A stretch of 64,000 nt of DNA from Geodermatophilus telluris (lineage in GTDB: Bacteria > Actinomycetota > Actinomycetes > Mycobacteriales > Geodermatophilaceae), in the NCBI RefSeq assembly GCF_900102745.1, contig NZ_FMZF01000001.1:682001-746000 (forward strand). The letters are read 5' to 3'. Below are positions 1 through 64,000 of this stretch, piece by piece. The position numbers were made by a program, and so were the translations under genes. The notes beneath the pieces were generated by a model. It was not told the origin of the DNA. It worked only from the letters and a program-made list of their open reading frames with translations, and made no database searches. Positions within the stretch are counted from its first letter, which is position 1; each line of letters begins with the position of its first letter.

Positions 1-71
1 CCGGTCGCCGGGTCGAACGTGCGGCCGGCGACGACGAAGCCGGTGCCGGGGACGACGGCCTCAGAGCGCAC
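1..71 (-). CDS. Possible MurL-like epimerase, 5' end only (partial)
   Basis: A second minus-strand frame opens with GTG at 71-69, overlapping the end of the MurD-like gene by 11 bases, and stays open to the window edge. It reads [15 protein letters not shown] and then R-T-F-D-P-A-T-G. A short lead-in followed by an aromatic stretch and D-P-A-[ST]-G resembles the start of MurL, the UDP-MurNAc-L-Ala-L-Glu epimerase that partners MurD2. Only 23 codons are visible, so the call rests mainly on its position after a MurD2-like gene. It could be another protein. Confidence 0.35.
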   Translation of the reverse strand, partial: MRSEAVVPGTGFVVAGRTFDPAT

Positions 72-1434
72 GGACGCGCTCGGCGCCGGCACCGACGAGG
101 ATCTGCTCATAGGTGGCTGCCAACTCCTCGAAGTCGCGGAAGCGGTTGTAGCTGGGAGCGCCGGGAGAGAGCAGCACGACGCCTCCGGGCGGGGTGGTCG
201 CGATCGCGCCGGCCACCGCCTCCTCCAGCGACGCCGTCTCGGTCACCCGGACCGGGACGCCCGCGGCCTCCCGGCGGACGTCGGCGGCCAGCCGGGCCCC
301 GGTGTCGGGGACGGTGACCAGCGCGACCTCCTCCCGCCGGGCCACCAACGCGCGGGCCAGGTCGGTGTAGTCCAGGCCGCGGTCCTGCCCGCCGGCGACC
401 AGCGTCACCGGCCGGCCGGCCAGCGCGTCGAGGGCGGCCAGCACCGACACCGGGGTGGTGGACAGCGTGTCGTCGACGAAGGTGACGCCGCCGAGGGCGG
501 CCACCGGCGAGAGCCGGTGCGGCAGCGCCCGGAACGCCGCGACCGCGCCGGCGACCGCGTCGGCGTGCGCGGTCAGGTCGGCGCCGCTCAGCGCGGCGGC
601 CGCCAGGGCCACCTCGAGGTTGCTGCGGTTGTGCGCGCCGGGCAGGTGCACGGGGACGACGCGGCCGCCCAGGCCGGGCGGGAGGACGTCGGCGGGGTCG
701 ACCAGCTGTGCGGGGTCGAGGTGGCGCTCGGCCAGCGGCCGCGCCTGCGCGCTGACCACCACCGAGCGCTGCGGGCAGGCGGCGAAGACGCGCAGCTTGT
801 CGCGGTAGTAGGTCTGCACCGAGCCGTGCCAGTCGAGGTGCTCGGGTGCCAGCGAGGTCAGCGCGCCGCGGCCGGTGAAGTCGGGGACGGCGGCGGCCTG
901 GTAGCTGGAGACCTCGACGACGAGGGTCCGGCCGGCCCCGTCGTCGTCGAGCAGGACGTCGAGCAGCGGCGTGCCGATGTTGCCCACGTGCACCGCCGGG
1001 CGGCCGGCCGCGGTGAGGACGGCGGCGGCCAGCGCGCTGGTCGTGCTCTTGCCCTTCGTCCCGGTGACGCACAGGACCGGGACCCCGCGCGCCGCGGCCT
1101 CGGCCAGCGCGACGCCGGTCCCCGTGGTCACGGTCGTGCGCGCGGCCAGGTCGCGGGCGTCCTCGCGGTAGGGGCTGATGCCCGGCGAGCGGAAGACGAC
1201 GTCGCAGCCGGCCAGGTCGGCGACGCCGGCCGCGACGGCGACGCCGGCGGGCAGGGCCGCGGGGTCGACCGGGCGGCTGTCGGCGACGAGCACCGCGGCG
1301 GCGCCGGCGGCGAGCGCGGCCCGGACGGCGGCGCGGCCCTCGCGGCCGTGGCCCCAGACGCCCACCCGCCGGCCGGCCAGCTCGCCGAGCCGGAGGGACC
1401 CCTCCCGCGGCGGCGGGGCGGGGCGGTCGTCCAC
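61..1434 (-). CDS. Mur ligase, MurD2-like (UDP-MurNAc-L-Ala--glutamate ligase)
   Basis: Cytoplasmic ATP-dependent ligase that adds glutamate to UDP-MurNAc-L-alanine in peptidoglycan precursor synthesis. Three Mur ligase domains are visible: an N-terminal UDP-binding domain, a central ATPase with the P-loop G-T-K-G-K-S-T, and the H-N-R-S-N-L-E motif leading to the C-terminal domain. The canonical MurD motif D-S-K-A-T-N is replaced by D-D-T-L-S-T-T, and the gene lies away from any division/cell-wall cluster. Both facts favour the MurD2 subgroup, which adds L-Glu for later epimerisation by MurL. The GTG at 1434 is preferred because TAGAGT ends seven bases upstream, giving a leaderless transcript; GTG at 1443 would add three residues. 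About 457 residues, normal for the family. The L-Glu specificity is inference. Confidence 0.85.
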
Positions 1435-1447
1435 GGCGACCACTCTA
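1435..1447 (-). promoter_or_regulatory. Putative leaderless promoter of the MurD2-like gene
   Basis: On the minus strand TAGAGT (1447-1442) fits the actinobacterial -10 consensus TANNNT and is followed by seven bases and then GTG. The same spacing recurs before several other genes here. No clear -35 was identified. Confidence 0.4.
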
Positions 1448-1559
1448 CGGACCGGCCCGGTCCACGGACGGCGACGACGGGGACCCGGCGCTACGGTGGG
1501 CGCCAGGTGTGCCGGGAAGCCTGGTCGGCAGTGTCCGACCCGACCCCTGGAGCCGCCGC

Positions 1560-2909
1560 GTGACCACCCCCCACGGATCCACCCGCGTCTTCGCCCGCGG
1601 CTCGTGGACCGAGGCCAGCCGCATCGCCGACGTGCTGCGCAAGGAGACCGTCGGCGGCGTCCTCCTGCTCGCCGGCACCGTCGTCGCCCTGGTCTGGGCC
1701 AACTCGCCGTGGGCGGGGTCCTACGAGGCGCTGCGCGACACCCGCGTCGGCCCGGCGTCGCTGCACCTGGACCTGACGCTGGGCACCTGGGCCGCCGACG
1801 GGCTCCTGGCGGTCTTCTTCTTCGTCGCGGGGCTGGAGCTCAAGCGGGAGTTCGTCGCCGGCGACCTGCGCGACCCGCGGCGCGCCGTGCTGCCGGTCGC
1901 GGCCGCGGTCGGCGGCATGGTGGCGCCCGCGGTGCTCTACACGCTGGTCAACCTCGGCGCAGGCGGCGGCCTGCGCGGTTGGGCGATACCGACGGCCACC
2001 GACATCGCCTTCGCCCTCGCCGTGCTGGCGGTGATCAGCACGCACCTGCCCAGCGCGCTGCGCACCTTCCTGCTGACCCTCGCGGTCGTCGACGACCTGC
2101 TGGCCATCACGATCATCGCGGTCTTCTACACGACGTCGCTGGCGGCGGGGTGGCTGGCGCTGGCGCTCGTGCCGCTGGCGGTCTTCGCCCTGCTCGTGCA
2201 GAGACGGGTGCGCTCGTGGTGGCTGCTGCTGCCGCTGGCGGCGCTCACCTGGGTGTTCGTGCACGAGTCCGGCGTGCACGCGACGGTGGCCGGGGTGCTC
2301 CTGGCCTTCACGGTGCCGGTGGTGCGCAGCGAGGCCGCCGGCGGCCCGGGCGCGGGACCGGGGCTGGCCGAGCACCTCGAGCACCGGTTCCGCCCGATCT
2401 CGGCGGGGGTCGCCGTCCCGGTGTTCGCCTTCTTCGCCGCCGGGGTGACCGTCGGGGGGCTGTCGGGGCTGGTCGAGTCCCTCGGCGACCGGGTGGCGGT
2501 GGGGATCGTCGTCGGCCTGGTGGTGGGCAAGGTCGTCGGCATCGTGGGAGCCACCTGGCTGGTCACCCGGTTCACCCGCGCCGAGTTCGCCGACGAGCTG
2601 GGCTGGCCCGACCTGGTCGGCATGGCGCTGCTCGGCGGCATCGGGTTCACCGTCTCGCTGCTCATCGGCGAGCTGGCCTTCGGCGTGGGGAGCGAGCGCG
2701 ACGACCACGTGAAGGTCGGCGTGCTCGTCGGGACGCTGGTCTCGGCGCTGCTGGCCACCGTCGTGCTGCGGCTGCGCAACCGCCGGTACCGGCGGATCGA
2801 GGAGCTGGAGTCCGTGGACGCCGACGCCGACGGCGTCCCCGACGTCTACCAGCGCGGTCCGGACACGCCCGGGGACGCGGGGGCACGCCGCGGTTCCGCC
2901 GACGGCTGA
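1560..2909 (+). CDS. nhaA: Na+/H+ antiporter NhaA
   Basis: Inner-membrane antiporter that expels Na+ in exchange for protons, for pH and sodium homeostasis. The roughly 449-residue protein has about twelve hydrophobic helices. It carries the family hallmark V-V-D-D-L-L-A-I, the paired aspartates that bind Na+/H+, and the conserved T-A-T-D-I-A-F-A-L segment before it. [12 protein letters not shown] is also typical. GTG at 1560 is chosen because GGAG (1549-1552) lies seven bases upstream; GTG at 1509 has no such site. TACGGT near 1491 could be the -10, giving a leader of about 55 bases. The charged C-terminal tail of about 40 residues is longer than in E. coli NhaA. Divergent from the MurD2-like gene. 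Confidence 0.95.
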
Positions 2910-3259
2910 ACAACGACGTTGCCGAACCTCCGGAACGCGACGTACCGTCGAGTCACACGAGAGGGGAGGTGGTCCGAACAATTGAATTCTTATCGGACTC
3001 GTGAGGTGGCTGTCCGCTAGCCGCCGTCCAGATGGGCCGCCCGTTCGGAGTGGAATCCGAACGCCGGCATCCTGATCGCCCGTCCGTCGCACGGCGGCGA
3101 GCGAGAACCGGACAGTCACCCGACCCCCGGGCCGCCGACACTCGTCCAGTCGGCCCGCGTGCAGCCTCCGCCCCGCGGTGGCGCCGCGGAGCAGCCCGGG
3201 GGTCGTCCGTTCCCTGGGCAGGATCGACCCAGCCGAGCACGCCGGAGGACCGCGCGGCC
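2910..3259 (+). other. Intergenic region with an AT-rich inverted repeat
   Basis: I see no convincing coding sequence in these 350 bases. At 2973-2997 a strikingly AT-rich stretch is framed by TCCGA and TCGGA (15 bases apart), with AATTGAATT in the middle. In this GC-rich background it could be a promoter or operator for the gene starting at 3260. Reading frames through the rest have shadow-like, arginine-rich translations. Confidence 0.4.
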
Positions 3260-3955
3260 GTGGAGACCGTCGGGCGCACCGCGCCGGCCGGCCGGTGGAT
3301 CGCCGAGGCGGTCCGCGCCGCTCCCCCCGAGACCGTGGCCGCCCTGGTGCCGGCCCGCTTCCCCGCCTACGCGCGCGTGTTCCACCCCGCCGTGCGCTAC
3401 GCCGGCGACGACGACGTGTTCGTCCGCTGGGACGAGGTCGCCGCGGCCAACGGCACCACCCCGCACCGCCTCATGCAGTGGCCGGGTGTCACCGGCTCCT
3501 GGGACCACGTCAGCGAGGCCGACCAGCCGGGGCTGTGGAACGACGCGCCCGCGGAGGGGCACCTCGTCGAGCACGTCGCCCGCGAGCTGGCCGGCGTCCT
3601 CGCCGGGCAGACCGGGACGCCCGGCGAGTGCTGGTTCGGCTGGGACGACGGCGGCGCCGCCGACCTGCCCCGGCTGCGCCTCCCCCGCGTCGACCTGCTG
3701 CTGGTGCGCGGCCCCGTGCAGCGTGCCGCGGTCAACTTCGCGCCCGAGCCCCGCGAGCAGAGCGCGGCGCTGTGGTGGCCGGCCGACCGGGCCTGGTGCG
3801 TGGTGACCGACCCGGCCCTGATGAGCACCTACGTGGGTGCCGGCGTCGACGCGGTCGACGCGCTGCTGGCCACCCGGCTCGAGGTCGCGCCGGCGCTGCC
3901 CGGCGACCCCGTCCCCCCCGACAGCGACCCGGTCAACCCGGTCGAGCCCCGCTAG
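3260..3955 (+). CDS. Conserved hypothetical actinobacterial protein
   Basis: Function not recognised. The 231-residue protein is soluble, with no signal peptide or membrane segment. It contains F-V-R-W-D-E-V-A, a tryptophan-rich middle and D-P-A-L-M-S-T-Y-V-G near the C-terminus. The GTG at 3260 is preferred because GGAGG (3244-3248) lies eleven bases upstream; the frame stays open upstream to about 3032, but that extension is arginine-rich and unlike a protein. Its stop TAG overlaps the stop of the convergent peptidase gene within a single CTAG tetramer (3952-3955), so neither transcript has room for a terminator outside the opposing gene. Confidence 0.7.
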   Translation: METVGRTAPAGRWIAEAVRAAPPETVAALVPARFPAYARVFHPAVRYAGDDDVFVRWDEVAAANGTTPHRLMQWPGVTGSWDHVSEADQPGLWNDAPAEGHLVEHVARELAGVLAGQTGTPGECWFGWDDGGAADLPRLRLPRVDLLLVRGPVQRAAVNFAPEPREQSAALWWPADRAWCVVTDPALMSTYVGAGVDAVDALLATRLEVAPALPGDPVPPDSDPVNPVEPR

Positions 3956-5667
3956 AGCCGCGCGAGCTCGGCCTCGAGGTCGTCGAGGCCCAGCGACCCC
4001 TGCGACAGCGCCGCCATGTGCCAGGCCCGGAGGTCGAAGTCCGCCCCGCGGGCCCGCTGCGCGGCGGCCCGGCCGGCCAGCCACGCCCGCTCGCCGAGCT
4101 TGTAGCTGATCGCCTGGCCGGGCAGGCCGAGGTAGCGGACCAGCTCGCTGTCGAGGAAGGCCGGCTCGCTGCCGAGGTGCTCGCCGGCGAACGCGCGCGC
4201 CAGCTCCGGCGTCCACGGCCGGCCCCGGTGGGCGGCCAGCACGCCCTCGGCGTCGTCGGGGACCGGCAGCCGCAGGTGCATGCCGATGTCGATGACCACG
4301 CGGATCGCCCGCAGCTGCTGGGCGTCGAGGTAGCCCATCCGCGCGCCGGGCTCGGTGAGGAAGCCCAGCTCGTCCATGAGCCGCTCGGCGTAGAGCGCCC
4401 AGCCCTCGACGTTGGCGCTCACCGAGCCCAGCGACGCCTGGTACGTGGACAGGTCGCCGGCGACGTGCACCCACTGCGCCAGCTGCAGGTGGTGGCCCGG
4501 GACGCCCTCGTGGTACCAGATGGAGACGAGGTCCCACAGCGGGAACCGGGTGCGCCCGAGCGTGGGCAGCCAGGTGCGGCCCGGGCGGGAGAAGTCGTGC
4601 GACGGGCGGGTGTAGTACGGCGCGGCCGCGCTCCCGGGCGGGGCGATCACCGCCTCCACCCGGCGCACCGGCTCGGCGAGGTCGAAGTGCGTGCCGTCCA
4701 GGGCCGCGATCGCCTCGTCCATCATGGCCTGCAGCCGCTGCCGGATGGCCTCGGCGCCCTCCACCGCGGGGCCGTGCTCGCCCAGCCAGGCCATGGCCTC
4801 CTTCGGCGTCGACCCCGGGCGCAGCGCCCGCACCTCGGCCCGCTGCTCGGCGAGGATCCGCCGGTGCTCCGCCCAGCCCCAGGCGTAGGCCTCCTCCAGG
4901 CGCTGCCCGGCGCCGAGGTCCGAGCCGTTCCAGCGGCGGGCGGCCACCGCGTACCGGTCCCGGCCGACGGCGTCCGGGGTGCCCTCCGCCTGCGGGGCGT
5001 AGGTGTCGCGCAGGAAGTCGCGCACCTCGGCCACGGCGGCGTCGGCCGCCCGCGCGGCGGCGTCGAGCTCCCCGCGCAGCGCATCGGGACCGGAGGCGGC
5101 CAGGCCGGCGAAGAACGGCCCGGACAGCCACTCGCCGAGCTGCCCGACGACGGTGGAGACCTGCCGGGGCGCCACGAACAGCCCGCGCCGGGCGCCCTCG
5201 GTCAGCGTCTGCACGTAGCCGCGGTAGGCCTCGGGCACGCGGGCCAGGCGGCGGGCGACGACCGCCCAGTCGTCCTCGGTGGCCGTCGGCATCAGCAGGA
5301 AGACCTGCCGGATCGAGTGCACCGGGCTGAACAGGTTCGACAGCGCCCGGAAGCCCTCACCGGCCTCGTCCGCGGCCAGCTCCGCGCCGAGCCGCTCCCG
5401 CAGCAGCCGGGCGCAGCGGCGCTCGACCGGGTCGCCGTCCACCGGGTCGGGGCCCAGCGCGGGGTCGGCGGCGAGGACGGCGTCGAGCTCGGCGAGCGTC
5501 CGCCGGGTCAGCTCCGCCTCCGCCTCCAGGCCCGCGGGGCTGGGGTCGGGCAGCCGGTCGTCGCCCGGGCGGGTGCCCAGCGAGGTGGCGACGATCGGGT
5601 CGAGGTCGCAGACCGCGTCGACGTAGCGGTCGGCGACCTGCCGGGGGGTGCGCACCGGGCCGGTCAC
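3952..5667 (-). CDS. DUF885 family zinc-dependent carboxypeptidase-like protein
   Basis: Predicted cytoplasmic metallopeptidase of the DUF885 family, 571 residues. The zinc motif H-E-G-V-P-G-H-H-L-Q is intact, and the C-terminal helical region with A-I-S-Y-K-L-G-E matches the family, whose members run about 550-600 residues. There is no signal peptide. The start is GTG at 5667, overlapping the stop of the upstream nitrobindin-like gene by four bases (GTGA), so the two are probably translationally coupled. Upstream extension of the frame is arginine-rich and non-conserved. Substrate specificity cannot be told from sequence. Confidence 0.88.
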   Translation of the reverse strand: MTGPVRTPRQVADRYVDAVCDLDPIVATSLGTRPGDDRLPDPSPAGLEAEAELTRRTLAELDAVLAADPALGPDPVDGDPVERRCARLLRERLGAELAADEAGEGFRALSNLFSPVHSIRQVFLLMPTATEDDWAVVARRLARVPEAYRGYVQTLTEGARRGLFVAPRQVSTVVGQLGEWLSGPFFAGLAASGPDALRGELDAAARAADAAVAEVRDFLRDTYAPQAEGTPDAVGRDRYAVAARRWNGSDLGAGQRLEEAYAWGWAEHRRILAEQRAEVRALRPGSTPKEAMAWLGEHGPAVEGAEAIRQRLQAMMDEAIAALDGTHFDLAEPVRRVEAVIAPPGSAAAPYYTRPSHDFSRPGRTWLPTLGRTRFPLWDLVSIWYHEGVPGHHLQLAQWVHVAGDLSTYQASLGSVSANVEGWALYAERLMDELGFLTEPGARMGYLDAQQLRAIRVVIDIGMHLRLPVPDDAEGVLAAHRGRPWTPELARAFAGEHLGSEPAFLDSELVRYLGLPGQAISYKLGERAWLAGRAAAQRARGADFDLRAWHMAALSQGSLGLDDLEAELARL

Positions 5668-6200
5668 CGCAGCCGCTCCAGCCGGGCCGACATGGTGGGC
5701 CGCAGCGGGGTGTCCGCCCCGGCCCGGTCGATCGCGTACATGAGCGCCCCCTCGACGATCCCGTAGAGCCGCACGGCGCGGGTGGTGTCCGGGGCGTCGG
5801 GGGTGCGTGCCACGACGTCGCTGGTGAGCTCCCAGCTGGTCGTGGTGCGGGCGGTCCCGACGTAGAGCTCGACGACGCCCTCCGGGCTGGTCACCATCAG
5901 CTCGACGTCGTCCTGGCCCCGGGGCCGCCAGAAGCCCGACTCGCGGGTGGCCGGGCCCTCGACGCGGCCGTCGTCGGCGATCAGCCAGCTGCGCGCCTCG
6001 TAGGCGAGGAAGTCGCGGCCGTCGTGGGCGAAGCGCACCCACTGGCCGAAGCGCCGGTCGCCGGCGTCGCCGCCGGCGAGGACACCCTCCCCGTGCCACT
6101 CCCCGAGCAGGGGCAGCACCGAGAGCAGCGCCGGCGACACCTCCGGCCCCGAGCGGACGTCGACGGTGTCGACGACGGGCAGTTCGGTCGGGCCGGTCAC
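5664..6200 (-). CDS. Nitrobindin-like beta-barrel protein lacking the haem histidine
   Basis: Small lipocalin-like protein of 178 residues in the nitrobindin (FABP-like, DUF1794) family. G-E-W-H-G-E-G at residues 33-39, the R-F-A-H-D-G-R-D-F-L segment and E-S-G-F-W-R-P are all present. True nitrobindins bind ferric haem through a histidine near the C-terminus, usually in a P-H-[LM]-S context; here that position is threonine (P-T-M-S-A-R-L, T169). The protein therefore probably does not hold haem in the usual way. Start GTG 6200. First gene of a coupled pair with the DUF885 peptidase. Confidence 0.85.
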   Translation of the reverse strand: MTGPTELPVVDTVDVRSGPEVSPALLSVLPLLGEWHGEGVLAGGDAGDRRFGQWVRFAHDGRDFLAYEARSWLIADDGRVEGPATRESGFWRPRGQDDVELMVTSPEGVVELYVGTARTTTSWELTSDVVARTPDAPDTTRAVRLYGIVEGALMYAIDRAGADTPLRPTMSARLERLR

Positions 6201-6255
6201 CGGCCGGCGTCCCGGGCAGACATGCCGGTCACGGTAGTCGGCGGCCGGCGGCGCC

Positions 6256-6417
6256 TCAGCGGCCGCGGGGCGTCCGGCCCGGAGCGGACGGCGGCAGGCG
6301 CAGGCCCTCCCGGCCCGTGCCCCGCCCCGTGCCCGGGCGGGCCAGCCGCCGGGCGGCGAGCAGGCAGGCGAGGGCGCCCAGCGCGGCGAGCGCGACGAGG
6401 ACCCACGCGGCGACCAC
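6256..6417 (-). CDS. Small single-pass membrane protein, unknown function
   Basis: A 53-residue protein with one N-terminal transmembrane helix (V-V-A-A-W-V-L-V-A-L-A-A-L) followed by a basic, proline-rich tail. The GTG at 6417 is exactly six bases after TACGGT (6429-6424), a leaderless arrangement repeated elsewhere in the window, which supports both the gene and the start. It lies upstream of the nitrobindin-like gene on the same strand, divergent from the DUF4184 gene. No homologue recognised. Confidence 0.5.
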   Translation of the reverse strand: MVAAWVLVALAALGALACLLAARRLARPGTGRGTGREGLRLPPSAPGRTPRGR

Positions 6418-6429
6418 GCCGCCACCGTA
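6418..6429 (-). promoter_or_regulatory. Putative leaderless promoter (TACGGT-N6-GTG)
   Basis: TACGGT on the minus strand (6429-6424), six bases, then the GTG at 6417. It matches TANNNT with a transcription start predicted at or beside the initiation codon. Confidence 0.4.
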
Positions 6430-6484
6430 GGCGCGCGGCCCGGCTGCCGGCCGGCGGACGCACCGCGGCGGGGAGGATGGCCCG

Positions 6485-7228
6485 GTGCCGTTCACCGGGA
6501 GTCACCCCGCCGCGGTGCTCCCGCTCCTCCGCACCGGGCTGCCGGCGTCGGCGCTCGTGGCGGGCAGCCTCGCACCGGACGTGCCGCTGTTCCTGCCCGG
6601 CGGGCCGGGGTGGCCCACGCACGACCCGCTGGCGGTGCTCACGCTCGACGTCGTCCTCGGGGGCGTGCTGTGGGCGCTGTGGCACGGCCTGCTCGCGGCA
6701 CCGGCGCTGGCCGCCGCACCGGACGGCCTGCGCCGGCGGGTGACCGTCCCGGTCGGGCTGCGACCGCGGCTGGTCCCGGTCCGGGCGGTCGCCGCGGTGC
6801 CGGTGGCGCTGGCGCTGGGCGCGGCCACCCACGTCGGCTGGGACCAGTTCACCCACGGGTGGGGCTGGGGCACCCGGCACCTGCCGGTCCTGCGCGCGCC
6901 GGTGGGGCGTCTCGGCGGCGTGGACTGGTACGGCCACGACGTCGCCCAGCACGCGTCCACGCTGCTCGGTGCGGCCGTGGTCGCCGCCTGGCTGGTGCGC
7001 TGGTGGCGGCGGACGCCCGCGGCCCCCGGTGACCTGCGGGGCGGTGCCCGGCCGGTGTGGGCCGCCCTGCTCGGGCTCGGCGCGCTGACCGGGGGCGCCG
7101 CCGCCGTCCGCGCTCCCGACGTGCTGCAGGCCGGCGTCGCCGGGGCCACGGCGGGCGGCGCGGTGACGGCGCTGGCCGCCGGGCTGGCCGCCGCGGGCTG
7201 GCACGTCCGCAGACGGCGGCGCGCCTGA
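6485..7228 (+). CDS. DUF4184 family membrane protein
   Basis: Integral membrane protein of 247 residues. The N-terminus M-P-F-T-G-S-H-P-A-A-V-L-P-L and S-L-A-P-D-V-P-L-F are the family signature (usually M-P-F-T-x-S-H-P-A and P-D-x-x-Y-F). T-H-V-G-W-D-Q-F-T-H-G-W is a second conserved histidine/aspartate cluster that resembles metal-dependent membrane hydrolases such as YdjM, but the function is not established. About five to six hydrophobic helices. The GTG start has GGGGAGG about seven bases upstream. Confidence 0.85.
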   Translation: MPFTGSHPAAVLPLLRTGLPASALVAGSLAPDVPLFLPGGPGWPTHDPLAVLTLDVVLGGVLWALWHGLLAAPALAAAPDGLRRRVTVPVGLRPRLVPVRAVAAVPVALALGAATHVGWDQFTHGWGWGTRHLPVLRAPVGRLGGVDWYGHDVAQHASTLLGAAVVAAWLVRWWRRTPAAPGDLRGGARPVWAALLGLGALTGGAAAVRAPDVLQAGVAGATAGGAVTALAAGLAAAGWHVRRRRRA

Positions 7229-7314
7229 GCGGTCCCGCCGCGTGTGGGACGACCGGGGCATGGGGCACCCTGGGGAGCCGGCACGCCCTGCGACACCCCG
7301 AGGAGGACCGCGCC

Positions 7315-8592
7315 ATCGACCGCCGACCGACCGCTCCGGACGGCGCCTCCCCGCGCGCGGTGGAGGCCGAGCTGACCCGCACGGCGGCCCGCTACGAGCG
7401 GCTGCTGGCCACCGTCGCCGACGGCATCTACGGCCTCGACCGGCACGGGCGGGTGGAGTTCGTCAACCCGGCCGCGGAGCGGATCACCGGCCGCAGCGCC
7501 GCCGAGCACCTCGGGCACGACCAGCACGCGCTCATGCACGCCACCCGACCCGACGGCTCCCCCTACCCGCGCGAGGAGTGCCCCGTGTGGCGCGCGCTGG
7601 ACACCGGCGAGACGGTCTCGGCCGACGAGGAGGTGTTCTGGCGCGCCGACGGCACGCCGGTGCCGGTCGAGCTGGTCGCCGCGCCGGTGGTGGAGGACGG
7701 CGAGGTGACCGGCGTCGTGGTCTCCTTCCGCGACCTCACCGACCGGCTCGCCGCCCGCCGCCAGGCCGCGGAGCTGCAGCGGCTGGCCGCGGAGAACGCC
7801 GCCGAGCGGGGGCTGTCGCACCGGCTGCAGCGGGCGCTGCTCACCCCGCCCCCCGAGCCCGACCACCTGCACGTCGCCGTCCGCTACCGGCCGGCCGCGC
7901 ACGGCGCCCGGGTCGGCGGCGACTGGTACGACGCGTTCCTGCAGCCCGACGGCGCGACGGTGCTGGTCATCGGCGACGTCGTCGGCCACGACAGCGACGC
8001 GGCCGCGGCGATGGGCCAGCTGCGCGGGCTGGTGCGGGCCCTGGCCTGGGACAACGAGGAGACACCGGCGCGGACGCTCGCGCGGGTGGAGCGCGCGGCG
8101 CGCGGGCTGGCGGTGAGCACGCCGGCCACCGCGGTCCTCGCCCGCATCGAGCGGCTCCCCGACGTCCCGGTGGCCGGGGTGCGCCGGCTGCGCTGGAGCA
8201 ACGCCGGCCACGTGCCGCCGGTGGTGCTCGCCCCCGACGGGACGACCACCCTGCTGCAGACCCGACCGGACCTGATGCTGGGCGTGGACCCCGACGCCCC
8301 GCGGCGGGACCACACCGTCGACCTGCCCGACCGGTCCACCCTGCTTCTGGTCACCGACGGCCTGGTCGAGCGGCGCGGCCTCGATCTCGACGACGGCCTC
8401 GCCGCGCTGCGGGAGGCGCTGAGCGACCTGGGCGAGGAGCCGCTGGAGCGCCTCTGCGACACGCTGCTGGCGCGGCTGGTGGCCGGGCCGGGCCGCGACG
8501 ACGTCGCGCTGGTCGCCGTCCGCACGTACCCGGAGGACCGCCCGCGCCCGCCCGAGGCCGGCCCCAACCGGCTGCCGCCCGGCGTCGACTGA
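7315..8592 (+). CDS. PAS domain-containing PP2C-type (SpoIIE) phosphatase
   Basis: Predicted signalling phosphatase of 425 residues. A PAS sensor domain (residues about 20-135; D-G-I-Y-G-L-D-R-H-G-R-V) precedes a SpoIIE-type PP2C domain with G-G-D-W-Y-D-A-F, G-D-V-V-G-H-D, W-S-N-A-G-H and R-D-D-V-A-L-V. The metal-binding aspartates are present. Relatives dephosphorylate anti-sigma-factor antagonists in partner-switching cascades; an RsbW-like gene at 36705 could belong to such a system, but that is inference. No ATG, GTG or TTG sits where translation should begin. A strong AGGAGG (7301-7306) is followed eight bases later by ATC (7315), an apparent rare start codon. The next GTG (7360) has no ribosome site. 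Confidence 0.85.
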   Translation: MDRRPTAPDGASPRAVEAELTRTAARYERLLATVADGIYGLDRHGRVEFVNPAAERITGRSAAEHLGHDQHALMHATRPDGSPYPREECPVWRALDTGETVSADEEVFWRADGTPVPVELVAAPVVEDGEVTGVVVSFRDLTDRLAARRQAAELQRLAAENAAERGLSHRLQRALLTPPPEPDHLHVAVRYRPAAHGARVGGDWYDAFLQPDGATVLVIGDVVGHDSDAAAAMGQLRGLVRALAWDNEETPARTLARVERAARGLAVSTPATAVLARIERLPDVPVAGVRRLRWSNAGHVPPVVLAPDGTTTLLQTRPDLMLGVDPDAPRRDHTVDLPDRSTLLLVTDGLVERRGLDLDDGLAALREALSDLGEEPLERLCDTLLARLVAGPGRDDVALVAVRTYPEDRPRPPEAGPNRLPPGVD

Positions 8593-8601
8593 CGCCCGCG
8601 C

Positions 8602-9213
8602 TCAGCCCTCGGGCCGCAGCAGCCGGAAGGCGTGCCCCCAGGTGCCGGTGCGCGCGCCGACCGCGACCCAGGCCAGGCACATCGGCTCCAGCCAGCGGCT
8701 CGCCTCGATGCCGCCGAGGTCGACGACGTCCCAGCCGGTGTCCCGCAGCAGCCCGGTGACGGTGTCCTTGGCCGCCTGGTCGTCCCCGCCGATGAACATC
8801 GACGGCGGCCCGCCGGGCAGCTGCGGGTCGACCATGAGCGCGTTGCCGACCGTGTTGTAGGCCTTGACCACCCGCGCGCCGGGCGCCGCCCGCTGCACCC
8901 GCTCGCCGAGGGAGTCGGTGTGGCCCACGAAGAGCTGCGGGGACCCGGTGGAGGCGTCGAGCGGGTTGGTGGCGTCGACGAGCACCGTCCCGTCGAGCTC
9001 GCCGGCCAGCGAGCCCGCGAGCGCCTCGGCGGCCGAGCCCCGGACCGCCAGGACGACGAGCTCGGCGGCCGCGGCCACCTCCGCGGGCGGGCCGGTGGGC
9101 AGGCCCCCGACCTCGGCCTGGCGGGTGCCGATGCGCACCTCGTGCCCGTGCCGGGCGTACCCGCGCGCGAGCGCCTGGCCGACCTGACCGCTGCCCAGGA
9201 TGCCGATCCGCAT
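8602..9213 (-). CDS. NADPH-dependent F420 reductase-family (NAD(P)-binding) oxidoreductase
   Basis: Rossmann-fold protein of 203 residues, like the F420-dependent NADP oxidoreductase family. It starts M-R-I-G-I-L-G-S-G-Q-V-G, the dinucleotide-binding glycine motif, followed by R-I-G-T-R-Q. The middle has V-D-A-T-N-P-L and V-V-K-A-Y-N-T-V-G-N, typical of these short reductases. Physiological cofactor (F420 or another electron carrier) cannot be settled from sequence. The ATG at 9213 begins the fold; a GTG at 9249 would add twelve non-conserved residues. Convergent with the PAS-PP2C gene, nine bases apart. Confidence 0.85.
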   Translation of the reverse strand: MRIGILGSGQVGQALARGYARHGHEVRIGTRQAEVGGLPTGPPAEVAAAAELVVLAVRGSAAEALAGSLAGELDGTVLVDATNPLDASTGSPQLFVGHTDSLGERVQRAAPGARVVKAYNTVGNALMVDPQLPGGPPSMFIGGDDQAAKDTVTGLLRDTGWDVVDLGGIEASRWLEPMCLAWVAVGARTGTWGHAFRLLRPEG

Positions 9214-9315
9214 GGCGGGCAGTGCACTCCCCGCGCCGGACGGCGACAAGGGGCCCGGACGCGCCGGCGCCCGCCCCGGCGGCTGCCGGGACGGGCGCTG
9301 GTGACGCGATGGAAC

Positions 9316-9375
9316 GGCCCCCTCGCAGGGGCCCGCGGCGAGCTGGCGAGCCGTGGGGGGCGAGGGGGACCTTCG
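9316..9375 (-). repeat. Dispersed 3'-end hairpin repeat, copy 1 of 3
   Basis: Starting directly after the TGA of the DUF1416 gene, the minus strand carries an imperfect long hairpin with GGTCCCCCTCGC on the left arm and GCGAGGGGGCC on the right. The same layout and much of the same sequence recur immediately after stop codons at 29765 and 53338. It lacks a T-tract. Likely works as a transcription terminator or 3' mRNA stabiliser. Confidence 0.65.
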
Positions 9376-9669
9376 TCAGTCGAGGACGACGGTGGTCTCG
9401 TTGAGGCCGACGTCGGCGGCGAGGACGCGCTCGCCACGGCCGGTCGGCGCCAGCGAGCGCAGCTTCCACTCACCCGGGGCGGCGAAGAAGCGGAACTCGC
9501 CCTCGGGGCTGGTGACGACCTCGGCGGTGAACTCGTCGGTGGCGTCCAGCAGCCGGACGTAGGCACCGGCCACCGGGGCGCCGTCGTGCCAGACCTGGCC
9601 CTGGATCACCGTCTGGGTGTCCAGGTCGATGCCGGCGAGGGCACCGCCCTGCTTCGGGGCACCGCACAT
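9376..9669 (-). CDS. DUF1416 protein (SseC-like)
   Basis: A 97-residue protein of the DUF1416 family, called SseC in mycobacteria, where it lies next to the CysA2/CysA3 thiosulfate sulfurtransferase. It starts M-C-G-A-P-K-Q-G and has a compact beta-sandwich-like sequence (V-I-Q-G-Q-V-W-H-D-G, then G-A-Y-V-R-L-L-D). A single cysteine at residue 2 is conserved in the family. It follows the rhodanese gene by five bases in one operon, so it probably assists sulfur transfer. The exact role is not known. The ATG at 9669 is the family start. Confidence 0.9.
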   Translation of the reverse strand: MCGAPKQGGALAGIDLDTQTVIQGQVWHDGAPVAGAYVRLLDATDEFTAEVVTSPEGEFRFFAAPGEWKLRSLAPTGRGERVLAADVGLNETTVVLD

Positions 9670-9674
9670 CGGGC

Positions 9675-10508
9675 TCAGGCCCCCTTCTCGATCGGGACGC
9701 CGACGAGCGAGCCGTACTCGGTCCACGAGCCGTCGTAGTTCTTGACGTTCTCGTGGCCCAGCAGCTCGCGCAGCACGAACCAGGTGTGGCTGGAGCGCTC
9801 GCCGATCCGGCAGTAGGCGATGGTGTCCTTCGAGGTGTCCAGGCCGGCCTCGGCGTAGAGCTTGGCCAGCTCCTCGTCGCTCTTGAAGGTGCCGTCCTCG
9901 TTGGCCGCCTTGCTCCAGGGCACGTTGACCGCGGTGGGGATGTGGCCGGGGCGCTGCGCGCCCTCCTGCGGCAGGTGCGCGGGGGCGACCAGCTTGCCGG
10001 CGAACTCGTCGGGCGAGCGGACGTCGACCAGGTTCTTCTGGCCGATCGCCTCGACGACCTCGTCGCGGAAGGCGCGGATGGAGGTGTCGGGGTCCTTCGC
10101 CTGGTACTGGGTGGCCGGCCGCTCGACGGCGTCGGAGGACAGCGGGCGGCTGTCGAGCTCCCACTTCTTGCGGCCGCCGTCGAGGAGCTTGACCTGGTCG
10201 TGGCCGTAGAGCTTGAAGTACCAGTAGGCGTAGGCGGCGAACCAGTTGTTGTTGCCGCCGTAGAGGACGACGGTGTCGTCGTTGCCGATGCCCTTGGCGC
10301 TCAGCAGCTCCTGGAACTGCTCCTTGCTGACGAAGTCGCGGCGCAGGGGGTCCTGCAGGTCCGTCTTCCAGTCCAGCTTGACCGCGCCCTCGATGTGGCC
10401 CTTGTCGTAGGCGCTGGTGTCCTCGTCGACCTCGACGAAGACGACGCCGGACCGGCCCAGGTTCTCCTGGGCCCAGTCGGCGGGAACGAGCACGTCGTTG
10501 CGGCTCAT
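9675..10508 (-). CDS. sseA: Thiosulfate sulfurtransferase (rhodanese), CysA2/SseA type
   Basis: Cytoplasmic two-domain rhodanese of 277 residues that moves sulfane sulfur from thiosulfate or a similar donor. The N-terminal rhodanese domain is catalytically inactive, as usual; the C-terminal domain carries the active loop Y-C-R-I-G-E-R-S-S with C233. Typical rhodanese segments D-V-R-S-P-D-E-F and G-H-I-P-T-A-V-N are present. It lies in the operon leader peptide - DUF4395 - sulfurtransferase - DUF1416, equivalent to the M. tuberculosis cysA2 region. Expression is probably controlled by the cysteine-rich leader at 11035-11109. Confidence 0.95.
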   Translation of the reverse strand: MSRNDVLVPADWAQENLGRSGVVFVEVDEDTSAYDKGHIEGAVKLDWKTDLQDPLRRDFVSKEQFQELLSAKGIGNDDTVVLYGGNNNWFAAYAYWYFKLYGHDQVKLLDGGRKKWELDSRPLSSDAVERPATQYQAKDPDTSIRAFRDEVVEAIGQKNLVDVRSPDEFAGKLVAPAHLPQEGAQRPGHIPTAVNVPWSKAANEDGTFKSDEELAKLYAEAGLDTSKDTIAYCRIGERSSHTWFVLRELLGHENVKNYDGSWTEYGSLVGVPIEKGA

Positions 10509-10542
10509 GGGGGGTGTTCCTCCCTGTGGTGGTGTGCGGTGG

Positions 10543-10980
10543 TCAGGTGGTGCGGGCGGGGCGGACCCGCCGGACGGTCAGGTACAGCTCGCAGCCGAGA
10601 CAGAAGCCGGTGGCGGCGTTGAGCAGGGCCGCCACCAGGGCGAGCCCCGTGGCGACGGCGCCGAGCAGCGGCGCGCCGAGCAGGTAGCCCGCCGCGCCGA
10701 CGGCGGCGAAGACGAACCCGACGAGCTGGGCGAAGCGCAGCGGCGCCTCGGGCTCGCGCTCGCGCGCCGGACCCAGCCGCGGCGCGACGAGGGTGCGGAA
10801 CAGGACGGCGTAGGGCGCGTGGCGCAGCCCGGCCGCGGCGCCGACGGCGAACACCACCGCCTGGACGGCGACCAGCGGGCCGGAGCCGGTGAGCAGGACG
10901 ACGGCCAGGACGGCGCTGGTGACCCACGCGGCGAACCGGGGGCCGCGCACGTCGACCACGCGGGCAGGACTCTGGGACAT
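10543..10980 (-). CDS. DUF4395 membrane protein
   Basis: A 145-residue integral membrane protein with about four hydrophobic helices. The family signature V-D-V-R-G-P-R-F appears at the N-terminus and F-C-L-G-C-E-L-Y near the C-terminus. The C-x-x-C pair beside a membrane helix and the association with thioredoxin and rhodanese genes suggest a role in membrane thiol or sulfane-sulfur handling, but no reaction is established. It is the first full-size gene after the cysteine-rich leader peptide; its ATG lies 54 bases after the leader stop, within the likely attenuated region. Confidence 0.88.
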   Translation of the reverse strand: MSQSPARVVDVRGPRFAAWVTSAVLAVVLLTGSGPLVAVQAVVFAVGAAAGLRHAPYAVLFRTLVAPRLGPAREREPEAPLRFAQLVGFVFAAVGAAGYLLGAPLLGAVATGLALVAALLNAATGFCLGCELYLTVRRVRPARTT

Positions 10981-11015
10981 CGATGGGCTCTCCGGACGGC
11001 GATCGGGGCACGTCT

Positions 11016-11034
11016 GGGCGGAGCGGGGCCGCCC
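11016..11034 (-). promoter_or_regulatory. Hairpin directly after the Cys leader peptide (putative attenuator)
   Basis: The minus-strand sequence after the leader TGA begins GGGCGG, seven bases, CCGCCC: a perfect six-base-pair hairpin touching the stop codon. A ribosome finishing or stalling in the leader would alter its folding. It lies upstream of the DUF4395 ribosome site, so it could couple leader translation to expression of the sulfur operon. Confidence 0.5.
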
Positions 11035-11109
11035 TCAGGCGGCGCGACAGAGGCAGCTGCCGACGCGGCACAGGTCGACTGTGCGGCGCGAGGTCAGCAG
11101 GGTGCCCAC
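11035..11109 (-). CDS. Cysteine-rich leader peptide (24 residues) of the sulfur operon
   Basis: A short frame from GTG (11109-11107) to TGA encodes M-G-T-L-L-T-S-R-R-T, then V-D-L-C-R-V-G-S, then C-L-C-R-A-A. The R-R-x-V-D-L-C-R-V core with trailing cysteines matches the short peptides found before sulfur-assimilation genes in Streptomyces and mycobacteria, where polycysteine leaderless frames act as cysteine-responsive attenuators. Three of the last eleven codons are cysteine (TGC, TGC, TGT). TACCCT ends six bases before the GTG, so the mRNA should be leaderless. A hairpin starts directly at the stop and DUF4395 begins 54 bases downstream. When cysteine is scarce, stalling in the Cys codons should open the leader and raise expression of the operon; this regulatory model is inferred. 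Confidence 0.8.
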   Translation of the reverse strand: MGTLLTSRRTVDLCRVGSCLCRAA

Positions 11110-11121
11110 GCGGCGAGGGTA
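11110..11121 (-). promoter_or_regulatory. Leaderless promoter of the Cys leader/sulfur operon
   Basis: TACCCT (11121-11116, minus strand) followed by six bases and the GTG of the leader peptide. It starts six bases after the thioredoxin stop, so the operon can be transcribed apart from the thioredoxin gene. Confidence 0.5.
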
Positions 11122-11126
11122 GCCGA

Positions 11127-11567
11127 TCACGACGGCGCCCCCGTGTGGGCGTCGACGACGGCGGTGAGCTCGTCGGGCCGGGGCGCGCCGCTGCTGCGGC
11201 CGAGCAGCCGGCCGCGGCGGTCGAGGTAGAACAGCGTGGGGGTGCGGCGGACGCCGAGCTCGCGGACGGCGTCGAGGTGGCTCTCCGCGTCGACGTGCAC
11301 GTAGGCCAGGCCCGGGCGGGTCGACTCCAGGTGCTGCAGCCGGGCGCGCGTCGTCCGGCAGGGTCCGCAGAACGCGGTGGAGAACTGGACGACGGTGAGG
11401 TCGGCGTCCCCGGGCCGCACGCCCAGGCCCTCGAGCACCGCGGTCGGTCCGCCCACCGTCTCCTCCTCCGCCGCGCGCACCCTGCCGTCGCGGGCGCGCA
11501 CCCACCAGGCCGCCGCGGCGGTCAGGACCAGTGCCGCGACGAGCACCAGCACCCCGGTCCCGCTCAT
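11127..11567 (-). CDS. Membrane-anchored thioredoxin-like protein
   Basis: A 146-residue thioredoxin-fold protein with an N-terminal hydrophobic anchor (V-L-V-L-V-A-A-L-V-L-T-A-A) and the active site F-C-G-P-C. T-P-T-L-F-Y-L-D supplies the cis-proline region. It resembles the thioredoxin ThiX next to cysA2 in M. tuberculosis. The fold probably faces the periplasm if the anchor is N-in, but the orientation is not certain. The ATG at 11567 directly precedes the membrane helix. It lies immediately upstream of the Cys leader and the DUF4395-rhodanese operon, implying shared thiol chemistry. Confidence 0.88.
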   Translation of the reverse strand: MSGTGVLVLVAALVLTAAAAWWVRARDGRVRAAEEETVGGPTAVLEGLGVRPGDADLTVVQFSTAFCGPCRTTRARLQHLESTRPGLAYVHVDAESHLDAVRELGVRRTPTLFYLDRRGRLLGRSSGAPRPDELTAVVDAHTGAPS

Positions 11568-11615
11568 CCCCCGCCCCAACGGGCACCGTCCGGGGGGCAT
11601 TCCCCGGTCACCCGG

Positions 11616-12305
11616 TCAGGCGGTGGCCGCGAGGACGACGTCGCTGCCCTCCACCGAGACCCGCACCCCGTCGTCCCCGGGCGTGACACCGGTGAGCTGC
11701 AGGTCGTAGGGCAGCTCGACCGGGTAGCGCAGGTCCAGCAGCGCGACGGCCCGGTCGACGACGAGGTCGGGCACGTCGACGCCGGCCGCGGCGGCGTCCT
11801 CCACCACGACGACCAGCTCGTCGCCGTCGAGCACGACGTCGCCGGTCGCGGTGAGCGGCACGGTGTAGCCGAGCACCTCGACGGTGCGGGTGACCCGCAG
11901 CCCGTCGCCGGCGCGCTCGAGGGTGGTGTCGGCGCCGAGCTCGCGCGAGAGCAGCGCGTAGCTCAGCGTCGCCGTCCCCTGCACCCGGTCGACGGGCACC
12001 TGCTGCACCGTGCCCGACAGCGCGTCGGACAGCGGCACGTGCACCCCGCGCAGCGTGACGTCGGCCCGGGTGCCCGGCCGGCCGAGGTCCTCGGCGGTCA
12101 GCCCGATGCGCACCTCGTCGTAGCGCCCCTGCACGGCCTGGGTGAGGAAGGGCCAGCCGGTGAGGTCCACCTCGGGCGCACCGGCCAGGGCGCCGGCCTC
12201 CTGCAGCGCCGTGGCCACCCGGTCCTCGGCCACCCCCTCGGCGACCCGGTCGACGCCCAGCGCGAGCAGGACGAGCAGGGTCAGGACGACCAGCAGGGCG
12301 CGCAC
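11616..12305 (-). CDS. LmeA-like phospholipid-binding protein (DUF2993)
   Basis: A 229-residue exported or membrane-anchored protein of the DUF2993 family, related to mycobacterial LmeA, which binds phospholipids and supports lipomannan synthesis. An N-terminal hydrophobic helix (L-L-V-V-L-T-L-L-V-L-L-A) precedes V-D-L-T-G-W-P-F-L-T-Q, the family hallmark, and a repetitive beta-rich body. No cysteine follows the helix, so it is not a lipoprotein. Its GTG is three bases after the stop of the upstream membrane-protein gene, suggesting co-transcription. Confidence 0.85.
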   Translation of the reverse strand: MRALLVVLTLLVLLALGVDRVAEGVAEDRVATALQEAGALAGAPEVDLTGWPFLTQAVQGRYDEVRIGLTAEDLGRPGTRADVTLRGVHVPLSDALSGTVQQVPVDRVQGTATLSYALLSRELGADTTLERAGDGLRVTRTVEVLGYTVPLTATGDVVLDGDELVVVVEDAAAAGVDVPDLVVDRAVALLDLRYPVELPYDLQLTGVTPGDDGVRVSVEGSDVVLAATA

Positions 12306-12308
12306 CGG

Positions 12309-13130
12309 TCAGACCACGGCGAGGGCGAGCAGCGCCGGCACGCAGGCGGCCAGCGGCAGGACGGCGTCGCCGAGCACCCCGGCGGCCGCCCGCGCTCCCG
12401 CGGCGGACCGGGCGTCGGCCAGGGCGAACGAGGCGGCCAGCCCGGCGAGGGCGGCGACCAGGCCCAGGACCAGGCCGGTCGTCACCCCGGTGACGGTGTC
12501 CACCAGGGTGCCGGTGCCGCTGCCCCACAGCGCGACGGCCACGGCCGCGGCCACCGCCAGCAGCACCCCCGGCACGCCGCGGCGGACGCCCTCGGCGACC
12601 GCGGGCCGGGGCAGCACGGCGTCGACCAGGTGCCCGGTGACCAGCGCCGCGCCGACGACGAGCAGCGGGGAGCCGGCCGGGTCGCCGTCGTCGCCCGCGA
12701 GGTCGGGGAGCAGCAGCAGCGCCAGCGCGCAGACGGCGGTCACCAGCAGCGCGGTGGCGCCGAGCGAGCCGACGACGTCGCGGCGCGGCGGCCGGCGCAG
12801 CATCTGGTGCAGCACCGAGGCCAGCAGCGCCGGACCGGCGACGGCGAGCACCGCACCCGGGCCGGGGCGCTCGGCCGCGCCGACCAGCAGGTCGGCGACG
12901 ACGCCCGCCACCAGCGCGAGCACGGCGACGCCCCGCGCGCCGGCCGGGGCGGTGGCCGCCACCCAGCCGGCGGCCAGCGCCGCCTGCAGCAGCACGACCG
13001 CGGCCAGCCGGCCCGGTTCGCCCAGCGCGGCGGGCGCCCCGACCAGCAGCGCGGTGGCACCGGCCACCGCGACGGCGGCGGCCAGCTGCCCCCCGCGCGC
13101 GGACGGCCGGGACTCCAGCGCGGTGGTCAC
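12309..13130 (-). CDS. Polytopic membrane protein, unknown function
   Basis: A 273-residue protein, extremely alanine- and leucine-rich, with about eight predicted helices and short charged loops. No catalytic motif is visible. GTG at 13130 is chosen because GAGGAGG lies five bases upstream; the next upstream frame lacks a ribosome site. It sits in an apparent operon with the LmeA-like gene, which may link it to envelope lipid metabolism. I do not recognise the family. Confidence 0.65.
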
Positions 13131-13285
13131 GCACCCTCCTCGCCGGGACCCGGCGGCGCCGGGTCGGGCCGCGTCGTCAGCGATGGTGGCAGACACCCGC
13201 CGCTCCGGCGCCCGGCGAGCCGGGCGGGTGCCGGCCCGGCGTGTCGCCCTGCGGCAGCTCCCGGACCCGGCGGGCAGCCGTCGGC

Positions 13286-13291
13286 TATCCT
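13286..13291 (+). promoter_or_regulatory. Putative -10 element of glnR
   Basis: TATCCT on the plus strand, about 48 bases before the glnR ATG, with GAGGAG (13329-13334) as ribosome site. It is the best TANNNT match between the divergent genes. Confidence 0.35.
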
Positions 13292-13339
13292 GCGGGCTCG
13301 GTTCGACAGCGCCGTCGACAGCCTCCCCGAGGAGACGAC

Positions 13340-14086
13340 ATGCGACTCGTGCTCATGACCGCGGCGCGTCAGGCCACCACCGAGGTGCTCCCCGCCCTGG
13401 GCCTGCTCGGCCACCAGGTGCGGGTGGTGGCTCCCGAGCTGTCCAGCCTGCTCGACGGCGACTCCGGTGACGTCGTGCTCGTCGACGCCCGGCACGACCT
13501 GATCCAGGCCCGCACGCTGTGCGGGCTCCTGTCCTCCACGGGGGTGGCCTCCGCGCTGGTCGCCGTCCTCTCCGAGGGCGGGCTGGTGGCCCTGTCGGCC
13601 GACTGGGGCGTCGACGACGTGCTGCTCGACACCGCCGGCCCCGCCGAGGTCGACGCCCGCCTCAAGTGGGCCACCGCCCGCCGGCTCGCCGCGACCACCC
13701 CGGCCGACGGTGCCGACGGCGGGGTCACGCAGGCCGGTGAGCTGGTCATCGACGAGCACAGCTACTCGGCCAAGCTCCGCGGCCGGCCGCTGGACCTCAC
13801 CTACAAGGAGTTCGAGCTCCTCAAGTACCTCGCCCAGCACCCGGGCCGGGTGTTCTCCCGCGCCCAGCTGCTGCAGGAGATCTGGGGCTACGACTACTTC
13901 GGCGGCACCCGGACCGTCGACGTCCACGTCCGCCGGCTGCGCGCCAAGCTCGGCACCGAGCACGAGGCGCTGATCGGCACGGTGCGCAACGTGGGCTACA
14001 AGCTCGACCAGCAGGTCGCCGACGCCACCGCGGCCGCCGCGCGCGCCGAGGCGGAGGAGCGGGCGACGCCCGCGCCGCTGCGCTGA
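13340..14086 (+). CDS. glnR: Nitrogen-metabolism response regulator GlnR
   Basis: OmpR-type regulator of 248 residues that controls nitrogen assimilation genes in actinobacteria. The atypical receiver starts [14 protein letters not shown] and has [12 protein letters not shown], the orphan GlnR pattern rather than a normal acidic pocket. The winged helix is nearly canonical: [33 protein letters not shown] charged, alanine-rich tail follows. No sensor kinase is adjacent, as expected for this orphan regulator. It precedes mshD with a CTGA overlap, an order also seen in M. tuberculosis (Rv0818-Rv0819). Confidence 0.93.
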
Positions 14087-15027
14087 GCGCCTCCCCCGCC
14101 CGCGACACCGGGCGACTCGACCCGGCCGCCACCGCCGCCGTCCTCGCGCTGCTGCGCGCCGCGGCGGCGGCCGACGGCGTGCGCCCGCTGTCGGAGGAGG
14201 CGGAGCTGCGGCTGCAGCACGGCGGCCCGCCCGGCGGCCGCGACGTCCTCCTGCTCGACGACGGCGGCGCCCCCGCCGGGTACGCCCGCCTGGAGCTGGG
14301 CGGGCCCGGCTCGGACGACGACGCGGAGGCCGAGCTGGTCGTGGCACCCGCCGCCCGCGGCCGCGGCACCGGGGACGCCCTGCTGACCCGTCTCGAGGAG
14401 CTGGCCGGCGACCGCCCCCTGCGGGTGTGGGCGCACGGCGACCTGCCGCCCGCGACCGCGCTGGCCACCGCCCGCGGCTACACCCGCGCCCGGGTGCTGC
14501 TGCAGATGCGCCGGCCGCTCACCGACGACGACCTCGAGCCCGGCACCGCGCTGCCCCCGGACGTGCACGTGGCCGCCTACCGCCCGGGCCGGGACGGTCC
14601 GGCCTGGCTGCGGGTCAACGCCCGCGCGTTCGCCACGCACCCGGAGCAGGGGTCCTGGACGCCGGAGGACCTGCGGCTGCGCGAGGCCGAGCCGTGGTTC
14701 GACCCGGCCGGCTTCCTGCTCGCCTGGCGCGGCGACCGCGACGCCGGCGGCACGCTGCTCGGCTCGCACTGGACCAAGGTGCACCCGCCCGGCGACGCCG
14801 GCCCCGACCCCGTGGGCGAGGTGTACGTCCTCGGCGTCGACCCCGACGCGCAGGGCCTGGGCCTGGGCCGCGCGCTGACCGACCTCGGGCTGGCGCACCT
14901 GCGCGGCCGCGGCCTGGACCAGGTGCTCCTCTACGTCGAGGAGGACAACACCGCGGCGGTGCGGCTCTACGAGGGCCGCGGCTTCGCCCGGTACGCCGTC
15001 GACGTCTCCTGGCGGCGCGTGCCGTAG
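14083..15027 (+). CDS. mshD: Mycothiol synthase MshD
   Basis: Acetyl-CoA:Cys-GlcN-Ins acetyltransferase, the last step of mycothiol synthesis. Two tandem GNAT domains: the first with [10 protein letters not shown], the second with [17 protein letters not shown] and [13 protein letters not shown]. The usual MshD N-terminus (L-D-x-A-x-x-x-x-V-L-x-L-L, then A-D-G-V-x-P-L-S-E) is encoded upstream of the first GTG (14179). The only possible initiation codon far enough upstream is CTG at 14083, overlapping the glnR stop as CTGA. That start gives 314 residues, normal for MshD; starting at GTG 14179 would give 282 and cut into conserved sequence. Confidence 0.9.
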
Positions 15028-15028
15028 C

Positions 15029-15044
15029 CGTCCCTCGCGGGACG
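15029..15044 (+). terminator. Short hairpin after mshD
   Basis: CGTCCC, TCGC, GGGACG: a perfect six-base-pair stem two bases past the mshD stop, with no T-tract. A weak terminator candidate separating mshD from the pst operon. Confidence 0.35.
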
Positions 15045-15096
15045 CGACCGGTCTCCCTCCCGCGCGGGTGTGCCCCCGGCCACTCGACACGCGGTC

Positions 15097-15206
15097 GTTC
15101 ACCCGGACGACGGAACGTCGCCGTCACCCGGTCGGCAGAGCCTCCGCAGGCGTTCACCGACCGTTCACCGACGCACCCGAGACCGGCCACCTGCGCTGCC
15201 TACCGT
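15097..15206 (+). promoter_or_regulatory. PHO box direct repeats and -10 of pstS
   Basis: Two adjacent 11-bp units, GTTCACCGACC (15152-15162) and GTTCACCGACG (15163-15173), match the Streptomyces PhoP direct-repeat unit. A further GTTCACCCGGA at 15097 lies exactly 55 bases (five 11-bp units) upstream. TACCGT at 15201-15206 is a plausible -10, putting the paired repeats just upstream of the -35 region. This suggests activation of pstSCAB under phosphate starvation. Confidence 0.7.
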
Positions 15207-15270
15207 CGCTGACCGTTGGTCCCACAGCCCGGCAACGACGTCCGGGTCCCCTCTCCCGAAAGGCACTGGG

Positions 15271-16389
15271 TTGACGCTCAGCACCAGGTCCCGCGCCGCT
15301 GTCCTCTCGACGGCGCTGGCCGGCACCCTCGCGCTCGCCGCCTGCGGCGCGGCCAACGAGTCCAGCGGCTCCTCGAGCGGCGGCGGCAGCAGCGACGCCG
15401 GCGCGCAGGAGCTCAGCGGCGACCTCGTCGGCGCCGGCGCGAGCAGCCAGCAGGCGGCCATGGAGGCCTGGCAGGCCGGCTTCGAGGGTGAGCACCCCGA
15501 CGTCCAGTTCAGCTACGACCCGGTCGGCTCCGGTGGCGGGCGCGAGCAGTTCATCGCCGGCTCCACCGACTTCGCCGGCTCCGACGCCGCGCTGGACGAC
15601 GAGGAGCTGACCGCCGCGCAGGAGCGCTGCGGCGGCGGTGAGGTCTTCGAGCTGCCCAACTACGTCTCGCCGATCGCCGTGGTGTTCAACCTCGAGGGCG
15701 TCGAAGAGCTCGACCTGCAGCCGGCCACGATCGCCGGCATCTTCACCGGCGCCATCACGAACTGGAACGACCCGGCCATCGCCGCGGACGACCCGGACGC
15801 GACGCTGCCCGACCAGCCCATCACCCCGGTGCACCGCGGGGACGACTCGGGCACCACCGACAACTTCACCGACTACCTGTTCCAGACCGCCGGTGACGTG
15901 TGGACCGCCGAGCCCGACGGCGTGTGGCCGCTGCCCGGTGGCGAGGCCGCCAACGGCACCTCCGGCGTGATCGGCGTCGTCGAGAGCACCGTCGGTGCGG
16001 TCACCTACGCCGACGCCAGCCGCGCCGGTGAGCTCGGGGTGGCCCGCGTGGGCGTCGGCGGCGAGTTCGTCGCGCCGTCGGCCGAGGCCGCGGCCGCCGT
16101 CGTCGAGAACAGCCCGGCCGTGGAGGGCCGCGGCGAGTACGACTTCGCCATCGAGGTGAACCGGCAGACCGAGGGGTCGGGTGAGTACCCGATCGTCCTG
16201 GTCAGCTACCACATCGGCTGCGTCCGGTACGACGACCAGTCCACCGCCGACAACGTCCAGGCCTTCCTGTCCTACGTGGTCAGCGAGGACGGCCAGCAGG
16301 CCGCCGCCGACAACGCCGGCAACGCGCCGATCTCGGACTCCCTGCGCGAGCAGGCCCAGGCCGCGGTCGACGCCATCAGCGCCGGCTGA
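15271..16389 (+). CDS. pstS: Phosphate ABC transporter substrate-binding lipoprotein PstS
   Basis: Extracytoplasmic phosphate-binding lipoprotein of 372 residues. A signal peptide ends in the lipobox L-A-L-A-A-C, followed by a serine/glycine linker. Binding-site segments G-A-G-A-S-S-Q-Q, G-S-G-G-G-R-E-Q-F, F-A-G-S-D-A and H-R-G-D-D-S-G-T-T-D are typical of PstS. The TTG at 15271 is chosen because GAAAGG lies seven bases upstream and the signal peptide begins there; the frame upstream overlaps the promoter. First gene of pstSCAB, under the PHO box. Confidence 0.95.
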   Translation: MTLSTRSRAAVLSTALAGTLALAACGAANESSGSSSGGGSSDAGAQELSGDLVGAGASSQQAAMEAWQAGFEGEHPDVQFSYDPVGSGGGREQFIAGSTDFAGSDAALDDEELTAAQERCGGGEVFELPNYVSPIAVVFNLEGVEELDLQPATIAGIFTGAITNWNDPAIAADDPDATLPDQPITPVHRGDDSGTTDNFTDYLFQTAGDVWTAEPDGVWPLPGGEAANGTSGVIGVVESTVGAVTYADASRAGELGVARVGVGGEFVAPSAEAAAAVVENSPAVEGRGEYDFAIEVNRQTEGSGEYPIVLVSYHIGCVRYDDQSTADNVQAFLSYVVSEDGQQAAADNAGNAPISDSLREQAQAAVDAISAG

Positions 16390-16400
16390 CACACCCCGCC

Positions 16401-16443
16401 CGCGGTGGCCCGGGAGCGTCCGACGACGCCCCGGGCCACCGCG
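16401..16443 (+). terminator. 14-bp perfect hairpin between pstS and pstC
   Basis: The arms 16401-16414 and 16430-16443 are perfectly complementary around a 15-base loop. There is no T-run. Likely a partial terminator or a 3' stabiliser that raises the amount of binding protein relative to the permease, as in other binding-protein transporter operons. Confidence 0.6.
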
Positions 16444-16495
16444 CCGCCCGGAGACGGGCACCCGACACCCACCTGATCGATCCCACGGAGCAGCG

Positions 16496-17446
16496 GTGAC
16501 CGCCACGAAGGCCCCGTCCGAGCCCAGGTCCCAGCGGGCCGTCCGCCGGCCGGGCGACCGCATCTTCGCCGGCAGCGCCAAGGCCTCCGGCATCTTCATC
16601 CTGCTGGTCCTCGCCGGGGTCGCGGCCTTCCTCGTCAGCGAGGCGGTCCCCGCCCTCACCGCGCCGGCGGAGGACGTCCCCGGGGGCGAGGGCCTGGGCG
16701 CCTACGTCGCCCCCCTCGTGCTGGGCACGCTGCTCGGCGCGGTGCTCGCGCTGCTGGTCGCCACGCCCCTCGCCGTCGGGATCGCGCTCTACACCACCTA
16801 CTACGCGCCGCGGCGTGTCGCGACCGGGATGGGTTACGTCATCGACCTGCTGGCGGCCATCCCCAGCGTCGTCTACGGCTTCTGGGGCCTGGCCGTCCTG
16901 GCGCCGGCGCTCGTGCCCCTCCACGTCTGGGCCGCCGACACGCTCGGCTTCCTGCCCTTCTTCGCCGGTCCCGCCTCCACCAGCGGCCGGACGATGCTCA
17001 CCGTCGGCCTGGTGCTCGCGGTGATGATCCTGCCGATCATCTCGGCGATCTCCCGCGAGGTGTTCAGCCAGGCGCCGGCGCTGCACCGCGAGGCGGCGCT
17101 GGCGCTGGGCGCCACCCGCTGGGAGATGATCCGGATGGCCGTCCTGCCCTACGGCAAGTCCGGCGTCATCGGCGGTGCCATGCTCGGTCTGGGCCGGGCG
17201 CTGGGCGAGACCATGGCGGTCGCCATCGTCCTGTCCGGCGGCGCCGGCGCCACGCTGAACCTGATCAGCAGCTCCAACCCCTCGACCATCGCGTCGAACA
17301 TCGCACTGCGGTTCCCGGAGGCCACCGGCCTGGGGATCAACACGCTGATCGCCAGCGGCCTGGTGCTCTTCGTCATCACGCTCGCGGTCAACATGCTCGC
17401 CCGCTGGATCGTCAACCGGCGCGCCGACTTCTCCGGAGCCAACTGA
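16496..17446 (+). CDS. pstC: Phosphate ABC transporter permease PstC
   Basis: Inner-membrane permease subunit of 316 residues with six predicted helices. The family pattern I-P-S-V-V-Y-G-F-W-G-L and the coupling loop E-A-A-L-A-L-G-A-T-R-W-E (EAA motif) followed by G-R-A-L-G-E-T-M-A-V are intact. GTG at 16496 is preferred (GGAG 8-9 bases upstream); the open frame further upstream overlaps pstS. Its stop overlaps the pstA start by one base (TGATG). Confidence 0.95.
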   Translation: MTATKAPSEPRSQRAVRRPGDRIFAGSAKASGIFILLVLAGVAAFLVSEAVPALTAPAEDVPGGEGLGAYVAPLVLGTLLGAVLALLVATPLAVGIALYTTYYAPRRVATGMGYVIDLLAAIPSVVYGFWGLAVLAPALVPLHVWAADTLGFLPFFAGPASTSGRTMLTVGLVLAVMILPIISAISREVFSQAPALHREAALALGATRWEMIRMAVLPYGKSGVIGGAMLGLGRALGETMAVAIVLSGGAGATLNLISSSNPSTIASNIALRFPEATGLGINTLIASGLVLFVITLAVNMLARWIVNRRADFSGAN

Positions 17447-18525
17447 TGAGCACCGACACCCGGCCGGCCGCCCCGGCCCCCGTGCCGCCCAGCAGGCCGG
17501 TCCGCGTCGAGCGCCGCCTGCCCCGCCTCGCCCCGCTGGGCCTCTACCTGGCCGGCCTCGCCCTCGGTGCCGGGGTGTCCGCGCTGACCGGGTCCGGCCT
17601 GGCCTCGACCGTCGTCTACGGCGTCGTCCTGGGGACGCTGGCGGTCTACCTGGCCGCCCGCTCCGTCGAGGGCCGCCGCAAGGCCACCGACCGGCTGGTG
17701 ACCTGCCTGGTGACCACCGCCTTCGCCCTCGCGATGGTCCCGCTGGTGTCGCTGGTCTGGACCGTGCTGGGCAACGGCCTGGCGCGCTTCGACGCGACCT
17801 TCTTCACCAACTCGATGTTCCGGGTGGTCGGCGAGGGCGGCGGGGCCTACCACGCGATCCTCGGCACGCTGGTCATCACGGCGCTGGCCACGGCGATCTC
17901 GGTGCCGATCGGCCTGATGACGGCGGTCTACCTGGTCGAGTACGCCACCGGCCGGCTCAAGCGGGCCATCACCTTCTTCGTCGACGTGATGACCGGCATC
18001 CCGTCGATCGTGGCCGGCCTGTTCGCCTTCGCGCTGTTCACGCTGCTGTTCGGCAACGACGTCCGGCTCGGCGTGATGGGCGCCGTGGCGCTGTCGGTGC
18101 TGATGATCCCGGTCGTCGTCCGCTCCTGCGAGGAGGTCCTCAAGCTCGTCCCCAACGAGCTGCGGGAGGCCAGCCTCGCCCTCGGTGTGCCGAAGTGGCG
18201 CACGATCGTCAAGGTCGTCCTGCCGACCGCGATCGCCGGCCTGGGCACCGGTGTCACGCTGGCCGTCGCCCGGGTCGTCGGCGAGACCGCGCCGCTGCTG
18301 GTCACCGTCGGCCTGATCACCGGCACGAACCTCGACCCGTTCGACGGGCGGATGGCGACCCTGCCGGTGTTCGCCTACTACCAGCTCACCCAGCCCGGGA
18401 CCGACACCCAGGCCTTCCTCGACCGGGCCTGGACGGCGGCCCTGGTCCTCATCATCCTGGTCATGGCGCTCAACGTCGTCGCCCGCCTGATCAGCCGTCT
18501 CCTCGCCCCCAAGACCGGTCGCTGA
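17446..18525 (+). CDS. pstA: Phosphate ABC transporter permease PstA
   Basis: Second permease subunit, 359 residues. The conserved core is [22 protein letters not shown], and the EAA loop [12 protein letters not shown] with V-G-E-T-A-P-L-L. It has about 70 extra N-terminal residues with two additional hydrophobic helices compared with a minimal PstA, which is common in actinobacteria. Translationally coupled to pstC. Confidence 0.95.
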
Positions 18526-18577
18526 CCGACTCGCACGGACCGACCGACACGGATCGACTGACACGGAGGACACGCAC

Positions 18578-19357
18578 GTGGCCAAGCGCATCGAGGTCTC
18601 CGACCTCAACATCTACTACGGCGACTTCCTGGCGGTCGAGGGCGTCAACGTCGCCATCGAGCCCCGCAGCATCACCGCGCTGATCGGGCCCTCGGGCTGC
18701 GGGAAGTCGACCTTCCTGCGCTCGCTCAACCGGATGCACGAGGTGATCCCCGGCGCCCGGGTCGAGGGCAAGGTGGTCATGGACGGCCAGGACCTCTACG
18801 GCGCCGACGTCGACCCGGTGGACGTCCGCCGGCACGTCGGCATGGTGTTCCAGCGGCCCAACCCGTTCCCCACCATGTCGATCTACGAGAACGTGCTGGC
18901 CGGCAACCGGCTCAACAGCAGGCGGATGAAGAAGTCCGAGGCCGACGACGTCGTGGAGCGGTCGCTGCGCGGCGCGAACCTGTGGAACGAGGTCAAGGAC
19001 CGCCTCGACCGCCCCGGCTCGGGCCTCTCCGGCGGCCAGCAGCAGCGGCTGTGCATCGCCCGCGCCATCGCCGTCGAGCCCGACGTGCTGCTCATGGACG
19101 AGCCCTGCTCGGCCCTGGACCCGATCTCCACCCTGGCGATCGAGGACCTCATGACCGAGCTCAAGGACCGCTTCACCATCGTGATCGTCACGCACAACAT
19201 GCAGCAGGCGGCGCGGGTCAGCGAGTCCACCGGCTTCTTCAACCTCAACGGCGTCGGACAGCCCGGCCGGCTCATCGAGTTCAACCCGACCGAGAAGATC
19301 TTCAGCAACCCCGACCAGAAGGCGACCGAGGACTACATCTCCGGCCGCTTCGGCTGA
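18578..19357 (+). CDS. pstB: Phosphate ABC transporter ATPase PstB
   Basis: Cytoplasmic ATPase of 259 residues driving phosphate import. Walker [10 protein letters not shown]-loop [12 protein letters not shown], signature L-S-G-G-Q-Q-Q-R and Walker B V-L-L-M-D-E-P are all intact, and D-Y-I-S-G-R-F-G is the standard C-terminus. GTG at 18578 follows GGAGG by nine bases. Last gene of the operon; no phoU follows. Confidence 0.97.
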
Positions 19358-19380
19358 GCCGCCCGCGTCGGCGCCCGGCT

Positions 19381-19402
19381 CGCACCGTGAGCACCCGGTG
19401 CG
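19381..19402. terminator. Hairpin between convergent pstB and LCP genes
   Basis: CGCACCG and CGGTGCG form a seven-base-pair stem with an eight-base loop, 24 bases past pstB. There is no T-tract, so it is a weak candidate. Confidence 0.3.
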
Positions 19403-19450
19403 GACGGCGGGGCGCCCGGTGCGCGGCGTGGGCACCTGCCGCGGACGCGC

Positions 19451-21613
19451 TCAGCCGCAGCTGACGGGCTCGGCACTCGCCGGGGCGCTGGTCTCCGCGG
19501 CGGCCGGGGTGTCGGCGGCCGGCGTCTCCGGGGCCGACGGCACCGGGGCGGCGACCTGCACCGGGACGACGCCGGAGTAGCCCGGGCCCACGACCAGCTG
19601 CACGGTGTTGCCGATCGCGTCGCTGGGCTGCAGCACCGCGGTGGGGACGGCGGCGGCGACGGTGCGCGCCTGCTCGAGGACCCCGGGCCCGTGCCGGACG
19701 ACGGTCTGGTTCACCGTGCCGAGCTCGTTGCCGACCTCGCCCACGGTGAAGCCCTGCTGGCGCATCAGGTCGGCGACCGTGGCGGCCAGGCCCGAGGTGG
19801 CGGTGCCGTTGAGGACGTCGACGGTGACCGCGGCGGGGGCCAGGGTGAGCGGCTGCGCCGCGGGCGTGGCGGCCGGCTGCTCGGCGCCGGTGGGCGCCGG
19901 GGTGGCGGCCGGGTCGGCGGGCGCGGTGGCCGCGGCGACCACCGGGGCGGCGAGCTCGGCGGGGACCGCGCTGTCCTCGATGACGGAGTCGAACAGCGAC
20001 CGGACGCCGGCGCCGTCGAGCAGCACGAAGGCCTGGTCGCTGCCGGCGGGCACGTAGCCGACCTGCGCCACCGGCAGGGACGCCCGCTGGACGGCCTCGC
20101 CGTCGAGCTCCCCGAGCGCGTCGGCCAGCGTGCGGAGGTCGCCCAGGGTGGTCTGCTCGTCGACGGTGATCGCGTCGGCGGCGCGGGTGAGGAAGCGGGT
20201 CAGCTCGACGGTGTTGCCGAGCGTGCCGACGGTCATCGCCGAGCGCAGCGTCGCCGACAGCAGCCGCTCGGTGCGCTCGGCCGCGGCGGCGCCGGTGACG
20301 TCGGAGCCGGCGTCCCCGGGCGAGAGGTAGCGCGAGACCTGCCCGCCGGTCAGCTCCGAGGTGCCGGCGGGCAGCGCCAGCGCGGACCCCGCGGTGGGAG
20401 CGGTGGGCAGGCAGACGCTGACCCCGCCGATCGCGTCGACCATCGCGGGCAGCCGGCCGAGGTCGACGGCCAGGTAGTGGTCGACCCGCAGTCCCGACAG
20501 CTGCTGCACGGCGCGGACCGTGCACGCGGGCCCGCCGGCCAGGAGCGAGGCGGCGAAGGCCTCGGTCTCCGGCTCGCGGAACGCGCCGTCGTCGCCGCGA
20601 CACCCGGGGGTGTCCACCAGCGCCGTCGGCGGCACGCTGACCAGCACCGCGCGGCTGCCGTCGGCGGCGACGTGCACCAGCAGGGTGGTCACCGCCGCCG
20701 GGCCCTCGGCGCCGGGCAGTCCGGTGCCGACGACGAGGTAGGTGGTGGAGCGCTCCTGCAGCTGCGGGACGAGGACCTCGGGCGCGTCGGGGGCGAGCGC
20801 CGCGACGCGGGAGACGTCGCGGTCGACGTAGACGTAGAGGCCGGCGTGGTAGGTCACCACGACGCCCACCAGTGCGGCGAGGGCGAGGGCGAGCCGCACC
20901 AGCCGGCGCCGGCCGGGGCTGCGCTCGGGCCGCGGGCGCGCCGGGCGGCGGGTGCTGCCGGCGCCGGACATCGCCGGCGCCGTCAGCCCGGGGATCGGTG
21001 GGACGGGCGCGGAGCGCAGCACGCCGGTCGTGCTGGTGCCGGGCAGCGGCGGCGCGCCGGGACGGTCACCGGGCAGGCCGGGCAGCGGGGGCACCGGGGC
21101 GGAGTGGCGCACCCCGCCGGCGGGACCACCCGGCAGCGGCGGGACGGGCTGCGACCAGCGGACCCCGGGAGGGGCGGCGGGTGCGGGCGGCACGGGGGGC
21201 CGCCCGCCGGCGGCGGGGGTCCCGGGCAGCGGCGGGACCGGCCCGGAGTGCCGGAGCCCGCCCGGCAGCGGCGGGACCGGCTGGGACGGGTGCACCCCCG
21301 GCGGCACGACCGGGACCGGCGGCAGCCCGCGGCGCGCGCCGCTGTCGGCGGGCGGGACGGGATCGGGCCGTGCGGCGGGCCGCCGGTCGGCGGCCGCGGG
21401 CCGCTCGCCGGGGACGGGTGGGAGGGGACCGCGGTGGGCGGGCAGGGACTCACCCGGCTCGAGCGGGATGGGGACCTCACCCGTGCGGCGGGCCGCCCGG
21501 CGACCGGTGGCGCCGCCGGAGCGGGCGAGCAGCTGCTCGACGGTGACCGGCCCGGGGTCGCCGGAGCCGCCGCGGCCGTCGGCCCGGCCGTCTCGCCCGC
21601 GCTCGTCCCCCAC
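19451..21613 (-). CDS. LytR-CpsA-Psr (LCP) family protein with proline-rich N-terminus and LytR_C domain
   Basis: Membrane-anchored protein of about 720 residues. Order: a cytoplasmic proline-rich region of about 230 residues with repeated P-V-P-P-L-P-G motifs, one membrane helix, an LCP domain (V-D-H-Y-L-A-V-D-L, D-A-I-G-G-V-S-V), then a LytR_C domain (V-D-V-L-N-G-T-A-T-S-G-L-A). LCP enzymes attach glycopolymers to peptidoglycan. The usual catalytic S-[IL]-P-R-D motif reads S-V-P-P-T, and the later R-x-x-x-R-Q pattern is altered, so phosphotransfer activity is doubtful. GTG 21613 has GGGAAG about nine bases upstream; GTG 21655 is an alternative adding fourteen residues. The C-terminus ends in an Ala/Pro/Glu tail with a terminal cysteine. 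Confidence 0.85.
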   Translation of the reverse strand: MGDERGRDGRADGRGGSGDPGPVTVEQLLARSGGATGRRAARRTGEVPIPLEPGESLPAHRGPLPPVPGERPAAADRRPAARPDPVPPADSGARRGLPPVPVVPPGVHPSQPVPPLPGGLRHSGPVPPLPGTPAAGGRPPVPPAPAAPPGVRWSQPVPPLPGGPAGGVRHSAPVPPLPGLPGDRPGAPPLPGTSTTGVLRSAPVPPIPGLTAPAMSGAGSTRRPARPRPERSPGRRRLVRLALALAALVGVVVTYHAGLYVYVDRDVSRVAALAPDAPEVLVPQLQERSTTYLVVGTGLPGAEGPAAVTTLLVHVAADGSRAVLVSVPPTALVDTPGCRGDDGAFREPETEAFAASLLAGGPACTVRAVQQLSGLRVDHYLAVDLGRLPAMVDAIGGVSVCLPTAPTAGSALALPAGTSELTGGQVSRYLSPGDAGSDVTGAAAAERTERLLSATLRSAMTVGTLGNTVELTRFLTRAADAITVDEQTTLGDLRTLADALGELDGEAVQRASLPVAQVGYVPAGSDQAFVLLDGAGVRSLFDSVIEDSAVPAELAAPVVAAATAPADPAATPAPTGAEQPAATPAAQPLTLAPAAVTVDVLNGTATSGLAATVADLMRQQGFTVGEVGNELGTVNQTVVRHGPGVLEQARTVAAAVPTAVLQPSDAIGNTVQLVVGPGYSGVVPVQVAAPVPSAPETPAADTPAAAETSAPASAEPVSCG

Positions 21614-21798
21614 CGGTGTCGACTTCCCATCGTCGTCGTCCGTACCGTTGCGCACCGCACGCGCGGCAGCACACAACGATACGGCCCGCAGGGCTCCTCG
21701 GCGGGGAACGTGCCGGTGGACCCGCCGGGACGCCGTCCTCGCGCACCCGGGGCGGCGGGCGTGCGGGCGGAGGCCGGGCACGGGACGGCGCCGGGACG

Positions 21799-21810
21799 TA
21801 GCGTCGCCGC
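21799..21810 (+). promoter_or_regulatory. Putative leaderless promoter (TAGCGT-N6-GTG)
   Basis: TAGCGT at 21799-21804, six bases, then the GTG at 21811 of the repeat protein. Same geometry as the promoters at 6418, 11110 and 27382. Confidence 0.45.
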
Positions 21811-23136
21811 GTGAGGCTGCCGTCGATCCCCGGTCCGTCCGACGTCTTCGGTGCCGTCGAGCACCTGCGCGAGGGGCTCGGTGACGCGCTCGCGCTGGTG
21901 CCCCGGCTGGCCGAGGCGGTGCGGCGGTTGGAGGGGCTGCTCGACCGGGTGGACGTGGTCGTCGGCCGCGCGGAGGGACTGGTGGACCGGGTCGACGGCG
22001 CGGTGGCCGCCGTGGAGGGCACCCGCCGGTCCGCCGACGACCTGGTGGGCCGGGTCGGGGCCACCGTCGACGCGGTCGACCGGGCCATCGACGCGGTCGG
22101 CGGGACGCAGCGCCGTGCCGACGACGCGATCACCGCCGTCGGCGGCACCCAGCAGCGCGCGGACGCCGCGATCACCGCCGTCGGCGGCACCCAGCAGCGG
22201 GCTGACGCGGCCATCGGTGCGGTCGAGCAGACCCAGCAACGTGCGGACGCCGCGATCGGCGCGGTCGAGCAGACTCAACAGCGCGCGGACGCCGCGATCG
22301 GCGCGGTCGAGCAGACCCAGCAGCGCGCCGACGGCGCCATCAGTGCGGTCGAGCAGACCCAGCAGCGCGCCGACGGCGCCATCAGTGCGGTCGAGCAGAC
22401 CCAGCAGCGCGCCGACGACGCGATCACCGCCGTCGCCAGCACCCAGCAGCGCGCGGACGAGGCAATCACCGCCGTCGCCAGCACCCAGCAACGCGCCGAC
22501 GCGGCCATCGGCGCGGTCGAGCAGATCCAGCAACGCGCGGATAACGCCATCACTGCCGTCGGCAACACCCAGCAGCGCGCGGACGACGCGATCACCGCCG
22601 TCGCCAGCACCCAACAGCGCGCCGACGACGCCATCACCGCCGTCGGCAACACCCAACAGCGCGCCGACGACGCCATCACCGCCGTCGGCAACACCCAACA
22701 GCGCGCCGACGACGCCATCACCGCCGTCGCCAGCACCCAGCAGCGCGCCGACGGCGCGGTCGGGGGCGCCGAGGGGCTGGTCACCCGGATCGACCCGCTG
22801 CTCGGCCGCTACGAGCAGCCCCTGACCACGCTGGCGCCGTCGGTGCAGCGGCTCGCCGAGACGCTGGAGCCGCACGAGGTCGAGGCGCTGGTCACCCTCG
22901 TCGACCGGCTGCCCACGCTGGTGACCCACCTCGACGAGTCCGTGCTGCCGGTGCTCGAGTCATTGGGCGACGTCGGCACCGACGTGCACGACCTCGTCGA
23001 CACGATGCAGGACATCCGCGAGGTGGTGAAGGGCTTCCCCGGCTCGAAGCTCTTCCGCCGGCGCGGGCGGGACGAGATCGCCGACGAGAGCACCGACGAG
23101 GACGCCGAGGGGGCCCAGGAGCGCACCGGCTCCTGA
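21811..23136 (+). CDS. Tandem 14-residue-repeat coiled-coil protein, unknown function
   Basis: A 441-residue protein without signal peptide or membrane helix. Residues 99-322 are sixteen consecutive 14-residue repeats of the form T-Q-Q-R-A-D-x-A-I-x-A-V-x-x, i.e. two heptads with A/I/V in the core positions, predicting one long amphipathic helix or coiled coil. The preceding 60 residues show a degenerate version of the same period. The C-terminal part (E-A-L-V-T-L-V-D-R-L-P-T-L, then G-F-P-G-S-K-L-F-R-R-R-G) resembles other actinobacterial helical proteins without known function. Start GTG, probably leaderless. It could be a scaffold or spacer protein; no activity can be assigned. Confidence 0.8.
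   Translation: MRLPSIPGPSDVFGAVEHLREGLGDALALVPRLAEAVRRLEGLLDRVDVVVGRAEGLVDRVDGAVAAVEGTRRSADDLVGRVGATVDAVDRAIDAVGGTQRRADDAITAVGGTQQRADAAITAVGGTQQRADAAIGAVEQTQQRADAAIGAVEQTQQRADAAIGAVEQTQQRADGAISAVEQTQQRADGAISAVEQTQQRADDAITAVASTQQRADEAITAVASTQQRADAAIGAVEQIQQRADNAITAVGNTQQRADDAITAVASTQQRADDAITAVGNTQQRADDAITAVGNTQQRADDAITAVASTQQRADGAVGGAEGLVTRIDPLLGRYEQPLTTLAPSVQRLAETLEPHEVEALVTLVDRLPTLVTHLDESVLPVLESLGDVGTDVHDLVDTMQDIREVVKGFPGSKLFRRRGRDEIADESTDEDAEGAQERTGS
22105..22776 (+). repeat. Sixteen in-frame 42-bp tandem repeats
   Basis: Each unit starts ACCCAGCAGCGC (or ACGCAGCGCCGT in the first) and is 42 bp. Units fall into subtypes by their last four residues (A-V-G-G, A-V-E-Q, A-V-A-S, A-V-G-N), and neighbouring units of the same subtype are near identical, indicating recent unit duplication. 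Copy number probably varies between strains. Confidence 0.9.
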
Positions 23137-23160
23137 GCCCCCTCGCGGTCGGTCCGGCGG

Positions 23161-23592
23161 TCAGGTCTCGGTCGGGTAGCCGAGCGCCCGCGCGACGTCG
23201 CCGATCCGCTCGTACGTCTCCCCGTCGGGCAGCCGCTGCAGCTCGGCCACCACGGCGTCGGGCGCCCGGTGGTCGAGCGCCGCCTCCACCAGGCCGGGCC
23301 CGTCCGCCGGGAAGTCGGCCCGCACCAGCCAGCGCGCCAGCTCCGCGCGGGCGACCACGGCGTCCTCGGTCATGCCGACCGGAACCCCGCCGATCAACGT
23401 GCTGTTCGGGCTCGTCGCGGTGTCCGGCTCGCCCTCGGCGACCGGCTCCACCTCGCGGAACTCCTCGGAGCGCGTGGCGTGCCCGGCCTTGAGCATCCCC
23501 TGGATCTCGTGCTCGAGCTCCTCGTCGACGCGCGGGTTGTGCTTGTCGCTGCGCGACGACACGCCGGCGAACTGGTCGTCGGTCTCGCTCAC
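23161..23592 (-). CDS. DUF2795 domain protein
   Basis: A 143-residue soluble protein. The N-terminal half is polar (D-K-H-N-P-R-V-D-E-E-L-E-H-E), and the C-terminal half (A-E-L-A-R-W-L, F-P-A-D, L-P-D-G-E-T-Y-E-R-I-G-D-V) matches DUF2795, a small fold common in actinobacteria whose function is unknown. It is nine bases upstream-to-downstream from the DUF2945 gene on the same strand, so they form a two-gene unit, convergent with the repeat protein. Confidence 0.8.
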   Translation of the reverse strand: MSETDDQFAGVSSRSDKHNPRVDEELEHEIQGMLKAGHATRSEEFREVEPVAEGEPDTATSPNSTLIGGVPVGMTEDAVVARAELARWLVRADFPADGPGLVEAALDHRAPDAVVAELQRLPDGETYERIGDVARALGYPTET

Positions 23593-23601
23593 GGTGACCT
23601 C

Positions 23602-23811
23602 CTACTTCTTCTTCAGCGCCGAGGGCTTGTGCACCGCGGTCTTGCCGCTCTTCGCGCTCTCGACCTCGTACTGCGGCTCGTCGGGGCTGGCCTTGACCTT
23701 CCGGCCACCGGCCTCGGTCTCCTCGGTGATCTTCTTCTGGACGGTGCCCTCGGTCTCGCTGCCGTGGCTCTTCCAGGCGACGTGGTCGCCCTTCCTGAAG
23801 TCGTCGGCCAT
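23602..23811 (-). CDS. DUF2945 (hypervirulence-associated TUDOR-like) protein
   Basis: A 69-residue basic protein: F-R-K-G-D-H-V-A-W-K-S-H-G, G-T-V-Q-K-K-I-T-E-E-T, and a lysine-rich C-terminus ending S-A-L-K-K-K. This is the small DUF2945 beta-barrel found in many stress-tolerant bacteria; no biochemical role is known. The ATG at 23811 begins the domain; upstream frame is not conserved. Encoded just before the DUF2795 gene. Confidence 0.85.
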   Translation of the reverse strand: MADDFRKGDHVAWKSHGSETEGTVQKKITEETEAGGRKVKASPDEPQYEVESAKSGKTAVHKPSALKKK

Positions 23812-24142
23812 CCCCGGCCTCCTCGTCTCGGTGGGTGGCACTGCCCTGCCCGCCGCGGGGAGGGGGCACACATCCCCGGGGTGGCGACACCCCGCCGGGG
23901 GCGGGAGCGACGCGCGTCACCCCGCCGACCGCGACGATCACCCGGACGAGCACTGGCGCTCCGGCCGTCGTCACGTAGCGTTCACGTCGACGGGGCAGCG
24001 CCGGACGAAGCTGCTGCTGAGAGCGCAGTTTACGTCACCCACGGTGACGGGGCCCCGTCCTCGATCGCCGGCCCGGTCGACCTCATTCCCCCGGGGTCGG
24101 CCGGGTCGGCCCGCGCCCCTCCCGGTCCCTACGCTCGCCGGC
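23812..24142 (+). other. Intergenic region with repeats and a leaderless promoter
   Basis: No coding sequence seen. At 23971-23987 the hexamer TCACGT occurs twice exactly 11 bp apart, within the PHO-like units CGTCACGTAGC and GTTCACGTCGA. At 24033-24049 CGTCACC-CAC-GGTGACG is a perfect seven-base inverted repeat. TACGCT at 24130-24135 is seven bases before the GTG of the next gene, a leaderless promoter. These could give the divergent genes separate control, including by PhoP, but binding is only inferred. Confidence 0.4.
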
Positions 24143-24937
24143 GTGACCTCCCCCGCCGGCGTGCCGCTGCCCGGAGACCCCCGGCCGGTCGACGTCCTCA
24201 CCGTCGTGTCCGTCGCCGACGTGACGCCGTCGGTGCGCCGGGTCGTCCTCTCGGGCACCGCGGACGCCGTGACCGCGGCGGGGCCCACGGTGAACCTGCT
24301 CGTCCCGCGGGTGGGCGACGCCGACCCCCGCTGGCCGTCGGTGGCCCGGGACGGCCGCATCGTCTGGCCCGCCGGTGCCCACGGGGTGAGCCTGCGCAGC
24401 TACACGGCCCGCCGCCAGGACGCCGGCCGGGGCGAGGTGGAGATCGACTTCGTGCTGCACGGCGACGGCCCCGCGGCCTCCTGGGCCGGTGCCGCGGAGC
24501 CGGGCGCGCTGCTGGGGGTCGCCGGCAGCGGACCGCTGGGGGACCGGCCCGCCGGCACCGTGCTGCTGGCCGGCGACGAGACGGCGCTGCCGGCGATCGG
24601 CCGCATCCTGGGCGCCGCCGACCCGGCCACGCGCGGCCTGGCGCTGGTCGAGGTCGCCGACGGCCGCGAGGAGCAGCCGCTGGCCGCTCCGGCCGGAGTG
24701 CAGGTGCGCTGGCTGCACCGCGGCGGCACCGCGCCGGGCGAGAGCACGCTGCTGGCCGACGCCGTCGCCGCGCTCGACCGGCCCGAGGGCGCGGACGTCT
24801 TCGCCTGGGTGGCCGCCGAGTCGGCCGCCGTCCGGGCGGTGCGCGCCGACCTGCGCGGCCGCTGGGGCCTGTCCCGCGCCCAGCACCACGCGATCGGCTA
24901 CTGGCGCCGTGGCCGCGCCATGGCCCCCGCGGGGTAG
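24143..24937 (+). CDS. Siderophore-interacting FAD-binding protein
   Basis: Cytoplasmic flavin reductase-like protein of 264 residues, probably releasing iron from siderophores by reduction. The FAD-binding segment S-L-R-S-Y-T-A-R-R and the partner D-F-V-L-H-G are present, then the C-terminal domain with L-L-A-G-D-E-T-A-L-P-A-I and H-A-I-G-Y-W-R-R-G. Length and motifs fit the ViuB family. GTG 24143 sits seven bases after TACGCT, so the transcript is probably leaderless. No siderophore genes are nearby. Confidence 0.92.
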   Translation: MTSPAGVPLPGDPRPVDVLTVVSVADVTPSVRRVVLSGTADAVTAAGPTVNLLVPRVGDADPRWPSVARDGRIVWPAGAHGVSLRSYTARRQDAGRGEVEIDFVLHGDGPAASWAGAAEPGALLGVAGSGPLGDRPAGTVLLAGDETALPAIGRILGAADPATRGLALVEVADGREEQPLAAPAGVQVRWLHRGGTAPGESTLLADAVAALDRPEGADVFAWVAAESAAVRAVRADLRGRWGLSRAQHHAIGYWRRGRAMAPAG

Positions 24938-24971
24938 GGAGCGGGCGGGGTAGGGAGCAGGCACCCAGGGA

Positions 24972-24986
24972 GTTCACAGGTAGCGT
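24972..24986 (+). promoter_or_regulatory. Putative promoter of the PhoP-like regulator gene
   Basis: GTTCACAGG (24972-24980) directly precedes TAGCGT (24981-24986), a TANNNT -10, about 37 bases before the ATG. The first part resembles a single PHO half-unit, hinting at autoregulation. Only one half-unit is clear. Confidence 0.35.
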
Positions 24987-25023
24987 CCAGCACGGGTGCA
25001 GGCCCGGGCGACACGCTCGCGGC

Positions 25024-25788
25024 ATGACCACGGCAGCCAGGCGTCCCACGGGAGAGATCGTGACCGGGAGCCGCGACGCGCGAGCCACCACGCCGGAGGC
25101 ACGCCTCCTCGTGGTCGACGACGAGCCCAACATCCGCGAGCTGCTCTCCGCCAGCCTGCGCTACGCCGGTTTCGAGGTGGCCACCGCGGCCGACGGCCAG
25201 CAGGCGCTGGCACTGGCGTCGTCCTTCCGCCCCGACCTGCTCGTGCTCGACGTGATGATGCCCGGCCTGGACGGCTTCGGCGTGGTGCGGCGGCTGCGCG
25301 AGAGCGGCCGGCACACCCCCGTCCTGTTCCTCACCGCCCGCGACGCGGCCGAGGACAAGGTCTCCGGGCTCACCCTCGGCGGCGACGACTACGTCACCAA
25401 GCCGTTCAGCCTCGACGAGGTGCTCGCGCGGATCCGGGCGGTGCTGCGGCGCAGCTCGTCGCAGCAGCGCGCCGCCGCGAGCCCGCGGCTGACCTTCGCC
25501 GACATCGAGCTCGACGAGGAGTCGCACGAGGTGGTCAAGGACGGCAGCGTCGTGAGCCTCTCCCCCACCGAGTTCAAGCTGCTGCGCTACCTGATGGCCA
25601 ACGCCGGGCGGGTGCTGTCGAAGGCGCAGATCCTCGACCACGTGTGGAACTACGACTTCAACGGTGAGGCCAACGTCGTGGAGTCCTACATCTCCTACCT
25701 GCGCCGCAAGGTGGACACCACCGAGCCCCGCCTGCTGCACACCATCCGCGGGGTGGGCTACACCCTGCGGCTGCCCCGCGGCACGTGA
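25024..25788 (+). CDS. OmpR-family response regulator, PhoP-like
   Basis: DNA-binding response regulator of 254 residues. The receiver has the acidic pair D32-D33, phospho-acceptor D76 in L-V-L-D-V-M-M-P-G and K126 in V-T-K-P-F. The winged helix contains L-S-P-T-E-F-K-L-L-R-Y and V-W-N-Y-D-F-N-G-E-A-N-V-V-E-S-Y-I-S-Y-L, closest in feel to mycobacterial PhoP. About 25 extra residues precede the receiver. It overlaps the histidine kinase start (GTGA) and is probably its partner. If it is PhoP, the PHO box before pstS is a likely target, but the pst-controlling system may lie elsewhere. Confidence 0.9.
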   Translation: MTTAARRPTGEIVTGSRDARATTPEARLLVVDDEPNIRELLSASLRYAGFEVATAADGQQALALASSFRPDLLVLDVMMPGLDGFGVVRRLRESGRHTPVLFLTARDAAEDKVSGLTLGGDDYVTKPFSLDEVLARIRAVLRRSSSQQRAAASPRLTFADIELDEESHEVVKDGSVVSLSPTEFKLLRYLMANAGRVLSKAQILDHVWNYDFNGEANVVESYISYLRRKVDTTEPRLLHTIRGVGYTLRLPRGT

Positions 25789-27404
25789 GCGCACCGCGGC
25801 CCGACGAGCGCAGCGGCACCCGCCTCCCGCGGGTGCCGCTGCGCGTCACGCTGGTCGCCCTGCTCCTGGTGCTGGTGGCCGTCGCGCTCACCGCCACCGG
25901 GGTCACCGCCACCTCGCTGCTGCACCGCTACCTGGGCCAGCAGCAGGACGTCGACCTGGGCGCCACGCTGGGTGCGGCACGCCAGAACCCCGACGTGATG
26001 GCCGCGTGCTGGCAGGACCAGCCCCCGACGCGCTACGTCGTCCCGGACACCTACGTCGCCTGCCTGCGGCCCGACGACGGCGTGCTGGTGGTCGTCTTCG
26101 GGCCGCCGTCGGAGGACCAGCTGCCCGAGGTCGACGCCGGGGTCGTCACCGACCTCCTGCAGGGCAACGGCGACGAGGGGGACGGCGACGCCCCCGGGCA
26201 GCCCGGGGGCGGGCCCGCCCGGGAGGCGGTCGTGGACTCGGCGGACGGCGACGGCGCCTGGCGGCTCACCGCTCAGCAACTGCCCGGCGGGCCCGTCGTG
26301 GTCGTCGGGACCGACCGCGACCGGGACGCCGAGGTGATCGGCCAGCTCGTGCTCATCGAGGTGGTCGTCGGGCTGGTCGTGCTCGCCGTCCTCGGGCTGG
26401 CCGGCTACGGGCTGGTGCGCAGCAGCCTGCGCCCGCTGGCCGCCGTCGAGCGGACCGCGCAGGCCATCGCCGCCGGCGACCTCTCCCAGCGGGTGCCGCC
26501 CGGCGACGGCCGGACCGAGGTGGGCCGGCTGTCCCAGGCGATCAACGGCATGCTCGCCCGCATCGAGAGCGCCTTCCGCGCCCAGCAGGCCTCCGAGGGG
26601 CAGGCCCGCGCCTCGGAGGAGCGGATGCGGCGCTTCGTCGCCGACGCCAGCCACGAGCTGCGCACCCCCCTGACCTCCATCCGCGGGTTCGCCGAGCTCT
26701 ACCGCCAGGGCGCGGTGGGCACCCCGGAGGAGACCGCCCGGCTCATGCAGCGCATCGAGAGCGAGGGCGCGCGGATGGGCGTGCTCGTCGAGGACCTGCT
26801 GCAGCTGGCCCGCCTCGACCAGCAGCGGCCCCTGACGATCACGCCGGTGGACCTCGCCGAGGTCGCCGGCGACGCCGTCCACGACGCCCGCGTGCTGCAG
26901 CCGGAGCGGCCCGTCACCCTGCAGCTGGACGACTCGCTCACCGAGGTGCCGGTGGTGCTCGGCGACGAGGCCCGGCTGCGCCAGGTGGTCGGCAACCTGG
27001 TGACCAACGCGCTGGTGCACACCCCACCCACCGCCGCGGTGCGCGTCTCGGTCGGGGAGGACACCAGCGGCGGGGGCGACCGGGTGGTGCTGCGGGTCGC
27101 CGACGAGGGGCCCGGCATGGCGGCGGAGGACGCCGCGCGCGTGTTCGAGCGCTTCTACCGCGCCGACGCCTCCCGCAGCCGCGTCGCCGGCGGCACCGGG
27201 CTCGGCCTGTCCATCGTGGCCGCGCTGGTGGCCGCGCACGGCGGCGACGTCACGCTGGACACCGCACCCGGCCGGGGGGCGGTGTTCACCGTCCGCCTGC
27301 CCCGCTCCGGCCCGGCCGGGGGCGACGGGACGGCGCCCCAGCCCGAGCAGCCCGCCGGGCAGCCGCGGCCGCCGTCCGGGCTACCGTCCGCGGGTGACTC
27401 CTGA
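25785..27404 (+). CDS. Sensor histidine kinase, partner of the PhoP-like regulator
   Basis: Membrane sensor kinase of 539 residues. Membrane helix at about 21-42, a periplasmic domain to about residue 185 with an acidic low-complexity loop, second helix 186-208, HAMP to about 262, then the DHp box S-H-E-L-R-T-P with H290. The ATPase has the N-box N-L-V-T-N-A-L, D-E-G-P-G-M and G-G-T-G-L-G-L-S. Two cysteines in the sensor region (A-A-C-W and V-A-C-L) might form a disulfide. A proline-rich tail follows the catalytic domain. Translationally coupled to the regulator. Confidence 0.92.
   Translation: MSAPRPDERSGTRLPRVPLRVTLVALLLVLVAVALTATGVTATSLLHRYLGQQQDVDLGATLGAARQNPDVMAACWQDQPPTRYVVPDTYVACLRPDDGVLVVVFGPPSEDQLPEVDAGVVTDLLQGNGDEGDGDAPGQPGGGPAREAVVDSADGDGAWRLTAQQLPGGPVVVVGTDRDRDAEVIGQLVLIEVVVGLVVLAVLGLAGYGLVRSSLRPLAAVERTAQAIAAGDLSQRVPPGDGRTEVGRLSQAINGMLARIESAFRAQQASEGQARASEERMRRFVADASHELRTPLTSIRGFAELYRQGAVGTPEETARLMQRIESEGARMGVLVEDLLQLARLDQQRPLTITPVDLAEVAGDAVHDARVLQPERPVTLQLDDSLTEVPVVLGDEARLRQVVGNLVTNALVHTPPTAAVRVSVGEDTSGGGDRVVLRVADEGPGMAAEDAARVFERFYRADASRSRVAGGTGLGLSIVAALVAAHGGDVTLDTAPGRGAVFTVRLPRSGPAGGDGTAPQPEQPAGQPRPPSGLPSAGDS
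27382..27393 (+). promoter_or_regulatory. Leaderless promoter inside the kinase 3' end
   Basis: TACCGT (27382-27387), six bases, then GTG 27394. It lets the thioesterase-cysQ-cysD genes be transcribed separately from the two-component system that they overlap. Confidence 0.45.
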
Positions 27405-28110
27405 CGCCGAGGGCGCTGTCCACGACCCCGAGCTGATGGCCGCGGTCGCCGACCTCGGGGACGCGCTGCGCGGCCTGGTCGACGCCTCGGTGCGGACCAC
27501 GGTGCCCCCGGCCGAGCTGCGCGAGGTCGCCGCCGCCGTCCGTGCCGCCCGCGGGCGGCTGGCCGCGCGCACCCGCCCGGCCACCCAGCTGCCCGTCCTC
27601 GACGACCTGCTCGCCTTCCGCCGCGTCTACAACCCGGTCACCGGGGTGGGCAGCGCGCTGGCCCCGCCGATCCGGTTCCGGGAGGACGCCGACGGCGTGG
27701 TCGCCGAGACCTCGTTCGGGCTGGCCTACGAGGGTCCGCCGGGGTTCCTGCACGGCGGGATGAGCGGCCTGGTCGTGGACCAGGCGCTGGGCGTCGCGGC
27801 GATCCGCGCGGGGCTGTGGGGCATGACGGCGCGGCTGGAGCTGGACTACCGCCGCCCGGTGCCGCTGGAGACCCCCGTCGTCCTCCGCGCCGCCGTCGCC
27901 GAGAACGCGGGCCGCAAGGTCGTCGTCACCGGCACCGTCGCCCTGGCCGCGACGCCGGGGACGCCGCTGGTCGAGGCCCGCGGCGTGTTCGTGCTGCCGC
28001 GCGAGGAGCTGCGCGCCACCTACTTCGCGGAGATCACCGACGCCTCGGGCCGGCACGCCCCGCCCTCGCGCCCCACCGACGCCACCGCGCCGGCGGGCGG
28101 TGCCGCGTGA
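27394..28110 (+). CDS. PaaI-type hotdog-fold thioesterase
   Basis: Predicted acyl-CoA thioesterase of 238 residues. The hotdog domain has G-P-P-G-F-L-H-G-G-M-S-G-L-V-V-D-Q, the catalytic H-G-G-[MA] region of the PaaI/UPF0152 group, and L-E-L-D-Y-R-R-P-V-P-L. About 70 residues precede it, a helical N-terminus common to actinobacterial members. GTG 27394 overlaps the kinase stop by eleven bases and fits a leaderless start. Its own stop overlaps the cysQ start (GTGA). Substrate unknown. Confidence 0.85.
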   Translation: MTPDAEGAVHDPELMAAVADLGDALRGLVDASVRTTVPPAELREVAAAVRAARGRLAARTRPATQLPVLDDLLAFRRVYNPVTGVGSALAPPIRFREDADGVVAETSFGLAYEGPPGFLHGGMSGLVVDQALGVAAIRAGLWGMTARLELDYRRPVPLETPVVLRAAVAENAGRKVVVTGTVALAATPGTPLVEARGVFVLPREELRATYFAEITDASGRHAPPSRPTDATAPAGGAA

Positions 28111-28841
28111 GGGACGTCGAGGTCGCGGCCGCCGCCGCGCGGGCGGCCGCCGACGTGCTGGTGGCGCTGCGCGCCGGCGGGCTGACCGGACGCGCGCTCG
28201 GCGACGCCGGCGACGCCGCGGCGCAGGAGGCGATCGCCGGCGTGCTGGCCGCGCACCGGCCCGACGACGTCGTCTTCAGCGAGGAGGCCGCCGACGACCG
28301 CAGCCGGCTAGGCGCCGGCCGGGTGTGGATCGTCGACCCGCTCGACGGCACCCGCGAGTACGGGGAGACGGACCGGTCCGACTTCGCCGTCCACGTGGCG
28401 CTGTGGGTGCGCGGCGGGCTGGGGCCGGCCGCGGTGGCGCTGCCCGCCGTCGGCGAGGTGCTGGTGACCGACCCCGCGCCCCCGCCACCGGCCACCACGG
28501 ACCGGGCACCGCGGATCGCGGTCAGCCGCACCCGCCCGCCGGCCCAGGCGGCCGCGGCCGCCGCGGCGGTCGGCGGGGAGCTGGTGCCCCTCGGCTCGGC
28601 CGGCTGGAAGGTCACGGCCGTGGTGCGCGGCGAGGTCGACGCCTACGTGCACGCCGGCGGCATGTACCAGTGGGACTCCGCCGCACCGGTCGCCGTCGCC
28701 CTCGCCGCCGGGCTCACCGCCCTGCGGCTGGACGGCTCGCCGCTGCGCTACAACGAGCCCGACCCCTCCCTGCCCGACCTGCTGGTCTGCCGCCCCGAGT
28801 TGACCGCCGGCCTCCTGGCCGCCGTGCGCGCACCCGCGTGA
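28107..28841 (+). CDS. cysQ: 3'(2'),5'-bisphosphate nucleotidase CysQ
   Basis: Inositol-monophosphatase-fold phosphatase of 244 residues that removes the 3' phosphate of PAP/PAPS during sulfate assimilation. Metal ligands S-E-E-A, D-P-L-D-G-T-R-E-Y and Q-W-D-S-A-A-P are intact. The helix between the first two motifs is short, as in actinobacterial CysQ. GTG 28107 overlaps the thioesterase stop. It directly precedes cysD (14 bases), so the gene set handles both synthesis of APS and recycling of its by-product. Confidence 0.9.
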   Translation: MRDVEVAAAAARAAADVLVALRAGGLTGRALGDAGDAAAQEAIAGVLAAHRPDDVVFSEEAADDRSRLGAGRVWIVDPLDGTREYGETDRSDFAVHVALWVRGGLGPAAVALPAVGEVLVTDPAPPPPATTDRAPRIAVSRTRPPAQAAAAAAAVGGELVPLGSAGWKVTAVVRGEVDAYVHAGGMYQWDSAAPVAVALAAGLTALRLDGSPLRYNEPDPSLPDLLVCRPELTAGLLAAVRAPA

Positions 28842-28855
28842 CGGACACTGGGGGC

Positions 28856-29764
28856 GTGACGACCCCCGACTACCGGCTCACCCAGCTGGAGACCCTCGAG
28901 GCCGAGTCGATCCACGTGATCCGCGAGGTGGCCGCCGAGCTCGAGCGCCCGGTGCTGCTGTTCTCCGGCGGCAAGGACTCGATCGTCATGCTGGAGCTGG
29001 CCCGCAAGGCCTTCGCGCCGGCGCGCATCCCGTTCCCGGTGATGCACGTCGACACCGGGCTCAACTTCCCCGACGTCCTGGAGTTCCGCGACAAGCGGGT
29101 GGCCGAGCTCGGCGTGCAGCTGGTGGTGGCCTCGGTGCCCGACGCGATCGCGCAGGGCCAGGTCAAGGAGGAGCCCAACGGCTCCCGCAACCGGATCCAG
29201 ACGCCGGTGCTGCTCGACGCGGTGGAGGAGCACGGCTTCACCGCGCTGTTCGGCGGCGCCCGGCGCGACGAGGACAAGGCGCGCGCCAAGGAGCGGGTGT
29301 TCTCCTTCCGCGACGAGTTCGGCCAGTGGGACCCGAAGAACCAGCGCCCGGAGCTGTGGGACCTCTACAACGGCCGGATCCACCTGGGCGAGTCGATCCG
29401 GGTGTTCCCGCTGTCGAACTGGACCGAGCTCGACGTCTGGCAGTACATCGCCCGCGAGGGCATCGCCATCCCGCCGCTCTACCTCGCCCAGGAGCGGGAG
29501 GTGGTCGAGCGGCAGGGGATGCTCTACGCCGTCAACGAGTTCGTCCCGGCGCGCGAGGGCGAGCGGGTGTTCCGCGAGTCGGTGCGCTACCGGACCGTCG
29601 GCGACGCCAACCTCACCGCCGCGGTGCGCTCCCGGGCGACGACGGTCGAGGAGGTCATCGCCGAGGTCGCGGTGACCCGGATGACCGAGCGCGGCGCCAC
29701 CCGCGGCGACGACAAGGTCAGCGACGCGGCGATGGAGGACCGGAAGAAGGAGGGCTACTTCTGA
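28856..29764 (+). CDS. cysD: Sulfate adenylyltransferase subunit 2 CysD
   Basis: Catalytic subunit of ATP sulfurylase (302 residues), forming APS from ATP and sulfate. PP-loop F-S-G-G-K-D-S-I-V-M-L, H-V-D-T-G, G-G-A-R-R-D-E-D-K-A-R-A-K-E-R and the C-terminal G-Y-F are as in E. coli CysD. Partner CysN is encoded 350 bases downstream, separated by a hairpin repeat and an opposite-strand small gene, an unusual interruption. The hairpin repeat starts at the base after the stop codon. Confidence 0.96.
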   Translation: MTTPDYRLTQLETLEAESIHVIREVAAELERPVLLFSGGKDSIVMLELARKAFAPARIPFPVMHVDTGLNFPDVLEFRDKRVAELGVQLVVASVPDAIAQGQVKEEPNGSRNRIQTPVLLDAVEEHGFTALFGGARRDEDKARAKERVFSFRDEFGQWDPKNQRPELWDLYNGRIHLGESIRVFPLSNWTELDVWQYIAREGIAIPPLYLAQEREVVERQGMLYAVNEFVPAREGERVFRESVRYRTVGDANLTAAVRSRATTVEEVIAEVAVTRMTERGATRGDDKVSDAAMEDRKKEGYF

Positions 29765-30026
29765 AAGGACCTCCCTGCCCCCCGCCACTCGCGCGCTCGC
29801 GGCGGGCCCCTGCAGGGAGGCCACGCTGCAGGGCACCACGCGCTCGACGGCGGCGCTTCCGGTAGCGCAGCAGCGCCCAGGCGGTGACGGCGAACAGCAG
29901 CATGCCCGCCGGCCAGGCCACGGCCTCCGGGGCGCCGACGCCCAGGGCCTCGGCGGCCACGTAGGCGACGGCGTAGCCCAGCGACACCACCAGCAGCACC
30001 GGGACGAGGAACACCAGGCCGCCCAC
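29718..30026 (-). CDS. Small two-helix membrane protein overlapping cysD
   Basis: A 102-residue protein. Two hydrophobic helices (V-F-L-V-P-V-L-L-V-V-S-L-G-Y and M-L-L-F-A-V-T-A-W-A-L-L) are followed by R-Y-R-K-R-R-R-R. GTG 30026 follows GGAGGAG by five bases, a good ribosome site. The last 45 or so residues are encoded by the antisense of the hairpin repeat and of the cysD 3' end and look like low-complexity read-through. The gene probably once ended near the basic stretch. It is the only gene between cysD and cysN. Function unknown. Confidence 0.55.
   Translation of the reverse strand: MGGLVFLVPVLLVVSLGYAVAYVAAEALGVGAPEAVAWPAGMLLFAVTAWALLRYRKRRRRARGALQRGLPAGARRERASGGGQGGPFRSSPPSSGPPSPRR
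29765..29823 (+). repeat. Dispersed 3'-end hairpin repeat, copy 2 of 3
   Basis: Starts with the base after the cysD stop. The arms GGACCTCCCTGC and GCAGGGAGGCC flank an inner CCCGCC / GGCGGG stem and a loop reading ACTCGCGCGCTCGC. The copy at 53338 shares most of this sequence, including the ACTCGCG-GCTCGCGG centre. The position suggests a terminator for cysD. Confidence 0.7.
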
Positions 30027-30113
30027 GCGCGCTCCTCCCGCGGGCCCGGTGGCCCTCCTCACACCAGCGTCCCCCGATCCGGCCCCGGACGCTGCCGTCC
30101 GCTCCGGCTGGGG

Positions 30114-31439
30114 ATGATGGGGGGCATGTCCGAGCCAGTCGTCGACGTCCACTCGCCCGCCGCCGAGCAGGCGGCCGAGATCGCGACCGCGCGCAAGGAC
30201 ATCCTCCGGATCGCCACCGCCGGCTCGGTCGACGACGGCAAGAGCACGCTCATCGGCCGGCTGCTCTACGACAGCAAGGCCGTCTTCGAGGACCAGTACG
30301 AGGCGATCGAGCGGGCCAGCAAGGGCGACTACGTCGACCTGGCGCTGCTCACCGACGGCCTGCGCGCCGAGCGCGAGCAGGGCATCACCATCGACGTCGC
30401 CTACCGGTACTTCTCCACCCCGCGGCGGACGTTCATCCTCGCCGACACGCCCGGCCACGTGCAGTACACCCGCAACATGGTCACCGGCGCCTCCACCGCC
30501 GACCTGGCGATCGTGCTGGTCGACGCGCGCAAGGGGATGCTCGAGCAGAGCCGGCGGCACGCCTTCCTGGCCTCGCTGCTGCGGGTGCCGCACCTGGTGG
30601 TCGCGGTGAACAAGATGGACCTCGTCGACTGGTCGCAGGAGACCTTCGAGGCCATCGCCGACGAGTTCAGCGCCTTCGCCGCCCGCCTCGACGTCCCCGA
30701 CCTGACCGTCGTCCCGATCTCGGCGCTGCACGGCGACAACGTGGTCACCCGCTCCGACCGCGCGCCCTGGTACCAGGGGCCCTCGCTGCTGCACCACCTC
30801 GAGCACGTGCACGTGGCCAGCGACCGCAACCTCGTCGACGTCCGGTTCCCGGTGCAGTACGTGGTCCGGCCGCAGTCCGACGCGCACCACGACTACCGCG
30901 GCTACGCGGGCACCGTGGCCAGCGGCGTGCTGCGCGTCGGCGACGAGGTGCAGGTGCTGCCCAGCGGCCTGACGACGACGGTCGCGGCGATCGACGGCCC
31001 GCGCGGCCCGGTGCAGGAGGCCTTCCCGCCGATGGCGGTGACCCTGCGGCTGGCCGACGACCTCGACGTCTCCCGCGGCGACCTCGTCTGCCGCCCGGCC
31101 AACGCGCCCCAGGCCACCCAGGACCTCGACGCGCTGGTCTGCTGGATGGCCGAGGAGCCGCTGCGGCCGCGCCAGCGGCTGGCGGTCAAGCACACGACCC
31201 GCTCGGTGCGGGCGGTGGTCAAGGAGCTGGTGTACCGGCTCGACGTCAACACGCTGCACCGCGACCAGGAGGCCGGCGAGCTCGGCCTCAACGACATCGG
31301 CCGGGTCCGGCTGCGCACCACCCAGCCGCTGTTCGTCGACGACTACAACCGCAACCGGGTCACCGGCCGGTTCATCCTGGTCGACGAGGCCACGAACGCC
31401 ACCGTGGCCGCCGGGATGCTCCCGCCGCACCGCGGCTGA
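30114..31439 (+). CDS. cysN: Sulfate adenylyltransferase subunit 1 CysN (GTPase)
   Basis: Regulatory GTPase of ATP sulfurylase, 441 residues. G-boxes G-S-V-D-D-G-K-S-T, D-T-P-G-H and N-K-M-D are intact, followed by two beta-barrel domains as in EF-Tu. It stops after the EF-Tu-like part; unlike mycobacterial CysNC there is no fused APS kinase. Three close ATGs (30114, 30117, 30126) could start it; the last begins the conserved M-S-E. Works with CysD. Confidence 0.96.
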   Translation: MMGGMSEPVVDVHSPAAEQAAEIATARKDILRIATAGSVDDGKSTLIGRLLYDSKAVFEDQYEAIERASKGDYVDLALLTDGLRAEREQGITIDVAYRYFSTPRRTFILADTPGHVQYTRNMVTGASTADLAIVLVDARKGMLEQSRRHAFLASLLRVPHLVVAVNKMDLVDWSQETFEAIADEFSAFAARLDVPDLTVVPISALHGDNVVTRSDRAPWYQGPSLLHHLEHVHVASDRNLVDVRFPVQYVVRPQSDAHHDYRGYAGTVASGVLRVGDEVQVLPSGLTTTVAAIDGPRGPVQEAFPPMAVTLRLADDLDVSRGDLVCRPANAPQATQDLDALVCWMAEEPLRPRQRLAVKHTTRSVRAVVKELVYRLDVNTLHRDQEAGELGLNDIGRVRLRTTQPLFVDDYNRNRVTGRFILVDEATNATVAAGMLPPHRG

Positions 31440-31458
31440 CGGGAGCACCCCGGCCGGC

Positions 31459-32289
31459 TCAGGCCGCGGCGGCGGCTCCGCCGGAGGCCCGCTGCAGCGC
31501 CCGGCGGGTGAGCAGCCGGGCCAGGTGGCGGCGGTACTCCTGGTCGGCGTGCATGTCCGCGCCCGGGCTGGTGCCCTGGTCGGCCAGCGCCGCCGCCTCC
31601 TCGATCGAGGCCCCCCGGGCCAGCGCCTCCTCGGTGGCGGTGGCCCGCACCACCGAGCCGGCCATGTTGGCCAGCGCCACCCGGCCCTCGACGGCGGCCA
31701 CCGCGACGATCGGCCAGTCGTTGGCCCGGCGGGTGAACTTCTCGTAGGCCCAGCCGGCCGACCCGGTGCGCGGCACCCGGACCTCGACGATCAGCTCGTC
31801 GGGCTGCAGCGCCGTCTCGAAGAAGCCCAGCCAGAACTCGGTGATCGGGATCTCGCGGCGCCCGCCCGGGCCCTGCACCACCACGGTGCCGCCCAGTGCG
31901 AGCAGCGCCGTCGGCAGGTCCGACGCCGGGTCGCTGTGCGCGACGGTCCCGCCGATGGTGCCCCGGTGCCGCACCTGCGGGTCGCCCACCTGGCTCGCCA
32001 CGTACGGCAGGATCGGCACCTCGGCCGCGGCGACGGCGTCCCGCTCCAGCTCGTGGTGCCGGGTGCCCGCACCGATGGCGACCTCCTCACCCTCCACCCG
32101 CACGTAGGACAGGTCGCGGATGCCGCTGATGTCGATGAGCACCGACGGGACGGCCAGCCGCAGCTTCATGATCGGCAGCAGCGAGTGCCCGCCGGCGAGG
32201 ACCTTGGCGTCCTCACCGTGCTCGGTGAGCGCGGCCACGGCCTCGTCCACCGACTGCACCCGCACGTAGTCGAACTGCGAGGGGATCAC
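31459..32289 (-). CDS. coxM: CoxM-like FAD-binding subunit of a CO dehydrogenase-family enzyme
   Basis: Medium subunit (276 residues) of a xanthine oxidase-family hydroxylase. FAD-binding motifs [24 protein letters not shown] and the CoxM C-terminal domain are present. GTG 32289 overlaps the coxS stop (GTGA). Order on this strand is coxL-coxS-coxM. No accessory genes (coxD/E/F/G) are adjacent. Function as CO dehydrogenase depends on the large subunit, which is form II (see coxL). Confidence 0.93.
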
Positions 32290-32789
32290 GCCTCGACCTC
32301 CTGGACCTGGGGCACCTGGCCGGCGGCCGGCCCGGCCTGGGCGGCGGACCGCACCGCCCGCACGATGTTGTGGTAGCCGGTGCACCGGCAGAGGTTGCCC
32401 TCCAGCCCCTCGCGGACCTCGCGGTCGGAGGGGTCGGGGTTGTCGGCCAGCAGGCCCACCGCCGCCATGACCATGCCCGGCGTGCAGAACCCGCACTGCA
32501 GGCCGTGCTCCTCGCGGAACGCCCGCTGCACGGGGTGCAGCTCGCCGTCCGGCCCGGCCAGGCCCTCGAGCGTGGTGACCTGCGCGCCGTCGGCCTGGAC
32601 CGCCAGCACCGTGCAGGACTTCACCGACAGCCCGTCGACGATCACGGTGCACGCGCCGCACGAGGTGGTGTCGCAGCCGATGTTGGTCGCCGTGAGCCCG
32701 CGCACCTCCCGCAGGTAGTGCGCCAGCAGCAGCCGCGGTTCGACCTCGTCGGTCCGCTGCTGGCCGTTGACGGTGATCGAGACCTGCAT
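32286..32789 (-). CDS. coxS: CoxS-like [2Fe-2S] subunit
   Basis: Small iron-sulfur subunit, 167 residues. Plant-type cluster ligands [10 protein letters not shown] and the later C, then the second cluster [12 protein letters not shown] and N-L-C-R-C-T-G-Y are all intact. Carries electrons from the molybdenum site to FAD. The start ATG shares its A with the coxL stop (TGATG), and the end overlaps coxM, so the three are coupled. Confidence 0.95.
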
Positions 32790-35065
32790 CAGTTGCCTCC
32801 CCGTGCCTGCTGGATGGCCCGGAACACCCGCATCGGGGTGGTGGGCATGTCGATGTGCCGGACGCCGAGGTGGGCGACCGCGTCGATGACCGCGTTCTGC
32901 ACGGCCGGTGTCGCGCCGATCGTCCCGGCCTCGCCGATGCCCTTCGCGCCCAGGGCGTTCATCGGGGTCGGCGTGGCCATCTCGACCAGTTCGAAGGTGG
33001 GCAGCTCGGTGGCCGAGACGAACGGGTAGTCGGCCAGCGTCGACGTCGTCGGGTTGCCGTCCTCGTCGTAGAGGACCTCCTCCAGCAGCGCCTGCGCCAC
33101 GCCCTGGGCGTAGCCGCCGTGCCGTTGCCCCTCGGCCAGCAGCGGGTTGAGGATCGTGCCGGCGTCGTCGACCGCGATCAGCCGGCTCACCTCGGCCTTG
33201 CCCGACTCGACGTCGACCTCGGCGACCACCACGTGCGCGCCGAAGGGGAACGTCGGGGCCGCGGCGGTGAACCGGGTCCGCACCAGCAGCGGCTCGTCGC
33301 CGGCCAGCTCGGCGAAGCTGACCCCCGTGCCCGGTGTGCCGCGGACGGCGAGCCCGGCCACGCCCAGGTCGACCACGAGGTCCCCGGGGGCGACCTCCAG
33401 CCGCTCCGCGGCGCGCTCCCTGGCCAGCTCGACGAGCTCGACGGCGGCCTGGTGCACCGCCGCGCCACCCTGCTGCAGGCTGCGCGAGCCCATCGTGCCG
33501 CCGCCCTGCGGGATCAGGTCGGTGTCGCCGTGGATGACGGTGATCTTCTCGATCGGGATGCCGAGCTGGTCGCTGGCGATCATCGCCCACGCCGTGGCGT
33601 GCCCCTGGCCGTGCGGCGAGGTGCCGGTGAGCACGGTCGCCGTCCCGTCGGGGTGGACCTCCAGGGAGGCGGCCTCGCCGGTGCCCGCGCCGTTGTCGGC
33701 GCCGGTGATCTCGACGTAGACCGACATCCCGATGCCGAGCTGACGGACGTCCCCGCGCTCCCGGCGCCGGGCCTGCTCGGCCCGGAGCTCCGCGTAGCCC
33801 GCGGCCTCGAGCGCCTTGTCCAGGGCCGCGGTGTAGTCCCCGGTGTCGTAGGTCGCGCCCATCGGGGTGGTGTGCGGCTCGCTGAACGCCGGCAGCAGGT
33901 TCTTCCGGCGGACGTCGGCCGGGTCCATCCCGATCTCGGCGGCGAACCGGTCGATCGCCCGCTCCAGCGCCGCGGTCGCCTCAGGCCGGCCGGCCCCGCG
34001 GTAGGCGCCGATCGACGTCGTCGTGGTGGCCAGGGCGCGCGCCTGGGCGTGCACCTTCGGGAAGCCGTAGACGCCGGGCGCCATGAGCATCGTCAGGGTG
34101 GGCAGCACCGCGCCGATCCGCGGGTAGGAGCCGCAGTCCTGGTCGAAGACGATGCTGTACGCCTCGATCGTGCCGTCGCGGCGCCCGCCGATGGTCACCA
34201 CCTGGTCCTGCCCCCGGCCGTGGAGCATGCCGATGAGGTTCTCCGACCGGCTCTCCGACCAGCGCACCGGCCGGCCGACGTGCCTGGCCAGCCACGCGAT
34301 GAACGCGTACTCGGGGTCGGCGCCGATCTTCGCGCCGAAGCCGCCGCCGACATCGGGGGTGATCAGGTGGATGAGGTCGGGGTCCATCTCCAGCCAGTCG
34401 CCGAACTGGCCGCGGGCCTGCTGCGCGCCCTGGTTGGTGCACCAGGCGGTCAGCCGGCCGTCCTCGCTCCAGGCGGCGGCCGCGGCCCGGCCCTCCAGCG
34501 GCACCGGCGCCACCCGTTGGTTGACCATCGGCTGGGTGACGACGACCTCGCAGCCGTCGAAGAAGTCCGCCGGCGCCGGCTCGCCGAAGGCGGCCATCAC
34601 GTTGGTCCCCGCCTCGGGGAACAGCAGCACCTCGTCGGCGGCCGCCGCGGCGGTGCCCACGACCGCGGGCAGCGGCTCGATGTCGACGGCGACCATCTCC
34701 GCGGCGTCCTCGCCCTGGTAGCGCTCCTCGGTGAGGACGACGGCGATCGGGTCGCCCACGAAGCGGACCCGGTCCGAGGCCAGCCAGGGGCGGGTCATCG
34801 CGGCATTGATGAACGGGAAGGGCGGCGGGATCGGGACGAGGTCCGTCACGTCCTCGGCCGTGACCACGGCGACGACGCCCGGCGCCTCGCGGGCGGCGGA
34901 GACGTCGACCGACAGCAGCCGGCCGTGGGCGACGGTCGAGCGCACGAAGGTCGCGTGCAGCGCCCCCGCGAGCCGCTCGTCGGTGAGGTCGTCGGTGTAC
35001 ACCGCGCCGCGGGTGAGGAAGAGGGGGTCCTCCGTCCGCACCACGCGGGTCCCCAAGATGCTCAT
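32789..35065 (-). CDS. coxL: Form II CoxL-like molybdopterin subunit
   Basis: Large molybdenum subunit, 758 residues. The active-site loop reads A-Y-R-G-A-G-R, the form II signature, not A-Y-x-C-S-F-R of genuine aerobic CO dehydrogenase (form I), so the Cu-binding cysteine is absent. Other molybdopterin contacts [16 protein letters not shown] and G-A-K-G-I-G-E-A-G are present. Form II enzymes may oxidise aldehydes or aromatic compounds; the substrate is unknown. ATG 35065 follows GGGAGG by six bases. First gene of the coxLSM operon. Confidence 0.93.
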
Positions 35066-35150
35066 CCGGCCTCCCTGGTCTGGGGTGTGGTCCGGCTCAC
35101 TCTGTCAGACCACCCGGCCGTCCCGGCACCGGTGTGGTGGAGTGGCCGCG

Positions 35151-36401
35151 ATGGACCACCGGGACGGGACGACGGCGCCCGCACGCGCGCGCCTCGCCGG
35201 GTTCCTGCTCGTGGCGGCCGTGGTCGCGGTGGCGCTCAACCAGCGGCCCGCGGTGGTCGCGCCCGCCCCGCTGCTCGGGGACCTGCGCGCCGACACCGGG
35301 CTGTCCGCCGCGGCGGCCGGGCTGCTGACCACCCTGCCCGTCCTCTGCTTCGGCGCCTTCGCACCGCTGGCCCCGCGCCTGGCCCGCCGGATCGGCCTGG
35401 AGACCGCCGTCGCGGCGTCCCTGGTGCTCCTGGCGGCGGGGATCGCGCTGCGGCTGCTCCCGCCGGTGGCGCTGCTCTACGCCGGGAGCCTGCTGGCCGG
35501 CGCCTCGATCGCGCTGGCCAACGTGCTCCTGCCGGCCTACGTCAAGCGCGAGTTCACCCGCCCCGGCACGGTCATGGGCCTGTACTCGGCGTCGCTCAAC
35601 GTCGGGGCGGCGGCCGGGGCGGGGCTCACCGTGCCCCTCGGGGCCGCCCTGGGCCTGGGCTGGCGGGGAGCCCTGGCGCTGTGGCTGCTGCTGGCCCTGG
35701 CCGCCCTGGCGCTGTGGCTGCCGGTGGCCGGGACGGGCCGCTCCCCGGCCGCCCGGGCGGCCGCCGGTGACCTGCCGCCCGGTGGGGCGTGGGCACTGCT
35801 GCGGGTGCCGCTGGCGGTGCAGGTGACGGCGTTCCTCGGGCTGCAGAGCGTGCAGTTCTACGCTGTCGGCGCCTGGCTGCCCACGCTGCTGGCCGACGCG
35901 GGGATCCCCGTCGGGGAGGGCGGGCTGATGCTGGCCTTGGCCAACGGCACGGGGGCGGTGGGTGCGCTCGTGCTGCCCGCCGTGGCCGGCCGGACGCGCG
36001 GCCAGCGCCCCCTGGTCGCCGTCGTGGTCGTCGCCTACGTGGTCGGCCTGACCGGCCTGACGTTCTCCCCGGGCAGCGGCACGCTGCTGTGGGTGGCGCT
36101 CTTCGGCGTGGCGCAGGGCGGCGGCTTCGCGCTGGCGCTGACGCTGGTGGTGCTGCGCAGCGCCGCCCCGCTCACCGCGGCCCGGCTGGGCGGGGTCGCC
36201 CAGTGCCTGGGCTACCTGCTGGCCTCGCTGGGGCCGGTCGTGCTGGGCGTGCTGCACGACCTCACCGGCGGGTGGACCTGGCCGTGCGCCCTGCTGCTGG
36301 TGCTGGTCGCGCCGATGGCGGTGGTGGGGTGGGGTGCCGCCCGCGACGCCGTCGTCGACCCGTCGCGGGAGCCGGAGCCGGAGCCGGCCGCGGGCCGGTG
36401 A
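35151..36401 (+). CDS. MFS transporter, CynX/NimT-like
   Basis: Major facilitator of 416 residues and about twelve helices, resembling the CynX/NimT cyanate/nitroimidazole group. N-Q-R-P-A-V-V-A-P-A-P-L-L-G (helix 1) and the A-Y-V-K-R-E-F motif between helices 4 and 5 are typical. The ATG at 35151 has GGAG eight bases upstream. Divergent from coxL, 85 bases apart, so shared regulation is possible. Substrate unknown. A short C-terminal tail is rich in Glu-Pro. Confidence 0.85.
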   Translation: MDHRDGTTAPARARLAGFLLVAAVVAVALNQRPAVVAPAPLLGDLRADTGLSAAAAGLLTTLPVLCFGAFAPLAPRLARRIGLETAVAASLVLLAAGIALRLLPPVALLYAGSLLAGASIALANVLLPAYVKREFTRPGTVMGLYSASLNVGAAAGAGLTVPLGAALGLGWRGALALWLLLALAALALWLPVAGTGRSPAARAAAGDLPPGGAWALLRVPLAVQVTAFLGLQSVQFYAVGAWLPTLLADAGIPVGEGGLMLALANGTGAVGALVLPAVAGRTRGQRPLVAVVVVAYVVGLTGLTFSPGSGTLLWVALFGVAQGGGFALALTLVVLRSAAPLTAARLGGVAQCLGYLLASLGPVVLGVLHDLTGGWTWPCALLLVLVAPMAVVGWGAARDAVVDPSREPEPEPAAGR

Positions 36402-36417
36402 CCGGCGCCCGCGGCGC

Positions 36418-36441
36418 CCTGCCCGGCGCGGGCCGGGCAGG
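36418..36441. terminator. Convergent hairpin terminator
   Basis: A perfect ten-base stem (CCTGCCCGGC / GCCGGGCAGG) with a four-base loop, between the MFS gene and the opposite 57-residue gene. No T-tract; likely bidirectional. Confidence 0.55.
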
Positions 36442-36449
36442 ACGGCCGC

Positions 36450-36623
36450 TCAGGCGTCGCCGTCCGGCGGCGCGGGCGCCTGGGCCGGGTCGCCGTCCCA
36501 GTCCTTGCCGGCCTGGTAGGCGTGGCCGGAGGCGCTGTCGGTCTGGTCGGCGACGGTCTGCGCCATCTCCTCGTCGCTGAGGCCCTCGCCGGCGCTCTCG
36601 GTGTGGCTGGTGGGCTCGCTCAT
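36450..36623 (-). CDS. Small acidic protein (57 residues), unknown function
   Basis: A frame starting M-S-E-P-T-S-H-T-E-S-A-G and ending A-P-P-D-G-D-A. It has G-L-S-D-E-E-M-A-Q-T-V-A-D-Q-T and is strongly acidic, polar and probably disordered. GGAGGAG lies five bases before the ATG, a strong ribosome site, which argues it is real. Homologues with D-E-E-M and a Q-A-G-K-D-W motif are plausible in related actinobacteria, but I do not recognise a family. Located on the same strand as, and 81 bases downstream of, the anti-sigma-type ATPase. Confidence 0.6.
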   Translation of the reverse strand: MSEPTSHTESAGEGLSDEEMAQTVADQTDSASGHAYQAGKDWDGDPAQAPAPPDGDA

Positions 36624-36704
36624 CGCGTCTCCTCCGTCGGGGATCGGTCCCGACAGCCGTCCCCGGAGACCCCTCGGGCGAAACGCGCGCGGGCCGCCGG
36701 TGCC

Positions 36705-37094
36705 TCAGTCGACCGGGGGTCCGACGACGAACCAGACCCGCTTCCCGCCGTCGGCGTCCTCGGCCCCCCAGCGGTCGGCCACGGCCTCGACGATCTGCAT
36801 GCCCCGGCCGCGGGGCTGGTCGCCGCGCAGCTCCCCCACCACGGGCCGCACCGCCGAGCCGTCGGCCACCGCGATGCGCAGCCAGCCGTCGGAGAGCTCC
36901 ACCTCCAGCGAGAGCACGGCCTCGCCGCCGACGTGGTCGACGACGTTGGCCACCAGCTCGGTGACCAGCAGGGCGACGTCGCCGTCGTCCTGCGGTGCCT
37001 GCCAGGCGCGGACGAGCTCGTGGACGAGGTGGCGGGCCGCCGGGACGCTGCGCGCGGCCGGTGGCAGGTCCATCCGGGCGGTGAGCGTGGACAC
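36705..37094 (-). CDS. RsbW-like ATP-binding anti-sigma/regulatory protein
   Basis: A 129-residue GHKL ATPase domain protein. N-box E-L-V-A-N-V-V-D-H, G1 region V-A-D-G-S, and R-G-R-G-M-Q-I-V-E resemble anti-sigma-factor kinases of partner-switching systems. No sigma factor or antagonist gene is adjacent, but a PAS-PP2C phosphatase is encoded at 7315. It is divergent from the HTH gene at 37301, with palindromes between them. Start GTG 37094. Whether it has kinase activity on an antagonist cannot be told. Confidence 0.82.
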   Translation of the reverse strand: MSTLTARMDLPPAARSVPAARHLVHELVRAWQAPQDDGDVALLVTELVANVVDHVGGEAVLSLEVELSDGWLRIAVADGSAVRPVVGELRGDQPRGRGMQIVEAVADRWGAEDADGGKRVWFVVGPPVD

Positions 37095-37191
37095 GGTGAG
37101 CAGCCCCCTGACGGGTCGGGGTGCGACCGGCCCGTTGTGCGAGATCTAACGGGACACGACCATCCTCTCCACGACGGTCCAGCGCAACCCC

Positions 37192-37255
37192 CCTTGCACG
37201 CAACGCCTCTCACCCGTCACGGCCGTTGCAGGCAACGGGCGTTCAGAAGTATGGT
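37192..37255 (+). promoter_or_regulatory. Twin TTGC-N2-GCAA operators over the HTH-gene promoter
   Basis: CCGTTGCAGGCAACGG (37223-37238) is a perfect palindrome with seven-base arms and a two-base centre. CCTTGC-AC-GCAACG (37192-37205) is a near copy, 32 bp away centre to centre. The first overlaps a -35 TTGCAG (37226-37231) spaced 18 bp from -10 TATGGT (37250-37255). A third, spacerless TGC-GCA site lies at 37255-37260. Likely autoregulatory sites for the divergent pair. Confidence 0.65.
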
Positions 37256-37300
37256 GCGCAACACGGTCGCGCACGCGGTCGCCGACGCGGAGGAGGAGCG

Positions 37301-37744
37301 GTGGACGCAGCACCGGTGGCAGAGCCGGTCGAGGACGCCGGGACGGGCGACACCGGGACGGGTCCCCGTCCGGCCGCGGCACCCTCCGGGGAGGACACGG
37401 CCGTGCGGGCGCTCGAGGACCTGGTCCGGGAGATCGACCGGTGCGCCGCCGAGCTCCAGAGCGCCCGGGCGCGGGCCGAGTCGCTGCTCGCCGACCGGCG
37501 TGCCGGGCACAGCTGGCTGGACATCGTCACCCGCGAGAGCCGCCCGCTGGTGGTCGAGCGGATCACCACGGTGCTCTCCGCCCTCTCCGGCGCCGGCTCC
37601 ACGTGGCGGCGGGCGCAGGCCCGCGCCCTGCAGGAGGAGCGGGTGAGCATCAACCGCATCGCGGCGATGTTCGGCGTCACCCGCCAGCGGATCTCCGCCC
37701 TGCTCCGCGAGGGCTCCCCCGCCGACCCGTCGGACGCCGGCTGA
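37301..37744 (+). CDS. HTH-domain regulatory protein (147 residues)
   Basis: Probably a DNA-binding protein. The C-terminal helix-turn-helix is S-I-N-R-I-A-A-M-F-G-V-T-R-Q-R-I-S-A-L, a good match to a homeodomain-like or sigma-region-4-like recognition motif. The middle is a charged helix (E-D-L-V-R-E-I-D-R-C-A-A-E). The N-terminus is acidic and Gly/Thr-rich. GTG 37301 follows AGGAGGAG by three to four bases, which is tight but unmistakable. The twin palindromes upstream are its likely targets. Effector-binding function unknown. Confidence 0.75.
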   Translation: MDAAPVAEPVEDAGTGDTGTGPRPAAAPSGEDTAVRALEDLVREIDRCAAELQSARARAESLLADRRAGHSWLDIVTRESRPLVVERITTVLSALSGAGSTWRRAQARALQEERVSINRIAAMFGVTRQRISALLREGSPADPSDAG

Positions 37745-37780
37745 CCGACGTCCGCCGCCGGGCCTCCCGGGAGCGGCCGG

Positions 37781-40700
37781 CTACGCCGTCAGGGCGTCGA
37801 TGGCCTTGTAGACGCGCTGCTCCGACACCGGCCGCGGCGTGCCCACGGCCTGCGCGAAGAGGCTGACGCGCAGCTCCTCGACCATCCAGCGCACCCGGGC
37901 CACCGGGTCGTCGGGCGCCCCGGTGGCGGGCACCTCGCGCCGCAGCTGCTCGTACTCGGCGGTCACCGCGGCCACCTGCTGCATCCACAGCGCGTCCCGC
38001 GCCGCGTTGGCCGGCAGCTTCTCCAGCCGGTGCGCCATCGCGCGCAGGTAGCGGACGAGGTCGGGCAGCCGGCGGCGGCCCGCGTCGGCCACGAACCCGC
38101 GGTGCAGCAGCCCGCCCATCTGGCGGCGGAGGTCGGCGACGGCCGCCTCGGGCACCCGCCGCCCCGGCGCCGCGCCGATGGCCACGGCGACCTCGCGGGC
38201 CTGGGTGAGCACCGCCTCCACCCGCCGGACGGCGTCCTGCGTCAGCGGCAGCAGCTGCTGCCGCGCCGTCGCCACCAGGGCGGTGAACGCGGCCTCGTCG
38301 CGTGGCGGGCCGCCGGCGGCCGCGACGAGCTCGTCGGCCGCGGCGTCGACGCAGTCGTCGACCAGCGCGGGGATCTCGCCGTCGGGGTTGAACTGCAGGG
38401 CCAGCCGGCTGCGCGGACCGAGCCCCTTGACCACCTGCCGGGCGGGCGAGCCCGCGACGAGCAGGAGCAGCCGGCGCGCGCCGCGCCAGGTGAGCCGGGT
38501 GGCCTCGGCCTCACTGGAGACCACCCGGACGCCGGCCGTGGCCCCCTCGTCGACCAGCGCCGGGTACGCCGTGACCACGTGCCCGCCGCGGCGGACCTCG
38601 ACGGTGCGCGGCAGCTCACCGAGGGTCCACCCGGTCAGGCCGGTGCGCTCGAGGTCGGAGGCCGCCCGGGCCAGGCTCGCCCGGGCCTGCGGTGCGACCT
38701 CGGCGCGCAGCGCGGCGAGCTCCTTGCCCTGGGCCAGGGTGCGGTTGCGCTCGTCGACCACCCGGAAGGTCGCCCGCAGGTGGTCGGGCACCTGCTCGGG
38801 ACGCCAGGCGTCGGGCGGGACGACGACGGCGGCGGCTCGGCGCAGCTCGCGCTCCAGCGCCGGCAGCAGCGGCTCGGTCGGCGCGATGCGCGGCAGCACC
38901 TCGCGCACCCGGTCGGGGATGGGCACGAGCGCCCGCCGCAGCTGCTTGGGCAGCGTCCGCAGCAGCGCGGTGACCAGCTCGCCGCGCAGGCCGGGCACGG
39001 TGAAGGCCAGCGACTCGCCGGAGGTCTGCTCGGCGACGGTGTCGAGCACCGCCAGCGGGACGTCGACGGTGACGCCGTCGGTCGGGGTGCCCGGCGCGAA
39101 GGCGTAGGACAGCGGCAGGGTCAGGCCCTGCGTCAGCGGCACCTCGTCGGGGAAGTCCTCGACGCGGACCTGCCCGGCCGTGGCCGCGTTGGTCAGCATC
39201 TCCGGCGTGAACGTGAGCAGGTCGGGCGTCTCCCGCCGCGCCTGCTTCCACCACCGGTCGAAGTGCCGCGTGGAGACGACGTCGGCCGGGATGCGCGCGT
39301 CGTAGAGCTCGAAGACCGTCTCGTCGTCGACCCGGATGTCCCGGCGGCGGGCCCGCTCCTCCAGCTCGGCCACCTGCTCCAGCGCCCGCTGGTTGTCGGC
39401 CCAGAAGCGGTGGTGCGTCGTCCACTCGCCCTGCACGAGCGCGTGCCGGACGAACAGCTCCCGGGAGACCACCGGGTCGATCGAGCCGTACTGCACCCGG
39501 CGCCCCGCGACCAGCGGTAGCCCGTACAGGGTGACCCGCTCGCTGGCGACGACGGAGCCGCGCTTGGCGTCCCACCGCGGCTCGGAGTACTCGCGCCGGA
39601 CGAGGTGCCCGGCCAGCCGCTCGACGTCCTCGGGGTCGACCCGGGCCACGGTGCGGGCGAACAGCCGGCTGGTCTCCACCAGCTCGGCGGCCACCACCCA
39701 GCGCGGCGGCTTCTTCGCCAGCGGGGTGCCGGGGGCGATGACGAAGCGGGCCCCGCGGGCGCCGAGGTACTCGCGGGAACCCCGCCGCCGGGACGCGTCC
39801 CTGCCGCCCTTGGCGTCCTCGACCTGCAGGCCCACCTGCGACAGCAGGCCGGAGAGCAGGGCGGTGGTGATGCCGCGCTCGTCGGGCTCGGCGGCCGGCG
39901 GGGTGAGCGTCATGCCCAGCCGGCGGGCGGTGCCGCGCAGCTGGCCGTAGAGGTCCTGCCACTCGCGGATGCGCAGGTAGTGCAGGAACTCCCGCTTGAT
40001 CGTGCGGCGGAACGCGCTGCCCGACAGCGCGTCGGCCTGCTCGGCCAGGTACCGCCAGAGGTTCAGCAGGCCGAGGAAGTCGGAGTGCTCGTCGGCGAAG
40101 CGGGCGTGCGCCTGGTCGGCGGCCTGCTGGTGCTCGGCGGGCCGCTCGCGGGGGTCCTGGATGGTCAGGCCCGCGGCGATCACCAGCACCTCGTCGAGCA
40201 CGCCCCGCCGGTCGGCCTCGACCACCATCCGGCCCAGCCGCGGGTCCAGCGGCAGCTGGGCGAGGGCCCGGCCGGTCGGGGTGAGCCGGCCCCGCTCGTC
40301 GAAGGCCCCGAGCTCCTCGAGCAGCGCGCGGCCGTCGGCGACGGCGCGGCGGTCGGGCGGGTCGATGAACGGGAAGTCCTCCACCGCGCCCAGGTCGAGG
40401 GCGGCCATCTGCAGCAGCACCGAGGCGAGGCTGGTGCGCAGGATCTCCGGGTCGGTGTACTCCGGGCGGCCGTCGAAGTCGTCGGCGGTGTAGAGCCGGA
40501 TCGCGATGCCGTCGGCGACCCGGCCGCAGCGGCCCGAGCGCTGCCGCGCCGAGGCCTGGCTGATCGGCTCGATCGGCAGCCGCTGCACCTTGGTCCGCGC
40601 GCTGTAGCGGGAGATGCGTGCGGTCCCCGGGTCGACGACGTAGCGGATCCCCGGCACGGTCAGCGACGTCTCGGCGACGTTGGTGGCCAGCACGACCCGC

Positions 40701-41731
40701 CGCCCGGTGTGCGGCTGGAAGACCCGGTGCTGGTCGGCGGCCGACAGCCGCGAGTACAGGGGCAGCACCTCGACGCCGGGGAAGCGCTCGGTCAGGACGT
40801 CGGCGGTGTCGCGGATCTCCCGCTCGCCGGCGAGGAAGACCAGCACGTCGCCGGGCCCCTCGGCCACGAGCTCCTCGACGGCGTCGCCGATGGCGGTGAC
40901 CTGGTCGCGGTCGGGGTCGGCGTCCGCGTCGTCGGGGTCCACGACGGGCCGGTAGCGCACCTCCACCGGGTACGTGCGGCCGCTGACCTCGACCACCGGG
41001 ACGTCGGCGCCGTCCACCCCGAAGTGCTTGGCGATCCGGTCGACGTCGATGGTCGCCGAGGTGATGACGACCTTCAGGTCGGGGCGGCGCGGCAGCAGCT
41101 GGGCGAGGTAACCCAGCAGGAAGTCGATGGTGAGGCTCCGCTCGTGCGCCTCGTCGACGATGATCGTGTCGTACTGGCGCAGCAGCCGGTCGTGCGCGAT
41201 CTCGGCGAGCAGCACGCCGTCGGTCATCAGCTTGACCAGCGTCCCGTCGCCGACCTGGTCGGTGAACCGGACCTTCCAGCCGACCGCGCCGCCCAGCGGG
41301 GTGTCGAGCTCCTCGGCGATCCGCTCGGCCACCGTGCGGGCGGCGATGCGCCGCGGCTGGGTGTGGCCGATGCGGCCGCGCACCCCCCGGCCGAGCTCGA
41401 GGGCGATCTTGGGCAGCTGGGTCGTCTTGCCCGAGCCGGTCTCCCCGGCCACGACGACGACCTGGTGCTCGCGCAGCGCCGCGGCGATGTCGTCGCGGCG
41501 CGCACTGACGGGCAGCTGCTCGGGATAGGTGACCGCGGGGACGGCGGCCCGCCGGCGGGCCATGCGCTCCTCGGCGGCGGCGACGTCGGTGGCGAGCTTC
41601 GCCAGCGCCCGGTCGCGGGCGGCGTCGTCCCGGGTGCGGCGCAGGGCCTCGAGCCGGCGGCCCAGCCGGTGCCCGTCCTCCAGGGTGAGCCCGGCCAGCC
41701 GCGCGCGCAGGTCGTCGGGCGGGGTGCTCAC
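37781..41731 (-). CDS. hrpA: ATP-dependent RNA helicase HrpA
   Basis: DEAH-box helicase of 1316 residues, matching the long form of HrpA. Motif I G-E-T-G-S-G-K-T-T, II D-E-A-H, III S-A-T, and VI Q-R-S-G-R-C-G-R are intact; the C-terminal half corresponds to the OB-fold and DUF3418 extension typical of HrpA. HrpA rescues stalled ribosomes and processes mRNA in E. coli. GTG 41731 is chosen because GAGGAG precedes it by six to seven bases; upstream frame is not conserved. Confidence 0.95.
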   Translation of the reverse strand: MSTPPDDLRARLAGLTLEDGHRLGRRLEALRRTRDDAARDRALAKLATDVAAAEERMARRRAAVPAVTYPEQLPVSARRDDIAAALREHQVVVVAGETGSGKTTQLPKIALELGRGVRGRIGHTQPRRIAARTVAERIAEELDTPLGGAVGWKVRFTDQVGDGTLVKLMTDGVLLAEIAHDRLLRQYDTIIVDEAHERSLTIDFLLGYLAQLLPRRPDLKVVITSATIDVDRIAKHFGVDGADVPVVEVSGRTYPVEVRYRPVVDPDDADADPDRDQVTAIGDAVEELVAEGPGDVLVFLAGEREIRDTADVLTERFPGVEVLPLYSRLSAADQHRVFQPHTGRRVVLATNVAETSLTVPGIRYVVDPGTARISRYSARTKVQRLPIEPISQASARQRSGRCGRVADGIAIRLYTADDFDGRPEYTDPEILRTSLASVLLQMAALDLGAVEDFPFIDPPDRRAVADGRALLEELGAFDERGRLTPTGRALAQLPLDPRLGRMVVEADRRGVLDEVLVIAAGLTIQDPRERPAEHQQAADQAHARFADEHSDFLGLLNLWRYLAEQADALSGSAFRRTIKREFLHYLRIREWQDLYGQLRGTARRLGMTLTPPAAEPDERGITTALLSGLLSQVGLQVEDAKGGRDASRRRGSREYLGARGARFVIAPGTPLAKKPPRWVVAAELVETSRLFARTVARVDPEDVERLAGHLVRREYSEPRWDAKRGSVVASERVTLYGLPLVAGRRVQYGSIDPVVSRELFVRHALVQGEWTTHHRFWADNQRALEQVAELEERARRRDIRVDDETVFELYDARIPADVVSTRHFDRWWKQARRETPDLLTFTPEMLTNAATAGQVRVEDFPDEVPLTQGLTLPLSYAFAPGTPTDGVTVDVPLAVLDTVAEQTSGESLAFTVPGLRGELVTALLRTLPKQLRRALVPIPDRVREVLPRIAPTEPLLPALERELRRAAAVVVPPDAWRPEQVPDHLRATFRVVDERNRTLAQGKELAALRAEVAPQARASLARAASDLERTGLTGWTLGELPRTVEVRRGGHVVTAYPALVDEGATAGVRVVSSEAEATRLTWRGARRLLLLVAGSPARQVVKGLGPRSRLALQFNPDGEIPALVDDCVDAAADELVAAAGGPPRDEAAFTALVATARQQLLPLTQDAVRRVEAVLTQAREVAVAIGAAPGRRVPEAAVADLRRQMGGLLHRGFVADAGRRRLPDLVRYLRAMAHRLEKLPANAARDALWMQQVAAVTAEYEQLRREVPATGAPDDPVARVRWMVEELRVSLFAQAVGTPRPVSEQRVYKAIDALTA

Positions 41732-41869
41732 GCGGGTCTCCTCGTCGTTCCGGGACGGCACGGCCGGTCGTCGGTGGGCAGGGGGCCGGTGACCGGGGCG
41801 CGGGGATCCCCACCAGGGTCCCACCGCGGTGAGGGAGCCGGGACGTGCGCCGTGCCACTTGCGTGCGAC

Positions 41870-41906
41870 GTACAACTGATTGCTTGCTACGGACAACAGG
41901 TTGTAC
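41870..41906 (+). promoter_or_regulatory. Operator-like palindromes before marR
   Basis: ACAAC-AG-GTTGT (41893-41904) is a palindrome with five-base arms. GTACAAC (41870-41876) and GTTGTAC (41900-41906) form a larger seven-base inverted repeat. This is the expected type of site for the MarR protein encoded 38 bases downstream. Confidence 0.5.
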
Positions 41907-41943
41907 CGTGCACGTGTTCCTCTCCTCCGTCCCCGGAGCTCCC

Positions 41944-42465
41944 GTGACCTCCTCCCCCGCCCTCCCGGGTGCGGCGCCCCCGTCCGACCGGCTCGCGGAG
42001 CTGCGCACCCTGAGCGAGCAGCTGCCGCGCTTCCTGCGCGTCCTGCACGCCCTCAAGGCCCAGGCCACCGAGGGACGGGAGCGCGCCGCGCTGGTCCTGC
42101 TGTTCCCGCTGGTCCGTCTCGGTCCGCTGCGGCAGGGCGCCCTCGCCGAGCTGGTGCACGCCGACCCGTCCACGGTCAGCCGGCACGTCGCGGTGCTCAT
42201 CGAGCACGGGCTGGTGCAGCGCGTGGCCGACGAGACCGACGGCCGGGCCAGCCTGCTGGTCGTCACCGACGCCGGTCACCGGTCCCTCGAGCAGCTCCGC
42301 GCCGAGCGCGAGGCCCACCTGGCCCGGGTGACCGCCGACTGGCCCCCGGAGGACGTCCACACCCTCGTCTCGCTGTTCGGTCGCCTCGTCGACGACCTCG
42401 CCGCGTCCCTCCCGACCGAGCCCGCCGCCGTGCCGGCCGCCCCGTCCCCCAGAGAGAAGTCATGA
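41944..42465 (+). CDS. MarR-family transcriptional regulator
   Basis: Winged-helix regulator of 173 residues. Recognition region L-A-E-L-V-H-A-D-P-S-T-V-S-R-H-V-A-V-L and wing D-E-T-D-G-R-A-S-L-L are characteristic. GTG 41944 has GGAG six bases upstream. It overlaps the MFS gene (ATGA) and probably represses it, releasing on binding a drug-like ligand. Operator-like palindromes lie at 41870-41906. Confidence 0.9.
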   Translation: MTSSPALPGAAPPSDRLAELRTLSEQLPRFLRVLHALKAQATEGRERAALVLLFPLVRLGPLRQGALAELVHADPSTVSRHVAVLIEHGLVQRVADETDGRASLLVVTDAGHRSLEQLRAEREAHLARVTADWPPEDVHTLVSLFGRLVDDLAASLPTEPAAVPAAPSPREKS

Positions 42466-44336
42466 CCGACTCCACCCGCACCACCACGGCCGAGCGCCGG
42501 GACGCCCGCGCCGCGGCCGCCGCGCCCGGAGCGGACGGCGCCTTCACCCACCGGCAGATCCTGACGATCATCGTCGGGCTGATGGTGGCGATGTTCCTCG
42601 CGGCCCTCGACCAGACCGTCGTCGCCACCGCCATCCGCACCATCGCCGACGACCTGCAGGGCTACGACCTGCAGGCCTGGGCGACGACGGCCTTCCTGAT
42701 CACCTCGACGATCAGCACGCCGCTCTACGGCAAGCTCTCCGACATCTACGGCCGGCGGCCCTTCTACCTGTTCGCCATCGGCGTCTTCGTCGTCGGCTCG
42801 GTGCTCTGCGGCCTGGCCGACTCCATGTACCAGCTCGCCGCCTTCCGGGCGATCCAGGGCATCGGCGCCGGTGGCCTCATGTCGCTGGCCCTGGCGATCA
42901 TCGGCGACATCGTGCCGCCGCGGGAGCGCTCCCGGTACCAGGGCTACTTCATGGCCGTCTTCGGCACCTCGAGCGTCCTCGGCCCGGTGATCGGCGGGTT
43001 CTTCGCCGGCCAGACCTCGCTGCTGGGCGTCGACGGCTGGCGCTGGATCTTCTACGTCAACGTGCCGCTGGGCATCCTGGCGTTCGCCGCCGTGTTCCGG
43101 GTGCTGCACCTGCCGCACCACCGCCAGGACCACCGCATCGACTGGCCCGGCGCGCTCGCCCTGGTCACCTTCATCGTGCCGCTGCTGATCGTCGCCGAGC
43201 AGGGCCGGCTGTGGGGCTGGACCTCGGCCCGCGCCCTCGTCTGCTACGGCATCGGCGCCGTCGGCCTCGTGCTGTTCCTGCTGGCCGAGCGGGCGTACGG
43301 CCACGAGGCGCTGCTGCCGCTGCGGCTGTTCCGCAACCGCAGCTTCACCATCGCCACCGCGGGCAGCGTCGTGGTCGGCGCCGGCATGTTCGGCGGCCTG
43401 CTGCTGCTCCCCCAGTACCTGCAGATCGTGCACGGCTCCAGCGCGACCGTCGCCGGCCTGCAGATGATCCCGCTGGTCCTCGGCATCATGATCGGCGCGA
43501 TGAGCTCGGGCGTCACCATCTCGAAGACCGGCCGGTACAAGGTCTTCCCGCTGGCCGGCACCGTGCTCATGACCGCGGCGCTGGTGTCGATGTCGTTCGT
43601 GGTGGGCGCGGAGACGTCGATCTGGACGCTGGTGCCCTTCATGGTCCTGCTCGGCACCGGCCTGGGCTTCAACTTCCAGCCGGCCGTCCTGGCGGTGCAG
43701 AACGCCGTCGCGCCGGGCGAGATGGGCGTGGCCACCTCGTCGGTCACCTTCTTCCGCCAGATGGGCGCCACGATCGGCACCGCCGCGTTCCTGTCCGTGC
43801 TGTTCAGCCGGCTGCCGGTGGAGATCGAGGGTGCGCTGACCGCCTCCACCGACCCCCGGGTGCAGCAGGCGCTGCAGAGCGGCCAGCTGCAGGGCGGCGG
43901 GGACCTGTCGGACACCTCGTTCATCCAGGACCTGCCGTCGTTCCTGGCACTGCCCTTCAAGACGGGCTTCTCGAACGCGATCGACCTGGTGTTCCTCATC
44001 GCGGCGTGCGCCGCGGCGCTGGGCTTCCTGGTCTTCCTGTTCCTGCCGCAGCTCGCACTCAGCGACAAGTCCGGCATCCAGGCCGCGCGCGAGGCGGCGG
44101 CCCGGACCGCCGGGGCGGCCGACCCCGACGACGCCGGTGAGCAGGTGGCGCAGGCCGCGGGCGCGGCGGCCCCGACGTCGACCGCGCCGCCCACCGGCCG
44201 CCCCGGGAACGCCCACGTCGGCGGTGTCCACCGGCGGCCCACCGGCCGGCACGGTGCCGTCGAGGGGGCGCCGACCGGTCTGGCGTCCATCCCCGGCGAC
44301 CACCTGGACGGCGGCGCGGCCCGGCCGCGAGGCTGA
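42462..44336 (+). CDS. DHA2-family (EmrB/QacA) 14-helix MFS efflux transporter
   Basis: Proton-driven drug efflux protein of 624 residues. Motif A G-K-L-S-D-I-Y-G-R-R-P, L-D-Q-T-V-V-A-T-A in helix 1 and motif C-type G-P-V-I-G-G-F-F all fit DHA2. About fourteen helices, then a roughly 100-residue, glycine-rich C-terminal tail that is longer than usual and probably cytoplasmic. ATG overlaps the marR stop, giving a regulator-transporter operon. Substrate unknown. Confidence 0.92.
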   Translation: MTDSTRTTTAERRDARAAAAAPGADGAFTHRQILTIIVGLMVAMFLAALDQTVVATAIRTIADDLQGYDLQAWATTAFLITSTISTPLYGKLSDIYGRRPFYLFAIGVFVVGSVLCGLADSMYQLAAFRAIQGIGAGGLMSLALAIIGDIVPPRERSRYQGYFMAVFGTSSVLGPVIGGFFAGQTSLLGVDGWRWIFYVNVPLGILAFAAVFRVLHLPHHRQDHRIDWPGALALVTFIVPLLIVAEQGRLWGWTSARALVCYGIGAVGLVLFLLAERAYGHEALLPLRLFRNRSFTIATAGSVVVGAGMFGGLLLLPQYLQIVHGSSATVAGLQMIPLVLGIMIGAMSSGVTISKTGRYKVFPLAGTVLMTAALVSMSFVVGAETSIWTLVPFMVLLGTGLGFNFQPAVLAVQNAVAPGEMGVATSSVTFFRQMGATIGTAAFLSVLFSRLPVEIEGALTASTDPRVQQALQSGQLQGGGDLSDTSFIQDLPSFLALPFKTGFSNAIDLVFLIAACAAALGFLVFLFLPQLALSDKSGIQAAREAAARTAGAADPDDAGEQVAQAAGAAAPTSTAPPTGRPGNAHVGGVHRRPTGRHGAVEGAPTGLASIPGDHLDGGAARPRG

Positions 44337-44480
44337 GCGCCGCACGACGACGGAGGCCGCCCTGCGCAGGACGGCGGACGGGGCGCGGGGCCGGAGGCTC
44401 CCGGCCGGGACGGCGTGGCAGGGCTCAGCGCAGGTCGGGGACAGCACCTGGCCGCGGTGGAGGCCGGTAGGCCGACAGAG

Positions 44481-45650
44481 TCAGGGCACGAAGACCGCGC
44501 GCACGCAGCCGTCCTGCTTCTCCTTGAACAGCTCGTAGCCGCGCGGTGCGTCCTCCAGCGGCATCACGTGCGTGGCGAGGTGCTCGGTGACCAGCTCGCC
44601 GCGCTCCATCCACTCCAGCAGGCGCGGGATGTAGCGCGGCCCGTGCACCTGGGCGCCGCGCAGCGTGAGCCCCTTGTTCATCACCGCGCCGAGCGGGAAC
44701 TTGTCGACCATCGCGGCGAAGACCCCGAGGGTGAACACGCTGCCGCTCTTGCGGCAGGCCATGACCGCCTCGCGGACCGCCGTCGGCCGGTCGGTCTGCA
44801 GCCGCAGCTGCTGCTTGACCTGGTCGTAGACCCCCTGCGGGCCGGGGCTGTGCGCCTCCATGCCCACGGCCTCGATGCAGACGTCGGGCCCGCGGCCGCC
44901 GGTGCGCTCCCGCAGCTCCGCCGCAACGTCTGTGGTCGAGTAGTCGATCGTCTCCGCACCGGCGTGCGTGCGGGCCTGCTCCAGCCGCTCGGGCAGCCGG
45001 TCGACGACGAACACCCGCTCCGCGCCGACCAGGGCCGAGATCCGGGCGACCATCTGCCCGACCGCGCCGGCCCCCCACACCGCCACGGTGTCGCCGGGCT
45101 GCACCCCGCCCAGGTCGACGCCGGTGAAGGCGGTGGAGGCGGCGTCGGAGGCGAACAGGGCCCGGTCGTCGGGCACGCCGTCCGGCACGACGAAGCTGCC
45201 GACGTCGGCGAACGGCACCCGCACGTACTCCGCGTGGCTGCCGGCGTACCCGCCGACGGCGTGGGAGTAGCCGACGCAGCCGCCGATCGACTGCCCCCAC
45301 AGCCCCTCGGTGATGCCGGGGTTCGGGTTGCTGTTGTCGCACAGCGAGTACAGCTCGTGGCGGCAGTACCAGCAGTTCCCGCAGGAGACGAACGAGGCGA
45401 CGACGACGCGGTCGCCGACCCGGCGGTGGCGCACGCCGCTGCCGACCTCGACGACCTCGCCCATGAACTCGTGGCCGATGACGTCGCCGGCGCGCATGAA
45501 CGGGATGTAGCCGGAGAGCAGGTGCAGGTCTGACCCGCAGGTGGTCGTCCGGGTGACCCGCAGGATCACGTCGTGGTCGTTGAGCAGCTGCGGCTCCGGG
45601 ACGTCCTCCACCGACAGCCGGTTCACGCCCGTCCAGGTCAGCGCCCTCAC
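44481..45650 (-). CDS. Zinc-dependent alcohol dehydrogenase, formaldehyde dehydrogenase-like
   Basis: MDR-superfamily enzyme of 389 residues. Catalytic zinc ligands T-C-G-S-D-L-H and G-H-E-F-M-G-E, structural zinc loop S-C-G-N-C-W-Y-C-R-H-E-L-Y-S-L-C, and NAD-binding G-A-G-A-V-G. The sequence G-S-D-L-H and long internal insertion resemble glutathione-independent formaldehyde dehydrogenase relatives. GTG 45650 overlaps the stop of the cyclase-like gene (GTGA). Substrate not certain. Confidence 0.9.
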   Translation of the reverse strand: MRALTWTGVNRLSVEDVPEPQLLNDHDVILRVTRTTTCGSDLHLLSGYIPFMRAGDVIGHEFMGEVVEVGSGVRHRRVGDRVVVASFVSCGNCWYCRHELYSLCDNSNPNPGITEGLWGQSIGGCVGYSHAVGGYAGSHAEYVRVPFADVGSFVVPDGVPDDRALFASDAASTAFTGVDLGGVQPGDTVAVWGAGAVGQMVARISALVGAERVFVVDRLPERLEQARTHAGAETIDYSTTDVAAELRERTGGRGPDVCIEAVGMEAHSPGPQGVYDQVKQQLRLQTDRPTAVREAVMACRKSGSVFTLGVFAAMVDKFPLGAVMNKGLTLRGAQVHGPRYIPRLLEWMERGELVTEHLATHVMPLEDAPRGYELFKEKQDGCVRAVFVP

Positions 45651-46114
45651 AGCAGGCCCTCCCGCCGGGACGCGGCCACCGCGCCGTCCAGCAGCCGGCC
45701 GCCGGGGGTGTCGGGCCGCTCGCCGTGCGGGCGCGGGTCCATCCGGAGCACCTCGCCGACCTCGACCAGCTGCTTGGCCTCGCGCAGCGCCTGCCGCAGC
45801 CGGCCGATGTCGTCGTCGGTGGCCGGCCCGCGGAACCGGGCGGCGAGCTCGGTGCCCTTGTCGCCGGGTGCCGGAGTCACCCGCGTCTCGACCCGGTCCC
45901 CCAGCGCGGCGAGCGGGGACGGCAGGTCGGCCAGCCGGTCGGGCTCGGCGAGCACCGTGACCGCGCGCCACCGGCGTGCGGCGGTGGCCGGGTCGTCCTT
46001 CGCCGACGCCGTGCCGACGCCGGGCAGCCGCACGTGCTGCAGCCGCCCGAGGAGGGCCGCACCCGCGTTGCTGGTCAGCCCCGCGGCGCGGCCGATCACC
46101 TGGTCGAGGTCCAT
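45647..46114 (-). CDS. Short cyclase/dehydrase (SRPBCC-like) protein
   Basis: A 155-residue protein. R-R-W-R-A-V-T-V-L-A-E-P and A-P-G-D-K-G-T-E-L-A-A-R, then L-R-E-A-K-Q-L-V-E-V-G-E-V-L, match the C-terminal part of actinobacterial cyclase/dehydrases that usually run longer and start with a DUF4389- or DUF2892-like membrane segment. The N-terminal 40 residues look shortened. Translationally coupled to the alcohol dehydrogenase, as in related genomes. It may be a lipid-binding accessory factor; not demonstrated. Confidence 0.65.
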   Translation of the reverse strand: MDLDQVIGRAAGLTSNAGAALLGRLQHVRLPGVGTASAKDDPATAARRWRAVTVLAEPDRLADLPSPLAALGDRVETRVTPAPGDKGTELAARFRGPATDDDIGRLRQALREAKQLVEVGEVLRMDPRPHGERPDTPGGRLLDGAVAASRREGLL

Positions 46115-46233
46115 GGGGACCGGCTACCCGGGACGCGCCGGTCCTCAACCGGACGGCGCGGTCCGCGGGCCTATCGTGGGCCGGTCGGGCAGCGCGCCCG
46201 CCTCTCCCGCCACCGTCGTCCGTGGAGGCCGTC

Positions 46234-48024
46234 GTGTCCTCGCTCATCCTGTCCCGCCGCGACCTGGAGTTCCTCCTGCACGAGTGGCTGGAGGTCGAGA
46301 CGCTCACGAAGCGGCCGCGGTTCGCCGAGCACTCCCGCGAGACCTTCGACGCCGTCATGGAGCTCGCCGAGCAGATCGCCACCGAGCACTTCGCGCCGCA
46401 CAACCGGAAGGCCGACGAGAACGAGCCGCGCTTCGTCGACGGCCGGGTGGAGATGATCCCCGAGGTCGCGCAGGCGCTCGCCGTCTTCCGCGAGTCCGGG
46501 ATCATGGCCGGCACCTTCGACGAGGAGTACGGCGGCATGCAGCTGCCGCAGACCGTGGGGCAGGCCGCGTTCGCCTGGTTCAAGGCGGCCAACGTCGGGA
46601 CGTCGAGCTACCCGTTCCTGACCATGGGCAACGCCCGGCTGCTGCTGGCGCACGGCTCGCAGGAGCAGAAGGACACCTACGTGCGGCCGATGCTCGAGGG
46701 CCGCTGGTTCGGGACGATGGCGCTCTCGGAGCCGCAGGCCGGGTCCTCCCTGGCCGACATCACCACCCGCGCCGAGCCCCAGGACGACGGCACCTACCGG
46801 CTCACCGGCAACAAGATGTGGATCTCGGCCGGCGACCACGAGCTGACCGAGAACATCGTCCACCTGGTGCTGGCCAAGATCCCCGGCGGTCCGCCCGGGG
46901 TGAAGGGCATCTCGCTGTTCGTCGTCCCCAAGGTCCTGGTCACCGACGACGGCTCGCTCGGCGAGCGCAACGACGTGGTGCTGGCCGGGCTCAACCACAA
47001 GATGGGCTACCGCGGGACGACGAACACGCTGCTGAACTTCGGCGAGGGCGTGCACCGGCCGGGCGGGCGGGCCGGCGCCGTGGGGTACCTCGTGGGCGAG
47101 CCGCACCAGGGGCTCTCCTACATGTTCCACATGATGAACGAGGCCCGGATCGGCGTCGGGATGGGCGCGACCGTGCTCGGCTACACCGGCTACCTGCACG
47201 CCCTCGACTACGCCCGCACCCGCACGCAGGGGCGCCCGGCGAGCAACCGGGACGCCTCCTCGCCGATGGCGCGGCTCGTCGACCACCCCGACGTCCGCCG
47301 GATGCTGCTCGCCGCCAAGAGCTACGCCCAGGGCGGCCTGGCGCTGGGCCTGTACTGCGCGCGGCTGGTCGACGAGGAGCGGACCGCCGAGACGCAGGAG
47401 GAGCGCGAGCGCGCCCACCTGCTGCTGGACACGCTCACGCCGATCGCCAAGGCGTGGCCCTCCCAGTGGGGACCGGTGGCCGACGACCTGGCCATCCAGG
47501 TGCACGGCGGCTACGGCTACACCCGCGACTACCCGGTCGAGCAGTTCTACCGCGACAACCGGCTCAACCCCATCCACGAGGGCACCAACGGCATCCAGGC
47601 CCTCGACCTGCTGGGCCGCAAGGTCACCCTGCACGGCGGGGCCGGCCTGGCGCTGCTGGCCGAGACGATCACCGCGACGACGGCGCGGGCGGCCGGCACG
47701 CCGTTCGCCGACCTCGCCGCCGACGTCGACGCCGCGCTCTCCCGGCTGGTGGCGGTGACCGGCACGCTGTGGGGCACCGGCGACCCGGCACTGGCCCTGG
47801 CCAACGCCAGCGCCTACCTCGACGCGGCCGGGCACACCGTCGTCGGCTGGCTGTGGCTGGAGCAGGCACTGGCCACCCGCGACGAGACCAGCGACTTCCA
47901 CGAGGGCAAGCGCGCCGCCGCGCGGTTCTTCCAGCGCTGGGAGCTGCCGAAGGTGCACACCTGGCTGGACCTGCTGGAGTCGCTGGACCGGACGGTGCTC
48001 GACACCCCGGAGGCCCACCTCTGA
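46234..48024 (+). CDS. Acyl-CoA dehydrogenase with C-terminal extension (FadE5-like)
   Basis: Flavoprotein of 596 residues; the size and C-terminal extension match the FadE5/AcdA group rather than the 380-residue form. FAD/substrate segments L-S-E-P-Q-A-G-S-S-L and W-I-S-A-G-D, and the catalytic-base motif H-E-G-T-N-G-I-Q-A-L-D-L are present. First step of fatty acyl-CoA oxidation; broad chain-length range is likely by analogy. GTG 46234 has GGAGG six bases upstream. Hairpin terminator follows. Confidence 0.93.
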   Translation: MSSLILSRRDLEFLLHEWLEVETLTKRPRFAEHSRETFDAVMELAEQIATEHFAPHNRKADENEPRFVDGRVEMIPEVAQALAVFRESGIMAGTFDEEYGGMQLPQTVGQAAFAWFKAANVGTSSYPFLTMGNARLLLAHGSQEQKDTYVRPMLEGRWFGTMALSEPQAGSSLADITTRAEPQDDGTYRLTGNKMWISAGDHELTENIVHLVLAKIPGGPPGVKGISLFVVPKVLVTDDGSLGERNDVVLAGLNHKMGYRGTTNTLLNFGEGVHRPGGRAGAVGYLVGEPHQGLSYMFHMMNEARIGVGMGATVLGYTGYLHALDYARTRTQGRPASNRDASSPMARLVDHPDVRRMLLAAKSYAQGGLALGLYCARLVDEERTAETQEERERAHLLLDTLTPIAKAWPSQWGPVADDLAIQVHGGYGYTRDYPVEQFYRDNRLNPIHEGTNGIQALDLLGRKVTLHGGAGLALLAETITATTARAAGTPFADLAADVDAALSRLVAVTGTLWGTGDPALALANASAYLDAAGHTVVGWLWLEQALATRDETSDFHEGKRAAARFFQRWELPKVHTWLDLLESLDRTVLDTPEAHL

Positions 48025-48035
48025 GGAGACACCGG

Positions 48036-48070
48036 CGCCCCGCGGCTCCTGCGACAGGAGCGGCGGGGCG
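48036..48070 (+). terminator. Hairpin terminator after the FadE5-like gene
   Basis: Inner stem GCTCCTG / CAGGAGC with a three-base loop, one G-G mismatch, then outer stem CGCCCCGC / GCGGGGCG. Eleven bases after the stop codon and before the convergent small gene, so probably bidirectional. Confidence 0.6.
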
Positions 48071-48109
48071 CGCCGGGTGCGGGTGGCTCCTCGGGAGCCG
48101 GAGGGCGGC

Positions 48110-48271
48110 CTAGACGGCGCGCGCCCCCACGGGCTCGGCCGCGGCACGCGGGGCCGAGGCCGCCGCCCGCTGCTCGCGCTCGTACCGCGCCGTCGTCGAG
48201 GTGCCCATCGCGATCACCAGTCCGGTCAGGACCAGGAAGCCCACGAGAGCGACCACAGGCCACAACACCAT
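48110..48271 (-). CDS. Small single-pass membrane protein (53 residues), paralogous to the 62692 gene
   Basis: Reads M-V-L-W-P-V-V-A-L-V-G-F-L-V-L, then T-G-L-V-I-A-M-G-T-S-T-T-A-R-Y, and a basic/alanine tail. One transmembrane helix at the N-terminus. The helix and following A-R-Y-E-[RF]-E are nearly identical to the N-terminus of the 315-residue protein at 62692 (V-V-W-P-V-V-A-V-V-G-F-L-V-L and S-S-T-A-R-Y-E). It seems to be an anchor-only member of the same family. AAGGGGA lies about ten bases before the ATG. Function unknown. Confidence 0.65.
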   Translation of the reverse strand: MVLWPVVALVGFLVLTGLVIAMGTSTTARYEREQRAAASAPRAAAEPVGARAV

Positions 48272-48396
48272 CGCTGAACGTCCCCTTGCTGTTCGTTCCC
48301 CCGCTGTCGGGACCGTTCCCGCAGCACGTCGTCGGAGACTGTGTCCCCCGCTCGGCGCCCTCTCAATCGTCGTCGCGCGCTGTTCACCTGAGGGGT

Positions 48397-48446
48397 GGGG
48401 TGAGAGTCCTCACCCCGTGGGGACACCGGTGCCGCCGTGGGGTGAG
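48397..48446 (+). promoter_or_regulatory. Repeated GGGGTGAG motifs upstream of an MFS gene
   Basis: GGGGTGAG (48397-48404) and CTCACCCC (48409-48416) form a palindrome with a four-base centre; GGGGTGAG recurs at 48439-48446. All lie within 80 bases of the GTG at 48473. Candidate operator; no adjacent regulator gene. Confidence 0.4.
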
Positions 48447-48472
48447 CGGTCGGGGCATGGTGTCATCGGGGC

Positions 48473-49996
48473 GTGTCCGCCGGTCCGCGAGCCGGGCGAG
48501 CCGGCGCCGTGTCGTCGTCCGCCCCGCCGCGTCCTGCGCTGCTCGTCCTCGCCCTGTCACTCGGTGTGACGACGCTGTCGCTGCTGCAGAGCCTGGTGGT
48601 GCCGGTGCTCGGGCCGATCGGCGAGCAGCTCGGCGTCTCCCCCGCGGCCGCCGGGTGGGTGCTCACCGCCAATCTGCTCGCCGCCGCCGTCCTGACCCCG
48701 GTGCTCGGCCGCCTCGGCGACACCCGCGGCGAGCGGCCGGTGATCGTCGGCATCCTGGCGGCGGTGGCGGTGGGCACCCTGCTGGCCATCGTCACCCACT
48801 CGCTGCCGCTGCTGCTGGCGGCCCGGGTGCTGCAGGGCTCCTCCTACGGCCTGTTCCCGCTGTCGATCAGCGTGCTGCGCCGCGAACTGCCGCCCGGGCG
48901 GCTCAGCGTGGCGATGTCGGTGGTGAGCAGCACCCTCGGCGTCGGCGGCGTCGTGGGACTGGTCGCCGCCGGCCTGCTCACCGGCGACGGCGGCGACTAC
49001 CGGCGGCCGTTCTGGATCGGCCTGGGCGTGACCCTGGTGTCGCTGGTCCTCGTCGCGGTCCTGCTGCCGCGCCGCGCACCCACGGCCACCGGCCGGGTCG
49101 ACTGGCTCGGCGCCGTCGTCCTCGGGATCGGCCTGGTGCTGCTGCTCCTGCCGGTCTCGCAGGGCAACGCGTGGGGCTGGACCTCGCCGGTCACGCTGGG
49201 CAGCGCCGCCGGTGCCGTCGTCGTGCTGACCGGGTGGGTGCTGCTGCAGCGGCGGCGCGCCCAGCCGCTGGTGCGCCCGGCGCTGCTCACCGACCCGCGG
49301 ATGCTGGTGCCCAACCTGGCCGGGCTGACCACCGGCGTCGGGTTGTTCGTCTCCTTCCTCGTGGTCATGCAGTACGTGCAGACACCGCCCGCGGCCGGCT
49401 ACGGCTTCGGCGCCGGCGTGCTCGAGGCCGCCGTCGTCTACCTGCTGCCGGGCGGCGTGGCCGGCATCCTGCTCGCGCCGGTGGCCGGGACGATCGTCGA
49501 CCGGCTCGGGGCGCTGCCCACGCTGCTCGCCGGGGCGGCCGCCGGCATCGCCGGGTTCACCGTGTTCGCGGTGGCCCGCGGTGAGCCCTGGCTGGTCGTC
49601 ACGGCCGGGCTGCTCACCCAGGTGTGGGTGACGGTGGCCTACGCGGCACTGCCGACGCTGGTCGTGCAGGCCGTGCGGCGCAGCGAGACCGGGGTGGCCA
49701 ACGCGGTCAACTCGATCGCGCGGGCGGTGGGCCAGGCGGCCGGCAGCACGGTCACCGTGGCCCTGCTCGGGGCCGCCCTGGACCCGGCCACGGGGTTCCC
49801 CCGCGCCTCGGCGTTCACCGCGGTGGCGCTGCTGGGCCTCGCGGCCGCCGCGGCGGTGGCGCTGGTCAGCGTCGTGGGGATGGTGCAGGCCCGGCGGCGC
49901 GGCCCCGGCGAGCCGGACGGCGACGGGGACGGGGACGGCGCCGAGCGGGCGACCGCGTGCGCCGGGGAGTGGTCGCCGGTCTCCGGCATCCGCTGA
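48473..49996 (+). CDS. MFS transporter (DHA2-like)
   Basis: Major facilitator of 507 residues with about fourteen helices. L-Q-S-L-V-V-P-V-L-G-P-I in helix 1 and motif A G-R-L-G-D-T-R-G-E-R-P are typical of drug-resistance MFS proteins. A low-complexity G-D-G-D tail follows the last helix. GTG start with no obvious ribosome site. GGGGTGAG repeats upstream may be its operator. Substrate unknown. Confidence 0.87.
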   Translation: MSAGPRAGRAGAVSSSAPPRPALLVLALSLGVTTLSLLQSLVVPVLGPIGEQLGVSPAAAGWVLTANLLAAAVLTPVLGRLGDTRGERPVIVGILAAVAVGTLLAIVTHSLPLLLAARVLQGSSYGLFPLSISVLRRELPPGRLSVAMSVVSSTLGVGGVVGLVAAGLLTGDGGDYRRPFWIGLGVTLVSLVLVAVLLPRRAPTATGRVDWLGAVVLGIGLVLLLLPVSQGNAWGWTSPVTLGSAAGAVVVLTGWVLLQRRRAQPLVRPALLTDPRMLVPNLAGLTTGVGLFVSFLVVMQYVQTPPAAGYGFGAGVLEAAVVYLLPGGVAGILLAPVAGTIVDRLGALPTLLAGAAAGIAGFTVFAVARGEPWLVVTAGLLTQVWVTVAYAALPTLVVQAVRRSETGVANAVNSIARAVGQAAGSTVTVALLGAALDPATGFPRASAFTAVALLGLAAAAAVALVSVVGMVQARRRGPGEPDGDGDGDGAERATACAGEWSPVSGIR

Positions 49997-50098
49997 CCGG
50001 AGCCGCGACGCGCCCGGGTGATCACCGGGAGCATGGAACGGCGCCGTCCGGGGCACCTCAGGGTCGATCGCGCACCCGCCCAGTCCCGGAGGACGACG

Positions 50099-51139
50099 AT
50101 GGCCCGCCCCACCGGCTCCCGTGCCGCCAGCGAGAAGGCGCAGACACGGTTCAGCGGCAACACCACCGGAGACCCGGCGCCGCACGACGACAAGGTGAAC
50201 TCCACCCGGTTCGACAACGCGCCCCGAGGAACCGACACGAAGACGACGTTCTTCGCCACGGTCAAGCGCACGCTGACGGAGTTCAGCGAGGACAACCTCA
50301 CCGACTGGGCGGCCTCGCTCACCTACTACGGCGTCCTCGCGCTCTTCCCGGCGCTCATCGCGCTGACCTCGATCATCGGACTGCTGACCACGCCGCAGCA
50401 GCTCACCGACGCGCTGACCACCGTCGTCCCCGCCAGCGCCGCGGACACCCTCGGCCCGGTCATCGAGCAGGTCGCCGGCAACCAGAGCACCGCCGGCTTC
50501 GGCCTGGTCATCGGTCTCGTCGGCGCCGTGTGGTCGGCGTCGGGCTACGTGGGTGCCTTCACCCGCGCCTCGAACGTCGTCTACGAGACGCCCGAGGGCC
50601 GCAAGATCTGGAAGCTCAAGCCGCTGCAGCTGCTGGTCACCCTGATCGGCATCCTGTTCGCCGCCGTCATCGTGGCGATGCTGGTGCTCAGCGGCCCGGT
50701 GGTCGAGGCCATCGGCTCGGCGATCAACGTGGGCCCGACCGCGCTGACCGTGTGGAACGTGGTCAAGTGGCCGGTGATCCTGGTGGTCCTGGCGCTGATG
50801 ATCGCCGTCCTCTACTACTCGACGCCGAACGTGAAGCTGCGCGGTTTCCGGTTCATCAGCCCCGGCGCCGGCGTGGCCATCCTGGTCGCGGTGGTGGCCT
50901 CGGCGCTGTTCGCCTTCTACGTGGCCAACTTCGGCAGCTACAACAAGACCTACGGGGCGCTGGCCGGCGTGGTCGTGTTCCTGATCTGGTTCTGGCTGAT
51001 CAACCTGGCGCTGCTGTTCGGCATCGAGTTCGACGCCGAGAAGGAGCGCACCAAGGAGCTGAAGGACGGCGTGCCGGGGGCGGAGAAGGAGATCCAGCTC
51101 GACGCCCGCGCCGAGCCCAAGGCCCGCAAGACGAACTAG
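50099..51139 (+). CDS. YihY/BrkB-family inner-membrane protein
   Basis: A 346-residue membrane protein with six hydrophobic helices: L-T-Y-Y-G-V-L-A-L-F-P-A-L at helix 1 and G-S-Y-N-K-T-Y-G-A-L-A-G near the fifth are the YihY hallmark, and I-W-F-W-L-I-N-L-A-L-L-F-G-I-E closes it. The first 70 residues are polar and cytoplasmic. Function in the family is not established. ATG 50099 has GGAGG six to seven bases upstream. A very strong hairpin follows. Confidence 0.9.
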   Translation: MARPTGSRAASEKAQTRFSGNTTGDPAPHDDKVNSTRFDNAPRGTDTKTTFFATVKRTLTEFSEDNLTDWAASLTYYGVLALFPALIALTSIIGLLTTPQQLTDALTTVVPASAADTLGPVIEQVAGNQSTAGFGLVIGLVGAVWSASGYVGAFTRASNVVYETPEGRKIWKLKPLQLLVTLIGILFAAVIVAMLVLSGPVVEAIGSAINVGPTALTVWNVVKWPVILVVLALMIAVLYYSTPNVKLRGFRFISPGAGVAILVAVVASALFAFYVANFGSYNKTYGALAGVVVFLIWFWLINLALLFGIEFDAEKERTKELKDGVPGAEKEIQLDARAEPKARKTN

Positions 51140-51150
51140 CGGCACCGAGC

Positions 51151-51197
51151 ACACGCCAGTGGCCCCCTCCCGACGCGGGAGGGGGCCACTGGCGTGT
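51151..51197. terminator. 21-bp perfect hairpin, bidirectional terminator
   Basis: Arms 51151-51171 and 51177-51197 are exact complements around the loop GACGC. It lies 11 bases past the YihY stop and two bases before the convergent HHE-gene stop. Confidence 0.85.
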
Positions 51198-51199
51198 GG

Positions 51200-51904
51200 T
51201 CAGCGGGCGGTGGGCGGCCCGTCGCCGCGGCGGGCCGGCGCGGTGCGCTCCACCAGGCCGGCGAGCGCGGCCAGCCCGCGGCTGACCACCTGGCCGGCCG
51301 GGGCCGCCACCGGCACCTGCCGGACAACGGTGTCGACGAGGTCGCGGCCACGGTCGAGCAGCGACAGCGGCAGGCCCGACAGCGCGTTGCCCGGCGGCCG
51401 GCGGGACACCGTCGGGTGCGGGCGGGTCGGCGCGACCCGGCGCACCACCTCCCACCGGCGGCCCAGCCGGCGCAGCCCCGCGTCGTCCACCCGTTCCAGC
51501 AGGTGGGGGAACAGCACGTCCTCCTCGTCGCGGACGTCCTCGCGCAGCACCTCGACCAGCCGCGCGAGCCGGGCCGGCCGCTCCGGGTGGTCGGGGCCGC
51601 CCTCCTCGAGCGCGGCGACGAGCTCGTTGACCTCCTGGTGCTCGGTCTCGATCCGCCGGGTGAGCGCGTCGCCGTCGGGCAGCACGCGGCGGAACACCGG
51701 CCAGAGCACGGTCTCCTCGGCGAAGGCATGGCTGAACACCAGCCGGCCGACCCGGGTGAGCACGTCCTCCTGGGCGCGGCCGGTGGTGGCGTCGAGCTCG
51801 TGCAGCAGTCGGTCGAGCTCGACGTGGTCGGCGCGCTGGCGCACCAGCACGCTGCCGGGGCCGCCGAGCTCGTCCTCGGTGCGGTCGGCGGTGGATCGGG
51901 GCAC
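51200..51904 (-). CDS. Hemerythrin HHE domain protein
   Basis: Di-iron hemerythrin-like protein of 234 residues. The four-helix bundle ligands appear in H-V-E-L-D-R-L-L-H-E-L, H-A-F-A-E-E-T-V-L-W-P, H-Q-E-V-N-E-L and E-E-D-V-L-F-P-H. Such proteins bind oxygen or nitric oxide or sense iron. The C-terminal third is a variable region. GTG 51904 has GAGGAG about six bases upstream. Divergent from the acyl-CoA dehydrogenase at 52156. Confidence 0.88.
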   Translation of the reverse strand: MPRSTADRTEDELGGPGSVLVRQRADHVELDRLLHELDATTGRAQEDVLTRVGRLVFSHAFAEETVLWPVFRRVLPDGDALTRRIETEHQEVNELVAALEEGGPDHPERPARLARLVEVLREDVRDEEDVLFPHLLERVDDAGLRRLGRRWEVVRRVAPTRPHPTVSRRPPGNALSGLPLSLLDRGRDLVDTVVRQVPVAAPAGQVVSRGLAALAGLVERTAPARRGDGPPTAR

Positions 51905-52155
51905 GGGGGCTCCTCGGGACGGGTGCGGGTGCGACCCGCCGTCCCTGCCCTCGCGGCGCGGTCCGCATGCCGCCACCGGCGCGCCCGGTGTGCGCCCGGT
52001 GTCGACGCGGTGCTCCCTCCGGCGGCCGGGAGACCGCCCCGGGTCGACGACGGGCGGGCTCCCGCGCAGGTCACCGGGCCCGCGCCGGGTTGCGCGGGGA
52101 GTCCGCGGGTAGGGCGGGCGCACGGGACACCGCGGTCCCACGCGAGGAGGCACCC

Positions 52156-53337
52156 ATGGCCGACCGGCCCACCGTCACGTCGGACTTCTACGACCTGGAG
52201 GCGCTGCTCGACGACCAGGACCGGGAGACGCTGCACCGCGTCCGCGCGTTCATGGACGACGAGGTCGAGCCGATCATCAACCAGTACTGGACCCGCGCGG
52301 AGTTCCCCCGCCAGCTCATCCCCCGGCTGGCCGAGCTCGGCATCGCCGGCGCCCAGTACTCCGGCTACGGCTGCCCCGGCCGCTCCGCGCTCTTCGACGG
52401 CATGGTGGCCATGGAACTCGGCCGCGGCGACCCCTCGGTGGCCACCTTCATGGGCGTCCACGGCGGGCTGGCCATGGGCACGCTGCAGCTGTGCGCCTCC
52501 GACGAGCAGAAGGAGCGCTGGCTGCCGGCCATGGCCCGGATGGAGCTCATCGGCGCCTTCGGCCTCACCGAGCCCGAGCACGGCTCCGACGTCGCGCGCG
52601 GCATCCAGACCACCGCCCGGCGCGACGGGGACGAGTGGGTCCTCGACGGGCACAAGAAGTGGATCGGCAACGGCAGCTTCGCCGACCTGGTCGTCATCTG
52701 GGCCCGTGACGTGGACACCGACCGGGTGCTCGGCTTCGTCGTCGAGGCACCGGCGCCCGGCTTCTCCGCCGTCGACCTCGAGGACAAGATCGCCCTGCGC
52801 GCGGTGCAGAACGCGCTGATCACCCTCGACGGCGTCCGGGTGCCGGAGGAGAACCGGCTGCAGAACGCGAACAGCTTCCGCGACACCGCCAACGTGCTGC
52901 GGGCGACGCGGGTGAGCGTGGCCTGGTCGGCGGTCGGCTGCTCCCGGGGCGCCTACGAGCACGCGCTGCGCTACGCGATGGAGCGCGACCAGTTCGGCCG
53001 GTCGATCACCTCCTTCCAGCTGGTGCAGGACCTGCTGTTCCGGATGCTCGGCAACATCACCGCCTCGGCGGCGCTGTGCGCCCGCGCCTCGCAGCTGCAG
53101 GACTGCGGCATGCTGCGCGACGAGCACGCCTCCATGGCCAAGGGCTACTCGACGATGCGGATGCGCGAGACGGTCGGCTGGGCCCGCGAGCTGATGGGCG
53201 GCAACGGCATCCTGCTGGAGAACCACGTGGGCCGGTTCGTGGCCGACGCGGAGGCCATCTACTCCTACGAGGGCACCCGCGAGGTGAACAGCCTCATCGT
53301 CGGCCGCGCGATCACCGGCACCAGCGCGATCGCGTGA
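52156..53337 (+). CDS. Acyl-CoA dehydrogenase, glutaryl-CoA dehydrogenase-like
   Basis: Flavoprotein of 393 residues. G-L-T-E-P-E-H-G-S-D-V and the catalytic-base motif Y-E-G-T-R-E-V-N-S-L-I-V-G-R-A-I-T-G are of the GcdH group. G-C-P-G-R-S-A near the N-terminus and G-G-N-G-I in the C-terminal domain are further family marks. Could act in lysine/tryptophan degradation, but a specific substrate cannot be assigned. ATG follows GAGGAGG by six bases. A hairpin repeat begins at the first base after the stop. Confidence 0.92.
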   Translation: MADRPTVTSDFYDLEALLDDQDRETLHRVRAFMDDEVEPIINQYWTRAEFPRQLIPRLAELGIAGAQYSGYGCPGRSALFDGMVAMELGRGDPSVATFMGVHGGLAMGTLQLCASDEQKERWLPAMARMELIGAFGLTEPEHGSDVARGIQTTARRDGDEWVLDGHKKWIGNGSFADLVVIWARDVDTDRVLGFVVEAPAPGFSAVDLEDKIALRAVQNALITLDGVRVPEENRLQNANSFRDTANVLRATRVSVAWSAVGCSRGAYEHALRYAMERDQFGRSITSFQLVQDLLFRMLGNITASAALCARASQLQDCGMLRDEHASMAKGYSTMRMRETVGWARELMGGNGILLENHVGRFVADAEAIYSYEGTREVNSLIVGRAITGTSAIA

Positions 53338-53395
53338 AGGACCTCCTCGCCCCCCACCACTCGCGAGCTCGCGGCAGGCCCTGCGAGGAGGCCAC
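53338..53395 (+). repeat. Dispersed 3'-end hairpin repeat, copy 3 of 3
   Basis: Arms CCTCCTCGC and GCGAGGAGG, with the centre ACTCGCGAGCTCGCGG almost identical to the copy at 29765. Directly follows the acyl-CoA dehydrogenase stop codon and separates it from the convergent lipoprotein gene. Confidence 0.7.
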
Positions 53396-53415
53396 CTGAT
53401 CGGCAGGGAGGTCCG

Positions 53416-54336
53416 TCACCTGCCGTCCCACCAGCCGGCGGCGGCCTCCCGCGGGGTGCGGCCGTCGGCCACGGCACGGTTGAGCCGGATCAGGTCGATC
53501 GTCGTCAGCTGGGCGCTGACCGCGTCCAGCGCGGCGGTCAGCCGGTCGCCGGCCTCCTCGGCCACCGCGGTGCGCACGACGGGCACCACGTTCTCGCGCG
53601 GCTGCAGCGAGCGGTCGTCCCGGAGCAGCAGCAGCGCGGTGTCGACCAGGTGCGGGTCGGTGGTCTCCAGCATGCCGACGTCGATCTGGCCGGTGAGCAG
53701 CGCCTCCACGGTGGCCGCCCGCGAGGGCATGCTGCGCACGGCGGCGAACCGCAGCCCGTAGACCTCCTGCAGCCCGGGCAGGCAGAAGGGCCGCTCGGGA
53801 CACTCGGGCGGCGCGCCGAAGACCAGGCCGGGGGCCAGCGCGGCCAGCTGGGTGAGGGTGGTCATGCCCTCGCGCACGGCCAGCTCGGTCCGGACGACGA
53901 TGCCGTTCTGGTCCTCGGCCGCCGCGGCCGCCAGCACCGTCAGGCCGCGGGGCGCCAGCGTCCGGGCCAGGGCCTCGCGCAGCACGGCGGGGTCGTCGCT
54001 GGCCGACCCGGCGCCGGGCCGGAGGAACTCCGACGCCGTCCCGAGGTAGTCGACGACGAGGTCGACCACGCCCTGCTCCAGCGCCGGGAGCACCACCTCG
54101 CGGGTGCCGATCCCGTGCTGCACCGAGACCTCGATGCCGGCCCGCCGCAGCGCCTCGGCGTACACCTCGGCCAGGGCCTGGTTCTCCGGGAAGTCGTAGG
54201 AGGCGAGGACCACCGCGCCGTCGGCCCGCGGGGTCGGACCGGCGTCGGGGTCGGTCGCGCCGCAGCCGCCCAGCGCGGCCAGGACGGCGAGCAGGGCGAC
54301 GGCCAGGACGGCGGGGAGCGGGCGGGGACGCACCAC
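53416..54336 (-). CDS. Osmoprotectant/glycine betaine-type substrate-binding lipoprotein
   Basis: OpuAC/OsmF-type binding protein of 306 residues with lipobox L-A-A-L-G-G-C. G-T-R-E-V-V-L-P-A-L-E-Q-G-V-V-D-L-V-V-D-Y-L-G-T (ligand loop) and A-V-A-D-G-R-T-P-R-E-A-A are typical of QAT-family binding proteins. No permease or ATPase gene is next to it, unusual for this family. GTG 54336 has GGGAGG about eight bases upstream. Divergent from the PAP2-kinase gene. Confidence 0.87.
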   Translation of the reverse strand: MVRPRPLPAVLAVALLAVLAALGGCGATDPDAGPTPRADGAVVLASYDFPENQALAEVYAEALRRAGIEVSVQHGIGTREVVLPALEQGVVDLVVDYLGTASEFLRPGAGSASDDPAVLREALARTLAPRGLTVLAAAAAEDQNGIVVRTELAVREGMTTLTQLAALAPGLVFGAPPECPERPFCLPGLQEVYGLRFAAVRSMPSRAATVEALLTGQIDVGMLETTDPHLVDTALLLLRDDRSLQPRENVVPVVRTAVAEEAGDRLTAALDAVSAQLTTIDLIRLNRAVADGRTPREAAAGWWDGR

Positions 54337-54446
54337 GGCGGACCTCCCGAGGAGGCGGTGCCCCGCGGCGGGCAGGGCGGGGGCCACGCTAGCCCGGGAC
54401 CAAGGTCGATGGTCGGCGGGACGCATCGGGTGCAGCATCAGCCGGC

Positions 54447-56195
54447 ATGGCGGCCACGGCACGGGCACCGGCGACCGGGCCCCCCGCACCACGGGCACCG
54501 GCGACGGGACCGGTGCCGGCCGCGCCGCGGCCGGACCTGCCGCCCATCCGGCGCGTGCACCGCCGCCGCCGGCCCTCCGGCGAGCCGCCGCCGCTGCCGC
54601 GGCACCTCAGCGCCTCGGGCCGGTGGTGGGTGGCGCTCAGCGGCGTCGTCGTCCTCAGCGGGGCCGTCGTGGTCCTCACCGGCAGCGTGGCGCTCGTCGA
54701 CCTGGCCGACACCCGCGTGCTGCAGGCGCTCGCCGCCACCCGCTCCCCCGGCCTGAGCCGGGTGGCGGAGGTGACGGGCGTCCTCGCCACCGGCCGGGCG
54801 ATCCACCTGCTCTGGCTGGTCAACCTGCTCGTCCTGGCCGTGTTCCGGCGCTGGCGGCACCTGTTCGTCTGGATGGGCGTCGGCCTCCTGGTCATCCAGA
54901 CCGCCGCCACCGCCGCCGCCACACTGCAGCGCCCGCGGCCCTACGAGGTGGCGGTGCTCGGGCCCTGGTCGGGCTTCTCCATGCCCTCGGTGCCGATGGC
55001 CGCGCTGGCCGCCTTCGCCGTCAGCACGCTGTACTCGCTGGTGCCCGCGGGCCGCCGCCGCAACGCCGGCAAGTGGGTGGTGTGCGGCCTGCTGCTGGTC
55101 ACCGCCGCCTCCCGGCTCTACCTGGCACAGGACCACCCCACCGACGTCCTCGCCGGCGTCGTCCTCGGCGTCACCCTCCCCCTGGCCGCGTTCCGCCTGC
55201 TGACCCCCAACGAGGTCTACCCCGTCGTCTACCGGCGGGGCAGCCCGGCGCACCTGGACGTGTCCGGCGCCCGCGGGGAGGCCATCACCCGCGCGCTGCA
55301 GGACCAGCTCGGCCTGGTCGCCACCGCCGTCAAGCCCTTCGGCCTGGCCGGCTCGGGCGGCTCGACGCCGCTGAAGATCACCGTCAAGGCCGGCGACGCG
55401 GCGGAGGAGGAGGAGAGCTGCGTCTTCGGCAAGCTCTACGCCGCCACGCACGTGCGCTCCGACCGGTGGTTCAAGCTCGGCCGCACCCTGCTCTACGGCC
55501 GGCTCGAGGACGAGAAGCCGTACCACAGCGTGCGCCGGCTGGTGCAGTACGAGGACTACGTGCTGCGGCTGCTGTCCGACGCCGGGCTGCCCGTGCCGCA
55601 CCCCCTGGGCATCGTGGAGATCACCCCCGAGCGCGAGTACCTGCTGGTCGCCGAGTTCCTCACCGGCGCCCGGGAGATCGGCGACCCCGAGGTCGTCGTG
55701 GACGACGCGGTCATCGACCAGGGCCTCGCCGTCGTCCGGAGGCTGTGGGAGATCGGCGTCGCCCACCGCGACGTCAAGCCGGCCAACGTGATGGTGCGCG
55801 ACGGCACGCTCTACCTCATCGACTCGGCGTTCGCCGAGGTGCGCCCCAGCCCGTGGCGGGAGGCCGTCGACCTGGCCAACATGATGCTGGTCCTGGGGCT
55901 GCGCACCGACGCCGCACGGGTGTACGCCCGGGCCCGGCTGTGGTTCTCCGACGAGGAGATCGCCGAGGCCTTCGCGGCCACCCGCGGGCTGACCATGCCC
56001 TCGCAGCTGCGCCGGATGCTGCGGGCCCAGGGCCGCGACCTGCACGCGGAGTTCCTCCGGCTGCTGCCCTACCGGCTGCCGCCCGTGCGCATCCAGCGGT
56101 GGACCTGGCGCCGGGCCGGGCTGAGCCTGGTCACCGCGGTGGTGCTGCTGCTCATCGTCGCCGTCGGCGTCGACCTGCTCGGGTCGCCGCTGTGA
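54447..56195 (+). CDS. Fusion of a degenerate PAP2-like membrane domain and a kinase-like domain
   Basis: Membrane protein of 582 residues. Residues 60-250 form a six-helix PAP2-like domain: Q-R-P-R-P (161-165), S-M-P-S-V-P (178-183) and S-R-L-Y-L-A-Q-D-H-P-T-D (222-233). The C1 lysine, the C2 histidine (P-S-G-H reads P-S-V-P) and the C3 histidine (Asp229 in its place) are lost, so phosphatase activity is unlikely. Residues 270-550 look like a protein/lipopolysaccharide-kinase fold: K329, catalytic loop H-R-D-V-K-P-A-N (440-447) and metal Asp459 in L-I-D-S. One C-terminal helix follows. First of four genes overlapping by four bases. I infer a membrane lipid- or glycolipid-phosphorylating role; substrate unknown. 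Confidence 0.85.
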   Translation: MAATARAPATGPPAPRAPATGPVPAAPRPDLPPIRRVHRRRRPSGEPPPLPRHLSASGRWWVALSGVVVLSGAVVVLTGSVALVDLADTRVLQALAATRSPGLSRVAEVTGVLATGRAIHLLWLVNLLVLAVFRRWRHLFVWMGVGLLVIQTAATAAATLQRPRPYEVAVLGPWSGFSMPSVPMAALAAFAVSTLYSLVPAGRRRNAGKWVVCGLLLVTAASRLYLAQDHPTDVLAGVVLGVTLPLAAFRLLTPNEVYPVVYRRGSPAHLDVSGARGEAITRALQDQLGLVATAVKPFGLAGSGGSTPLKITVKAGDAAEEEESCVFGKLYAATHVRSDRWFKLGRTLLYGRLEDEKPYHSVRRLVQYEDYVLRLLSDAGLPVPHPLGIVEITPEREYLLVAEFLTGAREIGDPEVVVDDAVIDQGLAVVRRLWEIGVAHRDVKPANVMVRDGTLYLIDSAFAEVRPSPWREAVDLANMMLVLGLRTDAARVYARARLWFSDEEIAEAFAATRGLTMPSQLRRMLRAQGRDLHAEFLRLLPYRLPPVRIQRWTWRRAGLSLVTAVVLLLIVAVGVDLLGSPL

Positions 56196-56794
56196 CCCGG
56201 TCGAGGCGGACCGCCGCCGCGGCCGCCCTGCTCGCCGCTCCCCTGCTGGCCACCGGCTGCGGCGGCGACACCAGCGTGAGCGACGAGCTCCCGGCGTGCG
56301 CGAGCGGCGACGACGCCACCGCCGCGCACGGCGTGGTGCTCATGGCCCAGGCGGTGCCGACGGCGACCTGGCTGCCGTGCGTGGAGAGCGTCCCGGTCGG
56401 CTGGACCTTCACCGGCCTGGACGCGCACTCCGGCGCCGCGCGGTTCTGGCTGGACTCCGACCGCGACGGCGCGCACGCCATCGAGGTGCAGCTGGACGCC
56501 GACTGCGACACCACCGGGGCGACCGAGATCCCCAGCGAGCGCGAGGGGCTGCGCCGCTTCGAGCGGGTGGAGCAGGTGAGCCCGCGCTTCCTGGGCGAGC
56601 GCTACTACGTCTTCCCGGGAGGCTGCCTCACCGTCGTCTTCCGGCTGTCCGGGGACAACCGGGGCGAGCCGCTCGCCCTGGCCACCCAGAGCCTGGGCGT
56701 CGTCAGCCGCGAGGACCTGGCCGCGCAGGTGCACGAGGAGAGCGGCGGGCGGCTGCAGCTCGACCCGCCCGCCGCGGAGGGGGACCCGTCATGA
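56192..56794 (+). CDS. Predicted lipoprotein of the PAP2-kinase operon
   Basis: A 200-residue exported lipoprotein: basic start, hydrophobic core and lipobox L-L-A-T-G-C-G-G. The mature part has four cysteines (P-A-C-A, L-P-C-V, D-C-D, G-G-C-L) that could form two disulfides. No catalytic motif or recognised domain. GTG 56192 overlaps the kinase stop (GTGA), and its stop overlaps the flippase start (ATGA), so its product is made in step with them. Confidence 0.75.
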   Translation: MTRSRRTAAAAALLAAPLLATGCGGDTSVSDELPACASGDDATAAHGVVLMAQAVPTATWLPCVESVPVGWTFTGLDAHSGAARFWLDSDRDGAHAIEVQLDADCDTTGATEIPSEREGLRRFERVEQVSPRFLGERYYVFPGGCLTVVFRLSGDNRGEPLALATQSLGVVSREDLAAQVHEESGGRLQLDPPAAEGDPS

Positions 56795-57897
56795 CCGCCG
56801 TCGCCCCGCAGGCCCCGCCCGCGCGACCGCCCCGGGGCCGGCCGCTGTGGCGCCGGGTGCTCCCGCCGCTGTTGTCCCTCGCGCTGGTCGTCGCCGTCTT
56901 CGTGTGGTTCCTGCCGCAGTTCACCAGCCTCTCCGACGTCTGGTCGGCGGTGCGCGGCATGTCCTGGACGGCGCTGGCCCTGCTCGGCCTGGCCGCGGTG
57001 TGGAACCTGGCCACCTACCAGTTCGTGATGGTCGCGACCATGCCGGGCCTGCGGCTGCGCGAGGCGACGGTGTCGACCCTGACCACCACGGCGGTGTCCA
57101 ACACCGTCCTCGGCGGCGCGGCGCTGTCGCTGGGGCTGACGTACGCGATGAACTCCTCGTGGGGCTTCTCGCGGTCGCGCACGTCGGTCTCGCTGCTGCT
57201 GTCGGGGCTGTGGAACAACTTCGCCAAGCTGGCCCTGCCGGTGGTGGCCCTCGTGCTGCTGGCCCTCACCTCCGCCGACCCCGGTCCCGGCCGGGTGGCC
57301 GCCGGGCTGGCCGGTGTCGCCGGGCTGGTCGCCGCGGTCGTCGTCCTCGGCCTGCTGCTGCACAGCCGGGAGGGCGCGGCCCGGATCGGCACCGCCAGCG
57401 GACGGGTGGCCTCGGCGCTGGTCCGGCCGTTCGGGCGCCCGCCGGTGACCGGCTGGGACCGGGCCACCACCAAGTTCCGCGACCGCACCGCGCTGCTGCT
57501 GCGGGCCCGCTGGCACTGGCTGACGCTGACCACCCTCGTCAGCCACCTGTCGCTGTTCGCCGTGCTGGTGGTCGCGCTGCGCGCGGTGGGCGTGTCCGCG
57601 GCGCAGGTCGGGGTGGTGGAGACGCTGGCGGTCTTCGCCTTCGCCCGGCTGCTCACCGCGATCCCGTTCACCCCGGGCGGGCTGGGGGTGGTCGAGCTGG
57701 CGCTGATCACCGGCCTGTCGGCGGCCGGCGGCGACCGGGCGCTGGTGGCGGCGGCGGTGCTGGTCTTCCGGGGGCTGACGTACGTGCTGCCCATCCCCCT
57801 CGGCATGGGCACCTACCTGTTCTGGCGGCACAACCGCTCGTGGCGGCGGGAGCCCAACTCCGCTCCGCGCACGGAGCTGGTGCCGGAGACGGCGTGA
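56791..57897 (+). CDS. YbhN/lysylphosphatidylglycerol synthase TM-domain protein (flippase-like)
   Basis: Integral membrane protein of 368 residues and about eight helices, in the UPF0104 (YbhN, AglD, MprF-flippase) family. N-A and A-x-x-x-P-x-x-x-G-G-x-G signature I-P-F-T-P-G-G-L-G-V-V-E and V-F-R-G-L-T-Y are clear. Such proteins flip or bind lipid substrates. Its position between a kinase fusion and an intact PAP2 phosphatase suggests a common lipid pathway. ATG overlaps the lipoprotein stop. Confidence 0.88.
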   Translation: MTAVAPQAPPARPPRGRPLWRRVLPPLLSLALVVAVFVWFLPQFTSLSDVWSAVRGMSWTALALLGLAAVWNLATYQFVMVATMPGLRLREATVSTLTTTAVSNTVLGGAALSLGLTYAMNSSWGFSRSRTSVSLLLSGLWNNFAKLALPVVALVLLALTSADPGPGRVAAGLAGVAGLVAAVVVLGLLLHSREGAARIGTASGRVASALVRPFGRPPVTGWDRATTKFRDRTALLLRARWHWLTLTTLVSHLSLFAVLVVALRAVGVSAAQVGVVETLAVFAFARLLTAIPFTPGGLGVVELALITGLSAAGGDRALVAAAVLVFRGLTYVLPIPLGMGTYLFWRHNRSWRREPNSAPRTELVPETA

Positions 57898-58520
57898 CCG
57901 GCCGCGCGGGCACCCGCCCGCGCGCCCCGGTCGTGCGGCGCGGCCGCGACGCCGCCCTGGCCGCGGCCGGCGCGCTCGTGCTGGTCCTCGCCGCGCTCCC
58001 GGTCGAGCGCACGAGCGTGCCCGCGGCCGAGGCGGCGGTGTTCCACGCGGTCAACGGGGTGGCGCTGGTGCCGTTCGTGCTCGTCTGGCCGGTCATGCAG
58101 CTGGGCAACGTGCTGGTGGTCCCGGCGAGCGCGCTGGTCGCCGCGGCGCTGCGGCACTGGCGCCTGGCGGCCGGGCTGCTGCTCGCCGGCGCCGGCACCT
58201 ACCTGGCCGCCAAGGGCATCAAGGACGTCGTGGTGCGCGGCCGCCCCGACGGGCTGCTCGACGGCGTCGTCGTCCGCGGGGCCGCCGCCCGGGGCCGCGG
58301 ATTCCTCTCCGGCCACGCCGCCGTCGTGACCACCGTGCTGACCGTGGCCTGGCCGTGGCTGGGCCACCGCGCCCGGGTCGCCGGCGTGGCCGCGGCGACG
58401 GCGGTCTGCCTCGCCCGGGTGTGGGTCGCGGCACACCTGCCGCTGGACGTCGTCGGCGGCGTGGGGCTCGGCCTGCTGGTGGGCGGCGTGGTGCTGCTGC
58501 TCGTCGGCCGCCCGCCCTGA
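57894..58520 (+). CDS. PAP2-family lipid phosphatase
   Basis: Membrane phosphatase of 208 residues. C1 K-D-V-V-V-R-G-R-P (K110 to P118), C2 L-S-G-H (H141) and C3 R-V-W-V-A-A-H-L-P-L-D (R175, H181, D185) retain the catalytic residues, unlike the fusion protein three genes upstream. Likely acts on an isoprenoid or glycerolipid phosphate at the outer membrane face. Overlaps the flippase gene (GTGA). Confidence 0.88.
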   Translation: MTGRAGTRPRAPVVRRGRDAALAAAGALVLVLAALPVERTSVPAAEAAVFHAVNGVALVPFVLVWPVMQLGNVLVVPASALVAAALRHWRLAAGLLLAGAGTYLAAKGIKDVVVRGRPDGLLDGVVVRGAAARGRGFLSGHAAVVTTVLTVAWPWLGHRARVAGVAAATAVCLARVWVAAHLPLDVVGGVGLGLLVGGVVLLLVGRPP

Positions 58521-58596
58521 CCCCGTCCCCCTGCCGGTCGCCGGGACCTGTGCTTGAGTGGCGTGGGCCACGCACGCGAGCTGGAGGAGTCCGGGG

Positions 58597-60348
58597 ATGA
58601 CCAGCACCGCCCCCCGTCCGACGCAGGACCGCCCCCGTCGGCGGCCGGTCGCCGCCGAGCAGACGGAGGCCACCGAGCCGGCGTCCGAGGCCGTGATGGG
58701 CCTGGACATGGTGCTCGTCGACGGTGCCCGCGGTCCGCTGCGGCGGATGGTCCCGCCGGCCCGCACGGTGGGCCGGCTCGGGGCCGCGCTCGCCCGCAAG
58801 CCCGACGTCGTGGCCCGCCGCTCCGGCGCGCTGGTCCGCGAGCTGGGCGGCATCCTCCGGGGCAGCTCGGAGATCGCCCCCAACCCGAAGGACCGCCGCT
58901 TCGCCGATCCCGCCTGGACGGGCAACCCGCTGCTCAAGCGGGTCATGCAGGCGCACATCGCCGCCGCGCAGACCGCCGCGGAGCTGGTCGAGGCCGCCGA
59001 CCTCGACTGGCAGGACGACGAGCGCATCCGCTTCACGCTGACCAACGTCGTCGACGCCCTCGCGCCCAGCAACAGCCTGCTCAACCCGCTGCTGTGGAAG
59101 GCGGTCATCGACACCGGCGGCCGCAACGCGGTCAGCGGCGTGCGCCGGATGGTCAGCGACCTGGTGTCCCCGCCGCGGGTGCCCTCGATGGTCGAGCCCG
59201 ACGCGTTCGCCGTGGGCGAGGACCTCGCCGTCACCCCCGGCGCGGTGGTGCTGCGGACCGACGTCTTCGAGCTCATCCAGTACCGGCCGACCACCGAGCG
59301 GGTGCGCAGCGTGCCGCTGGTGATCGTGCCGCCGACGATCAACAAGTACTACGTCACCGACCTCGCGCCGGGCCGCAGCATCGTGGAGCACTACGTCTCC
59401 GCCGGCCAGCAGGTGTTCATGATCAGCTGGCGCAACCCCGACGAGCGGCACGCCGAGTGGGGGCTGGACGCCTACGGGCAGGCCGTCCTCGACGCCATGG
59501 ACGCCGCCGAGCGGATCACCGGCAGCGAGCAGGTGGCCCTGCAGGGCTTCTGCTCCGGCGGCATCATCCAGGCGATGGTGCTCGCCCACCTGGCGGCCAC
59601 CGGCGCGCTCGACCGGGTGGCGGCCAGCAGCTACGCCGTCACCGTCCTCGACTGGTCGCACGCGGGCACCATCGGCGCGCTGATGGACGAGAACGCGGTC
59701 CGGGAGGCGACGGAGAAGTCGCGGCAGAAGGGCTACCTCGACGGCGCGACCCTGGCCGAGGTGTTCGCCTGGCTGCGCCCCAACGACCTGGTGTGGAACT
59801 ACTGGGTCAACAACTACCTGCAGGGCAAGCCGCCGCCGGCCTTCGACATCCTCTACTGGAACGCCGACACCACCCGGATGACCGCGGGCCTGCACCACGA
59901 CTTCATCGAGGTCTCGATCGGCAACCTGCTCACCAAGCCCGGCGCGGCGACCATGCTCGGCTCGCCGGTCGACCTGTCCGCGATCGACGTCGACGCCTAC
60001 GTCACCGCCGGGATCGCCGACCACCTGTGCCCCTGGCAGTCCTGCTACCGGACGACGCAGCTGCTCGGCGGGCGCAGCCGGTTCGTGCTGTCCACCGCCG
60101 GCCACATCGCCTCGCTGGTCAACCCGCCGAGCAACCCGAAGGCGTCCTTCCAGGTGGCCCCGTCCACCCCGGCCGACCCGGAGGAGTGGCTGGCCGCGGC
60201 CGGCAAGGAGAAGGGCTCCTGGTGGCCGGACTTCATGGCCTGGCTGGGTGAGCGGGCCGGCGAGGAGGTCCCGGCGCCGGAGTCGCTGGGCAGCGCCGAC
60301 TTCCCGGTCCTCGTCGACGCGCCGGGGACGTATGTCTTCGACAAGTGA
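58597..60348 (+). CDS. phaC: Polyhydroxyalkanoate synthase PhaC
   Basis: PHA synthase of 583 residues, polymerising hydroxyacyl-CoA into carbon-storage polyester. The lipase-like box with catalytic cysteine G-F-C-S-G-G, the aspartate in A-D-H-L-C-P-W and histidine in T-A-G-H-I-A-S-L-V-N-P-P make the triad. W-N-Y-W-V-N-N-Y and the size fit class I/II. ATG 58597 has GGAGGAG seven bases upstream. The depolymerase gene overlaps its end. Confidence 0.95.
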   Translation: MTSTAPRPTQDRPRRRPVAAEQTEATEPASEAVMGLDMVLVDGARGPLRRMVPPARTVGRLGAALARKPDVVARRSGALVRELGGILRGSSEIAPNPKDRRFADPAWTGNPLLKRVMQAHIAAAQTAAELVEAADLDWQDDERIRFTLTNVVDALAPSNSLLNPLLWKAVIDTGGRNAVSGVRRMVSDLVSPPRVPSMVEPDAFAVGEDLAVTPGAVVLRTDVFELIQYRPTTERVRSVPLVIVPPTINKYYVTDLAPGRSIVEHYVSAGQQVFMISWRNPDERHAEWGLDAYGQAVLDAMDAAERITGSEQVALQGFCSGGIIQAMVLAHLAATGALDRVAASSYAVTVLDWSHAGTIGALMDENAVREATEKSRQKGYLDGATLAEVFAWLRPNDLVWNYWVNNYLQGKPPPAFDILYWNADTTRMTAGLHHDFIEVSIGNLLTKPGAATMLGSPVDLSAIDVDAYVTAGIADHLCPWQSCYRTTQLLGGRSRFVLSTAGHIASLVNPPSNPKASFQVAPSTPADPEEWLAAAGKEKGSWWPDFMAWLGERAGEEVPAPESLGSADFPVLVDAPGTYVFDK

Positions 60349-61195
60349 CCCGGCGGCGACCCCGGCCGGGCGGCGGCCCCGGCCCGGCCGGGAGACCGTC
60401 CGGACGCTGACCGTCGGGGGCCGCACGCTGCGGGTGGCCGAGCGCACGGGGGACGGCTCGCGCCCGCCGCTGGTGCTGATGAACGGCATCGGCGCCAGCC
60501 TGGAGGTGCTGCAGCCCTTCGTCGACGCGCTCGACCCGCGCCGCACCGTCGTCCGCTTCGACGTCCCGGGGGTGGGCGGCTCGCCGCCGCCGGTGGTGCC
60601 CTACGTGCTGGCCACGCTCACACCGGTGGTGTCGTCGCTGCTGCGCCGGCTGGGCCACGAGGACGAGGTCGACGTCCTCGGCCTGTCGTGGGGCGGCGGG
60701 CTGGCGCAGCACTTCGCCGTCCAGCACCGCCGCCGGTGCCGGAAGCTGGTCCTGGCCGCCACGGGCACGGGGTCGCTGATGGTGCCGGCGCACCCGCGGG
60801 TGCTCTCGCACATGCTCACGCCGCGGCGGCACCGCGACGCGGGCTACGCCACGCGGGTGGCCGGGGAGCTCTACGGCGGCACGGTGCGCTCGGACCCGGA
60901 GCGGGCGGCGCGGGCGCTGCACGCGCACAGCCGGCTGGGTCCGCGGCGCGGCTACTACTACCAGCTGGCCGCGAGCGCGGGCTGGAGCAGCCTGCCGTTC
61001 CTGTCGCTGATCCGGCAGCCCACGCTCGTGGTCGCCGGCGACGACGACCCGATCATCCCGTCGGTCAACGCGCGGATCCTGGCGCGCGGCATCCCCCGCG
61101 CGCGGCTGCACCTCTACGGCGGCGGGCACCTGGCGCTGGTCACCGAGGCGGACGAGCTGGCGCCGGTGGTCGACGCGTTCCTCGACGAGCCGTGA
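60332..61195 (+). CDS. phaZ: Intracellular PHA depolymerase-like alpha/beta hydrolase PhaZ
   Basis: Alpha/beta hydrolase of 287 residues. L-M-N-G-I-G-A-S-L-E, F-D-V-P-G-V-G-G-S and nucleophile G-L-S-W-G-G match medium-chain PHA depolymerase; Asp in A-G-D-D-D-P-I-I-P and His in G-G-G-H-L complete the triad. ATG 60332 lies 17 bases inside phaC, with GGGGACG nearby, so synthesis and mobilisation are translationally linked. Confidence 0.9.
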   Translation: MSSTSDPAATPAGRRPRPGRETVRTLTVGGRTLRVAERTGDGSRPPLVLMNGIGASLEVLQPFVDALDPRRTVVRFDVPGVGGSPPPVVPYVLATLTPVVSSLLRRLGHEDEVDVLGLSWGGGLAQHFAVQHRRRCRKLVLAATGTGSLMVPAHPRVLSHMLTPRRHRDAGYATRVAGELYGGTVRSDPERAARALHAHSRLGPRRGYYYQLAASAGWSSLPFLSLIRQPTLVVAGDDDPIIPSVNARILARGIPRARLHLYGGGHLALVTEADELAPVVDAFLDEP

Positions 61196-61205
61196 CGCGG
61201 GGCCG

Positions 61206-62591
61206 TTAGAACCCGCAGGCCACCCCGCCGTCGACGAAACCGCGCCGGAAGTCGTCGACCAGCTCGAAGCCCGACAGCCTCGCCACCGGGACGACGGCCG
61301 GCTCGGTGGCGTACCGCAGCAGCACGACGGCGGCCTCGTCGACGTCGCCCGGCGAGATCTCGACGTCCAGCCCGTCGACCGCGCCCCGGTGCACCTCGCG
61401 GACCAGCCAGCCCGTCGCGCACACCGAGGCCGTGACGGCGGCGGCGTCGTCGACGGACAGGCCGCGCTGCTCGCGCACGGCCATCGCGTAGGGCAGGCCG
61501 AGCAGCGTGGGGACGGCGAAGTCGCCGACCTCCACGTACGCGGGTTTGACCAGGTCGCCGCCGTCGTAGCGCACCGAGTCGTCCCCCGGGCAGTACTGCA
61601 GGTCCCGCTCGTCGCCCGTCCCGCCGCACACCGCCCCGGCGCCGTCGGCGGCGCGCAGCTCGGGGGCGTCCAGCACGCCACCGAGCGGGTCGGTGCCGGG
61701 GAAGCCGCGGGTGAGCGCCTGGTCCCAGAACGCGGTGAGCAGGTCGTCGGTGTTCGCGACGACCTCCTCGTAGGGCAGGTCGCCGCCGGTGGCCGCCTCG
61801 TCGCCGTCGAACTCCTCCTCGGTGTAGAGCCGCGAGGAGTCGAACGCCGCGCACGCCGCCGGGCCGTCGGCGTAGCCCTCCTGGAACGCGGAGAGCTGGT
61901 CGAACACCGAGCCGTGCGCGTCCTCGGCGTCGGGCGAGGAGCCCACCTCGTCGCCGAAGTACACGTAGCCCAGCAGGTAGGGGTCGAGCTGCTCCGCGCG
62001 GACGGCGAAGTGCGCCGACTCGCCGCGCACCACCCACTGCGTCCACGCCCCGGCGAAGCACTCGGCCTGCGTCTCGGCGACGATCGAGGGGTCCTCGAGG
62101 CCGGCGTGCGCCTGGACGGCGTGCGCGATCTCGTGCGCCACGATCTCGGCCACCACGAAGGGCCCGTAGTCCTCCGCCAGCCCCGTCATCCACGCCCGGT
62201 CGTAGACCACGAGGTCCTCGTCGGGGCAGTAGTAGGCGTTGTCGGCCAGGTCCTCGACGTCGTCGGAGAAGCAGGGGCCCTCCGGCAGGTCGGCGGGGTC
62301 GGTCTCGGCGGGGTCGATGGACCAGAACCCGCCGTCGACCGGGCCGAACGGGCCGCCGAACACCTCGGGGTAGGTGGCGTCCCAGTAGCTGAGCACGTCG
62401 GCGAGCGCGTTGCGGGCGATCCGGTCGGTCTCGTCGCCCTCCTCGGCCAGGTGCACGGTGAGGTCGGCGTCGGTGGCGTCGGTGCGCACGCCGCCGGCCG
62501 GGCTCGCGACACCGACGACCACGGTGCTGCAGCCGGTCGCGGTGAGCGCGAGGGTGAGCAGCGCCGCGGCGGCGGGGGGACGGACGCGCAC
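61206..62591 (-). CDS. Exported neutral zinc metallopeptidase lipoprotein
   Basis: A 461-residue lipoprotein (lipobox L-T-A-T-G-C) with zinc motif H-E-I-A-H-A-V-Q and the downstream glutamate in A-E-T-Q-A-E-C-F-A-G-A. This matches the bacterial neutral zinc metallopeptidase family but is longer than the usual 280-300 residues; the additional C-terminal part is a repeat-like acidic domain of unknown function. Several Asp/Glu-rich segments suggest ion binding. GTG 62591 has GGGGGAG five bases upstream. Confidence 0.85.
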   Translation of the reverse strand: MRVRPPAAAALLTLALTATGCSTVVVGVASPAGGVRTDATDADLTVHLAEEGDETDRIARNALADVLSYWDATYPEVFGGPFGPVDGGFWSIDPAETDPADLPEGPCFSDDVEDLADNAYYCPDEDLVVYDRAWMTGLAEDYGPFVVAEIVAHEIAHAVQAHAGLEDPSIVAETQAECFAGAWTQWVVRGESAHFAVRAEQLDPYLLGYVYFGDEVGSSPDAEDAHGSVFDQLSAFQEGYADGPAACAAFDSSRLYTEEEFDGDEAATGGDLPYEEVVANTDDLLTAFWDQALTRGFPGTDPLGGVLDAPELRAADGAGAVCGGTGDERDLQYCPGDDSVRYDGGDLVKPAYVEVGDFAVPTLLGLPYAMAVREQRGLSVDDAAAVTASVCATGWLVREVHRGAVDGLDVEISPGDVDEAAVVLLRYATEPAVVPVARLSGFELVDDFRRGFVDGGVACGF

Positions 62592-62691
62592 GGCTCCCCC
62601 TCGGGTCGGGCGGACGGCGCGGTCGGCGTCCGGGTCGCAGGACGGGAGGCTGCCCCGGCGCCGCCGCCCGGTCAACGGGGGCGCGCCCCGC

Positions 62692-63639
62692 TCAGGCCAG
62701 GCAGTACACGACGCAGCCGCTGGCCGCGCCCCCGAGGGGGTGCACCACGAAGCCACGCACCCGCAGCAGGTCGAGCAGCGCCGCGTTGAGCACCTGCTGG
62801 ACGTCGACGTCGGCGTCCGCGCCGTGCACCTGGTCGACGCTCATCCGGTCGTGCTGGCGCCAGCCGGCCACCACGCCACCGAGCCCCGGCTCGACCGCGA
62901 GGCACACCCCGCCCAGGGCACCGCGGGGGCCCGTGGCGTCCCACAGCGGCAGGCCGGACTCGGCGAGCGCGGCGGTGACCTCGACCAGGAGGGTGACCAT
63001 CGGGTCGTCGTCGTCGAGGTCGGCATCCCACTCCTCGGGCAGCCGGTCGAGCTGCTCGCCGAGGTGGGCCAGCCACGCGGAGTCCTGCGCGGAGACCCGC
63101 CGGAGCACCGTGCCGTCGGCGCGCAGCGTGCCGTGCAAGGCACGGGCGGACCCGTCCAGGTCGGCGGCCAGCGCCGCGCACAGGGCGTCGGTGCGGGCGG
63201 GGAACGGCCCGGCCACCGCGTACAGCCCCGGCCGGTCCTCCGACCCGTCGACCAGCCACCACGCCGTCGCGCCCTCGGTGCCGGCGACGCGCCGGCCGGC
63301 CGGGTGCGCGGCCACGCCCACCGCGGTCCGCCCCGCCGGGAGGGCCTGGCCGCCCCCGTCGGTCCGCGCCGCGTCGCCGGCCGCCGCAGCGGCGGCCGGA
63401 CCCGCACCACCGGCCGGACCCGCCGGGCCGGTGGGGGCCGGCCGGCCCGCACCGGCGGCCGGGCCGGCGCCGGAGCGGGCGCCGGCCGGCGACCGCACGG
63501 CGTTCCGCTCGAACTCGTAGCGGGCCGTCGAGCTGCGACCGAGGACGACGACCAGCCCGGCCAGCACCAGGAACCCCACGACGGCGACCACCGGCCACAC
63601 GACCAGCTCGACGAGCCCCGCCGGCACCACCGGGGTCAC
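62692..63639 (-). CDS. Membrane-anchored unknown protein, member of a local paralogue family
   Basis: A 315-residue protein: N-terminal helix V-V-W-P-V-V-A-V-V-G-F-L-V-L, then A-R-Y-E-F-E-R, an Ala/Pro/Gly-rich linker (residues about 45-90) and a C-terminal globular domain ending G-C-V-V-Y-C-L-A. Its C-terminus (V-R-G-F-V-V-H-P-L-G-G-A-A-S-G) matches that of the partial gene at 63872 (V-R-G-F-D-V-E-T-L-G-G-V-A-G-G). Its N-terminal anchor matches the 53-residue protein at 48110. GTG 63639 overlaps the small gene's stop (GTGA). Function unknown. Confidence 0.75.
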   Translation of the reverse strand: MTPVVPAGLVELVVWPVVAVVGFLVLAGLVVVLGRSSTARYEFERNAVRSPAGARSGAGPAAGAGRPAPTGPAGPAGGAGPAAAAAAGDAARTDGGGQALPAGRTAVGVAAHPAGRRVAGTEGATAWWLVDGSEDRPGLYAVAGPFPARTDALCAALAADLDGSARALHGTLRADGTVLRRVSAQDSAWLAHLGEQLDRLPEEWDADLDDDDPMVTLLVEVTAALAESGLPLWDATGPRGALGGVCLAVEPGLGGVVAGWRQHDRMSVDQVHGADADVDVQQVLNAALLDLLRVRGFVVHPLGGAASGCVVYCLA

Positions 63640-63875
63640 CACGCGCACCAGGAGCGCTGCGGGCCGGCACCCCAGCCGGCGGCCCGGTGCACCCACGTCC
63701 GGACCCGGCCGAGCGGGTCGGCGGGGCGGTGGTCGGACGCCGGAGCGTCGCCGGCGGGGTCGAGGCCGAGGAGGTCGAGCAGGTCGACCAGGGCCAGGCC
63801 GTCCAGGGGCAGGCCGTCCTCGTTCGCGGTGGCCGGGCGGCGCGCCAGGAGGGAGGGGGCGCTCACGCCGGTCAC
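63636..63875 (-). CDS. Small hypothetical protein (79 residues) between two paralogues
   Basis: A short frame with L-L-D-L-L-G-L-D-P and W-V-H-R-A-A-G-W-G and a C-terminal cysteine. It is coupled on both sides by GTGA overlaps with related genes at 62692 and 63872, which supports its being translated. No family recognised. Confidence 0.5.
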   Translation of the reverse strand: MTGVSAPSLLARRPATANEDGLPLDGLALVDLLDLLGLDPAGDAPASDHRPADPLGRVRTWVHRAAGWGAGPQRSWCAW

Positions 63876-64000
63876 GCCCCGCCGCGGACGACGCAGCCGC
63901 CGGCCACGCCACCCAGGGTCTCGACGTCGAACCCGCGCACCAGCAGCACGTCGCCCAGCGCGGTGTTCATCACCCGCTGCACGACGGCGTCGGTCTCCGC
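63872..64000 (-). CDS. Paralogue of the 62692 protein (C-terminus only, partial)
   Basis: The frame enters from the right edge and ends at TGA (63874-63872). Its 42 residues include V-V-Q-R-V-M-N-T-A-L-G-D-V-L-L and V-R-G-F-D-V-E-T-L-G-G. They align over their whole length with the C-terminus of the 62692 protein, so the two genes are tandem duplicates with a small gene between them. The rest lies outside the window. Confidence 0.75.
   Translation of the reverse strand, partial: AETDAVVQRVMNTALGDVLLVRGFDVETLGGVAGGCVVRGGA

Follow-up and report, generated by a model that had tools for sequence, protein, structure and literature searches.

On the strength of curated model matches and of the leaders published from mycobacteria, the 24-codon reading frame ahead of the DUF4395–rhodanese–DUF1416 operon of Geodermatophilus telluris can be assigned to the known kind of cysteine-attenuator leader peptides, as its Geodermatophilaceae member. 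The kind itself is already known; what is added here is an RNA switch specific to the family and a codon rule that runs through the class. We consider it rather probable that the leader serves as a cysteine-responsive attenuator of this operon, in which a ribosome stalled at a UGU codon would turn the RNA switch toward expression.

The leader and its locus

The leader lies on the minus strand at 11035–11109 of the window, the 64,000-nucleotide stretch of DNA that was analysed. It begins with GTG (11109–11107), its sense codons run to 11038 and it ends in TGA (11037–11035), encoding (M)GTLLTSRRTVDLCRVGSCLCRAA. Its three Cys codons, numbers 14 (TGC, 11070–11068), 19 (TGC, 11055–11053) and 21 (TGT, 11049–11047), fall among the last 11 codons, spaced and without a run, and the rhodanese operon comes next. 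This frame with its three Cys codons, proposed in the initial annotation for the gap between thioredoxin and DUF4395, was reproduced from the sequence by script. The thioredoxin-like gene upstream ends at 11127. Downstream, on the minus strand, follow the DUF4395 gene (10543–10980; PF14340, 153 bits), a rhodanese-type sulfurtransferase with two stretches matching PF00581 (9675–10508), which we take to be of the CysA2/SseA type, and a DUF1416 gene (9376–9669; PF07210, 131 bits).

The sequence TACCCT (11116–11121, minus strand) is a putative −10 box of a leaderless promoter; the six bases between it and the GTG were confirmed, and from this layout the leader mRNA is predicted to begin at the GTG itself, at 11109. 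The arrangement is conserved. All 101 rhodanese-linked loci examined below have TANNNT 6–10 nt upstream of an in-frame ATG or GTG (6–8 nt in 98); shuffling the upstream DNA left on average 1.8 such loci, and never more than 5 of the 101. As a class-wide rule the leaderless layout was rejected: among further leaders the strict test was passed by 31 of 83, and in the held-out set by 11 of 20, counts taken without a shuffled control. A scan of 10850–11250 for generic sigma-70 promoters and terminators found neither; intrinsic terminators (a stem followed by a T run), the hallmark of a classical transcription attenuator, numbered zero in this interval, so the output must go through Rho or through translation. 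Rfam at gathering thresholds gave no match at the leader locus. Its one match in the window was the actinobacterial sRNA Ms_IGR-5 (RF02471; 2955–3211, plus strand, 86.8 bits).

Two curated models recognize the leader. It scored 29.5 bits with NF042934, "putative leader peptide" (cis_reg_atten), above the cut-off of 27 (27.4 bits when the whole genome was searched). With NF042933, "Ms5788A family Cys-rich leader peptide", it reached 41.3 bits (E 8.7e-11), under a cut-off of 45 that was attained in 14 of 118 genomes. These matches bear out the earlier assignment to the polycysteine attenuator leaders. The NF042933 model matched in 108 of the 118 genomes, which were sampled from genus to order and included the source genome; one stretch was taken per matching genome, the source genome being represented by the window. 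A rhodanese match followed the leader in 101 of the 108 loci. DUF4395 stood between leader and rhodanese in 58 of these 101 and had no match in 43, where 79–353 nt separate the leader stop from the rhodanese. The leader therefore goes with the rhodanese, which is its likely target, in keeping with the sulfane-sulfur chemistry suggested in the initial annotation. In five loci (L036, L038, L054, L068 and L093) a remnant of the DUF4395 start was seen by eye behind an intact leader, an apparent loss of the gene.

Among the 80 named loci retained, the nearest DUF4395 genes came from Geodermatophilus, Blastococcus, Klenkia and Modestobacter, with identity of up to 90%, a neighbourhood that places the leader in the Geodermatophilaceae. 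The broader NF042934 matched in 199 of the 296 class genomes searched, many with several copies and some with at least ten, and in 19 of 296 genomes sampled across the whole phylum. The source genome itself holds four further leaders of the NF042934 type, at C5:116843 (L151), C2:1042246 (L152), C12:3239 (L150) and C3:927162 (L153), the last scoring under the cut-off of the model.

Codon choice at the conserved cysteines

For comparison across loci, codons were numbered from the aspartate of the conserved VD, taken as 0, so that leader codon 14 is +2 and codon 21 is +9. The codon table covers 101 of the 108 loci, seven without a rhodanese match being left out. Conservation of the Cys codons, on which the initial annotation had staked its reading, held in these loci: Cys was present at +9 in 101/101, at +2 in 94/101 and at +7 in 84/101. 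The choice of codon differed with position. At +9 (11047–11049, minus strand), the proposed decision codon, Cys was encoded by TGT in 100 of 101 loci, against 6% TGT among the Cys codons of neighbouring genes. At +2 (11068–11070, minus strand) it was encoded by TGC in all 94 Cys-bearing loci, and at +7 by TGC in 78 and TGT in 6.

The same rule was seen in 83 further leaders, mostly from other loci. Cys occupied +9 in 76 of them and was encoded there by TGT in 73, compared with 7 of 76 Cys codons in downstream frames, and the Cys codons at +2 were 25 TGC and 3 TGT. These leaders were the matches of the 118-genome and phylum-wide searches other than the counted rhodanese-linked loci and those of the source genome; among them, G170 is a probable false match, and G346 and G389:C2 may be rhodanese-linked as well. 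Twenty held-out leaders, hand-picked one per family among the class-wide NF042934 matches listed, 19 of them from families new to the sample, had TGT at +9 in 19/20 and TGC at +2 in 9/9. Both the further and the held-out leaders had been located by protein models, which are blind to codon choice. The four other leaders of the source genome carry three TGT and one TGC (C5:116843) at +9, and second leaders of relatives carry TGT there in all seven cases. The TGT rule was broken at +9 in one ortholog (G089, which has its TGT at +7), in three leaders among the 76, in one of the held-out set and in one of the source genome.

Loci outside the Geodermatophilaceae (41, from mycobacteria, rhodococci and others), most of them with Cys runs, had TGT at +9 in 41/41, with TGT:TGC ratios in the same tracts of 27:8 at +7, 10:26 at +8, 23:3 at +10 and 30:6 at +11. 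Some of these loci are also in the 101-locus codon table. The set came from a pattern search that found a leader in 78 of 80 loci; besides the 41 analysed, it yielded 37 that were left out, including L284 ("Bacillus sp. AZ43") and two with broad labels (L286 and L290). Because the search pattern required Cys at +9, the presence of TGT there in 78/78 bears on codon choice only. We did not meet the UGU rule in the open-licence papers searched; it may be in print.

Several departures were recorded alongside. Four of the 83 further leaders (L188, L208, L209 and L239) have a stop codon, TGA or TAG, at +9 in place of UGU, perhaps giving a termination stall, and one (L195) has the two codons reversed, with TGT at +2 and TGC at +9. 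Where the codon at −2 (11082–11080 in the window) encodes Thr, as it does in 62 loci, ACA is used in 55 of them, compared with a background of 1.1%; this ACA might base-pair with the CTGTG found at the first Cys.

RNA pairing was rejected as the general cause of UGU at +9 (1,877 of 5,000 permutations in Geodermatophilaceae and 661 of 5,000 in de-duplicated paralogs; permutation counts, here and below, ignore kinship among loci). Pairing of the whole Cys tract was supported in the 41 loci outside the family (0/5,000).

UGU is taken here to be a slow wobble codon. A possible reading, to which we give rather less than even credence, is that the nascent chain arrests the ribosome: VDLxRxxS in the exit tunnel would slow it at +9, and UGU would add sensitivity to Cys-tRNA. 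The V, D, L and R residues are indeed kept as amino acids in the 101-locus codon table, though their codons vary. UGU is also held at +9 (41/41) inside Cys runs of mixed UGU and UGC, in a set whose pattern required Cys there, and 29 of the 76 further leaders and 8 of the 20 held-out leaders have a single Cys codon within the counted span. The varying V, D, L and R codons and the single-Cys leaders together suggest that the nascent chain may help. On the other hand, in some groups UGU could instead serve RNA pairing, which was supported in 21 other DUF4395 loci (6/5,000). Arrest by the nascent chain is compatible with the attenuator explanation, which does not fix the cause of the pause. The cluster of Cys codons stressed in the initial annotation is real; with 29 of 76 leaders having one Cys, the emphasis shifts to the last Cys and its fixed distance from VD.

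The stop hairpin and its proposed alternative partners

Directly after the stop, GGGCGG (11034–11029) pairs with CCGCCC (11021–11016) on the minus strand around a 7-nt loop (11028–11022), forming the hairpin H1 (11016–11034). The perfect 6-bp stem abutting the stop is as described in the initial annotation. A stem of at least 6 bp at the stop was present in 39 of 62 Geodermatophilaceae loci, against 5.1% of shuffles, and in 1 of 39 loci of other families, against 6.6% of shuffles. By these counts the hairpin is a feature of the Geodermatophilaceae and not of the whole leader class, a correction to the initial annotation.

We aligned 49 of the 62 loci, omitting six with a later stop and seven that were divergent or had a shifted hairpin. 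H1 was paired in 90.8% of the alignment cells, and in at most 60.9% when the arms were slid. Its covariation (0.246, against 0.141 in shuffled alignments) was not reached in any of 500 shuffles, whereas the count measures were unremarkable, with three double-change pairs (153 of 500 shuffles as high) and nine further pair types (46 of 500). RNAalifold consensus folds were weak (consensus −2.32 kcal/mol). A second hairpin, H2 (GACG/CGTC), was paired in 96.9% of cells but is nearly invariant (72/500) and hence uninformative. The best stem near the stop begins 14–16 nt from the UGU in 37 of the 62 loci, and in four of the six genomes whose stop comes 9 nt later it still begins at 15 nt. For the other 25 loci, the window included, the best stem was another one or none, often the leader tail with the 5′ arm, a stem that would belong to the "off" fold.

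Four segments were defined: the leader tail after the UGU (segment 1; 11038–11046), the 5′ and 3′ arms of H1 (segments 2 and 3) and the DUF4395 ribosome-binding region, CCGTCC with the Shine–Dalgarno (SD) sequence GGAGAG (segment 4; 10988–10999, minus strand), which can pair with the tail and 5′ arm in a helix termed P2; the tail is a candidate partner of either the ribosome-binding region or the 5′ arm. Tails matched the SD regions of their own loci better than those of others. With 52 of the 58 DUF4395 loci (six with a doubtful gene start dropped), native pairs averaged −16.6 kcal/mol and swapped pairs −13.9 (0 of 5,000 permutations), and two other windows of the leader, used as controls, gave 4,008 and 4,047 of 5,000. 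Within the 49-row alignment, swapped partners did as well as native ones in 0 of 5,000 permutations for segments 2 with 3, for 1 with 4 and for 1 plus 2 with an extended segment 4, in 52 for 3 with 4 and in 138 for 1 with 2; the pairs expected not to form gave 690, 4,113, 3,995 and 3,042. Segment 2 alone with the extended segment 4 did no better than swapped (2,036/5,000). P2 was paired in 77.7% of cells (at most 51.2% when slid), and its covariation was matched in 0 of 500 shuffles, yet a slide by one column equals its score (0.134 versus 0.133); double changes (480/500) and pair types (470/500) were unremarkable. In the window itself segments 1 and 4 pair weakly, at −3.3 kcal/mol where the loci average −7.6.

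The pairing of tail and SD region was also followed beyond these loci. In 41 new DUF4395 loci outside the Geodermatophilaceae it gave 45 of 5,000 (control 3,224), and where the rhodanese follows directly it was marginal (219; control 4,980). As a class-wide rule it was rejected: 64 of the 76 further leaders, treated as paralogs, gave 11 of 5,000, but the control window gave 81, and once duplicates were removed the 53 left gave 419 against 403 for the control.

These results are consistent with a switch that the position of the ribosome would set. A shortage of charged tRNA-Cys would make the ribosome pause with the UGU of codon 21 in its A site. Because the paused ribosome would cover the tail codons of segment 1, segment 2 would be free to pair with segment 3 as H1; the tail, lying under the ribosome, could not pair with segment 4, and translation of DUF4395 would be on. 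With cysteine plentiful, the ribosome would pass codon 21 and H1 would be melted or outcompeted; after its passage the tail and 5′ arm would form a helix together or else bind segment 4, and translation would be off. The hairpin of the initial annotation, present as described, makes better sense as the "on" arm in such a switch, which pairs the tail with the ribosome-binding region in its other state. The Canestrari model of mycobacterial leaders is said to work in a related manner, a stalled ribosome preventing sequestration of the ribosome-binding site that follows.

The switch was modelled with a ribosome whose footprint was assumed to extend 16 nt upstream and 12 nt downstream of the first base in the A-site codon. 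In the window the folding model gave H1 a probability of 0.94 when the ribosome stood at Cys21; the value was 0.01 at Cys19, and 0.00 at Cys14, at the stop and in free RNA alike. Moved codon by codon along 62 loci, the ribosome gave a mean of about 0.4 up to +5, then 0.48 at +6, 0.59 at +7, 0.79 at +8, 0.78 at +9, 0.54 at +10 and 0.09 at +11; the probability exceeded 0.5 at +8 and +9 in 51 and 52 of the 62 loci, respectively. The peak coincides with the invariant UGU and its neighbour, in a scan that is blind to codon identity but for which H1 is defined by its distance from the UGU. Without any ribosome, the mean probability was 0.41, and 21 of the 62 loci exceeded 0.5. Modelled freedom of the SD sequence showed a small gain in the window, from 0.23 to 0.29. 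It went from 0.24 to 0.32 in 31 Geodermatophilaceae loci and from 0.22 to 0.22 in 21 others, the choice of SD being doubtful in several. Changes above 0.1 were upward in 12 and downward in 3 of the 31, and 3 and 3 of the 21; with a ribosome stalled at the first Cys as the reference, the corresponding numbers were 15 and 1 of 31, and 4 and 3 of 21.

An output at the level of transcription seems unlikely to us. In this alternative, stalling or clearance of the ribosome would expose or hide RNA for Rho, the hairpin would be incidental or a pause site, and the operon would be switched rather than the DUF4395 ribosome-binding site. Rho has been proposed for mycobacterial cys leaders in passages of Seliverstov 2005 (PMC1262725), and such an output would suit the 43 of 101 loci in which the rhodanese follows without DUF4395 between, some of which, as judged by eye, retain the hairpin together with part of the start of DUF4395. 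It leaves the partner-specific complementarity between tail and SD region unexplained, however, and the scan of 10850–11250 found no terminator-like site. That the frame encodes a small Cys-rich protein acting in trans, for example in metal or sulfur binding, is most improbable: most of the 101 loci do conserve Cys at +2, +7 and +9, but 29 of the 76 further leaders carry just a single Cys, the synonymous choice at +9 is almost fixed, and the leader tail complements the ribosome-binding region of the neighbouring gene.

Returning to the attenuator, we suggest, tentatively and with some doubt, that leaders of the Actinomycetia are position-coded stall devices rather than simple runs of Cys codons. 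The nascent V/I-D-L-x-R-x-x-S/G would make the UGU at +9 the productive stall site, UGC at +2 would avert an early stop, and the hairpin that the Geodermatophilaceae have some 15 nt further on would be positioned to read that very stall. The loose idea of Cys-codon attenuators then becomes a prediction about a single codon: replacing the UGU of codon 21 by its synonym UGC should change the behaviour of the switch, and changing the UGC of codon 14 should matter less. The codon rule would also help to explain how single-Cys leaders function, and it could pinpoint the decisive codon in many actinobacterial genes annotated as "putative leader peptide".

Comparison with known leaders and attenuators

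Passages of Shell 2015 (PMC4633059) describe a mycobacterial sORF before cysA2/Msmeg_5788 with ribosome occupancy in M. smegmatis and suggest cysteine attenuation for it. Actinobacterial cys leader peptides were listed earlier, the mode of regulation being left open (Seliverstov 2005, PMC1262725), and cysteine-responsive attenuation in mycobacteria was reported by Canestrari 2020, whose mechanism is termed translation attenuation in a passage of PMC13236596. Outside the Actinobacteria, a ribosome-stall reading of Cys codons has been proposed for uORFC-8-2, the cysS uORF attenuator of Rhodobacterales (PMC8632094). It has Cys codons in the leader in common with ours, but its Cys codons are in tandem and mostly UGC, a U run fits an intrinsic terminator, and the gene is a different one.

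Leaders of the Ms5788A type (NF042933) resemble the present one in their place before a rhodanese, the leaderless layout, the VDLCRV core and the Cys codons near the stop; ours differs in scoring under the cut-off (41.3 versus 45), in its three spaced Cys and in having DUF4395 before the rhodanese. With NF042934 it shares a 19-residue core and scores over the cut-off (29.5 versus 27). That family is broad, and its members at other loci follow the UGU rule without the pairing of tail and SD region.

Attenuators of the trp and erm type consist of four segments with alternative pairings, between which the position of the ribosome decides. The leader in the window would have a like architecture, with four segments, alternative pairings and a ribosome whose position would decide between them; it differs in that no terminator was found in 10850–11250, and its proposed output is access to the ribosome-binding site.
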